A DNA stretch of 45,478 nucleotides, taken from assembly GCA_030149175.1 (NCBI GenBank), contig JASBSA010000024.1, positions 1 to 45,478 of the forward strand, written 5' to 3'. The notes beneath the pieces are model-generated. The model made no database searches. It saw only the letters and a program-made list of their open reading frames with translations, and was not told the DNA's origin. The position numbers and the translations under genes are program-made. Shown here one piece after another: positions 1 through 45,478 of this stretch (positions are counted from its first letter, which is position 1; each line of letters begins with the position of its first letter). Origin of the DNA: Winogradskyella sp. (lineage in GTDB: Bacteria > Bacteroidota > Bacteroidia > Flavobacteriales > Flavobacteriaceae).

Positions 1-36
1 ACATAATATTTTACTGGCAATCTGCACAAATTTTTG

Positions 37-44
37 TAATTTTG
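37..44 (+). promoter_or_regulatory. Bacteroidota -7 promoter box for the glgA-like operon
   Basis: The octamer TAATTTTG fits the Bacteroidota primary sigma factor box TAnnTTTG and lies 38 bases before the first start codon. I see no clear -33 TTG. It probably drives the three-gene run that ends with glmS. Confidence 0.5.
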
Positions 45-82
45 CATGTTTTTTACTCTTAATTTACAAAAGCAGAAGATTT

Positions 83-898
83 ATGAAAGATAAACGAATA
101 TTGTATGTGTCCTCGGAAGTAGTTCCATATTTACCAGAAACTGAGATTTCTTCAATGTCCTTTGAAGCTCCTAGAATGGTAAACAAACAAGGAGGGCAAA
201 TACGAATATTTATGCCACGCTTTGGTAATATTAATGAGAGGAGACACCAGTTACATGAGGTTATTAGACTCTCTGGGATTAACTTGGTGATCAATGATTT
301 AGACATGCCACTGATTATAAAGGTTGCCTCAATACCAAAAGAACGTATTCAGGTATACTTCATTGATAATGAGGAATACTTTAAAAGAAAAGCAACTTTA
401 ACCGATGAGGATGGAAAACTTTTTCCAGACAATGACGAACGTGCTATTTTCTTTGCAAAAGGCGTTATAGAAACAGTTAAAAAATTAAACTGGGCTCCAG
501 ATGTTATCCATGTAAATGGGTGGTTAGCATCTTTATTGCCATTGTATCTTAAGGAGTTCTACAAAACCGAACCCCTTTTTACTGAAAGCAAAATTGTAAC
601 CTCCGTATACAATCAAAACTTTGATGGTACGTTAGATAAGGGAATGATTGACAAAATAAAGTTTGATGGCATAGACGAAGAAGCCATTAAACCACTGAAG
701 AAACCAGATTATATCAATTTAATGAAGATAGCTATAGACAATTCTGACGCTATTATAAGAGGTTCTCAAGAATTGCCAAAAGAATTAGACAGTTATATCA
801 ACGAGTTAGAAAAACCTGTATTAGATTTTCATTCAATTGAAGAGTTTGCAGACCCATACAAAGAATTTTATAAAGAAACTGTATTAAAAGACAGTTAA
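83..898 (+). CDS. Glycogen/starch synthase-like protein, N-terminal (GT5) domain only
   Basis: The 271 residues match the N-terminal half of GT5 glycogen synthases: an opening strand ILYVSSEVVPY, then QIRIFMPRFGNI near residues 39-50 and a WAPDVIHVNGWLASLLPLYL stretch near residues 135-155. A complete GlgA is about 480 residues, so the C-terminal Rossmann lobe that holds most of the ADP-glucose site is absent. The KTGGL loop after the first strand is replaced by residues LPETEIS, so catalysis is doubtful. The stop is intact and the next gene starts 8 bases later, which argues for a deliberately short protein and not a broken one. Flavobacterial genomes carry such short versions in front of a DUF4270 gene and glmS. 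It is probably cytoplasmic; its role is unknown, perhaps non-catalytic sugar-nucleotide sensing. Confidence 0.8.
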   Translation: MKDKRILYVSSEVVPYLPETEISSMSFEAPRMVNKQGGQIRIFMPRFGNINERRHQLHEVIRLSGINLVINDLDMPLIIKVASIPKERIQVYFIDNEEYFKRKATLTDEDGKLFPDNDERAIFFAKGVIETVKKLNWAPDVIHVNGWLASLLPLYLKEFYKTEPLFTESKIVTSVYNQNFDGTLDKGMIDKIKFDGIDEEAIKPLKKPDYINLMKIAIDNSDAIIRGSQELPKELDSYINELEKPVLDFHSIEEFADPYKEFYKETVLKDS

Positions 899-906
899 TT
901 ACACCT

Positions 907-2655
907 ATGAAGAAGAACAAATTTGCCCTTAATATTTTTACACTCGTATTAATTATTTCAAGTTTTATAGCCTGTGATAGCGACTTTAACAATCTAGAGT
1001 CCGATGTGCTAAATAGTGGTGTGGCTACCAACTTTAATATTAAAAAAATAAGTGAAACAAATCCTGAATTCTCTGACGTCATAACCTACTCTCAAGCTTT
1101 AGGCCCTGTACAAACCAATAACAATGTGGGTTTAAGTACACTTGGCATCTATGACGATGTTTACGGTAGAGTTTCATCTAGTTTTGTAACTCAAGTCTCG
1201 TTGTCCACATATTCACCAACATTCTTGGGTGATGCAAATGAGTTAGAAATAGATTCTGTTGTTTTGACGCTTCCCTACTTTTCTACTATCACAGATATAG
1301 ACGAGGAAAATAATATTACATATAGTGTAGATTCTATTTTTCCTGATAGTGACTCTTACAGCCCAATTAGATTGAGTATATATGAGAACAATTACTTCAT
1401 AAGAGACTTTGACCCCATTGCAGACTTTAATGAAGCACAAAACTATTTCTCTAACAAAACCGCGTCACTTTCAGAAATAATAGCGCCTTTAGAAGGCTCA
1501 GAATTGATTTTTGTCGAAAACCCAACAAATGTAAATCACTTATCTATTAATCAATTAGGAAATATTAAAATTAATAATCAAGGATTTAAATTAACTTCTA
1601 CTACAGAAGGAGATGATGGAGAAGACAACACTTCAACTATCTATGCTCCTCCAGGAATAAGACTAAAATTAGACCATGATTTTTGGCAAGATAAAATAAT
1701 AGACAAAGAAGGCGATGCCGTGTTAAGCAACGCTAACAACTTTTTAGAGTATTTTAGAGGACTTTATTTTAAAGCTGAAGCAGTAAATAACACTGGAAGT
1801 CATATTATTCTAAACACAGGCTCAACAAACGCTAACATCACTATTTATTACACCACAACTACTATTGAAGAAGAGGATGGCGAAGACGTAATTACAGAAG
1901 AACAAGGAAGTTTTGCTTTAAATTTTGTTGGTAATAAAATTAACTTTTTTGATAACAATTTTAATATCACCATCCCGGACAGTGACCCTGACATTGGAGA
2001 TGAAAGAATATACTTAAAGGGCGGGGAAGGTTCTATTGCAAAGATTAAACTTTTTAATGGTGATGACATCAATGACGGTGACAATACAATTTTTGATGAT
2101 TGGAAAAACTTCTTTGTAGAAACCGATTCTGATGGTAATTTTGAAAGTATTAAACGTATAGTAAACGAAGCAAATTTGGTTTTTTACGTAGATCAAGACT
2201 ACTTAAGCCAATCAACCTCTTATGGACCTGAAACAGAGCCAGACCGTCTTTATCTTTATGACTTAGATAACCAAACGCCTCTTACTGACTTTTATTTAGA
2301 CGCTACCAATAGTAGCTTACCTTATTTTTCAAAGTTCAATCATCTTGGCCCTTTACAACGTGAAAATGACGAGTCAGATGAAAACGGAGTTAAATACAAA
2401 TTTAGAATTACTGAACATATTAACAATCTCTTGCTTAACGACTCCACAAACGTGGAGCTTGGTTTAGCAGTTTCGTTAAATGTGAATTTAGAAGAGCTTA
2501 TCCAACAAGAGGTTCAAACTAATAATGACTCAGATCTAAAAACCCCTATAAGTTCAGTCTTAACCCCAAGAGGTACAATCTTGCATGGTAACAATACGGG
2601 AAATCAAGATAAAAAAGTTTATCTTGAAATATATTATACAGAACCAAACAACTAA
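907..2655 (+). CDS. DUF4270 family lipoprotein
   Basis: 582 residues beginning with a lipoprotein signal peptide (hydrophobic core, then SSFIACDSD, so the lipidated Cys is near residue 23). The body is rich in Asp, Asn, Thr and Tyr, as expected of an exported beta-rich protein, with features seen in DUF4270: LYFKAE, an internal TIYYTTT strand and the closing VYLEIYYTE strand. It is probably anchored in the outer membrane; no biochemical role is established for the family. It lies between the glycogen synthase-like gene (8-base gap) and glmS (12-base gap), so all three are probably co-transcribed. Confidence 0.85.
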   Translation: MKKNKFALNIFTLVLIISSFIACDSDFNNLESDVLNSGVATNFNIKKISETNPEFSDVITYSQALGPVQTNNNVGLSTLGIYDDVYGRVSSSFVTQVSLSTYSPTFLGDANELEIDSVVLTLPYFSTITDIDEENNITYSVDSIFPDSDSYSPIRLSIYENNYFIRDFDPIADFNEAQNYFSNKTASLSEIIAPLEGSELIFVENPTNVNHLSINQLGNIKINNQGFKLTSTTEGDDGEDNTSTIYAPPGIRLKLDHDFWQDKIIDKEGDAVLSNANNFLEYFRGLYFKAEAVNNTGSHIILNTGSTNANITIYYTTTTIEEEDGEDVITEEQGSFALNFVGNKINFFDNNFNITIPDSDPDIGDERIYLKGGEGSIAKIKLFNGDDINDGDNTIFDDWKNFFVETDSDGNFESIKRIVNEANLVFYVDQDYLSQSTSYGPETEPDRLYLYDLDNQTPLTDFYLDATNSSLPYFSKFNHLGPLQRENDESDENGVKYKFRITEHINNLLLNDSTNVELGLAVSLNVNLEELIQQEVQTNNDSDLKTPISSVLTPRGTILHGNNTGNQDKKVYLEIYYTEPNN

Positions 2656-2667
2656 ACAAATCATCCT

Positions 2668-4515
2668 ATGTGTGGAATTGTCGGATATATTGGCCACAGA
2701 GAAGCCTATCCAATAGTCATTAAAGGACTTCAAAGACTAGAATATCGAGGCTATGATAGTGCTGGTATAGCTCTATACGATGGTACCGATATAAAACTTT
2801 CAAAAACCAAAGGAAAAGTTTCTGACCTAAAAGAAAGATTAGAGAATGAAATTTCAACCAATGGTACCCTAGGCATAGGCCATACGCGTTGGGCTACTCA
2901 TGGTGTTCCTAATGATGTCAATTCACATCCTCACTATTCAAACTCTGGGGATTTAGTAATAATTCATAACGGAATTATTGAAAATTATGATGCTCTGAAA
3001 AAAGAGCTTATCAAGCGAGGGTATACTTTTAAATCCGACACTGATACTGAGGTACTAGTAAATCTTATTGAGGATGTAAAGAAAAACGAAAATATAAAGC
3101 TAGGAAAAGCAGTACAAATAGCTCTAAACCAAGTAGTAGGGGCATATGCTATTGCTGTTTTTGACAAGAATAAGCCTAATGAAATTGTTGTTGCTAAGCT
3201 CGGTAGTCCATTAGCAATTGGAATTGGTGATGATGAGTTTTTTATCGCAAGTGACGCTTCGCCATTTATAGAATTTACTAAAAATGCCATTTACCTAGAA
3301 GATGAACAAATGGCTATTATAAGAAGACACAAAGAAGTTAAGGTAAGAAAAATAAAGGGAGATTCACTTGTAGACCCTTATATCCAAGAACTCCAGTTAA
3401 ATCTTGAGCAAATTGAAAAAGGTGGTTACGACCACTTTATGCTTAAAGAAATATACGAACAACCAGAAGCAATTTTAGACACCTTTAGAGGAAGACTGCT
3501 CAGTAATGAAGCTGTAATAAAACTAGCTGGTGTTGAAGATAACATGAAAAAATTCCTTGCAGCAGATAGAATAATTGTTGTTGCTTGTGGTACTTCTTGG
3601 CATGCAGGTCTCGTTGCAGAATATATTTTTGAAGACTTGGCAAGGATTCCTGTAGAGGTAGAATATGCTTCGGAATTTAGATATAGAAATCCGGTTATTA
3701 CAGAAAAAGATATTGTAATAGCCATTTCGCAATCTGGTGAAACTGCTGATACTCTAGCGGCTATTAAATTAGCGAAATCGAAAGGAGCGTTTGTGTTTGG
3801 TGTTTGTAATGTTGTTGGTTCTTCAATCGCGAGAGAAACCGATGCTGGCGCCTATACACATGCTGGGCCAGAAATTGGTGTTGCTTCAACAAAAGCATTT
3901 ACAACCCAAATTACTGTTTTAACACTGATAGCATTAAGATTGGCTAGAGCAAAAGGCACTATCTCGAGCTCAGAATTTAGACATCACCTCATTGAATTAG
4001 AAACCATCCCTAATAAAGTTAAAGAAGCTCTTGAATCTGATGGATATGTTCAAACTATATCAGATATTTACAAAGATGCTAAGAACTTCTTATATCTAGG
4101 ACGTGGTTACAATTTCCCAGTAGCTTTAGAAGGTGCTTTAAAACTGAAAGAGATTTCTTATATACATGCTGAGGGCTATCCAGCAGCAGAAATGAAGCAC
4201 GGCCCTATCGCCTTAATTGATGAACAAATGCCTGTTGTTGTTATCGCAACCAAAAAAGGTCATTACGAAAAAGTTGTAAGTAACATTCAGGAAATAAAAT
4301 CCAGAAAAGGTAAAATCATTGGTATAGTTACCAAAGGTGATGTCAGTGTAAGAGAATTAGCTGACCACGTTATAGAGGTACCAGAAACCTTAGAATGTCT
4401 TACACCACTTTTAACTACTATTCCGCTACAATTGCTGTCATATCATATTGCGGTAATGTTAAATAAGAATGTGGATCAACCGCGTAATCTTGCAAAATCT
4501 GTTACTGTGGAATAG
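2668..4515 (+). CDS. glmS: Glutamine--fructose-6-phosphate aminotransferase (isomerizing)
   Basis: 615 residues, full length. It makes glucosamine-6-phosphate from fructose-6-phosphate and glutamine, the first committed step to UDP-GlcNAc for peptidoglycan and LPS. The N-terminal glutaminase begins MCGIVGYIG, with Cys2 as nucleophile, followed by LEYRGYDSAG and the HTRWATHG motif. Two SIS domains occupy about residues 290-600, with the sugar-phosphate motifs CGTSWHA and SQSGETADT. The end, QPRNLAKSVTVE, is the conserved GlmS tail. It is the last gene of its operon and is followed by a terminator shared with the convergent sulfotransferase gene. I see no glmS ribozyme upstream: only 12 bases separate it from the previous gene. 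Confidence 0.98.
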   Translation: MCGIVGYIGHREAYPIVIKGLQRLEYRGYDSAGIALYDGTDIKLSKTKGKVSDLKERLENEISTNGTLGIGHTRWATHGVPNDVNSHPHYSNSGDLVIIHNGIIENYDALKKELIKRGYTFKSDTDTEVLVNLIEDVKKNENIKLGKAVQIALNQVVGAYAIAVFDKNKPNEIVVAKLGSPLAIGIGDDEFFIASDASPFIEFTKNAIYLEDEQMAIIRRHKEVKVRKIKGDSLVDPYIQELQLNLEQIEKGGYDHFMLKEIYEQPEAILDTFRGRLLSNEAVIKLAGVEDNMKKFLAADRIIVVACGTSWHAGLVAEYIFEDLARIPVEVEYASEFRYRNPVITEKDIVIAISQSGETADTLAAIKLAKSKGAFVFGVCNVVGSSIARETDAGAYTHAGPEIGVASTKAFTTQITVLTLIALRLARAKGTISSSEFRHHLIELETIPNKVKEALESDGYVQTISDIYKDAKNFLYLGRGYNFPVALEGALKLKEISYIHAEGYPAAEMKHGPIALIDEQMPVVVIATKKGHYEKVVSNIQEIKSRKGKIIGIVTKGDVSVRELADHVIEVPETLECLTPLLTTIPLQLLSYHIAVMLNKNVDQPRNLAKSVTVE

Positions 4516-4525
4516 ATTTTAACAT

Positions 4526-4579
4526 AATTAAAACAAAAAAAAGCATCCTTTTAAAAAGACGCTTTTTTTTGTTTTAATT
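4526..4579. terminator. Bidirectional terminator between glmS and the sulfotransferase gene
   Basis: A long inverted repeat: the left arm (AATTAAAAC, an A-run, then AGC, 4526-4544) pairs with the right arm (GC, a T-run, then GTTTTAATT, 4561-4579). Each strand reads a stem followed by a T-run. The right arm also encodes the C-terminal residues of the sulfotransferase, which stops at 4551. Confidence 0.85.
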
Positions 4580-5942
4580 GATCATAAACTCTTTGGGTTA
4601 CATCGATAAGTTCTTTATTACACCCTGAAGTATCAATAGTTTTATTATTATTAAATGGTTTTACGTTTGATAAATCAAAATCCATTTTCAACTCGTTTTG
4701 TAAATGAATAAGAACGTCTTTTGGATTGGACAGATAATCTTTATAGTCAATTAAAGTAATGGCCGAATCATCTAAAGTTAAAAGATATGAATAATAGTTT
4801 AGCCAAACTGACAACCAATAATCTAATGTGCCTTTATCATATTCAATTTCAACAGGCTTATTATCGAAACTAAAAACTTTTTGATTATGACCAAATTCAT
4901 GATGCCCTAACCAATCCATATAAGTTTCTATAAAATCATCATCGTGTTGAAAATCAGAGAATCTTAAGTGTTGATTTAATAAAGAATCTGCATGTTCTAC
5001 AGGATTACGAAATAAAAATATAGCTTTAAAATCCTTGTTTAAGGATCTTAACGAAGGATATCTCAAAATGAGATTATTATTTTTTGATAAATATAAATGT
5101 GAGTTGTCACTTCTAATTAAAGACTGATATGCCAAATACTTTTCATAAACCTCTTGAGTTATATCGTGCTTAGTTAAAATAGAGTCACCAATAAAACTAT
5201 CGTTTAGAAACACTTTGAAAAAATATTCCTCTAGGGCCTCAATAGTATTTAACCCAAACATCATTTTATCTCCATGCTTACGCTCCTTAAGCTGTGCGTT
5301 TTTAGGATTATACAGTTTTTTCCACAGATTGGGCGCTAAAAGAAGAGGCATATTAGAGTAATCTAAAGAACTAAATTTTCCTGCTTTAAATAATTGGTCT
5401 GTTAAGCTTGTTGTTCCAGCTCTTGCTAAACCAGATACGATAACAAAATTAGACTCCTCTTTAATCTTTTCTCCTTTCTTAAATTTCATATCAAACGAAA
5501 AAAGAAGTTTTGATAAGTTGTAGTTATTAAGAATTAGTCTATGAAAAAGCTTAGAGGCTTCTGAATAATTGTCGTCATTCTTTTTCTTCTTGAACAAGAA
5601 AAATGGAATAACACTTCCTACGGAAAGGCTTAGTATAAACCATAACGAACTAAAATCTAAGTTTTCAAAATTTGTTTTACTAAACAAGCTGTATAGATAA
5701 AGCGGAAGTAAAGTCGCACAAGCAATTATAATAAAAGCAATAATTGTTTTGAAGAGCGAGAAAAGAATTCGCTTCAACGCAACAATTAACCTCTTTTGTT
5801 TAATACTTTCATCTTCTTTAGAAAGTACTTCGTTGGTTAATGAAATAGACGACTCTATTAGCTCAAAAAATATTTTTTTTAGAGCTATTATAGATGCAGC
5901 CAGGGCAAAGCCTGCGACACCTGCTATAATAAAATACAGCAT
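4551..5942 (-). CDS. Membrane-anchored sulfotransferase (PAPS-type)
   Basis: 463 residues. The N-terminus has three predicted membrane segments (about residues 2-22, 63-87 and 98-117), with a charged stretch between the first two. The C-terminal domain is a P-loop sulfotransferase: FVIVSGLARAGTTSL (about 167-180) is the 5'-phosphosulfate loop, and FLFRNPVEHADSLL (about 309-322) is the 3'-phosphate site, with R312 and S320 in the expected places. It probably moves sulfate from PAPS to an unknown acceptor at the inner face of the membrane. The start codon shares a base with the stop codon of the 47-residue peptide gene (TAATG), which indicates translational coupling. It is the third gene of an operon with an arylsulfotransferase-like protein. 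The acceptor is unknown; a lipid, exopolysaccharide or small phenolic compound are all possible. Confidence 0.85.
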   Translation of the reverse strand: MLYFIIAGVAGFALAASIIALKKIFFELIESSISLTNEVLSKEDESIKQKRLIVALKRILFSLFKTIIAFIIIACATLLPLYLYSLFSKTNFENLDFSSLWFILSLSVGSVIPFFLFKKKKNDDNYSEASKLFHRLILNNYNLSKLLFSFDMKFKKGEKIKEESNFVIVSGLARAGTTSLTDQLFKAGKFSSLDYSNMPLLLAPNLWKKLYNPKNAQLKERKHGDKMMFGLNTIEALEEYFFKVFLNDSFIGDSILTKHDITQEVYEKYLAYQSLIRSDNSHLYLSKNNNLILRYPSLRSLNKDFKAIFLFRNPVEHADSLLNQHLRFSDFQHDDDFIETYMDWLGHHEFGHNQKVFSFDNKPVEIEYDKGTLDYWLSVWLNYYSYLLTLDDSAITLIDYKDYLSNPKDVLIHLQNELKMDFDLSNVKPFNNNKTIDTSGCNKELIDVTQRVYDQLKQKKASF

Positions 5943-6085
5943 TACCCCTTCTTAAATAAATTACGGAAAAATCGTTTGATAGGAATCCATAACACTACAC
6001 CAAACGAAAAAATAACAAGAAGGGCAATAAAAATAATGATTAGCAATGTTCCGAGTCCTAATCCAGGTCCAATATAATTAAGCAT
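5942..6085 (-). CDS. 47-residue membrane peptide with YIGPG motif
   Basis: A short reading frame opens with MLNYIGPGLGLGTLL, continues as one strongly hydrophobic helix (about residues 12-33) and ends in a basic tail, PIKRFFRNLFKKG. It fills the gap between two genes of the same strand almost exactly: 11 bases after the stop of the arylsulfotransferase-like gene, and its TAA overlaps the ATG of the sulfotransferase gene by one base. The composition and coupling make a real gene likely. By the positive-inside rule the C-terminus should face the cytoplasm. I infer a small partner or anchor for one of its neighbours; I do not recognise a named family with certainty. Confidence 0.75.
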   Translation of the reverse strand: MLNYIGPGLGLGTLLIIIFIALLVIFSFGVVLWIPIKRFFRNLFKKG

Positions 6086-6096
6086 AATAGTAGATT

Positions 6097-7401
6097 TTAA
6101 AAATTAATATCTGAATAAATGGTCGTCCAATTAGAAAGGTAATGATATCCTTCTATATCACTCTTTAATACTGTCTTGAGGACAACACCGTCTTCATTTA
6201 ACACCCATAAGATTCCCGATCCCTGTTCTTCTACAAACATATCTCCATTAGGTAGTATTTCATACAAGCCCTCTGCTCCTGTAAAAATTTCATTTTCAAT
6301 AAATTGATCTTCGTAAAGAGCTTTAAATGAATCCGTTTCAAAGTTATAAATAAGTACATTTGAATGCGTTATTTTTCGTTGAATAGTTCCATTACTTGGT
6401 TTAAATTCATTTTTGTTGAAATGTACATCCCATGCTGGTGAATTATTATTGAATACTGCTATTGTATTTTCAGACAAGACATCTACATCGTGTTGAAAAG
6501 TAAATGGCCCATCGATAACATTAACCACTTTACCTGTTGAAGGCCTATAATGCAATATTGTCGATAAATGTCTGAAGCTAAGAAACAAATCACCCCTATT
6601 AAAGTAATCTGAACTATCTATAACTACAGGCTGTACATCATTTAAATGGAATGGATCAGTAATGTGTGTGGCTTTGTTCAATAGTTCATCCAGCTTATTT
6701 TCTATAAAAATATCAGTTAGAGATTTACTATATAATGTCTTACCTGTATTGGCATCTACATTTAAAATAAGATCATCTCTATATTCAGTTTTTTTGCCAT
6801 CAACTGAAACCACCTTTGGGACAATTAAGCCATCTTCATGCTTTACACCAGGAATCCATATATTTCCTTTATGATCTAAATTCATTGCATGATGAAAAAT
6901 AAAATCCTTGTTAAACCATTTCACTTTTGAAGTTGAGTCTAATCTTAAAAGTCCTGGTTTCTCATTACAAGAGGCTATTAAATCTCTATCAGCCATTAAC
7001 TTAGTTGGGTATAATCTATCATTTTGTCCAACCTCATAATACTTAGACAAAAACTCAATAGGTAATTTCCATTTTTTTAGGATTTCATCAGTTTTAAAAT
7101 TCTTTAACTCAATATTGAATTGATCTCCGCTTCTGTAAGCATAAGAACCATATAAGTCATAACTTAGACTATTAATATCGCTTAAGTCCTCTTCTTTTGT
7201 TTTTAAATAATACTCTGGGGCACGGAAATAATGATTATACGCCATTTTCATATTAGATGGTATTTCAGAGAAAGCCCTAATTGGAGTTGTTAAAGGACCA
7301 GCAGCATTTTGACCAAGTGCTGCATTTCTAACAATACCACTCCATAGCATTAAAACAAAAACTCCAATAATAATCAAAGCCAATTTCCTTATTGTCTTCA
7401 T
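6097..7401 (-). CDS. Arylsulfotransferase (ASST)-like beta-propeller protein
   Basis: 434 residues with an N-terminal signal anchor (about residues 7-26), so the body is probably periplasmic. Several stretches match the arylsulfotransferase families: HHAMNLDHKGNIWIPG (170-185), DPFHLNDVQPV (249-259), DLFLSFRHLSTILHY (271-285), FQHDVDVLSENTIAVFNNN (302-320) and a final EILPNGDMFVEEQGSG repeat. The conserved histidines H171, H252 and H304 fit the propeller active-site region. Enzymes of this group move sulfate from one phenolic ester to another without PAPS. It is the first gene of an operon with a small membrane peptide and a PAPS-type sulfotransferase, which pairs the two unrelated chemistries of sulfate transfer. 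The substrate is unknown; a non-catalytic propeller cannot be excluded. Confidence 0.78.
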   Translation of the reverse strand: MKTIRKLALIIIGVFVLMLWSGIVRNAALGQNAAGPLTTPIRAFSEIPSNMKMAYNHYFRAPEYYLKTKEEDLSDINSLSYDLYGSYAYRSGDQFNIELKNFKTDEILKKWKLPIEFLSKYYEVGQNDRLYPTKLMADRDLIASCNEKPGLLRLDSTSKVKWFNKDFIFHHAMNLDHKGNIWIPGVKHEDGLIVPKVVSVDGKKTEYRDDLILNVDANTGKTLYSKSLTDIFIENKLDELLNKATHITDPFHLNDVQPVVIDSSDYFNRGDLFLSFRHLSTILHYRPSTGKVVNVIDGPFTFQHDVDVLSENTIAVFNNNSPAWDVHFNKNEFKPSNGTIQRKITHSNVLIYNFETDSFKALYEDQFIENEIFTGAEGLYEILPNGDMFVEEQGSGILWVLNEDGVVLKTVLKSDIEGYHYLSNWTTIYSDINF

Positions 7402-7711
7402 TTTATTTTGTTTTAGGTTAGTTTATAATATCCTTCAATAATAGTATTAAATCAATTTATGGCTTAAAATAATCCATATAACGCAATTTTATACGTTGTG
7501 TTAGCCACCAAAATACATAAACTCAATAAATTGTCCTGTAAATGAGAATGATATTCAATTTTTTAAATATTACTAAAATTGCCAATATTATAATTTTAGA
7601 GTGCTCAAATTTACAATAAGTGCTATGCATGCATAATTTTTTGAGAATTTCTTACCTAATTTTCATATATTTATTTAAATTGGCATCAAATAAATTAACT
7701 AATTCTCTAAC
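7402..7711. other. Divergent intergenic region, AT-rich
   Basis: About 310 bases separate the sulfotransferase operon (left) from the TonB receptor gene (right). I find no credible gene. A box TAATTTTA at 7591-7598 is one base away from the usual -7 consensus and could start rightward transcription, which would leave a leader of about 110 bases. I see no clear -7 box for the leftward operon and no strong hairpin or known riboswitch fold. Confidence 0.5.
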
Positions 7712-10516
7712 ATGAAGACAATCTTAAAGCTTTTTACATTGCTTTTTTGCGTGGCATCTTTTGCTCAAACCACAATAAAAGGTAAAATTACTGATGAAAC
7801 CGGGTTACCCTTACCTGGTGCAAATATTGTAGTTGTGGACACCACAATAGGTACTGTTTCGGATTTTGACGGAAACTACACCCTATCTGTAGATCAAAAT
7901 CCACCATTTTCAATTCGCGTAAGTTACACAGGCTTTGAAGCCCAAACTATTGAAATAACAAGTAGTGAACAGACCGTAGATGTTGTGCTAAAAGAAGGGA
8001 ACTCATTAGATGAAGTCGTAATTTCTGCTTCTAGAACACCAGAACGTATTTTCGAATCCCCTGTGACTGTTGAGCGTTTTGGATTAAAAGAAATTAAAAA
8101 CACAACATCTATAGACTTTTATGACGGTTTAGAAAATTTAAAAGGTGTAGACATAAATACCAACAGTTTAACTTTTAAATCTATCAACACGAGAGGTTTT
8201 GCAACTTTTGCCAACACTCGCTTCATGCAATTGGTAGACGGAATGGACAACTCGGCCCCAGCACTTAACTTCCCCTTGGGTAACTTGCTAGGGATGACAG
8301 AAACTGATGTGCAAAGTGTAGAATTACTACCAGGTGCAGCTTCTGCATTATATGGCGCCAATGCCTTCAATGGTATTTTATTTATGAGAAGTAAAAACCC
8401 TTTTGATCATCAAGGTATAAGCGGATACATTAAAAGAGGTATCACTTCTCAAGAAGCGGCAGGCGATAATGACTATACAGATTTAGGTATTAGAATGGCT
8501 TATAAGTTTAGTGAAAAATTTGCAGCCAAAGTTAATTTTGGTTATTTAAAAGGAACTGATTGGTTTGCCGTAAATGAAGAAGATAAACTTAATCGTGGAC
8601 TAACTAGAGCTAACATTGATTATGATGGAATTAACGTTTATGGTGATGAAGTTAGCACTAACATAAATGATGTTGCCCAGACTTTAGAAAGTTTAGGATT
8701 AGCTCCTTCTGGCGCCTCTGCACTTGTGCCATCGGTTAACGTAAGTAGAACTGGTTATAATGAAAGAGACTTGACCAATTATAATGCTGAAAGTATTAAG
8801 GCTGATTGGGGACTTTATTTCCGCCCTTGGGAAAATGATTTTGAAATTCAGTATGTTGGTAAAGTAGGCTCCGGTAACACTATTTATCAAGGAGCTAACA
8901 GATATAATATCAAAAACTTCTTCTTACAACAGCACAAATTAGAAATCAGAAATGACAACTTCTTTGTGAGAGGTTATGTTACTGAAGATAAAGCGGGTGA
9001 CTCTTACGATATGGTTTTCACAGGTATCAATATTAACAGAGCGTGGAAAGATGACCAAACTTGGTTTGGTGAATATGTAGGAACTTACATTGGAGCAACT
9101 TTGGGTGGAGCAACCGATACCCAGGCACATGCTGCTGCTAGAGCTCAAGCTGATACTGGTCGTTATTTACCTGGCACACCAGAATTTCAAGCTGCGTTTA
9201 ATAGAAGCATTAACGACCCTGACTTAACTACTGGTTCTAAGTTTCAAGATAATTCAAAAATTTATCACGCAGACGCTAATTACAATTTTGGTGATTTAGT
9301 AGATTTTGCTGAAATTCAAGTTGGTGGTTCTTACAGAAGATACCGTTTAAATTCCTTTGGAACAATATACACAGATAATGATGGGCCTATCAATTATTCT
9401 GAAGTCGGTATATACACACAATTACAAAGGTCTTTAGAGTTATCTGAAAGTGTAGAATTAAAACTTACAGGGTCTTTGAGGTATGATAAGTCTGAATTGT
9501 TTGATGGGTTCTTTTCTCCAAGATTATCCGCTGGTTTCACAATTAATCAAGACCATAATATTAGGGCTTCATTCCAAACAGGATTCAGAAACCCAACTAC
9601 TCAAGATTTATACATTGGTTTAGATGTTGGTAGAGCTATTTTAGTGGGTGGTGCACCAGATAATCCAGCAAGAGATGTTAGAAATTACGAATTAAGTGCT
9701 ACCGGTACTTCAATTACAGGGCAAACAAATATTGCCTTTGATGGCTCAGGAGCTTACAATAATTCTTTCGCTGCAAGTTCAGTATCTAATGGTTTTGCGC
9801 TTACTGGTAATCCAGCAGATTTAGAAATTGCCAACTCTGACTTGGTTAAGCCTGAGCAAGTAAGTTCTGTTGAACTTGGTTATCGTGGCAAGTTAGATGG
9901 CATAATAATTGACGCTTCTGTTTACTATAATCAATATAAAGATTTTTTAGCTAACGAAACCGTAATCGCACCGTTTTATGGTGATGTAGAATTAACACAG
10001 GCATTACCTAACGGTACACCTTTAGCAGTGGCAGCAATTGCTAATGGCGATTTTCAAGCATACCAAACCTATACTAACTCTGATGAAGATGTAAATTCTT
10101 ATGGCGCAGCAGTTCAAGTTTCAGCAAAAGTATTTAACGGATTCGACTTGAGCGCTAACTATACTTATGCAAAATTAGACTTTGATGTAAAACAAAATCC
10201 TGATTTTAGAACTTTCTTCAACACACCAGAGCACAAAGTAAAGGCCTCATTTGGTAAGACAGAACTGTTTAAAAACTTTGGCTTCAATGTATCTTGGAGA
10301 TGGAGTGATAACTATTTCTGGGAATCTTCGTTCGGTGATGGTGATGTACCATCTTTTAATGTTCTTGATGCGCAAATTAACTTTAAAGTACCTAGCTTAA
10401 AATCTACATTTAAAGCCGGTGCAACTAACTTGTTACAAGACGAATACTTTACAGCATTTGGTACAGGTTTCATAGGTTCTCAATACTACGTATCTTGGAC
10501 TATTAATAACTTATAA
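7712..10516 (+). CDS. TonB-dependent outer-membrane receptor with CarboxypepD_reg-like domain
   Basis: 934 residues. The signal peptide ends at about residue 19 (FCVASFAQ). Next come a carboxypeptidase-regulatory-like beta domain (about 20-100: TIKGKITDETGLPLPGANIVV, DFDGNYTL), a plug domain (about 105-230, with FKSINTRGF, LVDGMDNSA and LLPGAASALYGANAFNGIL) and a 22-strand barrel ending in the aromatic strand GSQYYVSWTINNL. It should import a nutrient using energy from TonB. The next gene is an SGNH lipoprotein 20 bases downstream, so the two probably work as a surface pair, broadly like SusC with a surface lipoprotein. The substrate cannot be read from sequence; the partner suggests an ester-containing or acylated ligand. 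Confidence 0.93.
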   Translation: MKTILKLFTLLFCVASFAQTTIKGKITDETGLPLPGANIVVVDTTIGTVSDFDGNYTLSVDQNPPFSIRVSYTGFEAQTIEITSSEQTVDVVLKEGNSLDEVVISASRTPERIFESPVTVERFGLKEIKNTTSIDFYDGLENLKGVDINTNSLTFKSINTRGFATFANTRFMQLVDGMDNSAPALNFPLGNLLGMTETDVQSVELLPGAASALYGANAFNGILFMRSKNPFDHQGISGYIKRGITSQEAAGDNDYTDLGIRMAYKFSEKFAAKVNFGYLKGTDWFAVNEEDKLNRGLTRANIDYDGINVYGDEVSTNINDVAQTLESLGLAPSGASALVPSVNVSRTGYNERDLTNYNAESIKADWGLYFRPWENDFEIQYVGKVGSGNTIYQGANRYNIKNFFLQQHKLEIRNDNFFVRGYVTEDKAGDSYDMVFTGININRAWKDDQTWFGEYVGTYIGATLGGATDTQAHAAARAQADTGRYLPGTPEFQAAFNRSINDPDLTTGSKFQDNSKIYHADANYNFGDLVDFAEIQVGGSYRRYRLNSFGTIYTDNDGPINYSEVGIYTQLQRSLELSESVELKLTGSLRYDKSELFDGFFSPRLSAGFTINQDHNIRASFQTGFRNPTTQDLYIGLDVGRAILVGGAPDNPARDVRNYELSATGTSITGQTNIAFDGSGAYNNSFAASSVSNGFALTGNPADLEIANSDLVKPEQVSSVELGYRGKLDGIIIDASVYYNQYKDFLANETVIAPFYGDVELTQALPNGTPLAVAAIANGDFQAYQTYTNSDEDVNSYGAAVQVSAKVFNGFDLSANYTYAKLDFDVKQNPDFRTFFNTPEHKVKASFGKTELFKNFGFNVSWRWSDNYFWESSFGDGDVPSFNVLDAQINFKVPSLKSTFKAGATNLLQDEYFTAFGTGFIGSQYYVSWTINNL

Positions 10517-10536
10517 TAACGGAAAAGAAAATTAAT

Positions 10537-12069
10537 ATGAAAAAAATAAAATATATAGCACTATCATTACTAACCTTAGGAATGGTAGCATGTGAAAATG
10601 ATCTTGTGGAAGATCTGAGAGATAGAAATAATGATAATGATGGTCCATTACCTGAGTTAACAGCTGGTTCGGCAGATTTTTCAAATTATGTAGCTATTGG
10701 TGCTTCATTTACCGCTGGTTTTACAGACAATTCACTCTTTATTGCAAGTCAGGAAAACTCATTCCCTAACATTATGGCAGGTAAATTTGCCAATACAGAT
10801 GGTGGGACTTTTACACAACCTTTAATGAATGATAATTTTGGTGGCTTAGCTGCTGGTGGAATGAGAATTACAGATCCTAGACTAGTTTTTGGCGGAGCTG
10901 GACCTGTTCCCCTTGAGTCAGTTATCGGTCCAGTGACAGTTTCAACTGATATTGCATTAAATAATCCCACAGGGCCATTTAACAATTTAGGAATTCCTGG
11001 CGCTAAGAGTTTTCATTTAGTTGCGCCAGGTTATGGTAATTTGGCTAACTTTCCAGCTGCAGCAAATCCTTATGCTGTTCGTGTCACAGGAAATTCTCCA
11101 AACGCGAGTATTTTAGAGTTAGCTATGGCTCAAAACCCAACATTTTTTTCAATATCTGAAGTAGGAGGAAATGATGTTTTAGGCTATGCTCTGAGTGGCG
11201 GTGACGGTACAAACCCAATAACAGACACAGCAACTTTCAATGCCTCTTTAAATGCGTTGGTGGCTGGTTTAACTTCTACTGGAGCTAAAGGTGTTATTGG
11301 CAACCTACCAAATATTACAAGTTTGTCTCATTTCACAACTGTTCCTCATAACCCAGTACCATTAGACGCTGCAACTGCAGGGTTTTTAAATAGTGCTAGT
11401 GCATATGGTGCATATAATGCTGGCGTAGCTCAAGCCCTAGCTGGCTTAGTACAATTTGGTCAAATAACACAAGAAATGGCTGATGCCGAATTAGCAAAAA
11501 GAACTATTACTTTTTCTGCAGGTGAAGGTAATGCTGTTGTAATTATGGACGAGAGTTTAATTGACTTAACAAGTTTAAATCCAGCACTTGTAAGTATGAG
11601 GCAAGCAACTGAGGAAGACTTAGTCGTTTTACCCGCTTCAAGCTTTATAGGTACTGAAGCTATACCAGGAAATCCACAAACAGTTAATGGAGTTGCTATC
11701 CCTTTAGCCGACAAATGGGTTTTAACCCCTGAAGAGCAACAAGAGATTGCAGATGCCACAGAAGCTTACAATGCAACAATATCTTCTGTTGCGAGTACAA
11801 ACAATTTAGCTTTAGTAGATTTAAATTCTATATTAGAACAGGCTTCAACTACTGGAATTATATTTGATGATTATAATATGAACACAGATCTAGTTTTTGG
11901 TGGTTTAGTAAGTTTAGATGGTGTACATTTAACGGCAAGAGGCTATGCCTTAATGGCTAATAGTTTCTTACAAGCTATTGATGCAACTTATGGTTCAAAT
12001 TTTGAAGCCTCAGGAAATTTAGCTAAAGCAGGAGATTTTCCAACCAACTACTCGCCTACTTTACAATAG
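10537..12069 (+). CDS. SGNH/GDSL-type hydrolase lipoprotein
   Basis: 510 residues with a lipobox LGMVAC (Cys19), so it is probably anchored at the outer membrane. SGNH blocks are visible: block I is YVAIGASFTAGF, with the predicted nucleophile S57 in a GAS context instead of GDS; block III is SEVGGNDVLGYA; block V is LDGVHLTARGYALMANSF, with the Asp-x-x-His pair. A long insertion of roughly 200 residues separates blocks III and V. The protein should cleave an ester or acyl group, perhaps on the ligand taken up by the TonB receptor encoded just before it. A terminator follows the gene. Confidence 0.85.
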   Translation: MKKIKYIALSLLTLGMVACENDLVEDLRDRNNDNDGPLPELTAGSADFSNYVAIGASFTAGFTDNSLFIASQENSFPNIMAGKFANTDGGTFTQPLMNDNFGGLAAGGMRITDPRLVFGGAGPVPLESVIGPVTVSTDIALNNPTGPFNNLGIPGAKSFHLVAPGYGNLANFPAAANPYAVRVTGNSPNASILELAMAQNPTFFSISEVGGNDVLGYALSGGDGTNPITDTATFNASLNALVAGLTSTGAKGVIGNLPNITSLSHFTTVPHNPVPLDAATAGFLNSASAYGAYNAGVAQALAGLVQFGQITQEMADAELAKRTITFSAGEGNAVVIMDESLIDLTSLNPALVSMRQATEEDLVVLPASSFIGTEAIPGNPQTVNGVAIPLADKWVLTPEEQQEIADATEAYNATISSVASTNNLALVDLNSILEQASTTGIIFDDYNMNTDLVFGGLVSLDGVHLTARGYALMANSFLQAIDATYGSNFEASGNLAKAGDFPTNYSPTLQ

Positions 12070-12092
12070 AAATAACTTTTATTTATAATGAT

Positions 12093-12122
12093 AAAACACG
12101 CTCAAATTGGGCGTGTTTTTTT
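12093..12122 (+). terminator. Rho-independent terminator after the SGNH gene
   Basis: The arms AAAACACGC and GCGTGTTTT enclose a 9-base loop and run into a T-stretch, 24 bases after the stop codon. Confidence 0.9.
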
Positions 12123-12157
12123 TATTCAAAAAAGAACTATTTTTTTAAATAAAACTA

Positions 12158-12165
12158 TATCTTTG
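12158..12165 (+). promoter_or_regulatory. -7 promoter box for atpD
   Basis: TATCTTTG followed by C fits TAnnTTTG exactly. It lies 86 bases before the atpD start and after the terminator of the previous operon, so atpD-atpC begins its own transcript. Confidence 0.65.
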
Positions 12166-12248
12166 CAGCGCGAAAAAACACATGTACTCAGCACTTACAA
12201 AAAGTGTTGTTTTTCAGATTTAAATTATTGCAAAACAAAAACATATAA

Positions 12249-13760
<1,512 letters not shown>

Positions 13761-13769
13761 ATTAGTTGG

Positions 13770-13826
13770 CAGTAATCAGTCTTCAGTCTTCATGGACTGC
13801 AAACTGTAAACTGCAGACTGCAAACT
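13770..13826. repeat. Heptad-phased inverted repeat between atpD and atpC
   Basis: CAGT occurs at 13770, 13777 and 13784 (with a decayed CATG at 13791), exactly every 7 bases. It is followed by ACTG at 13796, 13803, 13810 and 13817 (with ACT at 13824), again every 7 bases. Since ACTG is the reverse complement of CAGT, the two arrays form an imperfect hairpin. The element fills most of the 76-base gap between the two ATP synthase genes. Confidence 0.8.
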
Positions 13827-13836
13827 AAAAAAAAAT

Positions 13837-14130
13837 ATGTATTTAGAGATTGTATCACCAGAGGCTACTTTATTTAGTTCAGAAGTTGATTCTGTGGTAG
13901 TACCAGGTGTAAATGGTGAGTTTGAAATGTTATCTAATCACGCTCCTGTAGTTTCTATCTTAAGTGAAGGCACTATTAGAATCAAAACACACACACAAAG
14001 TCATTTAGTTTTTGATGAACTGCACGGAGATGTTATTCCTCATGCTGACGATAAGAAAGTGTTAACTGTTAAGATTAGCTCTGGTACTATAGAAATGAAA
14101 GATAATAAGCTGATCATTTTAGCCGATTAA
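13837..14130 (+). CDS. atpC: F0F1 ATP synthase subunit epsilon (short form)
   Basis: 97 residues. The N-terminal beta-sandwich that contacts the rotor is clear: MYLEIVSPEATLFSSEVDSVVVPGVNGEFEMLSNHAPVVS. The C-terminal helical hairpin that inhibits ATP hydrolysis in many bacteria is missing, since usual lengths are 130-140 residues. The frame ends cleanly at IILAD, with the terminator close behind, so this looks like the short form known in Bacteroidota and not a broken gene. It is probably co-transcribed with atpD across the repeat-filled gap. Confidence 0.95.
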   Translation: MYLEIVSPEATLFSSEVDSVVVPGVNGEFEMLSNHAPVVSILSEGTIRIKTHTQSHLVFDELHGDVIPHADDKKVLTVKISSGTIEMKDNKLIILAD

Positions 14131-14149
14131 GAAGAATATTAGATATAAT

Positions 14150-14184
14150 AAAAAGCGCTAAATTTTTAGATTTAGTGCTTTTTT
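14150..14184. terminator. Bidirectional terminator between atpC and umuD
   Basis: AAAAAGCGCTAAAT pairs with ATTTAGTGCTTTTT (one wobble) around a short loop. It has T-runs on both strands and lies between two convergent genes. Confidence 0.85.
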
Positions 14185-14186
14185 AT

Positions 14187-14630
14187 TTAATATACTTTTT
14201 TAATCACATTTGTAACGATTCCCCAAATCACAAAATCATTCTCTTCAGTAACTTTTATTGGAGGATAATCAGGATTTTCGGGTTGTAACCATACCTCACC
14301 TTTTTCTACCCTTAGACGTTTCACTGTAAATTCACCATCTAAAAAACAGACCGCTATTTTATTGTTTTTAGGTTCTAAACTACGATCTACAATTAACAAG
14401 TCGTTATCGTCAAGGCCTGCTCCTATCATAGATTGACCGCTAACACGTGCATAGAAAGTTGCTTCCTTGTTTTTAATCAGCTCCTCATCTAAAGACAAAC
14501 GTTGTTCTTTAAAATCGTCTGCAGGAGATGGAAAACCAGCAGAAATTCCTGTATCAAAGAAATTTGCTCCTGCATCTTCAATAGGTTCTGGAACGAAAAA
14601 GGTTAAATTATTAGACTTGTATGTTATCAT
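14187..14630 (-). CDS. umuD: UmuD-like self-cleaving protein of DNA polymerase V (S24 family)
   Basis: 147 residues. The LexA/UmuD peptidase fold is visible: a cleavage-type Ala31-Gly32 bond in SAGFPSPADD, the nucleophile Ser67 in VSGQSMIGAG and the general base Lys104 in EFTVKRL. Self-cleavage would produce the active accessory subunit for error-prone translesion synthesis. Its ATG overlaps the TGA of umuC by four bases (ATGA), so it is translated after umuC, which is the reverse of the E. coli umuDC order. Confidence 0.92.
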   Translation of the reverse strand: MITYKSNNLTFFVPEPIEDAGANFFDTGISAGFPSPADDFKEQRLSLDEELIKNKEATFYARVSGQSMIGAGLDDNDLLIVDRSLEPKNNKIAVCFLDGEFTVKRLRVEKGEVWLQPENPDYPPIKVTEENDFVIWGIVTNVIKKVY

Positions 14631-15883
14631 TTTACAATAATAATATCATTAATATTTGTTGTATATCTTGGTGAAAGGCGTTCTTGCCGCATTTTCCATG
14701 TGCGATTTAAATCTTGATTACCAATTTTTATTTTATCACTTTTATACTTACCGTTAATTTTATCTATGGCAGACATCAAAGGTTTGTGTTTTGGGTCTTC
14801 GCAAGCAAACATATCTAATTGATAATTATCTGTTGGCACCAGGCCTGTAACTACAACTCCTGCCCTTTTGTATTTAATTCCTTTTTTAAAAATAGTATCT
14901 ACAGCCTTAACAGCTTGTTTGCTAATTATTAGAGAGGAATCCGTAGGATAAGGAAAGTTTATAATTGTGCTTGCCTTATGCTGCTCTAAATCTTTTTTGT
15001 GCCTATTACTGCTGATAGACACAATAACCATATGGCAACTAGAACCTTGTTGTCTCAATTTTTCGGCACAACGTGTTGCAAAGGTAGAAACACGTTCTTT
15101 TATATAATTAATGTCGTCATAGGTATAATCAAAACTTCGTGTGGTAGCAATGGCGCGTTTACGAGTTGGCTCGTCTAACTCTATTTTAGAAATGCCCTCT
15201 AAGTCTTTTTTAAGTCTCCACTCGGTGATAGAAAATGTCTGCCTTACCCATTCGTCATCCAATTGTGTAAAATCATATGCCGTTTTACAGCCTTTAGCAT
15301 TTAATCTTTTTTGGAGACCTCTACCAATTCCCCAAACATTTTCGAGTTTCATCCATTTCAACGCTTTGATTCTAGAGCTTTCTGAATCTATAATATAGAC
15401 ACCTTTGGTTTGTTCAGGAAACTTTCGTGCTATTTTGTTTGCTACCTTGCTCAAAGCTTTTGTTGGTGCGATGCCCACACAAGTTGGTATGCCTGTCCAC
15501 TTTAAAATTCGCTGCCGTATCTGATTTCCATAATCATTAAAATCGTAGTTCTCAAATCCTTTAAACTGAAGAAATGCCTCATCTATACTATACACCTCAA
15601 CATCTGGAGTAAAGTGCTCCAGTATTTTCATTACACGACTGCTCATATCGCCATATAACGGATAGTTAGACGATAGTACCGTAATATTATTGGTCTTACA
15701 AAAGCCTTCCCATTTAAAAATCGGTGCACCAAAAGGTAAGTTTATCGCTTTAGCTTCATCGCTCATAGAAATAACACAACCGTCATTATTGCTAAGAATA
15801 GCAACTGGTTTACCGTTTAGGCTAGGGTTAAAAACCCTTTCGCAAGAGGCATAAAAATTATTACAATCTACAAGTGCATACAT
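14627..15883 (-). CDS. umuC: Y-family DNA polymerase, UmuC subunit
   Basis: 418 residues from the ATG at 15883. A start 27 bases further upstream is possible in frame but would lie inside the likely promoter. Catalytic motifs: MYALVDCNNFYASCERVF with the metal-binding Asp6, and VYSIDEAFLQF with D101 and E102. SNNDGCVISMSDEAK and the helix-hairpin-helix-like NVWGIGRGLQKRLNAKG are typical of UmuC. It copies damaged DNA at the cost of accuracy. A box TATCTTTA lies just before the start, so the mRNA leader would be very short. I do not recognise a LexA box. Confidence 0.95.
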   Translation of the reverse strand: MYALVDCNNFYASCERVFNPSLNGKPVAILSNNDGCVISMSDEAKAINLPFGAPIFKWEGFCKTNNITVLSSNYPLYGDMSSRVMKILEHFTPDVEVYSIDEAFLQFKGFENYDFNDYGNQIRQRILKWTGIPTCVGIAPTKALSKVANKIARKFPEQTKGVYIIDSESSRIKALKWMKLENVWGIGRGLQKRLNAKGCKTAYDFTQLDDEWVRQTFSITEWRLKKDLEGISKIELDEPTRKRAIATTRSFDYTYDDINYIKERVSTFATRCAEKLRQQGSSCHMVIVSISSNRHKKDLEQHKASTIINFPYPTDSSLIISKQAVKAVDTIFKKGIKYKRAGVVVTGLVPTDNYQLDMFACEDPKHKPLMSAIDKINGKYKSDKIKIGNQDLNRTWKMRQERLSPRYTTNINDIIIVK

Positions 15884-15902
15884 AGACGTAAAGATACGAA
15901 AA

Positions 15903-15933
15903 GACCTCACAGATTTTTAAACTCTGTGAGGCC
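15903..15933 (-). terminator. Hairpin between the HTH gene and umuC
   Basis: CCTCACAGA (15905-15913) and TCTGTGAGG (15923-15931) form a perfect 9-base-pair stem with a 9-base loop. Read on the minus strand it follows the stop of the HTH gene and is trailed by TCTTTT, so it is probably a weak terminator for that operon. It lies directly upstream of the umuC promoter, so an operator role is also possible. Confidence 0.65.
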
Positions 15934-15957
15934 TCAACACTTAATTTAACATCTTGC

Positions 15958-16164
15958 TTAATACTCTATATACTCTAAGATATCACTTGGTTGGCAATCT
16001 AGCGCTTTACATATGGCTTCTAGGGTAGAAAACCTAATAGCCTTTGCTTTTCCTGTTTTAAGTATGGAAAGATTGGCTGTAGTAATACCTATAATTTCAG
16101 CAAGTTCGTTGCTTTTCATGCCTCGCTTGGCCAGCATTATGTCAAGGTTTACAACTATTGGCAT
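15958..16164 (-). CDS. Small XRE/Cro-type helix-turn-helix regulator
   Basis: 68 residues, almost entirely one Cro/CI-type DNA-binding domain: MLAKRGMKSNELAEIIGITTANLSILKTGKAKAIRF, then TLEAICKALDCQPSDILEY. This short form is commonly encoded just after a DUF2975 membrane protein, as here (2-base gap). It probably controls its own operon through two palindromes at 16688-16704 and 16720-16736. How the membrane partner affects it is unknown. Confidence 0.93.
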   Translation of the reverse strand: MPIVVNLDIMLAKRGMKSNELAEIIGITTANLSILKTGKAKAIRFSTLEAICKALDCQPSDILEYIEY

Positions 16165-16166
16165 AA

Positions 16167-16676
16167 TTAAACGGTTAATTCATTTTCTTCTTTTGCTTGT
16201 TTTGCTACTTTAAATACTTCAGACAGCACCATAAAGAATAACCCAAGACATATTAGAATAATGTGAGGTGTCAATCCTAAACTAATTTTGAACTCTCCTT
16301 TTAATAATAATCGTGCCGCAAAAGTCACAAACGTACCACCTAAGCCAACACCTATTAGCATATACCCTATTTTATAGAAATTGATTATAACATCACTATG
16401 AAATGGTTTCATTTGTTGAAAATACCGAAGTGTTTTGCGAAAGATAAACAAGCAATAAATAGATACCAACCCAATTACGACATAAATAAGTGCTATCAAC
16501 TGTTTTAACCATTCGGGTTGGTTTTCAGCTAAAAAAACACCATTAAAGACAGAATTGAATATACTTGAGTCTACAAAAACATAAACTGCAAAAAATACTA
16601 AAAGACCTATCATAGGGATACAAGTTACAATCCATACAAAATCAACCAAGCTTTTTAGGATAACTAATTTTCTCAT
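16167..16676 (-). CDS. DUF2975 family membrane protein
   Basis: 169 residues with four predicted membrane segments (about residues 13-35, 58-80, 100-122 and 134-155) and short loops, the usual build of DUF2975. The family is regularly paired with a small HTH regulator, and here the regulator gene follows after two bases. It may act as a membrane sensor or anti-regulator for that protein; this is inference from gene pairing. The promoter carries two palindromes. Confidence 0.88.
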   Translation of the reverse strand: MRKLVILKSLVDFVWIVTCIPMIGLLVFFAVYVFVDSSIFNSVFNGVFLAENQPEWLKQLIALIYVVIGLVSIYCLFIFRKTLRYFQQMKPFHSDVIINFYKIGYMLIGVGLGGTFVTFAARLLLKGEFKISLGLTPHIILICLGLFFMVLSEVFKVAKQAKEENELTV

Positions 16677-16687
16677 GACTAAAAAAA

Positions 16688-16704
16688 TTATTGTTTTACG
16701 ATAA
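16688..16704. promoter_or_regulatory. Operator-like palindrome 1 at the DUF2975-HTH promoter
   Basis: TTATTGTTTTACGATAA is an inverted repeat with 7-base arms and a single mismatch. It lies directly downstream of the -7 box of the minus-strand promoter, so it covers the transcription start. Confidence 0.65.
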
Positions 16705-16712
16705 CAAATATA
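16705..16712 (-). promoter_or_regulatory. -7 promoter box for the DUF2975-HTH operon
   Basis: On the minus strand this reads TATATTTG, an exact TAnnTTTG match. It lies 28 bases before the start codon and is bracketed by the two palindromes. Confidence 0.65.
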
Positions 16713-16719
16713 AAAATTA

Positions 16720-16736
16720 TTATTGTTTTACAATAA
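16720..16736. promoter_or_regulatory. Operator-like palindrome 2 at the DUF2975-HTH promoter
   Basis: TTATTGTTTTACAATAA is a perfect inverted repeat with 7-base arms and a 3-base centre. Its centre is 32 bases, about three helical turns, from that of palindrome 1. It covers the spacer upstream of the -7 box. Confidence 0.7.
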
Positions 16737-16817
16737 TTTTTTATTGAAAAAAGATAATTCTATACTAACACTTCTTGTTTTTTTGAAAAATAAATTAACC
16801 TTAATTATATTTAGACA

Positions 16818-17243
16818 ATGCAAAATACATTTTCTACCATAGCACGTTTTAATTATTCTTCTGAAGCCGAAATTATAAAGGGACGCTTAGAAGCAGATGG
16901 CATTAAAGTATTTTTAAAAGATAACATTACCATAGATACCGATCCTTTAGTCAGTAATGCTATTGGAGGAATAAAACTAAACGTCTTAGCAAAAGATGAA
17001 GCCAAAGCCAAGGATATCCTTAAGTCTATTTCCTCTTATGCTTTGGATGATAACGGCAATGCACTTATTTGTCCTAGTTGCAATAGTCACAGTATAAGCT
17101 TATACTCAACAATTAATAGCTTCAAGTCCTTTTTTCATTTTATTATCGGAATTCTTTTTGGCACACTTCCTTTTAGTGCACGCTACGAATACAAATGCGA
17201 TAACTGTGGAGCTAAAATTGATTCTAAACACCAAGCGTTATAA
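16818..17243 (+). CDS. DUF2007-type protein with split zinc ribbon and a hydrophobic hairpin
   Basis: 141 residues. The first 72 fit DUF2007 (ARFNYSSEAEIIKGRLEADGIKVFLKD, then GGIKLNVLAKDEAKAKDILKSI), a ferredoxin-like fold proposed to act in signalling. The C-terminal part has CPSC (C85, C88) and CDNC (C127, C130), a four-cysteine zinc ribbon. The two halves of the ribbon are separated by a hydrophobic stretch (about 103-120, FFHFIIGILFGTLPF). A box TATATTTA ends four bases before the ATG, so the transcript would be nearly leaderless. Function unknown. Confidence 0.82.
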   Translation: MQNTFSTIARFNYSSEAEIIKGRLEADGIKVFLKDNITIDTDPLVSNAIGGIKLNVLAKDEAKAKDILKSISSYALDDNGNALICPSCNSHSISLYSTINSFKSFFHFIIGILFGTLPFSARYEYKCDNCGAKIDSKHQAL

Positions 17244-17298
17244 TGTTTGGCAATATATAAGAACATCTTTTTCTTGGGTTTATTCTAATCCAAAAAAC

Positions 17299-17306
17299 TA
17301 TATTTG
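17299..17306 (+). promoter_or_regulatory. -7 promoter box for the gene at 17313
   Basis: TATATTTG, followed by C, is an exact consensus match and ends six bases before the ATG. This decides the start: the in-frame TTG at 17304 lies inside the box. Confidence 0.65.
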
Positions 17307-17312
17307 CTTTGT

Positions 17313-17843
17313 ATGAAAGCCATTATAAGTTATACTCGAAAAGTTCCGGTTTATAGGTTAATTTTAGGAATATCACTAGTAATCTTTAGTATATATAACC
17401 TTACCAACTTAAGTATTTTTAACAGCCTAGTTATGTTAGTTATGGCATTTGTATTGCTTAGAAGTGATGGTTCAGAAATAGATTTAGAATCTAAAACGTA
17501 TAGAAAAACTATTTCTGTTTTGGGTATCAAAATAGGCAAATGGCAGCCTTTACCAAAAACTGATTATATCTCTGTCTTTGCTACTAACGAAAATATAACG
17601 GTCCGTGCCTTATCTGCAGAAACCTCTAACACTTTTCCTATGGTTCACCTCAATTTATTTTATGATCATAACAGGAAAATTACAGTGTATGAAACTAAAG
17701 ACCAAAAAGATGCCTTTGACGTGGCTTCACACATAGCCGATGCTTTATTAATAGATTTGTTAGATGCCACTGAAAAAGGAAATTTTAAATGGGTAGATAA
17801 GGATAAGCTTCGGGATGAAGGCGTCATAATTCACACAGATTAA
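17313..17843 (+). CDS. Hypothetical membrane-associated protein
   Basis: 176 residues from the ATG at 17313. Two hydrophobic helices sit near the N-terminus (about residues 12-29 and 31-49), followed by a soluble domain of mixed strands (KTYRKTISVLGIKIGKWQPLP, then VHLNLFYDHNRKITVYETKDQKDAFDVASHIADALLIDLLDA). The layout resembles PH-like membrane-proximal domains, but I cannot assign a family. The last four bases overlap the end of the convergent MocR-type gene. The mRNA is predicted to be nearly leaderless. Confidence 0.75.
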   Translation: MKAIISYTRKVPVYRLILGISLVIFSIYNLTNLSIFNSLVMLVMAFVLLRSDGSEIDLESKTYRKTISVLGIKIGKWQPLPKTDYISVFATNENITVRALSAETSNTFPMVHLNLFYDHNRKITVYETKDQKDAFDVASHIADALLIDLLDATEKGNFKWVDKDKLRDEGVIIHTD

Positions 17844-19336
17844 AAATCAATTACCCGATTATAAGCCTGCCTCAATCTATAAATCACATCTTCCATTTCA
17901 TCTTCACTTAAATGCCCAAAACCAAATCGTATAGCACAGGTATTTTTATCTTGATAAAGAATAGATTTTGGTAAGAATACATCTAGCTTTTCTGCCTCTT
18001 TGGCCAACTTAACTAAAGACACTTCCTTTGTAAACTCTAACCAGATGGCCAATCCACCTGAAGGTTTTTCAAACTGAATGGTATTTTTAAAATACTGCTC
18101 TAAATATAAACACATTGCATCTCTGCGCCTTTTATACGTCACAATATTCTTTTTTAGCAACCTATAAATTTCGCCCTCTGCAATCAATTCAGACAACATT
18201 TGCTCTTGTATAATATCACCTTGCTCATCTATAAGAATCAAGTAGTTATGTGCTTCGGCTATCAAATTTTCTGGTGCTACTACAAATCCAGATTGAAAAC
18301 TTGGAAATAACGACTGACCCATTTTCCCAAGGTAGATTACCATACCATTTGTATCTGAGCTTGCCATTGGCAACATCGCCGAACCATCGTACTGAAAGTC
18401 GTAGTCAAAATCATCTTCAATAATCGCAAAGCCATAGTCTTTTGCCAACTGCAACAATTGAAGTCTTCTCTTAGCACTCAATGTCTTTGTAGTTGGGTAA
18501 TGTCTTTGTGCACTTACATAAACGCAACGAATACGCTTTTTTAAAAAGTGCTTTCTAATGTAGTCTACATCTAAACCTTCATTGTCTATTGGGATAGTTC
18601 TTATTGTGGCTCCTGCTTCTTGAAAAATTGTGTTAGAAGCGTAATAACTCAAATTTCCTACCAAAACCAAATCACCTTGTTTAACTAATAACTGAGAAAC
18701 TATATAGAGACTCATTTCAGTACTGCGCGTATTGAGAAGGTTATTCGGCTGAATATGAAATCCTCTTGTGGCATTAAGATAATTACACAACTGCGTCTTA
18801 AATAGTGAAGCTGACGTTGTGTTGATTCTGTTCCATTTTTGAATCAGTGGCTTACGTTTCATGGCAGCACTATACCATCTCGAAAATTGATGGGTAGGAT
18901 GCAAGCGTAAATCTGGTTTACCATCATTTATAATGTGCTTGGCCTCTGTTTGCTGAAAATTTGATGCTAAATTGAACGATTGCAGAAATGGAAAACCCGC
19001 TTCTTTGGGATAATGGTATGCCTGATGGACTCGCTCTGCAGTTGCCTTAATTTTAACTTTAGTTTGTTCTGGCAGCAAGACATAAGTGCCTTTATTTGCA
19101 ATAATTTCTACCCAGCCCTGCGAAGCCAATTCGTCATAAATAGCAACAGCTGTGTTTCTATGAACTTTTAAAATCTGACTTAGGTTTCTAGTTCCTGGTA
19201 GTTTAGTTCCTTTAGATAAATAGCCTCGCTGTATAGCATTTACAATCTGTTGTGCCACTTGCACATATACTGGCTGCACAATAGATTTATTGTAAGTAAT
19301 AAGTTGTTTCAAAATTGTATCAACCGGACTATTCAT
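17840..19336 (-). CDS. MocR/PdxR-type transcriptional regulator (GntR HTH plus aminotransferase-like domain)
   Basis: 498 residues. The N-terminal winged helix of the GntR family spans about residues 10-88 (VYVQVAQQIVNAIQRGYLSKGTKLPGTRNLSQILKVHRNT). A fold-type I aminotransferase-like domain follows, with AQRHYPTTKTLSAKRRLQLLQLA (276-298), the cofactor-ring Asp in IIEDDFDYDF (306-314) and the late Arg in CAIRFGFGHLSEDE. The lysine that normally holds PLP, in a motif like GTFSKTLFP, aligns with Gln341 in LGKMGQSLFPS; the nearest lysine is K338. It may therefore bind PLP or another ligand without a Schiff base. It diverges from a TonB receptor gene, which is its likely target. Confidence 0.9.
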   Translation of the reverse strand: MNSPVDTILKQLITYNKSIVQPVYVQVAQQIVNAIQRGYLSKGTKLPGTRNLSQILKVHRNTAVAIYDELASQGWVEIIANKGTYVLLPEQTKVKIKATAERVHQAYHYPKEAGFPFLQSFNLASNFQQTEAKHIINDGKPDLRLHPTHQFSRWYSAAMKRKPLIQKWNRINTTSASLFKTQLCNYLNATRGFHIQPNNLLNTRSTEMSLYIVSQLLVKQGDLVLVGNLSYYASNTIFQEAGATIRTIPIDNEGLDVDYIRKHFLKKRIRCVYVSAQRHYPTTKTLSAKRRLQLLQLAKDYGFAIIEDDFDYDFQYDGSAMLPMASSDTNGMVIYLGKMGQSLFPSFQSGFVVAPENLIAEAHNYLILIDEQGDIIQEQMLSELIAEGEIYRLLKKNIVTYKRRRDAMCLYLEQYFKNTIQFEKPSGGLAIWLEFTKEVSLVKLAKEAEKLDVFLPKSILYQDKNTCAIRFGFGHLSEDEMEDVIYRLRQAYNRVIDF

Positions 19337-19368
19337 AGATTTAAAAGTGGACTATTAAAATCGTCCGG
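19324..19368. promoter_or_regulatory. Operator-like repeats between the MocR-type gene and the TonB receptor gene
   Basis: GGACTATT occurs twice as a direct repeat (19326-19333 and 19349-19356, 23 bases apart). CCGGAC (19324-19329) and GTCCGG (19363-19368) form an inverted pair around them. The left repeat overlaps the first codons of the regulator gene. MocR regulators commonly bind direct repeats in divergent promoters, so this is the likely binding region. Confidence 0.5.
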
Positions 19369-19407
19369 AAAGTTACGACATTTGCACTTTCTATTTTAAA
19401 CTTAGAT

Positions 19408-21225
19408 ATGAGAAAAAAGATTACCGTTTTTGCATTACTATATTTTGTACTAATTAACCTTAACGCTCAAGAAATTACCCAAAAGTTAGACTCTGTAACT
19501 TTAACTGGCACACGTATAGATTTACCGTTTAGAGAAAACTCAAGAACCATAAACATTATTACTTCTGATGACATAAAAAAAAGTGCAGCAGTAAATGTTG
19601 CAGACCTATTACAACAAGTAGCAGGCGTAGATATTCGCAGACGAGGCACTGGTGGCAGTCAAGCCGACCTTTACATAAGAGGTGGCGGTTTTGACCAAAC
19701 CTTGTTACTCATAGATGGTATAAAAATGGACGATTCACAAACAGGACATCACACCATGAATGCAGCCTTGCCCATAGAAGTTATAGAGCGTATAGAAATT
19801 ATAAAAGGGCCTGCTGCCAGAGTTTTTGGTCAGAATGCTTTTAATGGTGCTATTAATATTGTTACCAAAAAAAAACTTAGGAATTCTACTTCTGCAACTA
19901 TTGAAACCGGATCGTTTGGACAGCTCAATGGAAATGTAACAGCTGGAGTAGATTTAGAAAACTCATCGCATATTGTTCATGTGGGTCGCGTTACTTCTGA
20001 AGGTTATCGTAACAATACCGATTATGATAATGCTAACTATTATTTAAAGAGCACCTTCAATAAAAACAGACAACCCATTGAAATGACCACAACCTTTTTA
20101 GAACGTAAGTTTGGTGCAGAAAACTTTTACACTACCAACCCTACGTTTAACGAGTACGAAGAAACCCAGAATAGTTTAATTGCATTTAGTACAACGTTTA
20201 GAAAAAGTAACTTAAAAATTCAGCCTAGAGTATATTGGAGACGTAATCAAGATGTGTTTTTATTGAGACGAAACGATCCTGACTTTTTTAGAAATTTCCA
20301 TATTTCTGATAAAATTGGTGTAGAAGCCAATGCGTCTTATACTTCAGAATTAGGTGTTACTGGTTTTGGCATAGATCTATCTAAAATTTATCTGAGAAGT
20401 AACAATTTAGGTAACCGTAACCGCTTTATGACTAATGTGTTTTTAGAGCATCGTTTTAGTGTATTGGATAATAAGCTAGACATTACGCCAGGTGTAGCAT
20501 TTACTTATTTTTCAGATTTTAAATTCCATGCTTTTCCTGGTTTAGACATAGGATATGACATCACTAACAACTTTAAAGTGTATGGTAATATAGGATACAC
20601 GTATCGTATACCAACCTATACCGATTTATATTACAGTGATCCGGTATCTAACGGTAATGAAAATCTAGAGCCAGAAGAAGCTTTTGCTCAAGAACTTGGT
20701 TTTAAATATGTATCACCAAAACTAACAGCGAGTCTTGCTGTATTTAATAGAGATGCTGATAATCTTATCGATTATGTAAGAACATCAATAGATGAAGATG
20801 TTTTTACAGCAACAAATATTGCAAAAGTGAATACTAAAGGGCTAGAGTTTGATGCAGCTTATAATTTCAAACTTAACAGATATAAACAAACTATATCCTT
20901 TGGATATTCCTATTTAGATGACAATATTTTAGAACAAAACGAAGCCTTATCTCGCTACTCACTTAACACGTTGAAACATCAATACATTACAAGATTGAGT
21001 ACACAACTATTTAAAAATGTGAGCCAGAATATCATCTACAAATATGCTGAGCGTACTACAGGGCAGACCTATAATGTTTGGGACGCATCCATAGCTGTAA
21101 GATTTAATCAGGCTGAATTTACAATAACAGCAAGTAATATTTTTGATGCCGACTATATTGAAACTGGTTTTACACCAATGCCTCCAAGCAATGTGTTATT
21201 TGGGTTGAGGTATACGTTTAAATAA
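19408..21225 (+). CDS. TonB-dependent outer-membrane receptor (BtuB-like)
   Basis: 605 residues. A signal peptide ends at about residue 21 (NLNAQ). The plug domain (about 27-155) contains LTGTRIDLPF, ADLLQQVAGVDIRRRGTGGSQADLYIRGGGF, LLIDGIKMDDSQTGHH and IEIIKGPAARVFGQNAFNGAINIVTKK. The rest is a 22-strand barrel ending in PSNVLFGLRYTFK. There is no N-terminal carboxypeptidase-like domain. The plug resembles Bacteroidota receptors often annotated as vitamin B12-type, but the ligand cannot be read. It diverges from a MocR-type regulator with shared operator-like repeats, so its expression probably responds to that regulator's ligand. A terminator follows. Confidence 0.93.
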   Translation: MRKKITVFALLYFVLINLNAQEITQKLDSVTLTGTRIDLPFRENSRTINIITSDDIKKSAAVNVADLLQQVAGVDIRRRGTGGSQADLYIRGGGFDQTLLLIDGIKMDDSQTGHHTMNAALPIEVIERIEIIKGPAARVFGQNAFNGAINIVTKKKLRNSTSATIETGSFGQLNGNVTAGVDLENSSHIVHVGRVTSEGYRNNTDYDNANYYLKSTFNKNRQPIEMTTTFLERKFGAENFYTTNPTFNEYEETQNSLIAFSTTFRKSNLKIQPRVYWRRNQDVFLLRRNDPDFFRNFHISDKIGVEANASYTSELGVTGFGIDLSKIYLRSNNLGNRNRFMTNVFLEHRFSVLDNKLDITPGVAFTYFSDFKFHAFPGLDIGYDITNNFKVYGNIGYTYRIPTYTDLYYSDPVSNGNENLEPEEAFAQELGFKYVSPKLTASLAVFNRDADNLIDYVRTSIDEDVFTATNIAKVNTKGLEFDAAYNFKLNRYKQTISFGYSYLDDNILEQNEALSRYSLNTLKHQYITRLSTQLFKNVSQNIIYKYAERTTGQTYNVWDASIAVRFNQAEFTITASNIFDADYIETGFTPMPPSNVLFGLRYTFK

Positions 21226-21249
21226 AAAGAAGAATTACACAGCAAACTG

Positions 21250-21279
21250 AAATCCTGTCCTCACCGATAGGATTTTTTT
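21250..21279 (+). terminator. Rho-independent terminator after the TonB receptor gene
   Basis: AAATCCTGTC pairs with GATAGGATTT (one wobble) around a six-base loop, followed by further T residues. Confidence 0.85.
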
Positions 21280-21352
21280 GTAACAAAATTTTAACTTCAA
21301 CTACTTATATGTTGAAAGTGATTTTCAAACCATTTTTTAAGAGCTCAAAGAA

Positions 21353-21508
21353 ATGGTCAAAAAATCAAAAAGACTAACCATCATCTTTCTAGTTGATATT
21401 CTCACATTTTGGATTATTCCATATCCAAAAAAGATTTCAAAATTTCCAAGACTATTTAAGTCTACGTTGATGGCTAAACATTGTCTAAAACTTTCAAAAA
21501 CAAGCTAG
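21353..21508 (+). CDS. Possible 51-residue hydrophobic peptide
   Basis: The 334-base gap between the TonB receptor gene and the NfeD gene holds an open frame of 51 codons: MVKKSKRLTIIFLVDILTFW, then a basic, Lys-rich tail ending LKLSKTS. It has one hydrophobic stretch (about residues 9-23) with basic ends, as in small membrane peptides. I see no convincing ribosome site, promoter or neighbour coupling, and AT-rich DNA yields such frames by chance. I keep it as a weak call. The remainder of the gap holds the terminator above and the NfeD promoter. Confidence 0.25.
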   Translation: MVKKSKRLTIIFLVDILTFWIIPYPKKISKFPRLFKSTLMAKHCLKLSKTS

Positions 21509-21527
21509 AATAATCTTACAATGGTTG

Positions 21528-21535
21528 TATATTTA
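21528..21535 (+). promoter_or_regulatory. Possible -7 box for the NfeD-flotillin operon
   Basis: TATATTTA differs from TAnnTTTG only in its last base. It lies 24 bases before the NfeD start codon. Confidence 0.4.
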
Positions 21536-21559
21536 GAAATACTTTAAAACCTAGAATTT

Positions 21560-22204
21560 ATGACAGAGTGGTTTTCAAACTTAGAGTTTCTTTCAAAGTT
21601 ATATTGGTCTATTGCACTAGTAGGTTCATTAGTCTTTATTGTTGTAATGATTATGGCATTTGTTGGTGGTGATGCAGATGATTTAGGCGATGTAGATACC
21701 GATATAGATAGTGATGCTGGCGCAGGATTTCACTTCATAACCTTTAAAAATCTGGTGGGATTTTTTACCATTTTTGGTTGGAGTGGCATCGCTTGTATAG
21801 ATGCTGGTTTATCCACACCCTTAACCATCATAATTTCGGTCATTTGCGGATTATTGATGATGGTCATAATGGCTGCCTTATTTTATTTTGTCAGTAAACT
21901 AAGTGATAGCGGAACGCTTATCTACAAAAACGCCTTAGATGCCGTTGGCGAAGTGTATCTCACCATTGGGGCAGATCGTTCTAGTATGGGTAAGGTGAGC
22001 GTCAATGTTCAAGGAACCGTTAGGGAGCTCGATGCGCTTACAGACTCTCAAACACCTTTAAAATCTGGTACTATTATTAAAGTGGTGGATGTAACCTCTA
22101 ATGGTATTTTGATTGTAGATCATACACGAAAACCTATTGAACCGACATTACCTCAACGTGATGCCTTGGAACAAGGACAAAACAATCTTTTAGAAAACAA
22201 ATAA
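21560..22204 (+). CDS. NfeD-like membrane protein with OB-fold domain (YuaF type)
   Basis: 214 residues. There are three membrane segments (about residues 15-36, 58-78 and 84-111); the loop after the first is strikingly acidic (GGDADDLGDVDTDIDSDAG). The C-terminal OB-fold (about 133-195) reads DAVGEVYLTIGADRSSMGKVSVNVQGTVRELDAL, then SGTIIKVVDVTSNGILIV, as in NfeD. It has no protease domain, so it is the short type that pairs with flotillin. The flotillin gene starts 26 bases downstream, and the two proteins probably assemble together in the membrane, as YuaF and YuaG do in Bacillus. Confidence 0.88.
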   Translation: MTEWFSNLEFLSKLYWSIALVGSLVFIVVMIMAFVGGDADDLGDVDTDIDSDAGAGFHFITFKNLVGFFTIFGWSGIACIDAGLSTPLTIIISVICGLLMMVIMAALFYFVSKLSDSGTLIYKNALDAVGEVYLTIGADRSSMGKVSVNVQGTVRELDALTDSQTPLKSGTIIKVVDVTSNGILIVDHTRKPIEPTLPQRDALEQGQNNLLENK

Positions 22205-22230
22205 CTATTAACCAAAACACACATTAACCT

Positions 22231-23658
22231 ATGATTAATTTACTCATTCAAGACAATGTAAATTTAGAGGGCTTTGGCGGACCAATGCTACTCATTTTTG
22301 TGGCACTTTTTATAGTGCTCACCTTAATCATTCTAATAAAGCGCTATAAACGCTGTCCATCAGACCGTATTTTAGTGGTCTATGGTAAAGTAGGTGGTGG
22401 TAAATCCGCCAAATGTATTCACGGTGGCGCTGCGTTTATTGTTCCTGTCATACAAGACTATGAGTATTTAGACCTAACTCCAATTTCTATTGAAGTTAAC
22501 TTGGTAAATGCACTATCTAAACAAAACATCCGTGTTAATGTACCATCGCGTTTTACCATTGGTGTATCTACAGAACCTGGCGTGATGCAGAATGCTGCCG
22601 AACGTCTTTTAGGATTGGGCTTACAAGACATTCAAGAGTTGGCTAAAGAAATTATTTTTGGTCAGTTACGTTTGGTTGTAGCTTCAATGGATATTGAAGA
22701 AATCAACTCAGATAGAGATAAATTCCTAACTAACATTTCGCAATCTGTAGAATCAGAATTAAAGAAAGTTGGTCTTAAATTAATTAACGTAAACATTACT
22801 GATATTGTTGATGAATCGGGCTACATTGAAGCTCTAGGTAAAGAAGCTGCAGCTCATGCCATTAACGCAGCGCGTAAATCTGTAGCTGAAAAGAACAGAG
22901 ATGGTGCCATTGGTGAAGCTAATGCAGTACAAGATGAGAAAACTCAAGTGGCTGCTGCCAATGCTAAAGCAGTTGAAGGTGAAAACACGGCTAAGATTTC
23001 AGTTGCCAATTCAGACTCTTTACGTCGTCAGCGCGAAGCGGAAGCTGAACGTGTTGCCATTGCTTCTGAGAAAGTACAAGCTGCAAAAGCACTACAAGAA
23101 TCTTATGCTGCTGAGCAAGAAGCGGAAACTGCAAGAGCAGAACGCGAGCGCTCATCTCAAATGGCAGATGTTATTGTACCAACTGAAATCGCTAAAAAGA
23201 AAGCCGAAATTGATGCTGAGGCTGAAGCAGAGCGTATAAGAAGACGTGCAAAAGGTGAAGCTGACGCCATATTATTTAAAGCACAAGCAGAAGCAAAAGG
23301 ACTTTACGAAGTATTGACCAAGCAAGCGGCTGGTTTAGATGAAATCGTAAAAGCAGCTGGCAACAATTCTAAAGATGCTGTTTTATTATTGATTGCTGAT
23401 AAACTTCCGGAATTGGTAAAAACACAAGCAGAAGCCATCAAAAATATTAAAATTGATAAAGTTACCGTTTGGGAAAATGGTGGTAGTAAAGATGGTAAAT
23501 CTTCAACCTCTAACTTTATCTCGGGAATGTATAAAGCTGTTCCGCCTTTACAAGAAATGTTTAATATGGCTGGTATGGATTTGCCTGAGTATTTAAAAGG
23601 TAAAGACAAAAAAGATATTGAAGCAGAAGACGCTGAAATTGATAAATCTGAAAAATAA
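22231..23658 (+). CDS. Flotillin family SPFH/Band 7 protein
   Basis: 475 residues. One membrane segment (about residues 18-37) is followed by an SPFH domain (about 45-210: RCPSDRILVVYGKVGGGKSAKCIHGGAAFIVPVIQDYEYLDLTPI). A long Ala/Glu-rich coiled coil (about 215-370) follows, with many KAxAE repeats, typical of flotillins. Such proteins build oligomeric scaffolds that organise membrane microdomains. The NfeD partner precedes it. A strong terminator lies just after the stop. Confidence 0.93.
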   Translation: MINLLIQDNVNLEGFGGPMLLIFVALFIVLTLIILIKRYKRCPSDRILVVYGKVGGGKSAKCIHGGAAFIVPVIQDYEYLDLTPISIEVNLVNALSKQNIRVNVPSRFTIGVSTEPGVMQNAAERLLGLGLQDIQELAKEIIFGQLRLVVASMDIEEINSDRDKFLTNISQSVESELKKVGLKLINVNITDIVDESGYIEALGKEAAAHAINAARKSVAEKNRDGAIGEANAVQDEKTQVAAANAKAVEGENTAKISVANSDSLRRQREAEAERVAIASEKVQAAKALQESYAAEQEAETARAERERSSQMADVIVPTEIAKKKAEIDAEAEAERIRRRAKGEADAILFKAQAEAKGLYEVLTKQAAGLDEIVKAAGNNSKDAVLLLIADKLPELVKTQAEAIKNIKIDKVTVWENGGSKDGKSSTSNFISGMYKAVPPLQEMFNMAGMDLPEYLKGKDKKDIEAEDAEIDKSEK

Positions 23659-23680
23659 ACTCAAATACATTAACAATAAT

Positions 23681-23706
23681 AAAACCCACTCAGTCGAGTG
23701 GGTTTT
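23681..23706. terminator. Terminator after the flotillin gene
   Basis: AAAACCCACTC pairs with GAGTGGGTTTT around a four-base loop, with T-runs. It lies between two convergent genes and could serve both. Confidence 0.92.
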
Positions 23707-23729
23707 TGTTTAATCCAATCTTTAATACC

Positions 23730-24161
23730 TCAATTTTCTTCCGCTCTTTTATCTAAAAGATTAATTACTTCATCAGAATCTTCAATCTGTACGTATAATT
23801 CTTCGTAAGTCCATTCTCCATAATTCTTTACAGCCAATATAACTATGCTACCCTCACCTTTAGGCCCTTTGATTGGTAGTTTAAAATTAGCTTCACCATC
23901 ATCATCACTCAGGCTCATATTACCGCTAACAATACCTTTCTTCTCAATGGGTTCTCCCATAACAGCAATGACCTTTTCATTCGTAGACGCTTGTTCCAAG
24001 GCATATTGGTAAGGTTCTGAATTTGCGAACATCCTAGTAACACCAAAAAACAAGGTTCCAACAAGTACCATAAGCATAAGAATGAGTGTTAGGCAACCTC
24101 CAACTGGCAAGAGCCATTTCCAATTTCTTCTAAACCAACTCTTTCTATTATAGCCTTCCAT
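23730..24161 (-). CDS. Coa1-like membrane protein (cytochrome oxidase assembly factor 1 family)
   Basis: 143 residues. An N-terminal Trp/Arg-rich patch precedes one membrane segment (about residues 16-42). The outer domain has the pattern YQYALEQASTNEKVIAVMGEPIEKKGIVSGNMS, then GEANFKLPIKGPKGEGSIVILAVKNYGEWTYEELYVQI, which resembles the Coa1/DUF1783 fold. In eukaryotes that family helps assemble cytochrome oxidase; the bacterial role is less clear, and no oxidase genes are nearby. It diverges from the cupin-like gene. Confidence 0.7.
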   Translation of the reverse strand: MEGYNRKSWFRRNWKWLLPVGGCLTLILMLMVLVGTLFFGVTRMFANSEPYQYALEQASTNEKVIAVMGEPIEKKGIVSGNMSLSDDDGEANFKLPIKGPKGEGSIVILAVKNYGEWTYEELYVQIEDSDEVINLLDKRAEEN

Positions 24162-24277
24162 GATAAATTTGTGTAATGATATTTACCATCAAAATAACAT
24201 TAAATATTAAAATCTAATGCACAATTAAACCTATTTGGTAACGTTTTCTTAACTTTAGAGTGTTAAAGTTTTTGCCC

Positions 24278-25138
24278 TTGAAATTAGATCTTAAAGACAT
24301 ACCTCGCGTAAAAACGATTACGAAAGAAGATTTTATTAATAACTACTTCAAACCACAAAAACCTGTAGTTATTGAGCGATTTATAGAAGATTGGCCTGCC
24401 TATTCTAAATGGAGTTTAGACTACATTAAAGAAGTTGCAGGAGATAAGACTGTACCACTTTACGACGACCGACCTGTAGACTACAAAGATGGTTTTAATG
24501 AAGCTCATGCCACAATGAAGATGAGCGATTATATAGACTTGCTAAAACGCGAGCCTACAAAGTTTAGAATCTTTCTATGGAATATCTTAAAAGAAGTTCC
24601 TGAACTCCAAAAGGACTTTAGCTACCCAGATTTTGGGTTACGATTAATGAAAGGGCTACCAATGCTATTCTTTGGCGGTAGAGACTCGTATACCTTTATG
24701 CACTATGATATAGATTTAGCCAATATTTTTCATTTTCATTTTGAAGGAAAAAAACAGGTCATTCTTTTCGACCAGAAGCAGAACAAATACCTTTACAAAG
24801 TTCCGCATTCGCTCATTACTAGAGAAGATATTGATTTTGCTAACCCAGATTTTGAAAAATGGCCTGCATTACAACATGCTAAAGGATGGGTTTGTAACCT
24901 TAACCATGGTGAAGTACTCTACATGCCAGAAGGTTACTGGCATTATATGCGTTATATAACACCAGGTTTTTCAATGAGTTTAAGAGCTATCGCAAGGAAT
25001 CCTAAAAACTTGGGCAAAGCAATATACAATGTTTTTTTGATGCGTAATTATGATAATTTGATGAGAAGACTTAGAGGGCAGAAATGGATAGACTGGAAAA
25101 ACGAAAAAGCCATAACTAACACAAAACCATATGTTTAA
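24278..25138 (+). CDS. Cupin-like (JmjC-type) Fe(II)/2-oxoglutarate dioxygenase family protein
   Basis: 286 residues if translation begins at TTG 24278 (MKLDLKDIPRV, the usual opening of its relatives); an in-frame GTG at 24260 would add six residues. A box TAACTTTA at 24251-24258 supports the later start. The fold is the JmjC-like Cupin_8 type: FHFHFEGKKQVILFDQ, then NHGEVLYMPEGYWHYMRY. The metal ligands His-x-Asp (FMHYDID, H142 and D144) and the distal His (H222) are all present. It probably hydroxylates a protein or small molecule; the substrate is unknown. A thioredoxin-like domain is absent. Confidence 0.88.
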   Translation: MKLDLKDIPRVKTITKEDFINNYFKPQKPVVIERFIEDWPAYSKWSLDYIKEVAGDKTVPLYDDRPVDYKDGFNEAHATMKMSDYIDLLKREPTKFRIFLWNILKEVPELQKDFSYPDFGLRLMKGLPMLFFGGRDSYTFMHYDIDLANIFHFHFEGKKQVILFDQKQNKYLYKVPHSLITREDIDFANPDFEKWPALQHAKGWVCNLNHGEVLYMPEGYWHYMRYITPGFSMSLRAIARNPKNLGKAIYNVFLMRNYDNLMRRLRGQKWIDWKNEKAITNTKPYV

Positions 25139-25161
25139 TTTTCTTACATATAATCTATTTG

Positions 25162-25169
25162 TATATTTG
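25162..25169 (+). promoter_or_regulatory. -7 promoter box for the small barrel gene
   Basis: TATATTTG followed by CGC is an exact consensus match, 24 bases before the start codon. Confidence 0.6.
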
Positions 25170-25193
25170 CGCACATTTTAAAAAACTCAAATC

Positions 25194-25679
25194 ATGAAGA
25201 ACATCGTTTTTTTAACAGCATTGTTAGTGTTTAGCTTGGGAAACTCTCAAGTATTTAAAGGAAAGGGAGATCAAAAATTTCAGGTTGGTGCCAACTTTCA
25301 AGATGAAGCTACGGGTATTAATTTGACTTATGACTATGGTTTAGGAGATAACATTTCTGTAGGTGTATCTTCTTCTTATGCCTTAGGCATTGATGATGTA
25401 CTAGTAGATGTAACTGATTTTGGAGATCGTTTTGACTTAAAAGCGAGATTTAATGCCAACATTGGTAGTGTTCTAAATATTGATGAAAACTTTGACCTTT
25501 ATCCTGGCCTTAGCCTTAGCTTAAAGAACTTTGGTGGCCATATTGGTGCACGTTATTTCTTTACTGAAGGTTTTGGCATATATACTGAAGCAGCCTTTCC
25601 GCTCGCAAAATATGATGATAAAGTAGATTTATTTTATAACCAATTTACTTTTAATATTGGCGCGAGTTTCAATTTGTAA
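25194..25679 (+). CDS. Small outer-membrane beta-barrel protein (DUF6646-type)
   Basis: 161 residues. The signal peptide ends near residue 19 (LGNSQ). Alternating polar and hydrophobic strands follow (KFQVGANFQDEATGINLTYDYGL, ISVGVSSSYAL, HIGARYFFTEGFGIYTEAAFPL), and the last strand, QFTFNIGASFNL, ends in an aromatic-rich barrel signature. This is a small 8-strand-like barrel found across Flavobacteriaceae. Its role is unknown. It has its own promoter. Confidence 0.75.
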   Translation: MKNIVFLTALLVFSLGNSQVFKGKGDQKFQVGANFQDEATGINLTYDYGLGDNISVGVSSSYALGIDDVLVDVTDFGDRFDLKARFNANIGSVLNIDENFDLYPGLSLSLKNFGGHIGARYFFTEGFGIYTEAAFPLAKYDDKVDLFYNQFTFNIGASFNL

Positions 25680-25683
25680 TTTT

Positions 25684-25808
25684 TGTCATTCTGAACTTGA
25701 TTCAGAATCTAATACATAAATCTAGTACTTATGAGATGCTGAAATACACTTCGACTCACTTCGACTTCGCTCAGTGGCCAATGTTCAGTGGGATAATTCA
25801 GCATGACA
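25684..25808. repeat. Palindromic intergenic element, copy 1
   Basis: The ends TGTCATTCTGAA and TTCAGCATGACA are inverted repeats with one mismatch. The left part folds on itself (TTCTGAA facing TTCAGAA). Compared with copy 2 at 31273-31351, it carries about 49 extra bases (25747-25795) with repeated ACTTCGACT and CGCTCAGTG words. It lies between the small barrel gene and the recX terminator. Confidence 0.75.
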
Positions 25809-25818
25809 CAATAAACTC

Positions 25819-25850
25819 AAAAGCCTTTTCAAAATATCGAAAAGGCTTTT
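25819..25850. terminator. Terminator at the end of recX
   Basis: AAAAGCCTTTTC and GAAAAGGCTTTT form a 12-base-pair stem with an 8-base loop and T-runs on both strands, directly after the recX stop. Confidence 0.9.
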
Positions 25851-26321
25851 TTATAAATATTCATTAAGCTTTTCATACACCAAATGACTTTCCCAACCTC
25901 TATATAACAGGTAGTCTGCCACTTTCCTTTTTTTCTTGTAGATGTTTTTTTCTTTTACTTGTTCTATACGTTTTTGGATTAACTCATCTAGAGTTTCAAA
26001 ATAGTCTTCGTTCTCAATTTCGTTTAGAGCAGTCTCAATAGCAAACTTTGAAATATCTCTAAATTTTAACTCTCTTACCAATCTATTTTTTCCCCATTTT
26101 TTTATTCTAAACTTGCCACGTACAAAAGCCTTGGCAAAACGTTCCTCATTCAAATAATTCTGCTCAATAAGGTGCACCATAATCTTATCGATGGCCTCTG
26201 GAATCATTTTCATAGTTTTTAACTTTGCCTTTACTTCTTTGTGGCAACGCTCTTGGTAAGCGCAGTAACTTTCAAGCTTTTTTTGCGCTTCATCGACAGT
26301 ATAGGTGGTTTGTAGGTTCAT
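25851..26321 (-). CDS. recX: Regulatory protein RecX
   Basis: 156 residues built of three-helix RecX repeats: AQKKLESYCAYQERCHKEVKAKLKTM, LIEQNYLNEERFAKAFVRGKFRIKKWGKNRLVRELKFRDIS, and a last VADYLLYRGWESHLVYEKLNEYL. RecX limits RecA filament growth. recA is not in the window, so the gene stands alone. The start lies near the large divergent gene at 26426, in a 104-base shared upstream region. Confidence 0.95.
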   Translation of the reverse strand: MNLQTTYTVDEAQKKLESYCAYQERCHKEVKAKLKTMKMIPEAIDKIMVHLIEQNYLNEERFAKAFVRGKFRIKKWGKNRLVRELKFRDISKFAIETALNEIENEDYFETLDELIQKRIEQVKEKNIYKKKRKVADYLLYRGWESHLVYEKLNEYL

Positions 26322-26389
26322 TTAGCGAAAATAACAATTTGTTAATATTTTGCAAGACATAACTACCTGTTAATTAGGTAATTTTGATT

Positions 26390-26397
26390 TATCTTTG
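26390..26397 (+). promoter_or_regulatory. -7 promoter box for the large T9SS substrate gene
   Basis: TATCTTTG followed by C matches TAnnTTTG exactly, 28 bases before the start codon. Confidence 0.6.
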
Positions 26398-26425
26398 CAA
26401 GTGATTAATAGTTAATCCAATCCCT

Positions 26426-29400
26426 ATGAAAAAGAACTACTTGTCCCTCATTCTACTTCTCTGTGCCCTAAATTTTGGTTTTGGGCAATCTGACGTAATA
26501 ATTAGTCAGTATATAGAAACTAATTCTGGTACCACACCAAAAGGAATTGAAATATTCAATGTTTCAGGTGTACCTATTAACTTTGCCGTAAATAATTTAG
26601 AGATTTTTCAGGGCACAAATGGGACTGCATGTAATTCACTTGTTAATATAACATCAGGAACTTTAGCAGCAGATGAAGTTTGGGTTATTGGAACATCTAA
26701 TCTAACCTCATACGCAACAACAAATGGCACTGATTTGAGTGGCACTACTGATTATCCATTTGCATTCAATGGCGATGATGCCATACAATTGTATTTAGGT
26801 GGTGTTCTACAAGATGAGTTTGGGCTTTGTGGTACTGATCCTGGTAATTCATGGAATTCTGGAGGAGTAGATACAAGAAATAACAATCTACAAATACAAA
26901 ATGGTATATGTGACGGAGATACCGATGGTTGGACAGACCCAAGTATACGATTTGACGAAATAGCTGATGGCAGTACACCAACTGGTTTTGGAAATGCTCC
27001 TGCATCTTGCTCTTCAACCAACACAACTGTTCAATTTACGACTACAACGTCTACTTTACCAGAAGGTGGTTTATTTATAGATGTTTGTGCTAGCATCACT
27101 AATCCTTCAACTACTAATGCAACTACGGTAGATATCACCTTAGATGGAGCGTCTACCGCTACCAATGGTACCGATTATGACGATGGTGCAGGTACACCAG
27201 CTGCTATTGTTTTTCCACAAACTTTGACATTTCCTGCCAATTCTAGTACAGATGAATGTTTAACCATTTTTATTTCTAATGACGATCTTTTAATTGAAGG
27301 TAATGAAACGGTTGTGTTGAATCTTACCAACCCTACAGGTGGTGATGCTGCGGCTTTAGGTATTGATACCCAACATGTGCTCACCATTACCGATAATGAC
27401 GCTGCTTTTCCTGCGGATGTTGTAATTACAGAGATAATGTATAATACTTCTGGAACAGATGACGAATGGATTGAAATCTGTAACGTTTCAGGTAGCACCC
27501 AAGTTTTAAATGGTTACACCATTGAAGTTGGTGGAATAACGGAATTTACATTTCCATCAACAGGAGTACTAATTGCAGATGGTACTTGTATTACGATAGC
27601 CTTGGGCGATAGTGGTGACGCTACGTTTAATCCCGATTGTCCGTTTACACCAGATTATACCAATGGTGCTGGCACAGGAACGCTAAACAATACTTCTGAT
27701 ACCATAACGCTTACTGCTTCTGATGGAAGCACTGTTATTGATACTGTTACTTACAATTCAGCTGATGGTGGTAATACAGATTCCTTACATGTTATTGATA
27801 CAGCTTTAGATAATTCGGTTACCAGTTCTAATTACTGGGAAGTCATTAATGGTGGATCTCCTGGAATAAATTCTTTAATATCAGCTTGTACACCAATAGG
27901 TCCAGAGATTAATGTTGAAGGTACAACGGCCAATTTTCCAGATATAGCCGATGGTGATGTTACTCCTGCTGCTTTTGATGGTACTGATTTTGGAGATGTT
28001 CCTGTTTTTGGTACCAGTACTAACACGTTTAGAATAGAAAACTTTGGAGGTACCCAAAACCTAACAATAACAAGTGTAACCGTTGTAAGTGGTGATGTTG
28101 GCGATTTTTCTATTTCAGCATTACCTTCCTCACCAATTGCACCAGCTGACCCAAATGGATTTAGTAATTTTGATATAGAGTTTAGTCCAACAACTATTGG
28201 TGTTAAAACTGCTGTTATTCAAATAGTCAGTAATGATGCCGATGAAAACCCTTATACTTTTACAGTAGAAGGTAATGCAGAATGTATTGCAAATGCAATT
28301 ACCGCTACTCCCAATTCTGGACCAATAAATACTGTAGTTACTGTTACAGGAACAAACTTATCCACAGCTACAGCTTCATTTAATGGGCTGGCTGCAACAG
28401 TTAATAATATATCTGCAACAGTAATGGAAGTTACTGTACCAGCAGGCGCTATATCAGGTAATTTAGAAATTATTGATGATTTGGGTTGTCCTGGTTCTAC
28501 GCCATTCACTATTATAAATTCAGAAATATCTAGTTGTGAAGGATCCAGTGGCACGACACCCACAGACCTTTTTATTTCCGAAGTTACAGATGCAAATACA
28601 GGAGGTCTAACTTATATTGAAATATACAACGGAACTGGAGTTACTATTAACCTAAGTAATTACAGTATTCAGTTTTTTAACAACGGAAATGCTACTCAGA
28701 ATGGTGGCTTAATAAATTTAAACAATGTCAACTTAGCATCAGGTAACACCTATACTGTCGGTGTAAGTGCAGGTTCCACATGTACAGGTATTACAGGTGC
28801 AGATGGTTCATTAGCCAACCAAACAGGATTTGGTGGTGTAAATTTTGGTGTTAACAGTGATGACCATATCCGCTTGTATGATGGTACAAGTCATGTAGAC
28901 TCATGGGGAACATATCTATCTAATACTTGGGCTGATGCACTGGGTATTGGGTCGGAAGGGGTTGTGTTTACGAGAAATAATAACGCTCCTAACCTACCCG
29001 ACCCTACGTTTAACATTGCTGATTGGGCTCATGTAGATTGGACATCTTGTGCTGATAATGATTACTCTGACATTGGCAATTATGATTTCTCAACAGGAAC
29101 ACCTCCAACTGTAAATAGTATTTCGAGTACTACAACAGCTTGTAACGAGGTAACAATATCAGTTATAGCAACCGAAGGTTTCGTTACTGGTAACCCGTTG
29201 GCATATTACTGGTATGCCTTTGATCCTGCAAATGCAGGCCTAGGTTGGCAAGCCATATCTAATGGCGGTATTTATACAACAAATCAAGCATCACCAGACT
29301 TGGTTATTTCTGATCCTAATAGTGTTTTGAATTTTCAGTTCTATTGTCAGGTAAGAGAAGATGACGCAACATGTTTTACGGCTTCTAATGCCATACAAAT

Positions 29401-31219
29401 TACTTATAGTACTGCCACATGGAATGGCACCAATTGGGTTTGGAACGATGGCACAGCTATTGACACTATGCCAACTACTATTAGTAGTGTTATTATAGAC
29501 GGAGATTACGATACAGCTGCAGGTGGTGTACAAACTAGTTTTGAAGCCTGCGAATGTATTGTAAATACAGGTTATGAACTTAACATAAGAAATAATACTT
29601 ATGTCCTTGTTGAAAATGACTTAACTGTTAACGGGAATATCGTACTAGAAACCGATGGTGCCTTTGTTCAAATTAATGATACAGCTACTGTGGGTGGTGA
29701 TGTGTTAACGGATAAAACTAAGATTAGCGTAGAAAAAGAAACAGCTCCTTTAGCTTCTCACCTAGAATATACCTACTGGAGTTCACCTGTTACAGGCGAA
29801 CTCATTAGCGATGGTTTATTTGAAGCCAATGCAAATAGAATCTTTTCTTTTGATGGTCAAAATTTTAGAGACTCAACTCAAGAAACAAATAATAATGACG
29901 CCGCAGTTGTTGGCCAAGATGACATAGATGACGATGCCAATGATTGGCAGTTTGTAAATGGGGCAACTGTTATGTCGCCTGGTGTGGGATATGCTTCTAC
30001 TCACGATCCTTTAGCTTTTATAGGCCCGAACCAATATGTGTATACGTTTGAAGGCGCTTTTAACAATGGTGTATACAACATTCCTATATACAGAAATGAT
30101 GTAGAACTAAACGATAATAATTGGAATTTTGTAGGTAACCCATACCCTTCTGCAATAGATGCGGACTTATTTTTGGCTGCTAATGCCAGTATAGATCAAA
30201 CAATTGGTGCTACAAATGGTGCTATATTCTTTTGGTCTCATAATACTGTTGCAGACGGAAACACCAATGGTAATGAAAATCTTAACTACTCCCAGAGTGA
30301 TTATGCTATTATTAACGGCTCAGGCCAAACAGCTGGTGGAGATGGAATCGTACCAACTAGACATATTCCTTCTGGACAAGGCTTCTTTATATCTATGGAC
30401 GACGGTGCACCAGCTTCTGTACATAGCGGAACTGTGATGACTACCGACGTAGTATTTAATAACAGTATGCGCGTAACAGGCAGTAATAATCAATTCTTCA
30501 GAACTGCCGAATATAATAAACTGTGGCTAAATTTAACGTCAGACAATGGTGTTTTCAACCAAGTACTAATAGCCTATATAAATGGTGCAACCGATGGGGA
30601 TGATGGTATGTATTACGATGCTCATAAGAATTTATCTTCTGATTTGTATTCTGGCATATATACTACTTTAGAATCTTCAAATGATAAGAAGTTTGCTATC
30701 CAGGGTAAAGATCCTTATAGTTTGAATATTGATGAAGTAATTCCATTAGGGTTTAATACTTCAATAGAAGAAGCTACCCTTTATACGATTTCAATTCATA
30801 CTACTGAAGGTGATTTTATGGGTGAAAACGATATTTTTATCATAGATTATGATCTTAACATAATTCATAATTTAAAAATATCTGATTATAACTTTACCTC
30901 TGACAAAGGCGAATTCAATGAGCGTTTTGAAATTGTTTTCACACCAGAAGCATTATCAATTAATGACAATACCATTACTGCAAATGATATTAGTATTACT
31001 GAACTTAGTAATGGAGAGGTACAAATAAAGGTGAGTGAGCAATATACCATAGACCATGTTGATATATTAGATATCCTCGGAAGACAAGTTTACAGCTTAA
31101 ATGGTAGTGGTTCAACCGAAGTATACAATCTATCTAAACTGAGTAAAGCTGCCTATATTGCTAAAGTCACTTTATCTAACGGACAATTTATTAGCAAAAA
31201 AGCTATTAAGCAACATTAG
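26426..31219 (+). CDS. Large multi-domain secreted protein with three lamin-tail domains and T9SS type A sorting domain
   Basis: 1597 residues. The signal peptide ends near residue 21 (NFGFGQ). Domains in order: lamin-tail-like (22-195), Calx-beta (200-325, ending VLTITDND), lamin-tail-like (328-485), choice-of-anchor D (490-618, FRIENFGG, then FDIEFSPTTIG), IPT/TIG (620-700), lamin-tail-like (712-885), an Ig-like region rich in Cys and Trp (about 890-1010), a long region without recognised repeats, and a C-terminal sorting domain (about 1520-1597, VDILDILGRQVYSLNG, then YIAKVTLSNGQFISKKAIK). The sorting domain predicts export by type IX secretion and attachment to A-type LPS. It may bind surfaces or partners; no catalytic motif is visible. 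It stands alone between two terminators. Confidence 0.92.
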   Translation: MKKNYLSLILLLCALNFGFGQSDVIISQYIETNSGTTPKGIEIFNVSGVPINFAVNNLEIFQGTNGTACNSLVNITSGTLAADEVWVIGTSNLTSYATTNGTDLSGTTDYPFAFNGDDAIQLYLGGVLQDEFGLCGTDPGNSWNSGGVDTRNNNLQIQNGICDGDTDGWTDPSIRFDEIADGSTPTGFGNAPASCSSTNTTVQFTTTTSTLPEGGLFIDVCASITNPSTTNATTVDITLDGASTATNGTDYDDGAGTPAAIVFPQTLTFPANSSTDECLTIFISNDDLLIEGNETVVLNLTNPTGGDAAALGIDTQHVLTITDNDAAFPADVVITEIMYNTSGTDDEWIEICNVSGSTQVLNGYTIEVGGITEFTFPSTGVLIADGTCITIALGDSGDATFNPDCPFTPDYTNGAGTGTLNNTSDTITLTASDGSTVIDTVTYNSADGGNTDSLHVIDTALDNSVTSSNYWEVINGGSPGINSLISACTPIGPEINVEGTTANFPDIADGDVTPAAFDGTDFGDVPVFGTSTNTFRIENFGGTQNLTITSVTVVSGDVGDFSISALPSSPIAPADPNGFSNFDIEFSPTTIGVKTAVIQIVSNDADENPYTFTVEGNAECIANAITATPNSGPINTVVTVTGTNLSTATASFNGLAATVNNISATVMEVTVPAGAISGNLEIIDDLGCPGSTPFTIINSEISSCEGSSGTTPTDLFISEVTDANTGGLTYIEIYNGTGVTINLSNYSIQFFNNGNATQNGGLINLNNVNLASGNTYTVGVSAGSTCTGITGADGSLANQTGFGGVNFGVNSDDHIRLYDGTSHVDSWGTYLSNTWADALGIGSEGVVFTRNNNAPNLPDPTFNIADWAHVDWTSCADNDYSDIGNYDFSTGTPPTVNSISSTTTACNEVTISVIATEGFVTGNPLAYYWYAFDPANAGLGWQAISNGGIYTTNQASPDLVISDPNSVLNFQFYCQVREDDATCFTASNAIQITYSTATWNGTNWVWNDGTAIDTMPTTISSVIIDGDYDTAAGGVQTSFEACECIVNTGYELNIRNNTYVLVENDLTVNGNIVLETDGAFVQINDTATVGGDVLTDKTKISVEKETAPLASHLEYTYWSSPVTGELISDGLFEANANRIFSFDGQNFRDSTQETNNNDAAVVGQDDIDDDANDWQFVNGATVMSPGVGYASTHDPLAFIGPNQYVYTFEGAFNNGVYNIPIYRNDVELNDNNWNFVGNPYPSAIDADLFLAANASIDQTIGATNGAIFFWSHNTVADGNTNGNENLNYSQSDYAIINGSGQTAGGDGIVPTRHIPSGQGFFISMDDGAPASVHSGTVMTTDVVFNNSMRVTGSNNQFFRTAEYNKLWLNLTSDNGVFNQVLIAYINGATDGDDGMYYDAHKNLSSDLYSGIYTTLESSNDKKFAIQGKDPYSLNIDEVIPLGFNTSIEEATLYTISIHTTEGDFMGENDIFIIDYDLNIIHNLKISDYNFTSDKGEFNERFEIVFTPEALSINDNTITANDISITELSNGEVQIKVSEQYTIDHVDILDILGRQVYSLNGSGSTEVYNLSKLSKAAYIAKVTLSNGQFISKKAIKQH

Positions 31220-31245
31220 ATTGATATAGAATTATAACATTCATA

Positions 31246-31378
31246 AAAAGGCTGTCTGAACATTAAAATTATTGTCAATCTGAACTCGTTTCAGATTCTA
31301 AAAAACACTAAAATCATCTCGTTGAGATTCTGAAATAAATTCAGAATGACAGATTTCGACCTTTACAGACAGTCTTTT
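31246..31378. terminator. Split bidirectional terminator with a palindromic element in its loop
   Basis: AAAAGGCTGTCTG (31246-31258) pairs with CAGACAGTCTTTT (31366-31378), 13 base pairs with one wobble, and T residues on both strands. The arms lie more than 100 bases apart because the palindromic element at 31273-31351 occupies the loop. The pair lies between two convergent genes. Confidence 0.65.
31273..31351. repeat. Palindromic intergenic element, copy 2
   Basis: The ends TGTCAATCTGAA and TTCAGAATGACA are inverted repeats with one mismatch. Each half is itself a hairpin (CTGAACTCGTTTCAG; TTCTGAAATAAATTCAGAA). The scaffold is that of copy 1 at 25684-25808, without the extra block. It sits inside the loop of a terminator. 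Confidence 0.75.
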
Positions 31379-31383
31379 GTGTT

Positions 31384-33819
31384 TTAAAAAGTATACTGAA
31401 GTGCTACTATTAGATTTCTGCCTGCAGCCGAAATACCAGAAGAATAAGGCCTGTAGCGTTGATCTGTTATGTTTTCTAAACTTGCTGTTAGTGTTAATTT
31501 ATCTTTCCACTGGTATTGGGTTCTGAAGTTTAAAGTATACCATGATGGTGCGTAAGGGTTACCATTTTCATCCTCGGCATACAGATAGTCTTTAGACAAC
31601 TCGGATGGTGCCAACTGATTGAACGACAGCTCACTATTGTAGACTAAAAAAGCATCAAAAAGTAATTTATCTTTTTTATATACAAGATGAGTTCTTCCAA
31701 AATTTGGTGCTACGTGCCTTACCGGAACTTCTACTCCATCATCATCTTCAGTTCCTCCAATAACGTTGTACTGAGAACTTAGTTGTAAGGCTTCAGAAAA
31801 ATTGACCTCTGCACCAACTTCAAAACCATAAATCCATGCTTTGGATGCATTTTGTATGGCTTGTACTGTACTTAATTCACCATCGTAAATAATTTCAGTT
31901 TCACCATTGATATCATAATCCCTTCGAATTAACGCATTGTCTAGAAAGGTATAATATGTAGCCATATCTAATATAACCTTATCTTCAAAATTTAACTTTA
32001 AGCCCAATTCTCCACCATAAGCATACTCTGGTCTTAAATTATTATTGGGTACTACAACCGCTCCAGGTTCTGAATCGAATACTTTTCCGATGTCATCGAT
32101 ATTTGGTGCTCTAAAGGCTGTAGACGCATTCAACTTCCACTGAATCATTGAGCTTGGTGACCAAGTAATACCTGCTGTACCTGTTAATGCTCCTGTATTA
32201 ATATTAGCTTCATTAAAAGGAAGATTTAAAAAGTTGTTGTTAGCCGTAAAATCTGCTTTAGCAATAACTTGGTTATATCTTAAGCCCGATTGAAATACAA
32301 ATTTAGAATTGGGCTTGTATTTTAAGCTTGTATAAGCTGCTAAAGATTGCCAAGTAGCGCCATCTGGATATCGCGTAACATTTGGAACTTTGGTATTAGT
32401 TTCTATGTTTTCTTCAAATCCTTCTGAACCCACTTTATTAAAAAGATATTCTAACCCATAAGACATGGTAGTTTTAGAACCCAATTTTTTCTCTAAATCT
32501 AGATTAAAAGATAACACATCCACTTTCTCCTCTCTTACCTCGCGAATAGCAGATTGAAAATCCCTGTCTTTTCTGCTTTCTTTAAAATTTTGAAAAGCCA
32601 CCGTAGCTTGTATTTTGTCATAGATGTTTGAACTGCTACTCGTCTTAGTAACCTGAAGATTACTCATAAGCCATTGTTGCGGACCGTACTCCCATTCTGC
32701 AGATCTTAAAGTTTCTCCTCTTGGCCTGACCAATCTATCATATCTTGGATAATCTGATGTTGTTGTGAAAAACAAACCTAAGTCAAACTTAAGATTATCT
32801 CTTGGCTCGTACCTTACTTTTTGCATAAGGTTTACTTGATTATACCCTGTTGGCTTTTGTACCTCTGGATTGTTGTTAGCTACGATAACATCTTCTCCGT
32901 TTTGCCTAATAACATACTCTGGCCTTAAATACGCATCTGGTCCATTACTGCCCATTCTTAAGTCATCAAAATCTGTATAGCTAAGGTTGGTTAAAAATGC
33001 CCATTTTTTGTAACCGAGATTAAAATCTAAGTGTGTTGTGTTTTCGTTGTTGGCGCTGGCATAACGCATCAATGCACTACCACTGATTATAGATTCTTCT
33101 TTGTAAGACAACTGTGGCTTTTTTGTATAAAAACTCATTACTCCTCCTATTGCATCACTACCATAAACCACAGATCCTGCTCCTAAAGTTACTTCTGTAT
33201 TCTGGATAGACAAAGGGTCTATTGAGATAACATTTTGCAAATTACCACCTCTAAAAATAGCGTTATTCATACGTACGCCATCTACAGAAATAAGTAATCT
33301 ATTGGTAGAAAAACCACGAATCATTGGGCTACCTCCACCCATTTGACTTTTTTGAATAAAAACGTTTCCTGTATTATCTAATAAATCTGCACTAGTCTGT
33401 GGATTAGCTAAAGCTATTTCTTTAGCATTTATGGCAACAATAGATTGCGGAATATCTCTTTTACTTTGCTCAAATTTAGAAACCGATATTACGATCTGTT
33501 TAAGACCTTCAACTTTTGGTTTTAAGTATACGATGTAATTATTTTGAGAAATTTCAACCTTTCTTATCTGTAATTTCTCATATAACAGATTCTGAAAATA
33601 GATGATTTCTCTATCATTGAACTTATCCAACACAGCATTACCATCAAAGTCTGTAACTTCATATTTTGTTTTTTTTAAATTATAAAGTGAAACTCCAGAA
33701 ATTGGTTGACTTGTTCCCTCTTCTAAAACCGTTATAGTTTGGGCAAATGTGCTTTGGAAAAATAAGCACAAAAGGATACTAAAAATGATATTACATTTTA
33801 GTTTTATATGCATCTTCAT
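31384..33819 (-). CDS. TonB-dependent receptor, haemoglobin/transferrin-type family
   Basis: 811 residues from the ATG at 33819; an earlier TTG at 33846 would overlap the recO stop but gives a poor signal peptide. Export signal MKMHIKLKCNIIFSILLC, ending near FQSTFAQ. A short beta domain (about 25-100) precedes the plug (about 110-230), which has the family signature GGGSPMIRGFSTNRLLISVD and VRMNNAIFRGGNLQNVISID, then VVYGSDAIGGVM. The barrel ends with AGRNLIVALQYTF. This family usually takes up iron from haem proteins or siderophores; the ligand here is not proved. It is the third gene of the run porZ, recO, receptor. Confidence 0.9.
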   Translation of the reverse strand: MKMHIKLKCNIIFSILLCLFFQSTFAQTITVLEEGTSQPISGVSLYNLKKTKYEVTDFDGNAVLDKFNDREIIYFQNLLYEKLQIRKVEISQNNYIVYLKPKVEGLKQIVISVSKFEQSKRDIPQSIVAINAKEIALANPQTSADLLDNTGNVFIQKSQMGGGSPMIRGFSTNRLLISVDGVRMNNAIFRGGNLQNVISIDPLSIQNTEVTLGAGSVVYGSDAIGGVMSFYTKKPQLSYKEESIISGSALMRYASANNENTTHLDFNLGYKKWAFLTNLSYTDFDDLRMGSNGPDAYLRPEYVIRQNGEDVIVANNNPEVQKPTGYNQVNLMQKVRYEPRDNLKFDLGLFFTTTSDYPRYDRLVRPRGETLRSAEWEYGPQQWLMSNLQVTKTSSSSNIYDKIQATVAFQNFKESRKDRDFQSAIREVREEKVDVLSFNLDLEKKLGSKTTMSYGLEYLFNKVGSEGFEENIETNTKVPNVTRYPDGATWQSLAAYTSLKYKPNSKFVFQSGLRYNQVIAKADFTANNNFLNLPFNEANINTGALTGTAGITWSPSSMIQWKLNASTAFRAPNIDDIGKVFDSEPGAVVVPNNNLRPEYAYGGELGLKLNFEDKVILDMATYYTFLDNALIRRDYDINGETEIIYDGELSTVQAIQNASKAWIYGFEVGAEVNFSEALQLSSQYNVIGGTEDDDGVEVPVRHVAPNFGRTHLVYKKDKLLFDAFLVYNSELSFNQLAPSELSKDYLYAEDENGNPYAPSWYTLNFRTQYQWKDKLTLTASLENITDQRYRPYSSGISAAGRNLIVALQYTF

Positions 33820-33842
33820 TAAATCTTTTCGTAAAAATTGGC

Positions 33843-34562
33843 TCAATGAAATACTTCATTCAGCACTTGCAATGATTTTGGTTTCTTAAATCCGTCCAAA
33901 TGTAACTCAAAATAATGCAATAACACGTTTAAAAACTCTCGCCTTTGTTTTGCATTGATTTTAATACTTTGTAAGGCATCAAAATTTATGCCCAATAGCT
34001 GTTTTAAGAGTGTTAAATTTTCACCTGAAATGGAATAAATACCATAGTTAAAGGATTCGAATATTCCAGATTCTAAATTAAAATACGGAAACTCTAGGTT
34101 TTTATTTTCGGGTTGAAAGCCTAGGTAACGTGTCAATTTTAACAAAAATAAGAGATGAAAATTTGAGTACTGCTCTGAGTTATCCAAATATTGTAATGCA
34201 ATTTCTAGATAATTAAAAAGTGATTCATTCTTCTCCTCTTCCTTTAACGCATTTGAAAGAATTTCTGAAAGAAATAATACTATAGAACTTTTATAGATAT
34301 TGGAATGTACACTACGATATATGTAGCTAAACTTTACATCATTAATTCCTTGAAGCGACCTATTGGTTTTAAAAACCTCTTCAAACTGTAATTGTGATAA
34401 CGCTTGGTAATAGATGGTTTTACTACTACCCTTTTTGGATTTTAAAACACCTCTTAAAATATAGCTAACAACACCACGCTCTTTTGTGTAACACTTTACG
34501 ATAAGATCATTATCTCTATACTTTAATTTTGAAAGAACAATACCTTGGTTTTTTGTAAGCAT
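33843..34562 (-). CDS. recO: DNA repair protein RecO
   Basis: 239 residues. The N-terminal OB-fold reads TKNQGIVLSKLKYRDNDLIVKCYTKERGVVSYILRGV, followed by the helical domain of RecO. RecO helps RecA load at gaps in DNA, together with RecR and RecF. The zinc-binding cysteines of some RecO proteins are not seen, as in other Bacteroidota forms. It starts one base after the porZ stop, so translation is probably coupled. Confidence 0.95.
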   Translation of the reverse strand: MLTKNQGIVLSKLKYRDNDLIVKCYTKERGVVSYILRGVLKSKKGSSKTIYYQALSQLQFEEVFKTNRSLQGINDVKFSYIYRSVHSNIYKSSIVLFLSEILSNALKEEEKNESLFNYLEIALQYLDNSEQYSNFHLLFLLKLTRYLGFQPENKNLEFPYFNLESGIFESFNYGIYSISGENLTLLKQLLGINFDALQSIKINAKQRREFLNVLLHYFELHLDGFKKPKSLQVLNEVFH

Positions 34563-34563
34563 C

Positions 34564-36945
34564 TTATCTTACTATAAGGACTTTTAAAACTTTGGTTTCA
34601 AATGAGTCTAAATCAGATATCATAATAAGGTAAACACCTGTTCTAACAATCGAGTTTGCTAGATTTTTACCATTCCATACAGCTGTACCTCCATCTATGG
34701 CAAAATTATAATTAGCACTAGAAGACCTTAAATTTATATTAGACTGTGCTTCTGCAACAAGATTACCTTCTATATCGGTAATCTTTATATTAACATTCTC
34801 TGTAAGTCCGCTAATTTTAACACCCTTGTTAATATCATTTAAATCACTAAATCCTAGCACGTCGTATTCTGGTCGTACAGGGTTTGGATACACAAATGCA
34901 TTCTCTAGCGTGTCTTCTGGTTTAGAACCTCCTGCTCTAAACGATAGCATTCCTTTTGTAGTGGCTATATATACTATGCCATTATTTGTATCTAGAGATA
35001 TGTCTGTAATTCGGTTAGAAGGTAATGGTGAGTTGTCTTTTGTAAAATGATAGATGGTATTTTGTCCATCTGGTGAAAAATAAAATACACCTGAATCTAC
35101 CGTGCCTATCCATTTGTTATTGGAACCATCTACCTCGATATCTGAAATTGTCTGAGATTCGAGCAACTCCTGTGCAATACCATCTTCTAAAATAATAATT
35201 GAATTTAAAGTAGGATTCGGATCATCAAAAAAACCAGATGTATTAAATAAAACCCTTAATCCTGAAAATGTGCCAACCCAAAGCTGATTACGATTGTCAA
35301 TCTCTAAGGCTGTTACTCTAGGAAAGGGAAGGTTCTGGTCTTCGGAAGTTATATTTTTTAGAGGATTTGCTAAGTTTTCGTTATATGCATATAGGCCATT
35401 AGAGTAACCACCAATCCATTTTGTGCCATTATTATCTATAGCAATATCAAAAAAACCAAATTCATCTAACAAGGTATCCTCTATTATTGATGAAAAATCG
35501 TAACCTTGCCAACTCCCTGAAATAGGATCATATGCCTTTAAGGGATTAGGTGCTCGGGCAGTCATACTCCAAAGTACGCCATTTCTATCAAAAGCAGATG
35601 CAGAAACTCTTATACTTACCACTTGAGGTGCACTAGGTATTATTAAAGACTCTAGCCCACTATTATCTTGATTGTACAATATGGTAGGCTGAAAATCATT
35701 TATCTCTAAAATTCCATTTAGAAAAGAACTTACAAAAACTTGGTTTGGATTAAAGGGGTTTACGGATATTTCTGATAGGTTTCTGGCCCCAAAAAGACTA
35801 TCAAACGGAATACTCTCCCAGACGTCTTCTTTATAATAACTTAGACCTCTTGCTCTTGTGGGTGCTGGATCAAAGGATTCTGTATAATCACCAAAACTAG
35901 CCCAAACAACACCTGATTCTGCATTGAGTCTAAAAATTTCGTTTAACAAAGGACCGTTAGGTTTTACTTCAGTATAGGTTAATCCGTCTAAAATGGAAGT
36001 TTTTAACACCCCAAAATCTTCGGTGCCAATATAAACCTCATTATTTTGTAATACTGAAGACGTAAAACGTGTATCATAATCCTCACTAGAAATATAACTT
36101 TCAATGAGCTGCGCATTTTCATCATAAATCTGAATGGTATTGATATTTGAAATAACTAAATTACCTTCACTAACTTCTGTATCTGTTGGTGTTAAAGGCA
36201 ATACAAATAATTGTGTGAAATTTGTATTTGTTATTTCGAAAAAAGCTCGATTTGCCCTAACAGCATAAGCCTGATTACCAACCGTATTAATATTTACAAA
36301 ATTACCTCCAATGATAGTTTGCCATTGAGCGAAATCTATGAGATTTGGATTACTTAAATCTGCCTTTTTGAGACCATTTGAACTAGAACAAGCTGCAAAA
36401 ATTTCGTTATTTAACACCGTAACTTGATTTACTCTAATCTGAGAACCTCCATTACCTAAAAAATAGGTATCCCCAAACTCCAATTCTGCTAAATCATAAA
36501 CAGATATGCCAAAGTCCGTAGATATATAGACTAATCCTTCGTGTTCATAAAAGTGATTAATAGATTTATTTGCAGGTGTAATATTCTCTTTTTCTAAAAT
36601 GTCTACAACAGTAAGTACTGAGTCATCTGTTTCAGAATAAACTTCTATAAGACCCGTTTCATAACCTATAACCAAATATTGAAATTCTGCACTATACAGA
36701 ATTGTCGTAATCTGCTCACCAGACAAGCCTTCTACAGTAGTAATTGTATTTATCTCTTCTGTTAAAGTATCGTACTCAAAAACAGCATTTTGAGCCGCTG
36801 CATATATCTTGTTATTACCGCTAACAACATCTACAATATCATTATAGGAAAAGTGTGCCTGCCATAATGTAGAAAAATCTTGTGCGCCTAGATTAAGTGA
36901 TAAACCAAAAAAGAATAATAAAAATCTAAAAACAGTTTTATGCAT
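34564..36945 (-). CDS. porZ: PorZ-like type IX secretion beta-propeller protein
   Basis: 793 residues from the ATG at 36945; a TTG start at 36963 would lie in the promoter. Signal peptide MHKTVFRFLLFFFGLSLNLGAQ. Two seven-bladed-like beta-propellers fill residues about 25-690 (FSYNDIVDVVSGNNKIYAAAQNAVFEY, then many blades such as NKWIGTVDSGVFYFSPDGQ and NGIVYIATTKGMLSF). The C-terminus resembles a T9SS sorting domain (ENAFVYPNPVRPEYD, then GVYLIMISDLDSFETKVLKVLIVR). PorZ takes part in the attachment complex that links T9SS cargo to A-LPS at the cell surface. The position next to recO supports the call. Confidence 0.85.
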   Translation of the reverse strand: MHKTVFRFLLFFFGLSLNLGAQDFSTLWQAHFSYNDIVDVVSGNNKIYAAAQNAVFEYDTLTEEINTITTVEGLSGEQITTILYSAEFQYLVIGYETGLIEVYSETDDSVLTVVDILEKENITPANKSINHFYEHEGLVYISTDFGISVYDLAELEFGDTYFLGNGGSQIRVNQVTVLNNEIFAACSSSNGLKKADLSNPNLIDFAQWQTIIGGNFVNINTVGNQAYAVRANRAFFEITNTNFTQLFVLPLTPTDTEVSEGNLVISNINTIQIYDENAQLIESYISSEDYDTRFTSSVLQNNEVYIGTEDFGVLKTSILDGLTYTEVKPNGPLLNEIFRLNAESGVVWASFGDYTESFDPAPTRARGLSYYKEDVWESIPFDSLFGARNLSEISVNPFNPNQVFVSSFLNGILEINDFQPTILYNQDNSGLESLIIPSAPQVVSIRVSASAFDRNGVLWSMTARAPNPLKAYDPISGSWQGYDFSSIIEDTLLDEFGFFDIAIDNNGTKWIGGYSNGLYAYNENLANPLKNITSEDQNLPFPRVTALEIDNRNQLWVGTFSGLRVLFNTSGFFDDPNPTLNSIIILEDGIAQELLESQTISDIEVDGSNNKWIGTVDSGVFYFSPDGQNTIYHFTKDNSPLPSNRITDISLDTNNGIVYIATTKGMLSFRAGGSKPEDTLENAFVYPNPVRPEYDVLGFSDLNDINKGVKISGLTENVNIKITDIEGNLVAEAQSNINLRSSSANYNFAIDGGTAVWNGKNLANSIVRTGVYLIMISDLDSFETKVLKVLIVR

Positions 36946-36960
36946 TATAAATCGTTTGCT

Positions 36961-36968
36961 CAAATATA
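36961..36968 (-). promoter_or_regulatory. -7 promoter box for the porZ-recO-receptor run
   Basis: On the minus strand this reads TATATTTG and ends 15 bases before the porZ ATG. It overlaps the alternative TTG start, which I therefore reject. Confidence 0.6.
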
Positions 36969-37014
36969 TTTAATAGTAACGATAATATTATATTAATCAT
37001 ATAATATGTAATAA

Positions 37015-37045
37015 AAAAAGCTTCCATTTATGGTGGAAGCTTTTT
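37015..37045 (-). terminator. Terminator after gdhA
   Basis: AAAAAGCTTCCA pairs with TGGAAGCTTTTT (12 base pairs, 7-base loop), with T-runs, 19 bases beyond the gdhA stop. Confidence 0.9.
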
Positions 37046-37063
37046 ACATTGAAAATTTTGAAA

Positions 37064-38407
37064 TTAAATAACTCCTTGTGCTAGCATTGCATCTGCGACT
37101 TTAACAAAACCAGCTATATTAGCTCCTCTTACATAGTCAACTGTACCATCGTCATTTTTACCATATTCAACACAAGAATCGTGAATATCTTCCATAATAT
37201 CCTTTAATCTTGCATCAACTTCTTCTCTAGTCCAACTTAATCGCAAGGAGTTCTGACTCATCTCTAACCCAGAAGTTGCAACACCTCCTGCATTTGATGC
37301 TTTACCTGGGGCAAATAATATTTTTGCCTTATGAAACTCATGGATAGCTTCTGGAGTTGATGGCATATTAGCACCTTCAGACACACATATACAACCATTA
37401 TCTATCAATGCTTTAGCTTCTTCTCCGTCTAACTCGTTTTGAGTTGCACATGGTAGTGCTATGTCGCATTTAACAGACCATGGTCTTTCACCAGCAAAAT
37501 ATTTTGCGTTTGGATACTTCTCAACATACTCACTAATTCTTCCGCGTTTGTTATTTTTAAGATCCATTACAAACTTCAGCTTCTCTGTACCAATACCGTC
37601 TTCGTCATAAATATAACCACCAGAATCAGAAAGCGTAAGTACTTTAGCACCTAACTCAATAGCTTTTTCTGCAGCAAATTGAGCTACGTTACCAGAACCT
37701 GAAATAACTACTTTTTTACCATCAAAAGAGTCTCCTTTGGTCTTTAACATGTTTTCAGCAAAGTAAACATTACCGTATCCTGTTGCCTCTGGTCTTATTA
37801 AAGATCCTCCCCAAGATTGTCCCTTGCCTGTTAAAACTCCAGTAAAAGTATTATTCAATTTTTTATACATCCCAAACATGTAACCAATCTCTCTTGCTCC
37901 TACTCCTATATCTCCTGCTGGTACATCTGTGTTATGGCCAATGTGTCTATATAATTCGGTCATAAAGGCGTGGCAAAAACGCATAATTTCGTTATCTGAC
38001 TTTCCTTTTGGATCAAAATCAGATCCGCCTTTCCCACCACCCATTGGTAGAGTGGTTAAGCTGTTTTTAAATACTTGTTCGAACGCTAAAAACTTAAGAA
38101 TACTGGCGTTTACTGTAGGATGGAAACGTAAACCACCCTTGTAAGGTCCAATAGCAGAACTCATTTGAACTCTATAACCTCTATTTACCTGTATTTCACC
38201 AGAATCATCAACCCAACTTACTCTAAATGAAATTAATCTTTCTGGCTCCACCATTCTTAAAAGAATATTTTTACCATTATAAATTTCATGCTTGGCAATG
38301 TAAGGAATAACTGTTTCAGCCACTTCTTGAACCGCTTGCAAAAACTCAGGTTCGTGCCCATTTCGCTCTCTTACAAGATCTAAAAAAGCTTCAATTTTAT
38401 CTTTCAT
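37064..38407 (-). CDS. gdhA: NADP-type glutamate dehydrogenase
   Basis: 447 residues from the ATG at 38407 (MKDKIEAFLDLVRERN), the usual length; an upstream in-frame start would put the promoter inside the gene. It makes glutamate from 2-oxoglutarate and ammonia with NAD(P)H. The active-site segment GPYKGGLRFHPTVN, the catalytic-lysine segment LPMGGGKGGSDFDPKGKSD and PAGDIGVGAREIGYMFG are intact. The Rossmann domain follows with VVISGSGNVAQFAAEKAIELGAKV. It is a single-gene unit with its own promoter and terminator. Confidence 0.98.
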   Translation of the reverse strand: MKDKIEAFLDLVRERNGHEPEFLQAVQEVAETVIPYIAKHEIYNGKNILLRMVEPERLISFRVSWVDDSGEIQVNRGYRVQMSSAIGPYKGGLRFHPTVNASILKFLAFEQVFKNSLTTLPMGGGKGGSDFDPKGKSDNEIMRFCHAFMTELYRHIGHNTDVPAGDIGVGAREIGYMFGMYKKLNNTFTGVLTGKGQSWGGSLIRPEATGYGNVYFAENMLKTKGDSFDGKKVVISGSGNVAQFAAEKAIELGAKVLTLSDSGGYIYDEDGIGTEKLKFVMDLKNNKRGRISEYVEKYPNAKYFAGERPWSVKCDIALPCATQNELDGEEAKALIDNGCICVSEGANMPSTPEAIHEFHKAKILFAPGKASNAGGVATSGLEMSQNSLRLSWTREEVDARLKDIMEDIHDSCVEYGKNDDGTVDYVRGANIAGFVKVADAMLAQGVI

Positions 38408-38443
38408 ATAAAAAATTGTTAAGAAATTGTGATTTATAGGGCA

Positions 38444-38451
38444 CAAAGATA
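38444..38451 (-). promoter_or_regulatory. -7 promoter box for gdhA
   Basis: On the minus strand it reads TATCTTTG, an exact match, 36 bases before the ATG. Confidence 0.6.
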
Positions 38452-38589
38452 CGTTATCTATAAAAATAAAGGCTTATTTTTTTTATATTCTCAATTATTT
38501 TTTAAATATTTAGATTTTGTAATAAAATTCTTCTCCCTAAAAGAAATTTGCATTTTATCCGTTTTATTTTGTAGTTCGTCGAGTTTTTA

Positions 38590-38597
38590 TATATTTG
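38590..38597 (+). promoter_or_regulatory. Promoter (-33 TTTG and -7 box) for the gene at 38627
   Basis: TATATTTG is preceded at a spacing of 18 bases by ATTTTG, a full Bacteroidota promoter. It is 29 bases before the ATG and lies inside the longer alternative frame, which is therefore not the real start. Confidence 0.68.
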
Positions 38598-38626
38598 TTC
38601 GGCAACCGCTTAATCATAAGTGTTAT

Positions 38627-39430
38627 ATGGCAAGACATATTAAAAAATTAATAGTGTTGTTTGGATTGATATGTGCAGTTCAAACCTCTTCAGCCCAATT
38701 GGGTTTTTCTCATGAAATAGGTGCATTTGTTGGAGCGGTTGCGTTTCAATCTGACTTTGGGGTTAGGAGAGACTTCGAAACCAACTCCGGTAATACAGGT
38801 GTAGCTCTTGGTATAGTTCACTACATCAATTTTGCATATAGAGCTGATTGTAATTGTTACAGTACAGACACCTATTTTAACGACCACTTTAAATTAAGAA
38901 GCGAAATTTCTTGGAATAAAACTTCATTAGATCATTTTGGGAATTGGGTTGATGATGCTAGAACAAGTGTTGAGGCTGATAAATTAAGAGCCCATACTGG
39001 TGAAGCCCAAAACTGGGATATTGGCATGCAATTAGAATATTTCCCTAGAAGTATAAGGGCTTTCTCTGCGGGAGCTTATTCTTTTGCCCCTTTCGTTGCA
39101 GTTGGAGCTCATTTTGTCTCATTTAACCCAGATGTTGAAACATCTTATGGTGACGGCAACATTTTGAATAACGATAACTTCTACAGCTTTTGGGATGCTG
39201 CCTCAGGTGGCGATCCTTTTATTAGTACTGAGTCTGGATCTACTTGGTCTGTTGTTGCTAGTTTAGGTACACGTTATAAACTAACAATATTATCTGACTT
39301 ATTTGTAGAATTGAGATGGCAATATTATTTTGATGATTTTATTGATGGGTTAAACCATAAATTACCCTCTAACAAAGCTAAAGACTGGAATCTTTGGCTG
39401 AATTTTGGTTATATATATTATCTAGATTAG
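38627..39430 (+). CDS. THC0290_0291-like outer-membrane barrel protein
   Basis: 267 residues from the ATG at 38627 (MARHIKKLIVLFG). Signal peptide ending near residue 24 (VQTSSAQ). The body shows LGFSHEIGAFVGAVAFQSDFGVRRDFETN, GNTGVALGIVHYINFAYR, a long polar middle region and a final TILSDLFVELRWQYYFDDFIDGLNH with the terminal strand WLNFGYIYYLD. The pattern is that of the THC0290_0291 family, outer-membrane proteins found in Flavobacteriia with unknown role. It is a single gene with its own promoter. Confidence 0.8.
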   Translation: MARHIKKLIVLFGLICAVQTSSAQLGFSHEIGAFVGAVAFQSDFGVRRDFETNSGNTGVALGIVHYINFAYRADCNCYSTDTYFNDHFKLRSEISWNKTSLDHFGNWVDDARTSVEADKLRAHTGEAQNWDIGMQLEYFPRSIRAFSAGAYSFAPFVAVGAHFVSFNPDVETSYGDGNILNNDNFYSFWDAASGGDPFISTESGSTWSVVASLGTRYKLTILSDLFVELRWQYYFDDFIDGLNHKLPSNKAKDWNLWLNFGYIYYLD

Positions 39431-39439
39431 TATAGAGTG

Positions 39440-40579
39440 TTAACCTATTGCTTGTTTTAAATCTGCTATTAGATCTGCCTTATCCTCTATCCCAACACTT
39501 AATCTTATTAAGGAGTCTACTACTCCTGTTTTTTCTCGTTCATCTTTTGGTATACTTGCATGGGTCATACTTGCAGGATGACCTGCTAAAGATTCTACGC
39601 CGCCAAGAGACTCAGCAAGAGTGAAGATTTTTAGATTTTCAACTATTTTAATGGCTTCATCGAAATTACTCTCTTTTGTAGTAAAAGAAACCATACCTCC
39701 AAAATCTTTCATTTGAGATTTGGCTATTTCATGATTAGGATGACTCTCAAAACCTGGCCAATAGACATTTTTAATCTTAGAATGACTTTGCAAAAACTCC
39801 GCAACAGCCCTACCATTTTCGCAATGACGCTGCATTCTAACGTGCAATGTTTTTATACCTCTTAAAACCAAAAAAGCATCTTGAGGACCACAGATAGCTC
39901 CGCTAGCATTTTGAATAAAATAAAGTCGATCGGCCAAAGATTTATCTCTAACTACTAAACCTCCCATCACTACATCACTATGACCACCTAAATACTTGGT
40001 AGCTGAATGCATAACAATATCGGCACCCAAGTTTAGTGGTTGTTGCAAATACGGAGTAGCAAACGTATTATCTACAGCAAGTAATAAGTTATGCTTCTTT
40101 GAAACATCTGAAACAGCCTTTATATCTATAATATTCATCATTGGGTTTGTTGGAGTTTCAACCCAAATAAGTTTAGTTTTTGCCGATATAAAGCTTTCAA
40201 TATTATCAATATTACGCATACCAATAAAATGAAATTTAATTCCAAAATTTTCATAGATTTTAGTAAAAAGTCGATATGTTCCACCATATAAATCATTTGT
40301 AGAAATCACTTCGTCACCTGGCTTTAATAGTTTTAATACTGCATCAATGGCAGCAATCCCAGAACCGAAAGCCAATCCATAGTTACCGTCTTCTAAACTA
40401 GCAAAAGATTGTTCTAACGCATGCCTAGTTGGGTTATGTGTTCTTGAATATTCATAGCCTTTATGATTACCTGGTGTAGACTGTGCATAAGTAGTGGTTT
40501 GGTATATTGGAGGCATTACAGAACCGTAGGCTACATCGTGCTGCTGGCCACCATGTATGGTTTTTGTGTTAAATTTCAT
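39440..40579 (-). CDS. Cystathionine gamma-synthase-type PLP enzyme
   Basis: 379 residues from the ATG at 40579 (MKFNTKTIHGGQQHD); the longer frame upstream contains the promoter. It belongs to the Cys/Met metabolism fold-type I enzymes: TTTYAQSTPGNHKGYEYSRTHNPTRHALE, the substrate-phosphate region, and the PLP lysine in MHSATKYLGGHSDVVMGG. The likely reaction is cystathionine synthesis from an acylhomoserine and cysteine; cystathionine beta- or gamma-lyase activity cannot be excluded from sequence alone. No other methionine gene is nearby. Confidence 0.9.
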   Translation of the reverse strand: MKFNTKTIHGGQQHDVAYGSVMPPIYQTTTYAQSTPGNHKGYEYSRTHNPTRHALEQSFASLEDGNYGLAFGSGIAAIDAVLKLLKPGDEVISTNDLYGGTYRLFTKIYENFGIKFHFIGMRNIDNIESFISAKTKLIWVETPTNPMMNIIDIKAVSDVSKKHNLLLAVDNTFATPYLQQPLNLGADIVMHSATKYLGGHSDVVMGGLVVRDKSLADRLYFIQNASGAICGPQDAFLVLRGIKTLHVRMQRHCENGRAVAEFLQSHSKIKNVYWPGFESHPNHEIAKSQMKDFGGMVSFTTKESNFDEAIKIVENLKIFTLAESLGGVESLAGHPASMTHASIPKDEREKTGVVDSLIRLSVGIEDKADLIADLKQAIG

Positions 40580-40645
40580 TATATAGTTAAAAAGGTTTAT
40601 CTTACTCGTAGTAGTTTTATAATTGTAAAGCCTTGTAAAGCATAA

Positions 40646-40653
40646 CAAAGTTA
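40646..40653 (-). promoter_or_regulatory. -7 promoter box for the cystathionine gamma-synthase-type gene
   Basis: On the minus strand this reads TAACTTTG, an exact match, about 67 bases upstream of the ATG. Confidence 0.55.
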
Positions 40654-40697
40654 CGGTATAATTCGTTCTTTGTTGCGTAATGTAACACCTTTCGTGA

Positions 40698-41435
40698 ATG
40701 ATTAATAAAATATCTTTAAACCAATTATCTATTGTATTCTTAGTCTCAACTTTAGTTTTCTCTTGTATTAGCGAACCTAAATCTATAAGTTTTGAAAACA
40801 ATTCTTATGAAAACAATTACGAAGCTAACATCTCTGTCTCTATAGATGAAGCTGCCGATAATAGCGAAGTAGGTAAGGTTATCAATTTTAAAATTAAAGA
40901 AGCTATAATATCTACCCTAAGTGATACCACTAAAAAGACGAGTCTAGAGTCTGTTTTAGAAGATTTTGACTCTGAATTCATAAATTTTAAGAAGCAATTC
41001 CCAGAAGCATCACATCCTGCTTGGGAGCTTCACATAGAAACCGAAAAAGTTTATCAATCTGAAGATGTTATTACGTTGTCCATTAACACCTATGAATTTA
41101 AAGGTGGTGCTCATGGCAATGATAAAATTAAATTTTTAAACATTGATGCCAAAACAGGCGAGGTCTTAAACCTTAGTGATATTGTAGAAAATTCGGAAAC
41201 TTTTAAGGCCTTGGCACAAGACTATTTTTTAAAATCTATTAACGTAAGTACAGAAGACACTCAAATGGAAGATTATTTTTTCGGCAAACCTTTTCAATTA
41301 CCCGAAAATATTGGGTTTAGTGAAGACGGTTTAGTTTTTCTTTATAATGTATATGAAGTCGCTTCATACGATCAAGGCTATACTGAGTTCGTTATTCCGT
41401 TTAATGATGTCGAGCCTTACTTAAAAGTTAAGTAG
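40698..41435 (+). CDS. DUF3298/DUF4163-type lipoprotein (RsiV-like domain)
   Basis: 245 residues. Lipoprotein signal with LVSTLVFSCIS (Cys about residue 23). The N-terminal part (about 45-120) resembles DUF4163, the C-terminal part (about 125-243) DUF3298: LHIETEKVYQSEDVITLSINTYEFKGGAHGNDKIKFLNID, then LPENIGFSEDGLVFLYNVYEVASYDQGYTEFVIPFNDVEPYL. The same fold occurs in the extracellular part of the anti-sigma factor RsiV and in PdaC, where it binds lysozyme or glycan. A wall-binding or inhibitor role is possible but inferred. Confidence 0.85.
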   Translation: MINKISLNQLSIVFLVSTLVFSCISEPKSISFENNSYENNYEANISVSIDEAADNSEVGKVINFKIKEAIISTLSDTTKKTSLESVLEDFDSEFINFKKQFPEASHPAWELHIETEKVYQSEDVITLSINTYEFKGGAHGNDKIKFLNIDAKTGEVLNLSDIVENSETFKALAQDYFLKSINVSTEDTQMEDYFFGKPFQLPENIGFSEDGLVFLYNVYEVASYDQGYTEFVIPFNDVEPYLKVK

Positions 41436-41499
41436 ACATCCCATTAATATTCGCCTTAAAAGTCCGTTCTTTGTGGTGATATTAACATAGGGTGAAAAA

Positions 41500-41853
41500 A
41501 TGAAAAAAATCTATTTCCTAAGTACTTGTGACACTTGCAAAAGAATCATTAATGAACTAACTCTACCAGAAGACTTTCAACTTCAGGATATAAAAAGCGA
41601 AACCATTACTAAATCCCAAATTGAGGAGATGAGACAGCTAACAGATAGTTATGAGAGTCTTTTTAGTAAACGCGCTAGACTCTACAAGGAATTAGATTTA
41701 AAAAACAAATCACTTACAGAAGACGATTATAAAAACCACATATTAGAGCATTATACATTTTTAAAACGTCCTGTAATAATTGTAGACGACAACATTTTTA
41801 TTGGTAATTCTAAAAAGGTAGTAGAATCCGCTAAAAACGCCATTCATGAATAG
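41500..41853 (+). CDS. ArsC/Spx-family thioredoxin-fold protein
   Basis: 117 residues. The thioredoxin-like fold opens with KKIYFLSTCDTCKRIINEL, giving a CxxC at C10 and C13, and has the ArsC-like end FLKRPVIIVDDNIFIGNSKKVVES. ArsC enzymes use a single Cys plus an Arg triad; here the cis-Pro region (KRPV) is kept. Family members reduce arsenate or act as regulators (Spx, MgsR). With no ars genes nearby, arsenate reduction is doubtful. It overlaps the EamA transporter gene by eight bases. Confidence 0.87.
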   Translation: MKKIYFLSTCDTCKRIINELTLPEDFQLQDIKSETITKSQIEEMRQLTDSYESLFSKRARLYKELDLKNKSLTEDDYKNHILEHYTFLKRPVIIVDDNIFIGNSKKVVESAKNAIHE

Positions 41854-42739
41854 CCGTAAGCATGCTCTTGTGGCGTTGTTTGCCGTTCAGCTTATTTATG
41901 GTCTCAATTACACTATTGCCAAAACAGTTATTAATGAAAACTACATTAAACCTTTTGGTTTTGTACTTTTAAGAGTCGTTGGTGCTACAATCCTTTTTTG
42001 GTTGCTAAGTATTTTTTTTCCAAAAGAGAAGGTTGAAAAAAGGGACTACATTAAGTTTTTTGTAGCTGCCATTTTTGGGGTTGTTGTTAACTTATTATTC
42101 TTTTTTAAAGGATTAGAGTTTACTTCACCAATTCATGCCTCTTCAATAATGACTATTATACCTGTTATAATCCTGGTTTTGTCATCATACTTTTTGAAAG
42201 AAAAAATCACCTCTATAAAAATCGTTGGAATAGTTATAGCACTATGTGGCGCACTTGTTTTAACAATATATGGTAAATCTGCTAGAGCTGCAGATAACAT
42301 TCCTCTCGGAAATTTTCTCATTTTACTTAATGCTATATCCTATAGTATCTATGTTATTCTGGTAAAAAAACTAACCGAAAAGTACCATCCATTTACATTT
42401 ATAAAATGGCTGTTTTTAATTGGGTTGATTTTACTTATTCCTTTTGGTTATGATGAATTGAGTGACGTTCAGTGGCAATCATTCACACCATATATTACGT
42501 TCTCTGTTATCTTTGTAGTAGCTGGTGCAACCTTTGGCACATATTTGTTAAACCCATACGCACTTAGTAAGCTAAAGGCTTCTACTGTAGGGACTTTTAT
42601 TTACCTTCAACCTGTCATTGCTGCACTTTATGCTCTTGCCGTTGGTGCCGATTTTATAGATGCAATAAAGATTGGAGCCATGGTTCTGATTTTTACAGGT
42701 GTATATCTGGTATCTGTAAAACGAAAACAAAAAAAGTAG
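41846..42739 (+). CDS. EamA/DMT-family transporter
   Basis: 297 residues with ten predicted membrane helices in two repeats, each beginning with a EamA signature (ALVALFAVQLIYGLNYTIAK; NFLILLNAISYSIYVILVKKL). The Lys/Arg-rich tail VSVKRKQKK faces the cytoplasm. The family exports or exchanges amino acids, nucleotide sugars or metabolites; the substrate here is unknown. Start overlaps the ArsC-like gene and the stop is one base before the next gene, so the three appear to be translated as an operon. Confidence 0.92.
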   Translation: MNSRKHALVALFAVQLIYGLNYTIAKTVINENYIKPFGFVLLRVVGATILFWLLSIFFPKEKVEKRDYIKFFVAAIFGVVVNLLFFFKGLEFTSPIHASSIMTIIPVIILVLSSYFLKEKITSIKIVGIVIALCGALVLTIYGKSARAADNIPLGNFLILLNAISYSIYVILVKKLTEKYHPFTFIKWLFLIGLILLIPFGYDELSDVQWQSFTPYITFSVIFVVAGATFGTYLLNPYALSKLKASTVGTFIYLQPVIAALYALAVGADFIDAIKIGAMVLIFTGVYLVSVKRKQKK

Positions 42740-42740
42740 T

Positions 42741-43871
42741 TTGTCTATAGATTCCGAAATATTTAAAACCATTGATTCCATTCCTAAATCGTACTGGGAG
42801 AACCTCAATTGTACTGTCAATATTTATTATTCGCCAGAGTTTTTAAAAGCATTTGAGCTGGCCAACACAGCTATTGAGTTTAATTATATTTTTATTTTAA
42901 AAAACGGAAAAGCTATAGCATTTGCAAGCACACAGACTGTAACTATTGGTATAGAAACTATTACCAAAAATATTGACATGTCTTACAAAGTAAGAAGGTT
43001 TGTAAACAGCCTTTTTTGTAAGAATCATATCAAAGTGTTGTTTTGTGGTAATGTGTTTTTAAGTGGCGAATATGGCACTTTTTTAAAGGAAGGTGAACCT
43101 AAGGTAGAAACTTTTAAAGCCATTGCAAAAGCTGTAAAAAAACTCTATCGATGTAAACGCCTCAGTACTATCTTTATTAAAGATTTTGAAGACGAATCCC
43201 TTTACATTACAGATCATTTAAAAGCTTTTGATTATGCATCTATGCATGTGGAGCCTAACATGATTATTTATCTTGATTCTACCTGGAAATCTTTTGAAGA
43301 TTACACTTCAGCTTTAAAGTCTAAATACAGAGTAAAAGCCAATAGAGCTGACGCAAAAAGTGAAGCTTTGGAAGCTAAACTCTTAAATGAAGAGGACATC
43401 AAAATGTACTTAGATGAGCTGCAGGCTTTATATCAAAACACAATTGACAATGCAGATTTTAATGCTCAAATACTAAATCTAAACACCTATACACATCTAA
43501 AAAATACCTACAAAGACAACTTTACTGTTAAGGGATATTTTCTGAATGATAAACTTGTTGGGTTTTTATCTGCAATGCAAAACGGAGACCATCTTGATGC
43601 GCATTTTATTGGCATAGATTATACAAACAATAAAGAATATGCAATCTATCCCAGAATTCTAAATGATTATGTAAGGTTAGGAATAAAAACTAAGTCTTCT
43701 CAAATAAATCTTGGCAGAACGGCTTCTGAAATCAAAAGTACACTTGGCGCACAACCAAAAACATTAACTTGTTATTGCAGGCATAAATATGCACTACCCA
43801 ATAAAATTCTTAAGCCATTTATAAAGAATGTTCATATAAAAACATTCAAACAACATCAACCCTTTAAATAA
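42741..43871 (+). CDS. GNAT-like acyltransferase (FemAB-like architecture)
   Basis: 376 residues from TTG 42741, one base after the EamA stop; the spacing supports that start. The protein has two halves. The second (about 230-345) looks like a GNAT fold: FTVKGYFLNDKLVGFLSAMQNGDHLDAHFIGIDYTNNKEYAIYPRILNDYVRLGI, then INLGRTASEIKSTLGAQP. The first half may be a degenerate GNAT repeat, as in FemAB-like or peptidoglycan-recognition acyltransferases. Donor and acceptor are unknown. It is the last gene in a run with ArsC-like and EamA genes. Confidence 0.72.
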   Translation: MSIDSEIFKTIDSIPKSYWENLNCTVNIYYSPEFLKAFELANTAIEFNYIFILKNGKAIAFASTQTVTIGIETITKNIDMSYKVRRFVNSLFCKNHIKVLFCGNVFLSGEYGTFLKEGEPKVETFKAIAKAVKKLYRCKRLSTIFIKDFEDESLYITDHLKAFDYASMHVEPNMIIYLDSTWKSFEDYTSALKSKYRVKANRADAKSEALEAKLLNEEDIKMYLDELQALYQNTIDNADFNAQILNLNTYTHLKNTYKDNFTVKGYFLNDKLVGFLSAMQNGDHLDAHFIGIDYTNNKEYAIYPRILNDYVRLGIKTKSSQINLGRTASEIKSTLGAQPKTLTCYCRHKYALPNKILKPFIKNVHIKTFKQHQPFK

Positions 43872-43891
43872 ATTCCCGCGAAAGCAGGAAT
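43872..43891. repeat. Short palindrome TTCC-CGCGAAAGC-GGAA type
   Basis: ATTCCCGCGAAAGCAGGAAT is a near-perfect hairpin (ATTCC-GC facing GC-GGAAT). It is a common dispersed word in Bacteroidota intergenic DNA. No T-run follows, so it is not a clear terminator. It lies directly after the GNAT-like gene. Confidence 0.6.
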
Positions 43892-43947
43892 CTCTTAACA
43901 TTAAATTACCAACCCTTTAGCACTTATGTTGATGGCGTTTATGTCAT

Positions 43948-44427
43948 TTAAATCTCAAGAGGCTTCGGTCTCACACCATGCTTTCTAGTATCTTCTTTGG
44001 TAAGTACTTTATAGTTTTCAGACTTTGGAAATGTATGTGCCAACTCTAACAGTTCAACTGGTAAGCTGGTTAATTTTCTTGCTTTTAAGTCTATCCATGC
44101 ACCTTGCATTTCGCAGTAGGCCAAATTCTCTCCTTTATGATTATAAAAATTATGTTCAAACATAAACAACATCCCATCTTCACTCAGCCCAGACACTTCA
44201 ATAGTAACTGTAATTGGAGTGCCAATAAAGGATTCTTTAAAATAGTACATATGCTCATAAAACACTACGGGTCCAATATTGTGCTTCATAATCTCTGGCA
44301 TAGAAAAACCTTGCTCGTTAAAAAAAGACATCCTTGCATGACTCATAAAATTGGTATAAGCAGAATTGGCTAGGTGACCATTGGCATCAACATCGCTCCA
44401 GCGGATTTCAAATTGTTTTTTGTACAT
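43948..44427 (-). CDS. Acyl-CoA thioesterase (hotdog, 4HBT-like)
   Basis: 159 residues. The hotdog fold opens with KKQFEIRWSDVDANGHLANSAYTNFMSHARMSFF, containing the SDVDANGH motif (D12, D14) of the 4HBT family. Then come the strands GPVVFYEHMYYFKESFIGTPITVTIEVSGL and MLFMFEHNFYNHKGENLAYCEMQGAWIDLKARKL. It should hydrolyse acyl-CoA or acyl-ACP thioesters; substrate length is unknown. It diverges from yicC with its own promoter. Confidence 0.9.
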   Translation of the reverse strand: MYKKQFEIRWSDVDANGHLANSAYTNFMSHARMSFFNEQGFSMPEIMKHNIGPVVFYEHMYYFKESFIGTPITVTIEVSGLSEDGMLFMFEHNFYNHKGENLAYCEMQGAWIDLKARKLTSLPVELLELAHTFPKSENYKVLTKEDTRKHGVRPKPLEI

Positions 44428-44450
44428 GGTTAATTTTTTGTTTTGGTAAA

Positions 44451-44458
44451 CAAAGTTA
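44451..44458 (-). promoter_or_regulatory. -7 promoter box for the thioesterase gene
   Basis: On the minus strand it reads TAACTTTG, 23 bases before the start codon. Confidence 0.6.
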
Positions 44459-44527
44459 GCAAACCTTATTATGCACGCATAAGAGTTTCTAAAAAATTTA
44501 AAATAATTTCAGAACCGCTGATTTTTG

Positions 44528-44535
44528 TACCTTTG
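44528..44535 (+). promoter_or_regulatory. -7 promoter box for yicC
   Basis: TACCTTTG followed by C is an exact match, 23 bases before the yicC start codon. Confidence 0.65.
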
Positions 44536-44558
44536 CCCAACTTTAATCGCATCTTTTA

Positions 44559-45415
44559 ATGATACAATCCATGACTGGTTATGGGAAATCTGTTTTACAA
44601 CTCCCAACCAAAAAAATATCTATAGAACTAAAATCACTTAACAGCAAGAATTTAGACGTTAACGCACGTATGCCATCTATGTATCGTGCCAAAGAATTAG
44701 ATATAAGAAAACTTCTGGCCAAACACTTGGTTAGAGGTAAGGTAGATTTTTCGCTTTATGTTGAAATTACCGGTGAAGACACCAGCTCTAAAATCAATAA
44801 AACAGTAGTAAAAGAATATATTAAACAATTAAAGGATGTGGTTGATGGAGATGACGTAGAGCTGTTAAAAATGGCTGTTCGTTTACCAGATGCTGTAACT
44901 ACAGAGCGTGACGATATTGATGAAGAAGAATGGTTGAAAATTGCCGAAGGTATCAATGAAGCTGTCTCTAAAATTGTAAACTATAGAGAAGACGAAGGCG
45001 CAATTTTAAAACAAGATTTTACGGATAGAATTGCAACATTAAAAGAATTGCTAGACAAGTTATTGCAATAGATCCAGAGCGCATTGAAGGTGTTAGAGCG
45101 CGTTTAGAAAAAGGCATTGCAGACATTAAGGAGAAGGTTGATGAAAATCGTTTTGAGCAAGAGCTCGTTTACTACATAGAAAAGTTTGACATTACCGAAG
45201 AAAAAGTAAGGCTAGACAATCATTTAGATTACTTCATTAAAACCCTGAACTCTGATGATTCTAATGGAAAAAAACTAGGCTTTATCTCTCAAGAAATTGG
45301 TAGAGAAATAAATACTATTGGCTCAAAATCTAACTATGCACCTATGCAAAAGCTCGTTGTGCAAATGAAGGATGAGCTCGAAAAAATAAAGGAACAATTA
45401 TTGAATGTGCTTTAA
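44559..45415 (+). pseudogene. yicC: YicC/YloC-family endoribonuclease, split by a one-base frameshift
   Basis: The N-terminal part (MIQSMTGYGKSVLQLPTKKISIELKSLNSKNLDVNARMP) reads to an early TAG at 45069-45071. The C-terminal DUF1732 part continues in another frame: IDPERIEGVRARLEKGIADIKEKVDENRF, then GFISQEIGREINTIGSKSNYAPMQ, MKDELEKIKEQLLNVL, to TAA at 45413-45415. Together they make a normal length of about 286 residues. Restoring one base near 45059 (AAG-TT to AAG-GTT) would give the expected DKVIAIDPER. YicC is an RNase that is normally encoded just before gmk, as here. I cannot tell a true mutation from a base-calling error. Confidence 0.85.
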
Positions 45416-45431
45416 TTAAAAACAAATCTAC

Positions 45432-45478
45432 GTGTCTAAAGAAGAATTAAAAAAACAAGGCAAGCTTATTGTATTTTC
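45432..45478 (+). CDS. gmk: Guanylate kinase, 5' end only
   Basis: A GTG start 16 bases after the yicC stop opens MSKEELKKQGKLIVFS before the window ends. The KLIVFS strand leads into the P-loop of guanylate kinase, and yicC-gmk is a conserved order in many bacteria. Only 15 codons are visible, so the call leans on context. Confidence 0.7.
   Translation, partial: MSKEELKKQGKLIVF

Follow-up and report, generated by a model that had tools for sequence, protein, structure and literature searches.

Organization of the three-gene set

Why an enzyme of the kind that draws sulfate from PAPS should be encoded next to one of the kind that transfers it from aryl sulfates, with a very small membrane peptide between them, is the question raised by three minus-strand genes of Winogradskyella sp. 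in the window (the whole 45,478-nucleotide stretch of DNA that was analysed). In order of transcription, the genes encode an ASST-like propeller protein of 434 amino acids (6097..7401), a membrane peptide of 47 amino acids that begins MLNYIGPG (5942..6085), and a PAPS-type sulfotransferase (ST) of 463 amino acids (4551..5942). The three products very probably act in concert as a module for envelope sulfation; the favoured, though tentative, proposal is that this conserved module relays sulfuryl groups across the inner membrane.

The gene set and its tight spacing, as described in an earlier sequence-only reading of the locus, were confirmed from the three open reading frames: 11 bases (6086-6096) separate the ASST and peptide genes, and at a TAATG junction the stop codon TAA of the peptide gene and the start codon ATG of the ST gene have one base in common. 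From this spacing and from the linkage described below, joint production of ASST, peptide and ST is likely. A terminator-like hairpin (4529..4576, minus strand) overlaps the end of the ST gene, where a pattern scan of the minus strand found three overlapping forms compared to 1.1 (sd 1.1) expected from shuffled sequences; promoter-like sites found by pattern scan (16, versus 19.3 by chance) are not in excess.

The two sulfotransferases

The ASST matches Arylsulfotran_2 (PF14269; E 2.2e-36, 126.2 bits, above the cut-off of 27) and is predicted from hydropathy and charge counts to reside at the outer side of the inner membrane, a simple hydropathy scan having detected one N-terminal hydrophobic segment (residues 6-24). 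Its reaction would be the PAPS-independent aryl-sulfate transfer typical of its family. By Pfam naming it belongs to the same ASST superfamily as EcAST of uropathogenic E. coli, for which excerpts of PMC13426309 give the residues His252, His356, Asn358, Arg374 and His436; judging from the motif pattern, these resemble an active-site-type series His, His-x-Asn, Arg, His that is present in the ASST of all 26 loci compared. In contrast to EcAST, which belongs to an operon with DsbL/DsbI, the module ASST is of the PF14269 rather than the PF05935 type, and its operon consists of ASST, peptide and ST only, with the PAPS-type ST and the peptide instead of a Dsb gene; five neighbouring genes scanned with Pfam are not Dsb genes.

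The propeller might alternatively be a non-catalytic protein that binds or senses something for the ST, as would fit the finding that the window protein alone has no match in the PDB. Its sole natural PDB link, through a profile search, is to 9kf4/9kf6, codes for which a literature search found nothing related; this link is weak, as 9kf4 scores no better than de novo designed proteins, and no bridge to the E. coli ASST structure was found via other annotated ASSTs. Against a loss of catalysis, residues H170, H171, H252, N254, R277 and H304 are invariant in the 26 loci, and the ASST profile aligns (probability 97.5) with an annotated aryl-sulfate sulfotransferase of Cetobacterium, counterpart residues included. 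A non-catalytic role is accordingly considered very improbable.

The window ST scores below the cut-off of 27 for Sulfotransfer_3 (PF13469; 5.9e-05, 23.9 bits), a cut-off that is exceeded by the four homologues scanned (L050 with 42.3 bits, L051 with 53.3, L027 with 60.4 and L007 with 46.9). It possesses a P-loop motif (R174-x-G-T-T) and an R312/S320 pair; R174, G176, T178, R312 and S320 are invariant in the 26 loci and T177 has one exception, and all six residues are presumably PAPS contacts. Three N-terminal hydrophobic segments (1-19, 59-77 and 99-117 by the same simple scan) precede the ST domain, which is predicted from hydropathy and charge counts to be at the cytosolic side. The best PDB match is 5wrj (E 3.4e-05), level with the uncharacterised 2zq5 (E 3.5e-05). 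The module ST resembles TPST1/2 weakly at the profile level and has the R-x-GTT P-loop motif in common with them, but differs in having a three-segment membrane anchor and a very distant sequence. Structure prediction from four sequences gave mean pLDDT values of 37.9 and 43.4.

The membrane peptide

The peptide has an N-terminal Y-x-GPG motif, one hydrophobic segment (14-32, simple hydropathy scan) and a basic C-terminus, and it matched no family in Pfam or NCBIfam. The sequence-only reading had made much depend on whether the peptide has conserved relatives; these exist, adjoining 27 of 31 ST loci. Relative to the window sequence, pS is far above pN (pS 0.78 and pN 0.033 for L009; pS 0.62 and pN 0.009 for L010), and three of 16 such comparisons contain no amino-acid change despite pS of 0.26 to 0.29. 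Within the 16 rows, L008, L009 and L010 apparently duplicate L011, L015 and L014; L009 is the locus of the cultivable Winogradskyella flava KCTC 52348. This pattern of substitution indicates that the peptide gene is real and under strong purifying selection; a spurious orf is excluded by the pS/pN values and by plasmids on which a small gene is annotated in the corresponding place. Twelve forms of the peptide have an extended N-terminus that resembles a signal sequence, and in every one of them A-x-A immediately precedes the invariant tyrosine.

Distribution and linkage of the three genes

The trio is not confined to this strain: all three genes lie within 3 kb of each other in 26 of 31 inspected ST-bearing records, which come from two phyla (Bacteroidota and alphaproteobacterial plasmids; L008-L010 are not counted separately from G198, G161 and G213). 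Gene order differs in two of the 26 complete records, and the ASST gene is within 3 kb of the ST gene in 27 of the 31. The five misses are G357, G410, G677, SC52, in which the peptide gene is approximately 19 kb away, and Stanieria, whose ST is 31% identical and whose stretch yielded neither ASST nor peptide. At strong scores, 11 of 68 genomes of the genus encode the ST, the same 11 encode the peptide, and ten of 67 encode the ASST, all of them ST holders; the eleventh ST holder (G208) was outside the 67-genome draw for ASST, and its ASST is in L017. Within the genus, the three genes are all-or-none at strong matches. Co-occurrence and linkage exclude chance adjacency of the trio.

ASST distances are correlated with ST distances (r 0.963 for 26 loci and 0.816 for 16 diverse loci, with none of 2000 permutations as high), species descent being uncontrolled in these values. 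The 26 loci used for distances and invariant residues exclude G191 (interrupted ST frame), G677 (ASST elsewhere), G357 and G410 (both degenerate), and Stanieria. The association does not extend to the ASST family at large: of 38 plasmids that carry an ASST-like gene, 32 have no such ST match, and therefore the tie is to one ASST subgroup. Ten weak hits of the phylum-wide ASST search, spread over six genomes at E 6.8e-06 to 4.1e-04, do not enter the counts; they are short stretches, mostly of much longer reading frames. Also omitted are three ASST loci whose fetched stretch contained no ST: G554, with a 314-codon frame, the second, broken ASST of G404, and the ASST of G357, which is far from its ST. 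A search for viral carriers matched a pattern in 310 stretches and a relative in none.

The tight coupling of the trio, which holds in the 26 records, is not absolute for the ASST: in G677 the peptide, anchor and ST stay together and the ASST gene is alone elsewhere in the genome. Such an arrangement would suit a single surface product that ST and ASST sulfate independently, no carrier being exchanged between them. The ST would sulfate a lipid-linked oligosaccharide inside the cell from PAPS, with the peptide stabilising its anchor, and the ASST would add or move sulfates outside with other aryl sulfates. The all-or-none occurrence of ASST and ST in the genus speaks against this explanation, as does the retention of the ASST in G677, which suggests that the two enzymes need each other. 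Independent sulfation, in favour of which are the neighbouring genes described next, is considered rather unlikely.

Genomic neighbourhood and PAPS supply

The suggestion that PAPS-synthesis genes might be found nearby holds for three other genera, in which the module directly follows cysQ, a DUF2061 gene, cysC, cysD and cysN (G104, G735 and G677), but not for the window's own Winogradskyella genome, which encodes CysD, CysC and CysQ away from the module. In G581 the module precedes cysC. CysC was considered as a marker of the module within the genus and rejected as not discriminating: APS kinase is present in 56 of 68 genomes, comprising all 11 ST holders and 45 of the 57 others (a chance of about 0.1, calculated by hand). 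Because APS kinase is so common, PAPS supply does not discriminate.

Module loci of relatives include sugar-nucleotide and polysaccharide genes, consistent with either the relay or independent sulfation of a surface product, and at the loci examined the module has no recurrent neighbour that would make a carrier, a point against the relay and in favour of independent sulfation. A third possibility is that the ST makes a sulfated lipid or small molecule, aromatic compounds outside the cell then having their sulfate removed or redistributed by the ASST, for signalling or detoxification. A number of plasmid loci, such as those of Novosphingobium, Rhodobacter and Paroceanicella, lack polysaccharide genes among their annotated neighbours and are compatible with such a product, and characterised ASSTs are known mostly for phenol acceptors, according to excerpts of PMC13426309. 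On the other hand, cys and sugar-nucleotide genes accompany the module in four Bacteroidota lineages, and glycosyltransferase and epimerase genes are near it in Tateyamaria, Sagittula and SC52, making a non-glycan product improbable.

A possible sulfuryl relay

In the proposed relay, the three-segment anchor would keep the ST domain at the cytosolic side, where, as its motifs and predicted topology would allow, the domain would transfer sulfate from PAPS to an aromatic, phenol-like carrier in the membrane. The sulfated carrier would then arrive at the outer face of the membrane, perhaps by way of a scaffold or conduit formed by the YxGPG peptide and the anchor. There, if the ASST propeller follows the chemistry of its family, one of its active-site histidines would accept the sulfuryl group, and the final acceptor would be a polysaccharide or glycolipid that is exported. 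The relay has in its favour the linkage, co-occurrence, correlated distances and PAPS-gene neighbourhood described above, a predicted topology that puts the ASST outside and the ST domain inside, and a precedent; against it are the separate ASST of G677, the incomplete loci of SC52 and Stanieria, and the plasmids whose ASST-like gene comes with no ST match. Its principle is already known from caprazamycin biosynthesis in Streptomyces, as described in excerpts of two articles (PMC6731281, PMC13426309): PAPS-dependent Cpz8 sulfates a triketide pyrone, from which PAPS-independent Cpz4, said in the latter to prefer the sugar hydroxyl of glycosides, passes sulfate to a sugar. Both systems combine a PAPS-dependent ST and a PAPS-independent enzyme of the ASST type in one pathway. 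The module described here differs in its membrane-anchored ST, the membrane segment of its ASST, the additional conserved peptide, and its ties to cys and sugar-nucleotide genes; neither the scanned neighbours in the window nor the annotated ones on plasmids include a polyketide synthase, specifically one of type III.

The carrier might conceivably be the peptide itself, its invariant tyrosine being sulfated to become the aryl-sulfate donor for the ASST. The idea draws on the weak similarity of the ST to protein-tyrosine sulfotransferases and on the 12 forms with a signal-like N-terminus, in which the tyrosine would be the first residue after removal of the signal peptide. The predicted topology places the ST domain inside and the tyrosine outside, so that either the peptide would have to be loaded before insertion or the predicted sides would have to be wrong, and this variant of the relay is considered improbable. 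In a milder form, the peptide tyrosine may merely dock in the ASST pocket.

Implications for sulfation of surface molecules

No published description of the membrane form with the peptide was found in the open-licence literature that was searched. The peptide represents an undescribed family of small membrane proteins, the conservation of which makes testing easy. Most ASSTs have unknown natural acceptors and cellular roles, according to excerpts of PMC13426309; the pairing of an ASST with its own PAPS-type ST in a conserved set suggests both how the donor is supplied and the likely class of product. If the relay is true, it would explain how exported molecules become sulfated beyond the cytoplasm, in a place where no PAPS would be expected, and if the peptide were the carrier, sulfate for the building of sulfated surface molecules would be carried by a product of the ribosome held in the membrane. 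A gene set conserved in some marine and other bacteria may move sulfate from the inside of the cell to the molecules of its surface.

The operon and its genes

The operon lies on the minus strand of the window and begins with a gene for an ASST-like protein (6097-7401, -) that has a strong match to PF14269. After a gap of 11 bases comes an orf for a peptide of 47 residues (5942-6085, -), which overlaps the sulfotransferase (ST) gene (4551-5942, -) by one base in the sequence TAATG; a terminator-like hairpin sits at the 3′ end of the operon. The window's ST falls short of the PF13469 cut-off, which four scanned homologues exceed. For the window peptide neither Pfam nor NCBIfam gave a family, and three scanned homologues of it matched nothing above any cut-off. 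The closest named relatives of the ASST are those of a Winogradskyella MAG (92%), W. flava (80%) and W. vincentii (79%), which makes a Winogradskyella the most likely host. The operon is flanked by a SIS/GATase (glmS-like) gene on one side and a TonB-dependent receptor gene on the other, and flanks that look the same surround it in three other genomes (G038, G707, G826).

The genome that contains the window (as contig C15) amounts to 2.5 Mb and is 75% complete. Elsewhere it encodes another ASST (L001, G000:C39:18518-22240, at 1450-2712, +), which is of the PF05935 type (E 1.2e-13) and looks unrelated; the fetched stretch of 3.7 kb contains neither ST nor peptide.

Distribution and linkage

Among 68 genomes of the genus, ST is present in 11, and the peptide (E<1e-15) is present in the identical 11. 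ASST (E<1e-100) was found in 10 of 67 genomes, every one an ST holder; the ST holder G208 was outside the draw of 67, and its ASST was found at locus L017. Weak profile matches alone occur in seven further genomes of the genus for the peptide (E 0.003 to 0.008) and in 29 further genomes for ASST. In draws that are samples of the family and phylum, ST was found in 3 of 149 family genomes by a single-protein query, in 8 of 397 by profile, and in 7 of 390 phylum genomes. The phylum draws gave the peptide in 5 of 395 genomes with a narrow profile (two strong) and ASST in 13 of 395, with E below 1e-15 in seven. Six genomes (G000, G357, G404, G408, G536, G581) are common to the phylum ST set and these seven; the sets differ by an ST remnant (G410) and a shortened ASST (G554). 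Eight plasmid records carry ST (seven alphaproteobacterial and one cyanobacterial), and of 38 plasmid records found with the ASST query, six also have an ST match.

Of the records that carry ST, 31 were inspected, 23 from genomes of Bacteroidota and 8 from plasmids. ASST and the peptide each lay within 3 kb of ST in 27 of them, and all three genes together in 26. Five records fall short of this, G677 among them: the module is degenerate in G357 and G410; the peptide is about 19 kb away on the plasmid of Rhodobacteraceae SC52, the ASST of which is annotated as "hypothetical" yet matches PF14269 (1e-12); and neither ASST nor peptide was found in the cyanobacterial Stanieria record. G677 has an otherwise intact cys-peptide-anchor-ST locus without ASST (L065, 8356-8566), and an ASST alone elsewhere (L082, 7897-9222, +). 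As read from the sequence, ST adjoins an apparent N-terminal fragment of ASST in G357 (L090, 6692-8439, -), and in G410 an 85-residue ST remnant (L091, 3206-3463, +) lies about 1.5 kb from an APS-kinase-like gene. The ST frame of G191 is interrupted.

Tateyamaria and Paracoccus have their complete sets in the order peptide-ST-ASST; in all other complete sets it is ASST-peptide-ST. ASST and ST distances are correlated (r 0.963 for 26 loci, 0.816 for 16 diverse loci), with none of 2000 permutations as high, species descent being uncontrolled in this comparison.

Sulfate activation and sugar genes near the module

In three genomes (G104, G735, G677), cysQ, a DUF2061 gene, cysC, cysD and cysN precede the module; profiles confirmed the whole set in G104, every gene except DUF2061 in G677, and cysC together with cysN in G735, the others being assigned by matching sequence. 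Near the module, G104 also encodes a nucleotide-sugar dehydrogenase that passes its cut-off and an epimerase-like protein that stays below the model cut-offs; G677 has genes there for a polysaccharide-synthesis protein and a GDP-mannose 4,6-dehydratase. In G581, cysC follows the trio, and the same stretch contains genes that resemble those of epimerases and sugar kinases. The genome of the window encodes CysD, CysC and CysQ on another contig, next to sugar-nucleotide genes; CysN was not seen in the stretch taken from that contig. In four loci of flavobacteria, one of them in the window's genome, a DUF2061 membrane protein is encoded between cysQ and cysC, identified by a Pfam match in L007 and by matching sequence in L065, L066 and L083. 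The 60 kb SC52 plasmid (L056, CP049034.1), which carries polysaccharide genes, encodes two "hypothetical" ASST-like proteins, further sulfotransferases and an ATP-sulfurylase/APS-kinase fusion (7011-8417, -; 12834-14249, -; 32241-33953, +).

The peptide

Within the genus, silent sites of the peptide gene have changed greatly and the protein sequence is almost frozen; constraint persists between genera (pN/pS 0.17 to 0.25 versus G038, G707 and G826). Nine aligned members share Y4, G6, P7, G8, G10, W33, P35, K37 and R38, and the wider set is more variable, as in YGGPG of G408, G536 and G404 and WPIRR of Paroceanicella. The scanned peptides were gathered by an aromatic-x-GPG pattern, so part of the GPG conservation follows from the search itself, whereas that of tyrosine over phenylalanine or tryptophan does not; several plasmid peptides were first met as annotated genes at the expected position. 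In all 12 peptides with a longer signal-like N-terminus (judged by eye), the tyrosine comes directly after A-x-A, and in the 16 others listed it is residue 4 after a methionine. An orphan YMGPG peptide of Sphingomonas daechungensis (L057, NZ_CP060781.1, 7995-8204, +) has no sulfotransferase or ASST among its annotated neighbours.

Membrane topology and invariant residues

The N-terminal anchor of ST is a separate gene, recognised by the ST profile, in G104, G735, G677 and SC52. A small membrane-like gene occupies the anchor position on Novosphingobium, Rhodobacter, Paroceanicella and Sagittula plasmids, matched by position and appearance only. The anchor thus seems to be a distinct component of the module. 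Hydropathy and flanking charges suggest that ASST is outside, held by an N-terminal anchor, that the peptide is oriented N-out/C-in, and that the ST domain is inside. Across 26 loci the invariant residues of ASST are W162, H170, H171, G220, D249, H252, N254, G270, S275, R277, P287, Q303, H304 and N319; those of ST are R174, G176, T178, Y195, P199, P204, W207, R221, H223, D225, E235, E239, Y284, K287, N289, R294, R312, P314, S320, H347, E349, F350, G351, W376, W380 and Y384.

A possible sulfate relay

Both enzymes are members of known families, and the open-licence papers searched gave no account of an ASST, a YxGPG peptide and an anchored ST as one set. Two-step sulfation is a known principle, reported for caprazamycin (PMC6731281), and two further papers describe sulfation of sugar hydroxyls by Cpz4 and LipB (PMC13426309, PMC11576661). 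Such a relay by this module is a proposal. The pairing of PAPS-dependent and PAPS-free chemistries makes sense if a carrier is charged by one and discharged by the other, and this is the most likely working mode of the module: ST would charge an aromatic carrier with sulfate from cytosolic PAPS, and ASST, apparently outside and without PAPS, would discharge the carrier onto a surface molecule. One candidate carrier is a membrane quinol or phenolic lipid, the sulfated menaquinone of mycobacteria being a precedent for the quinol type; a bolder candidate is the peptide's own tyrosine.
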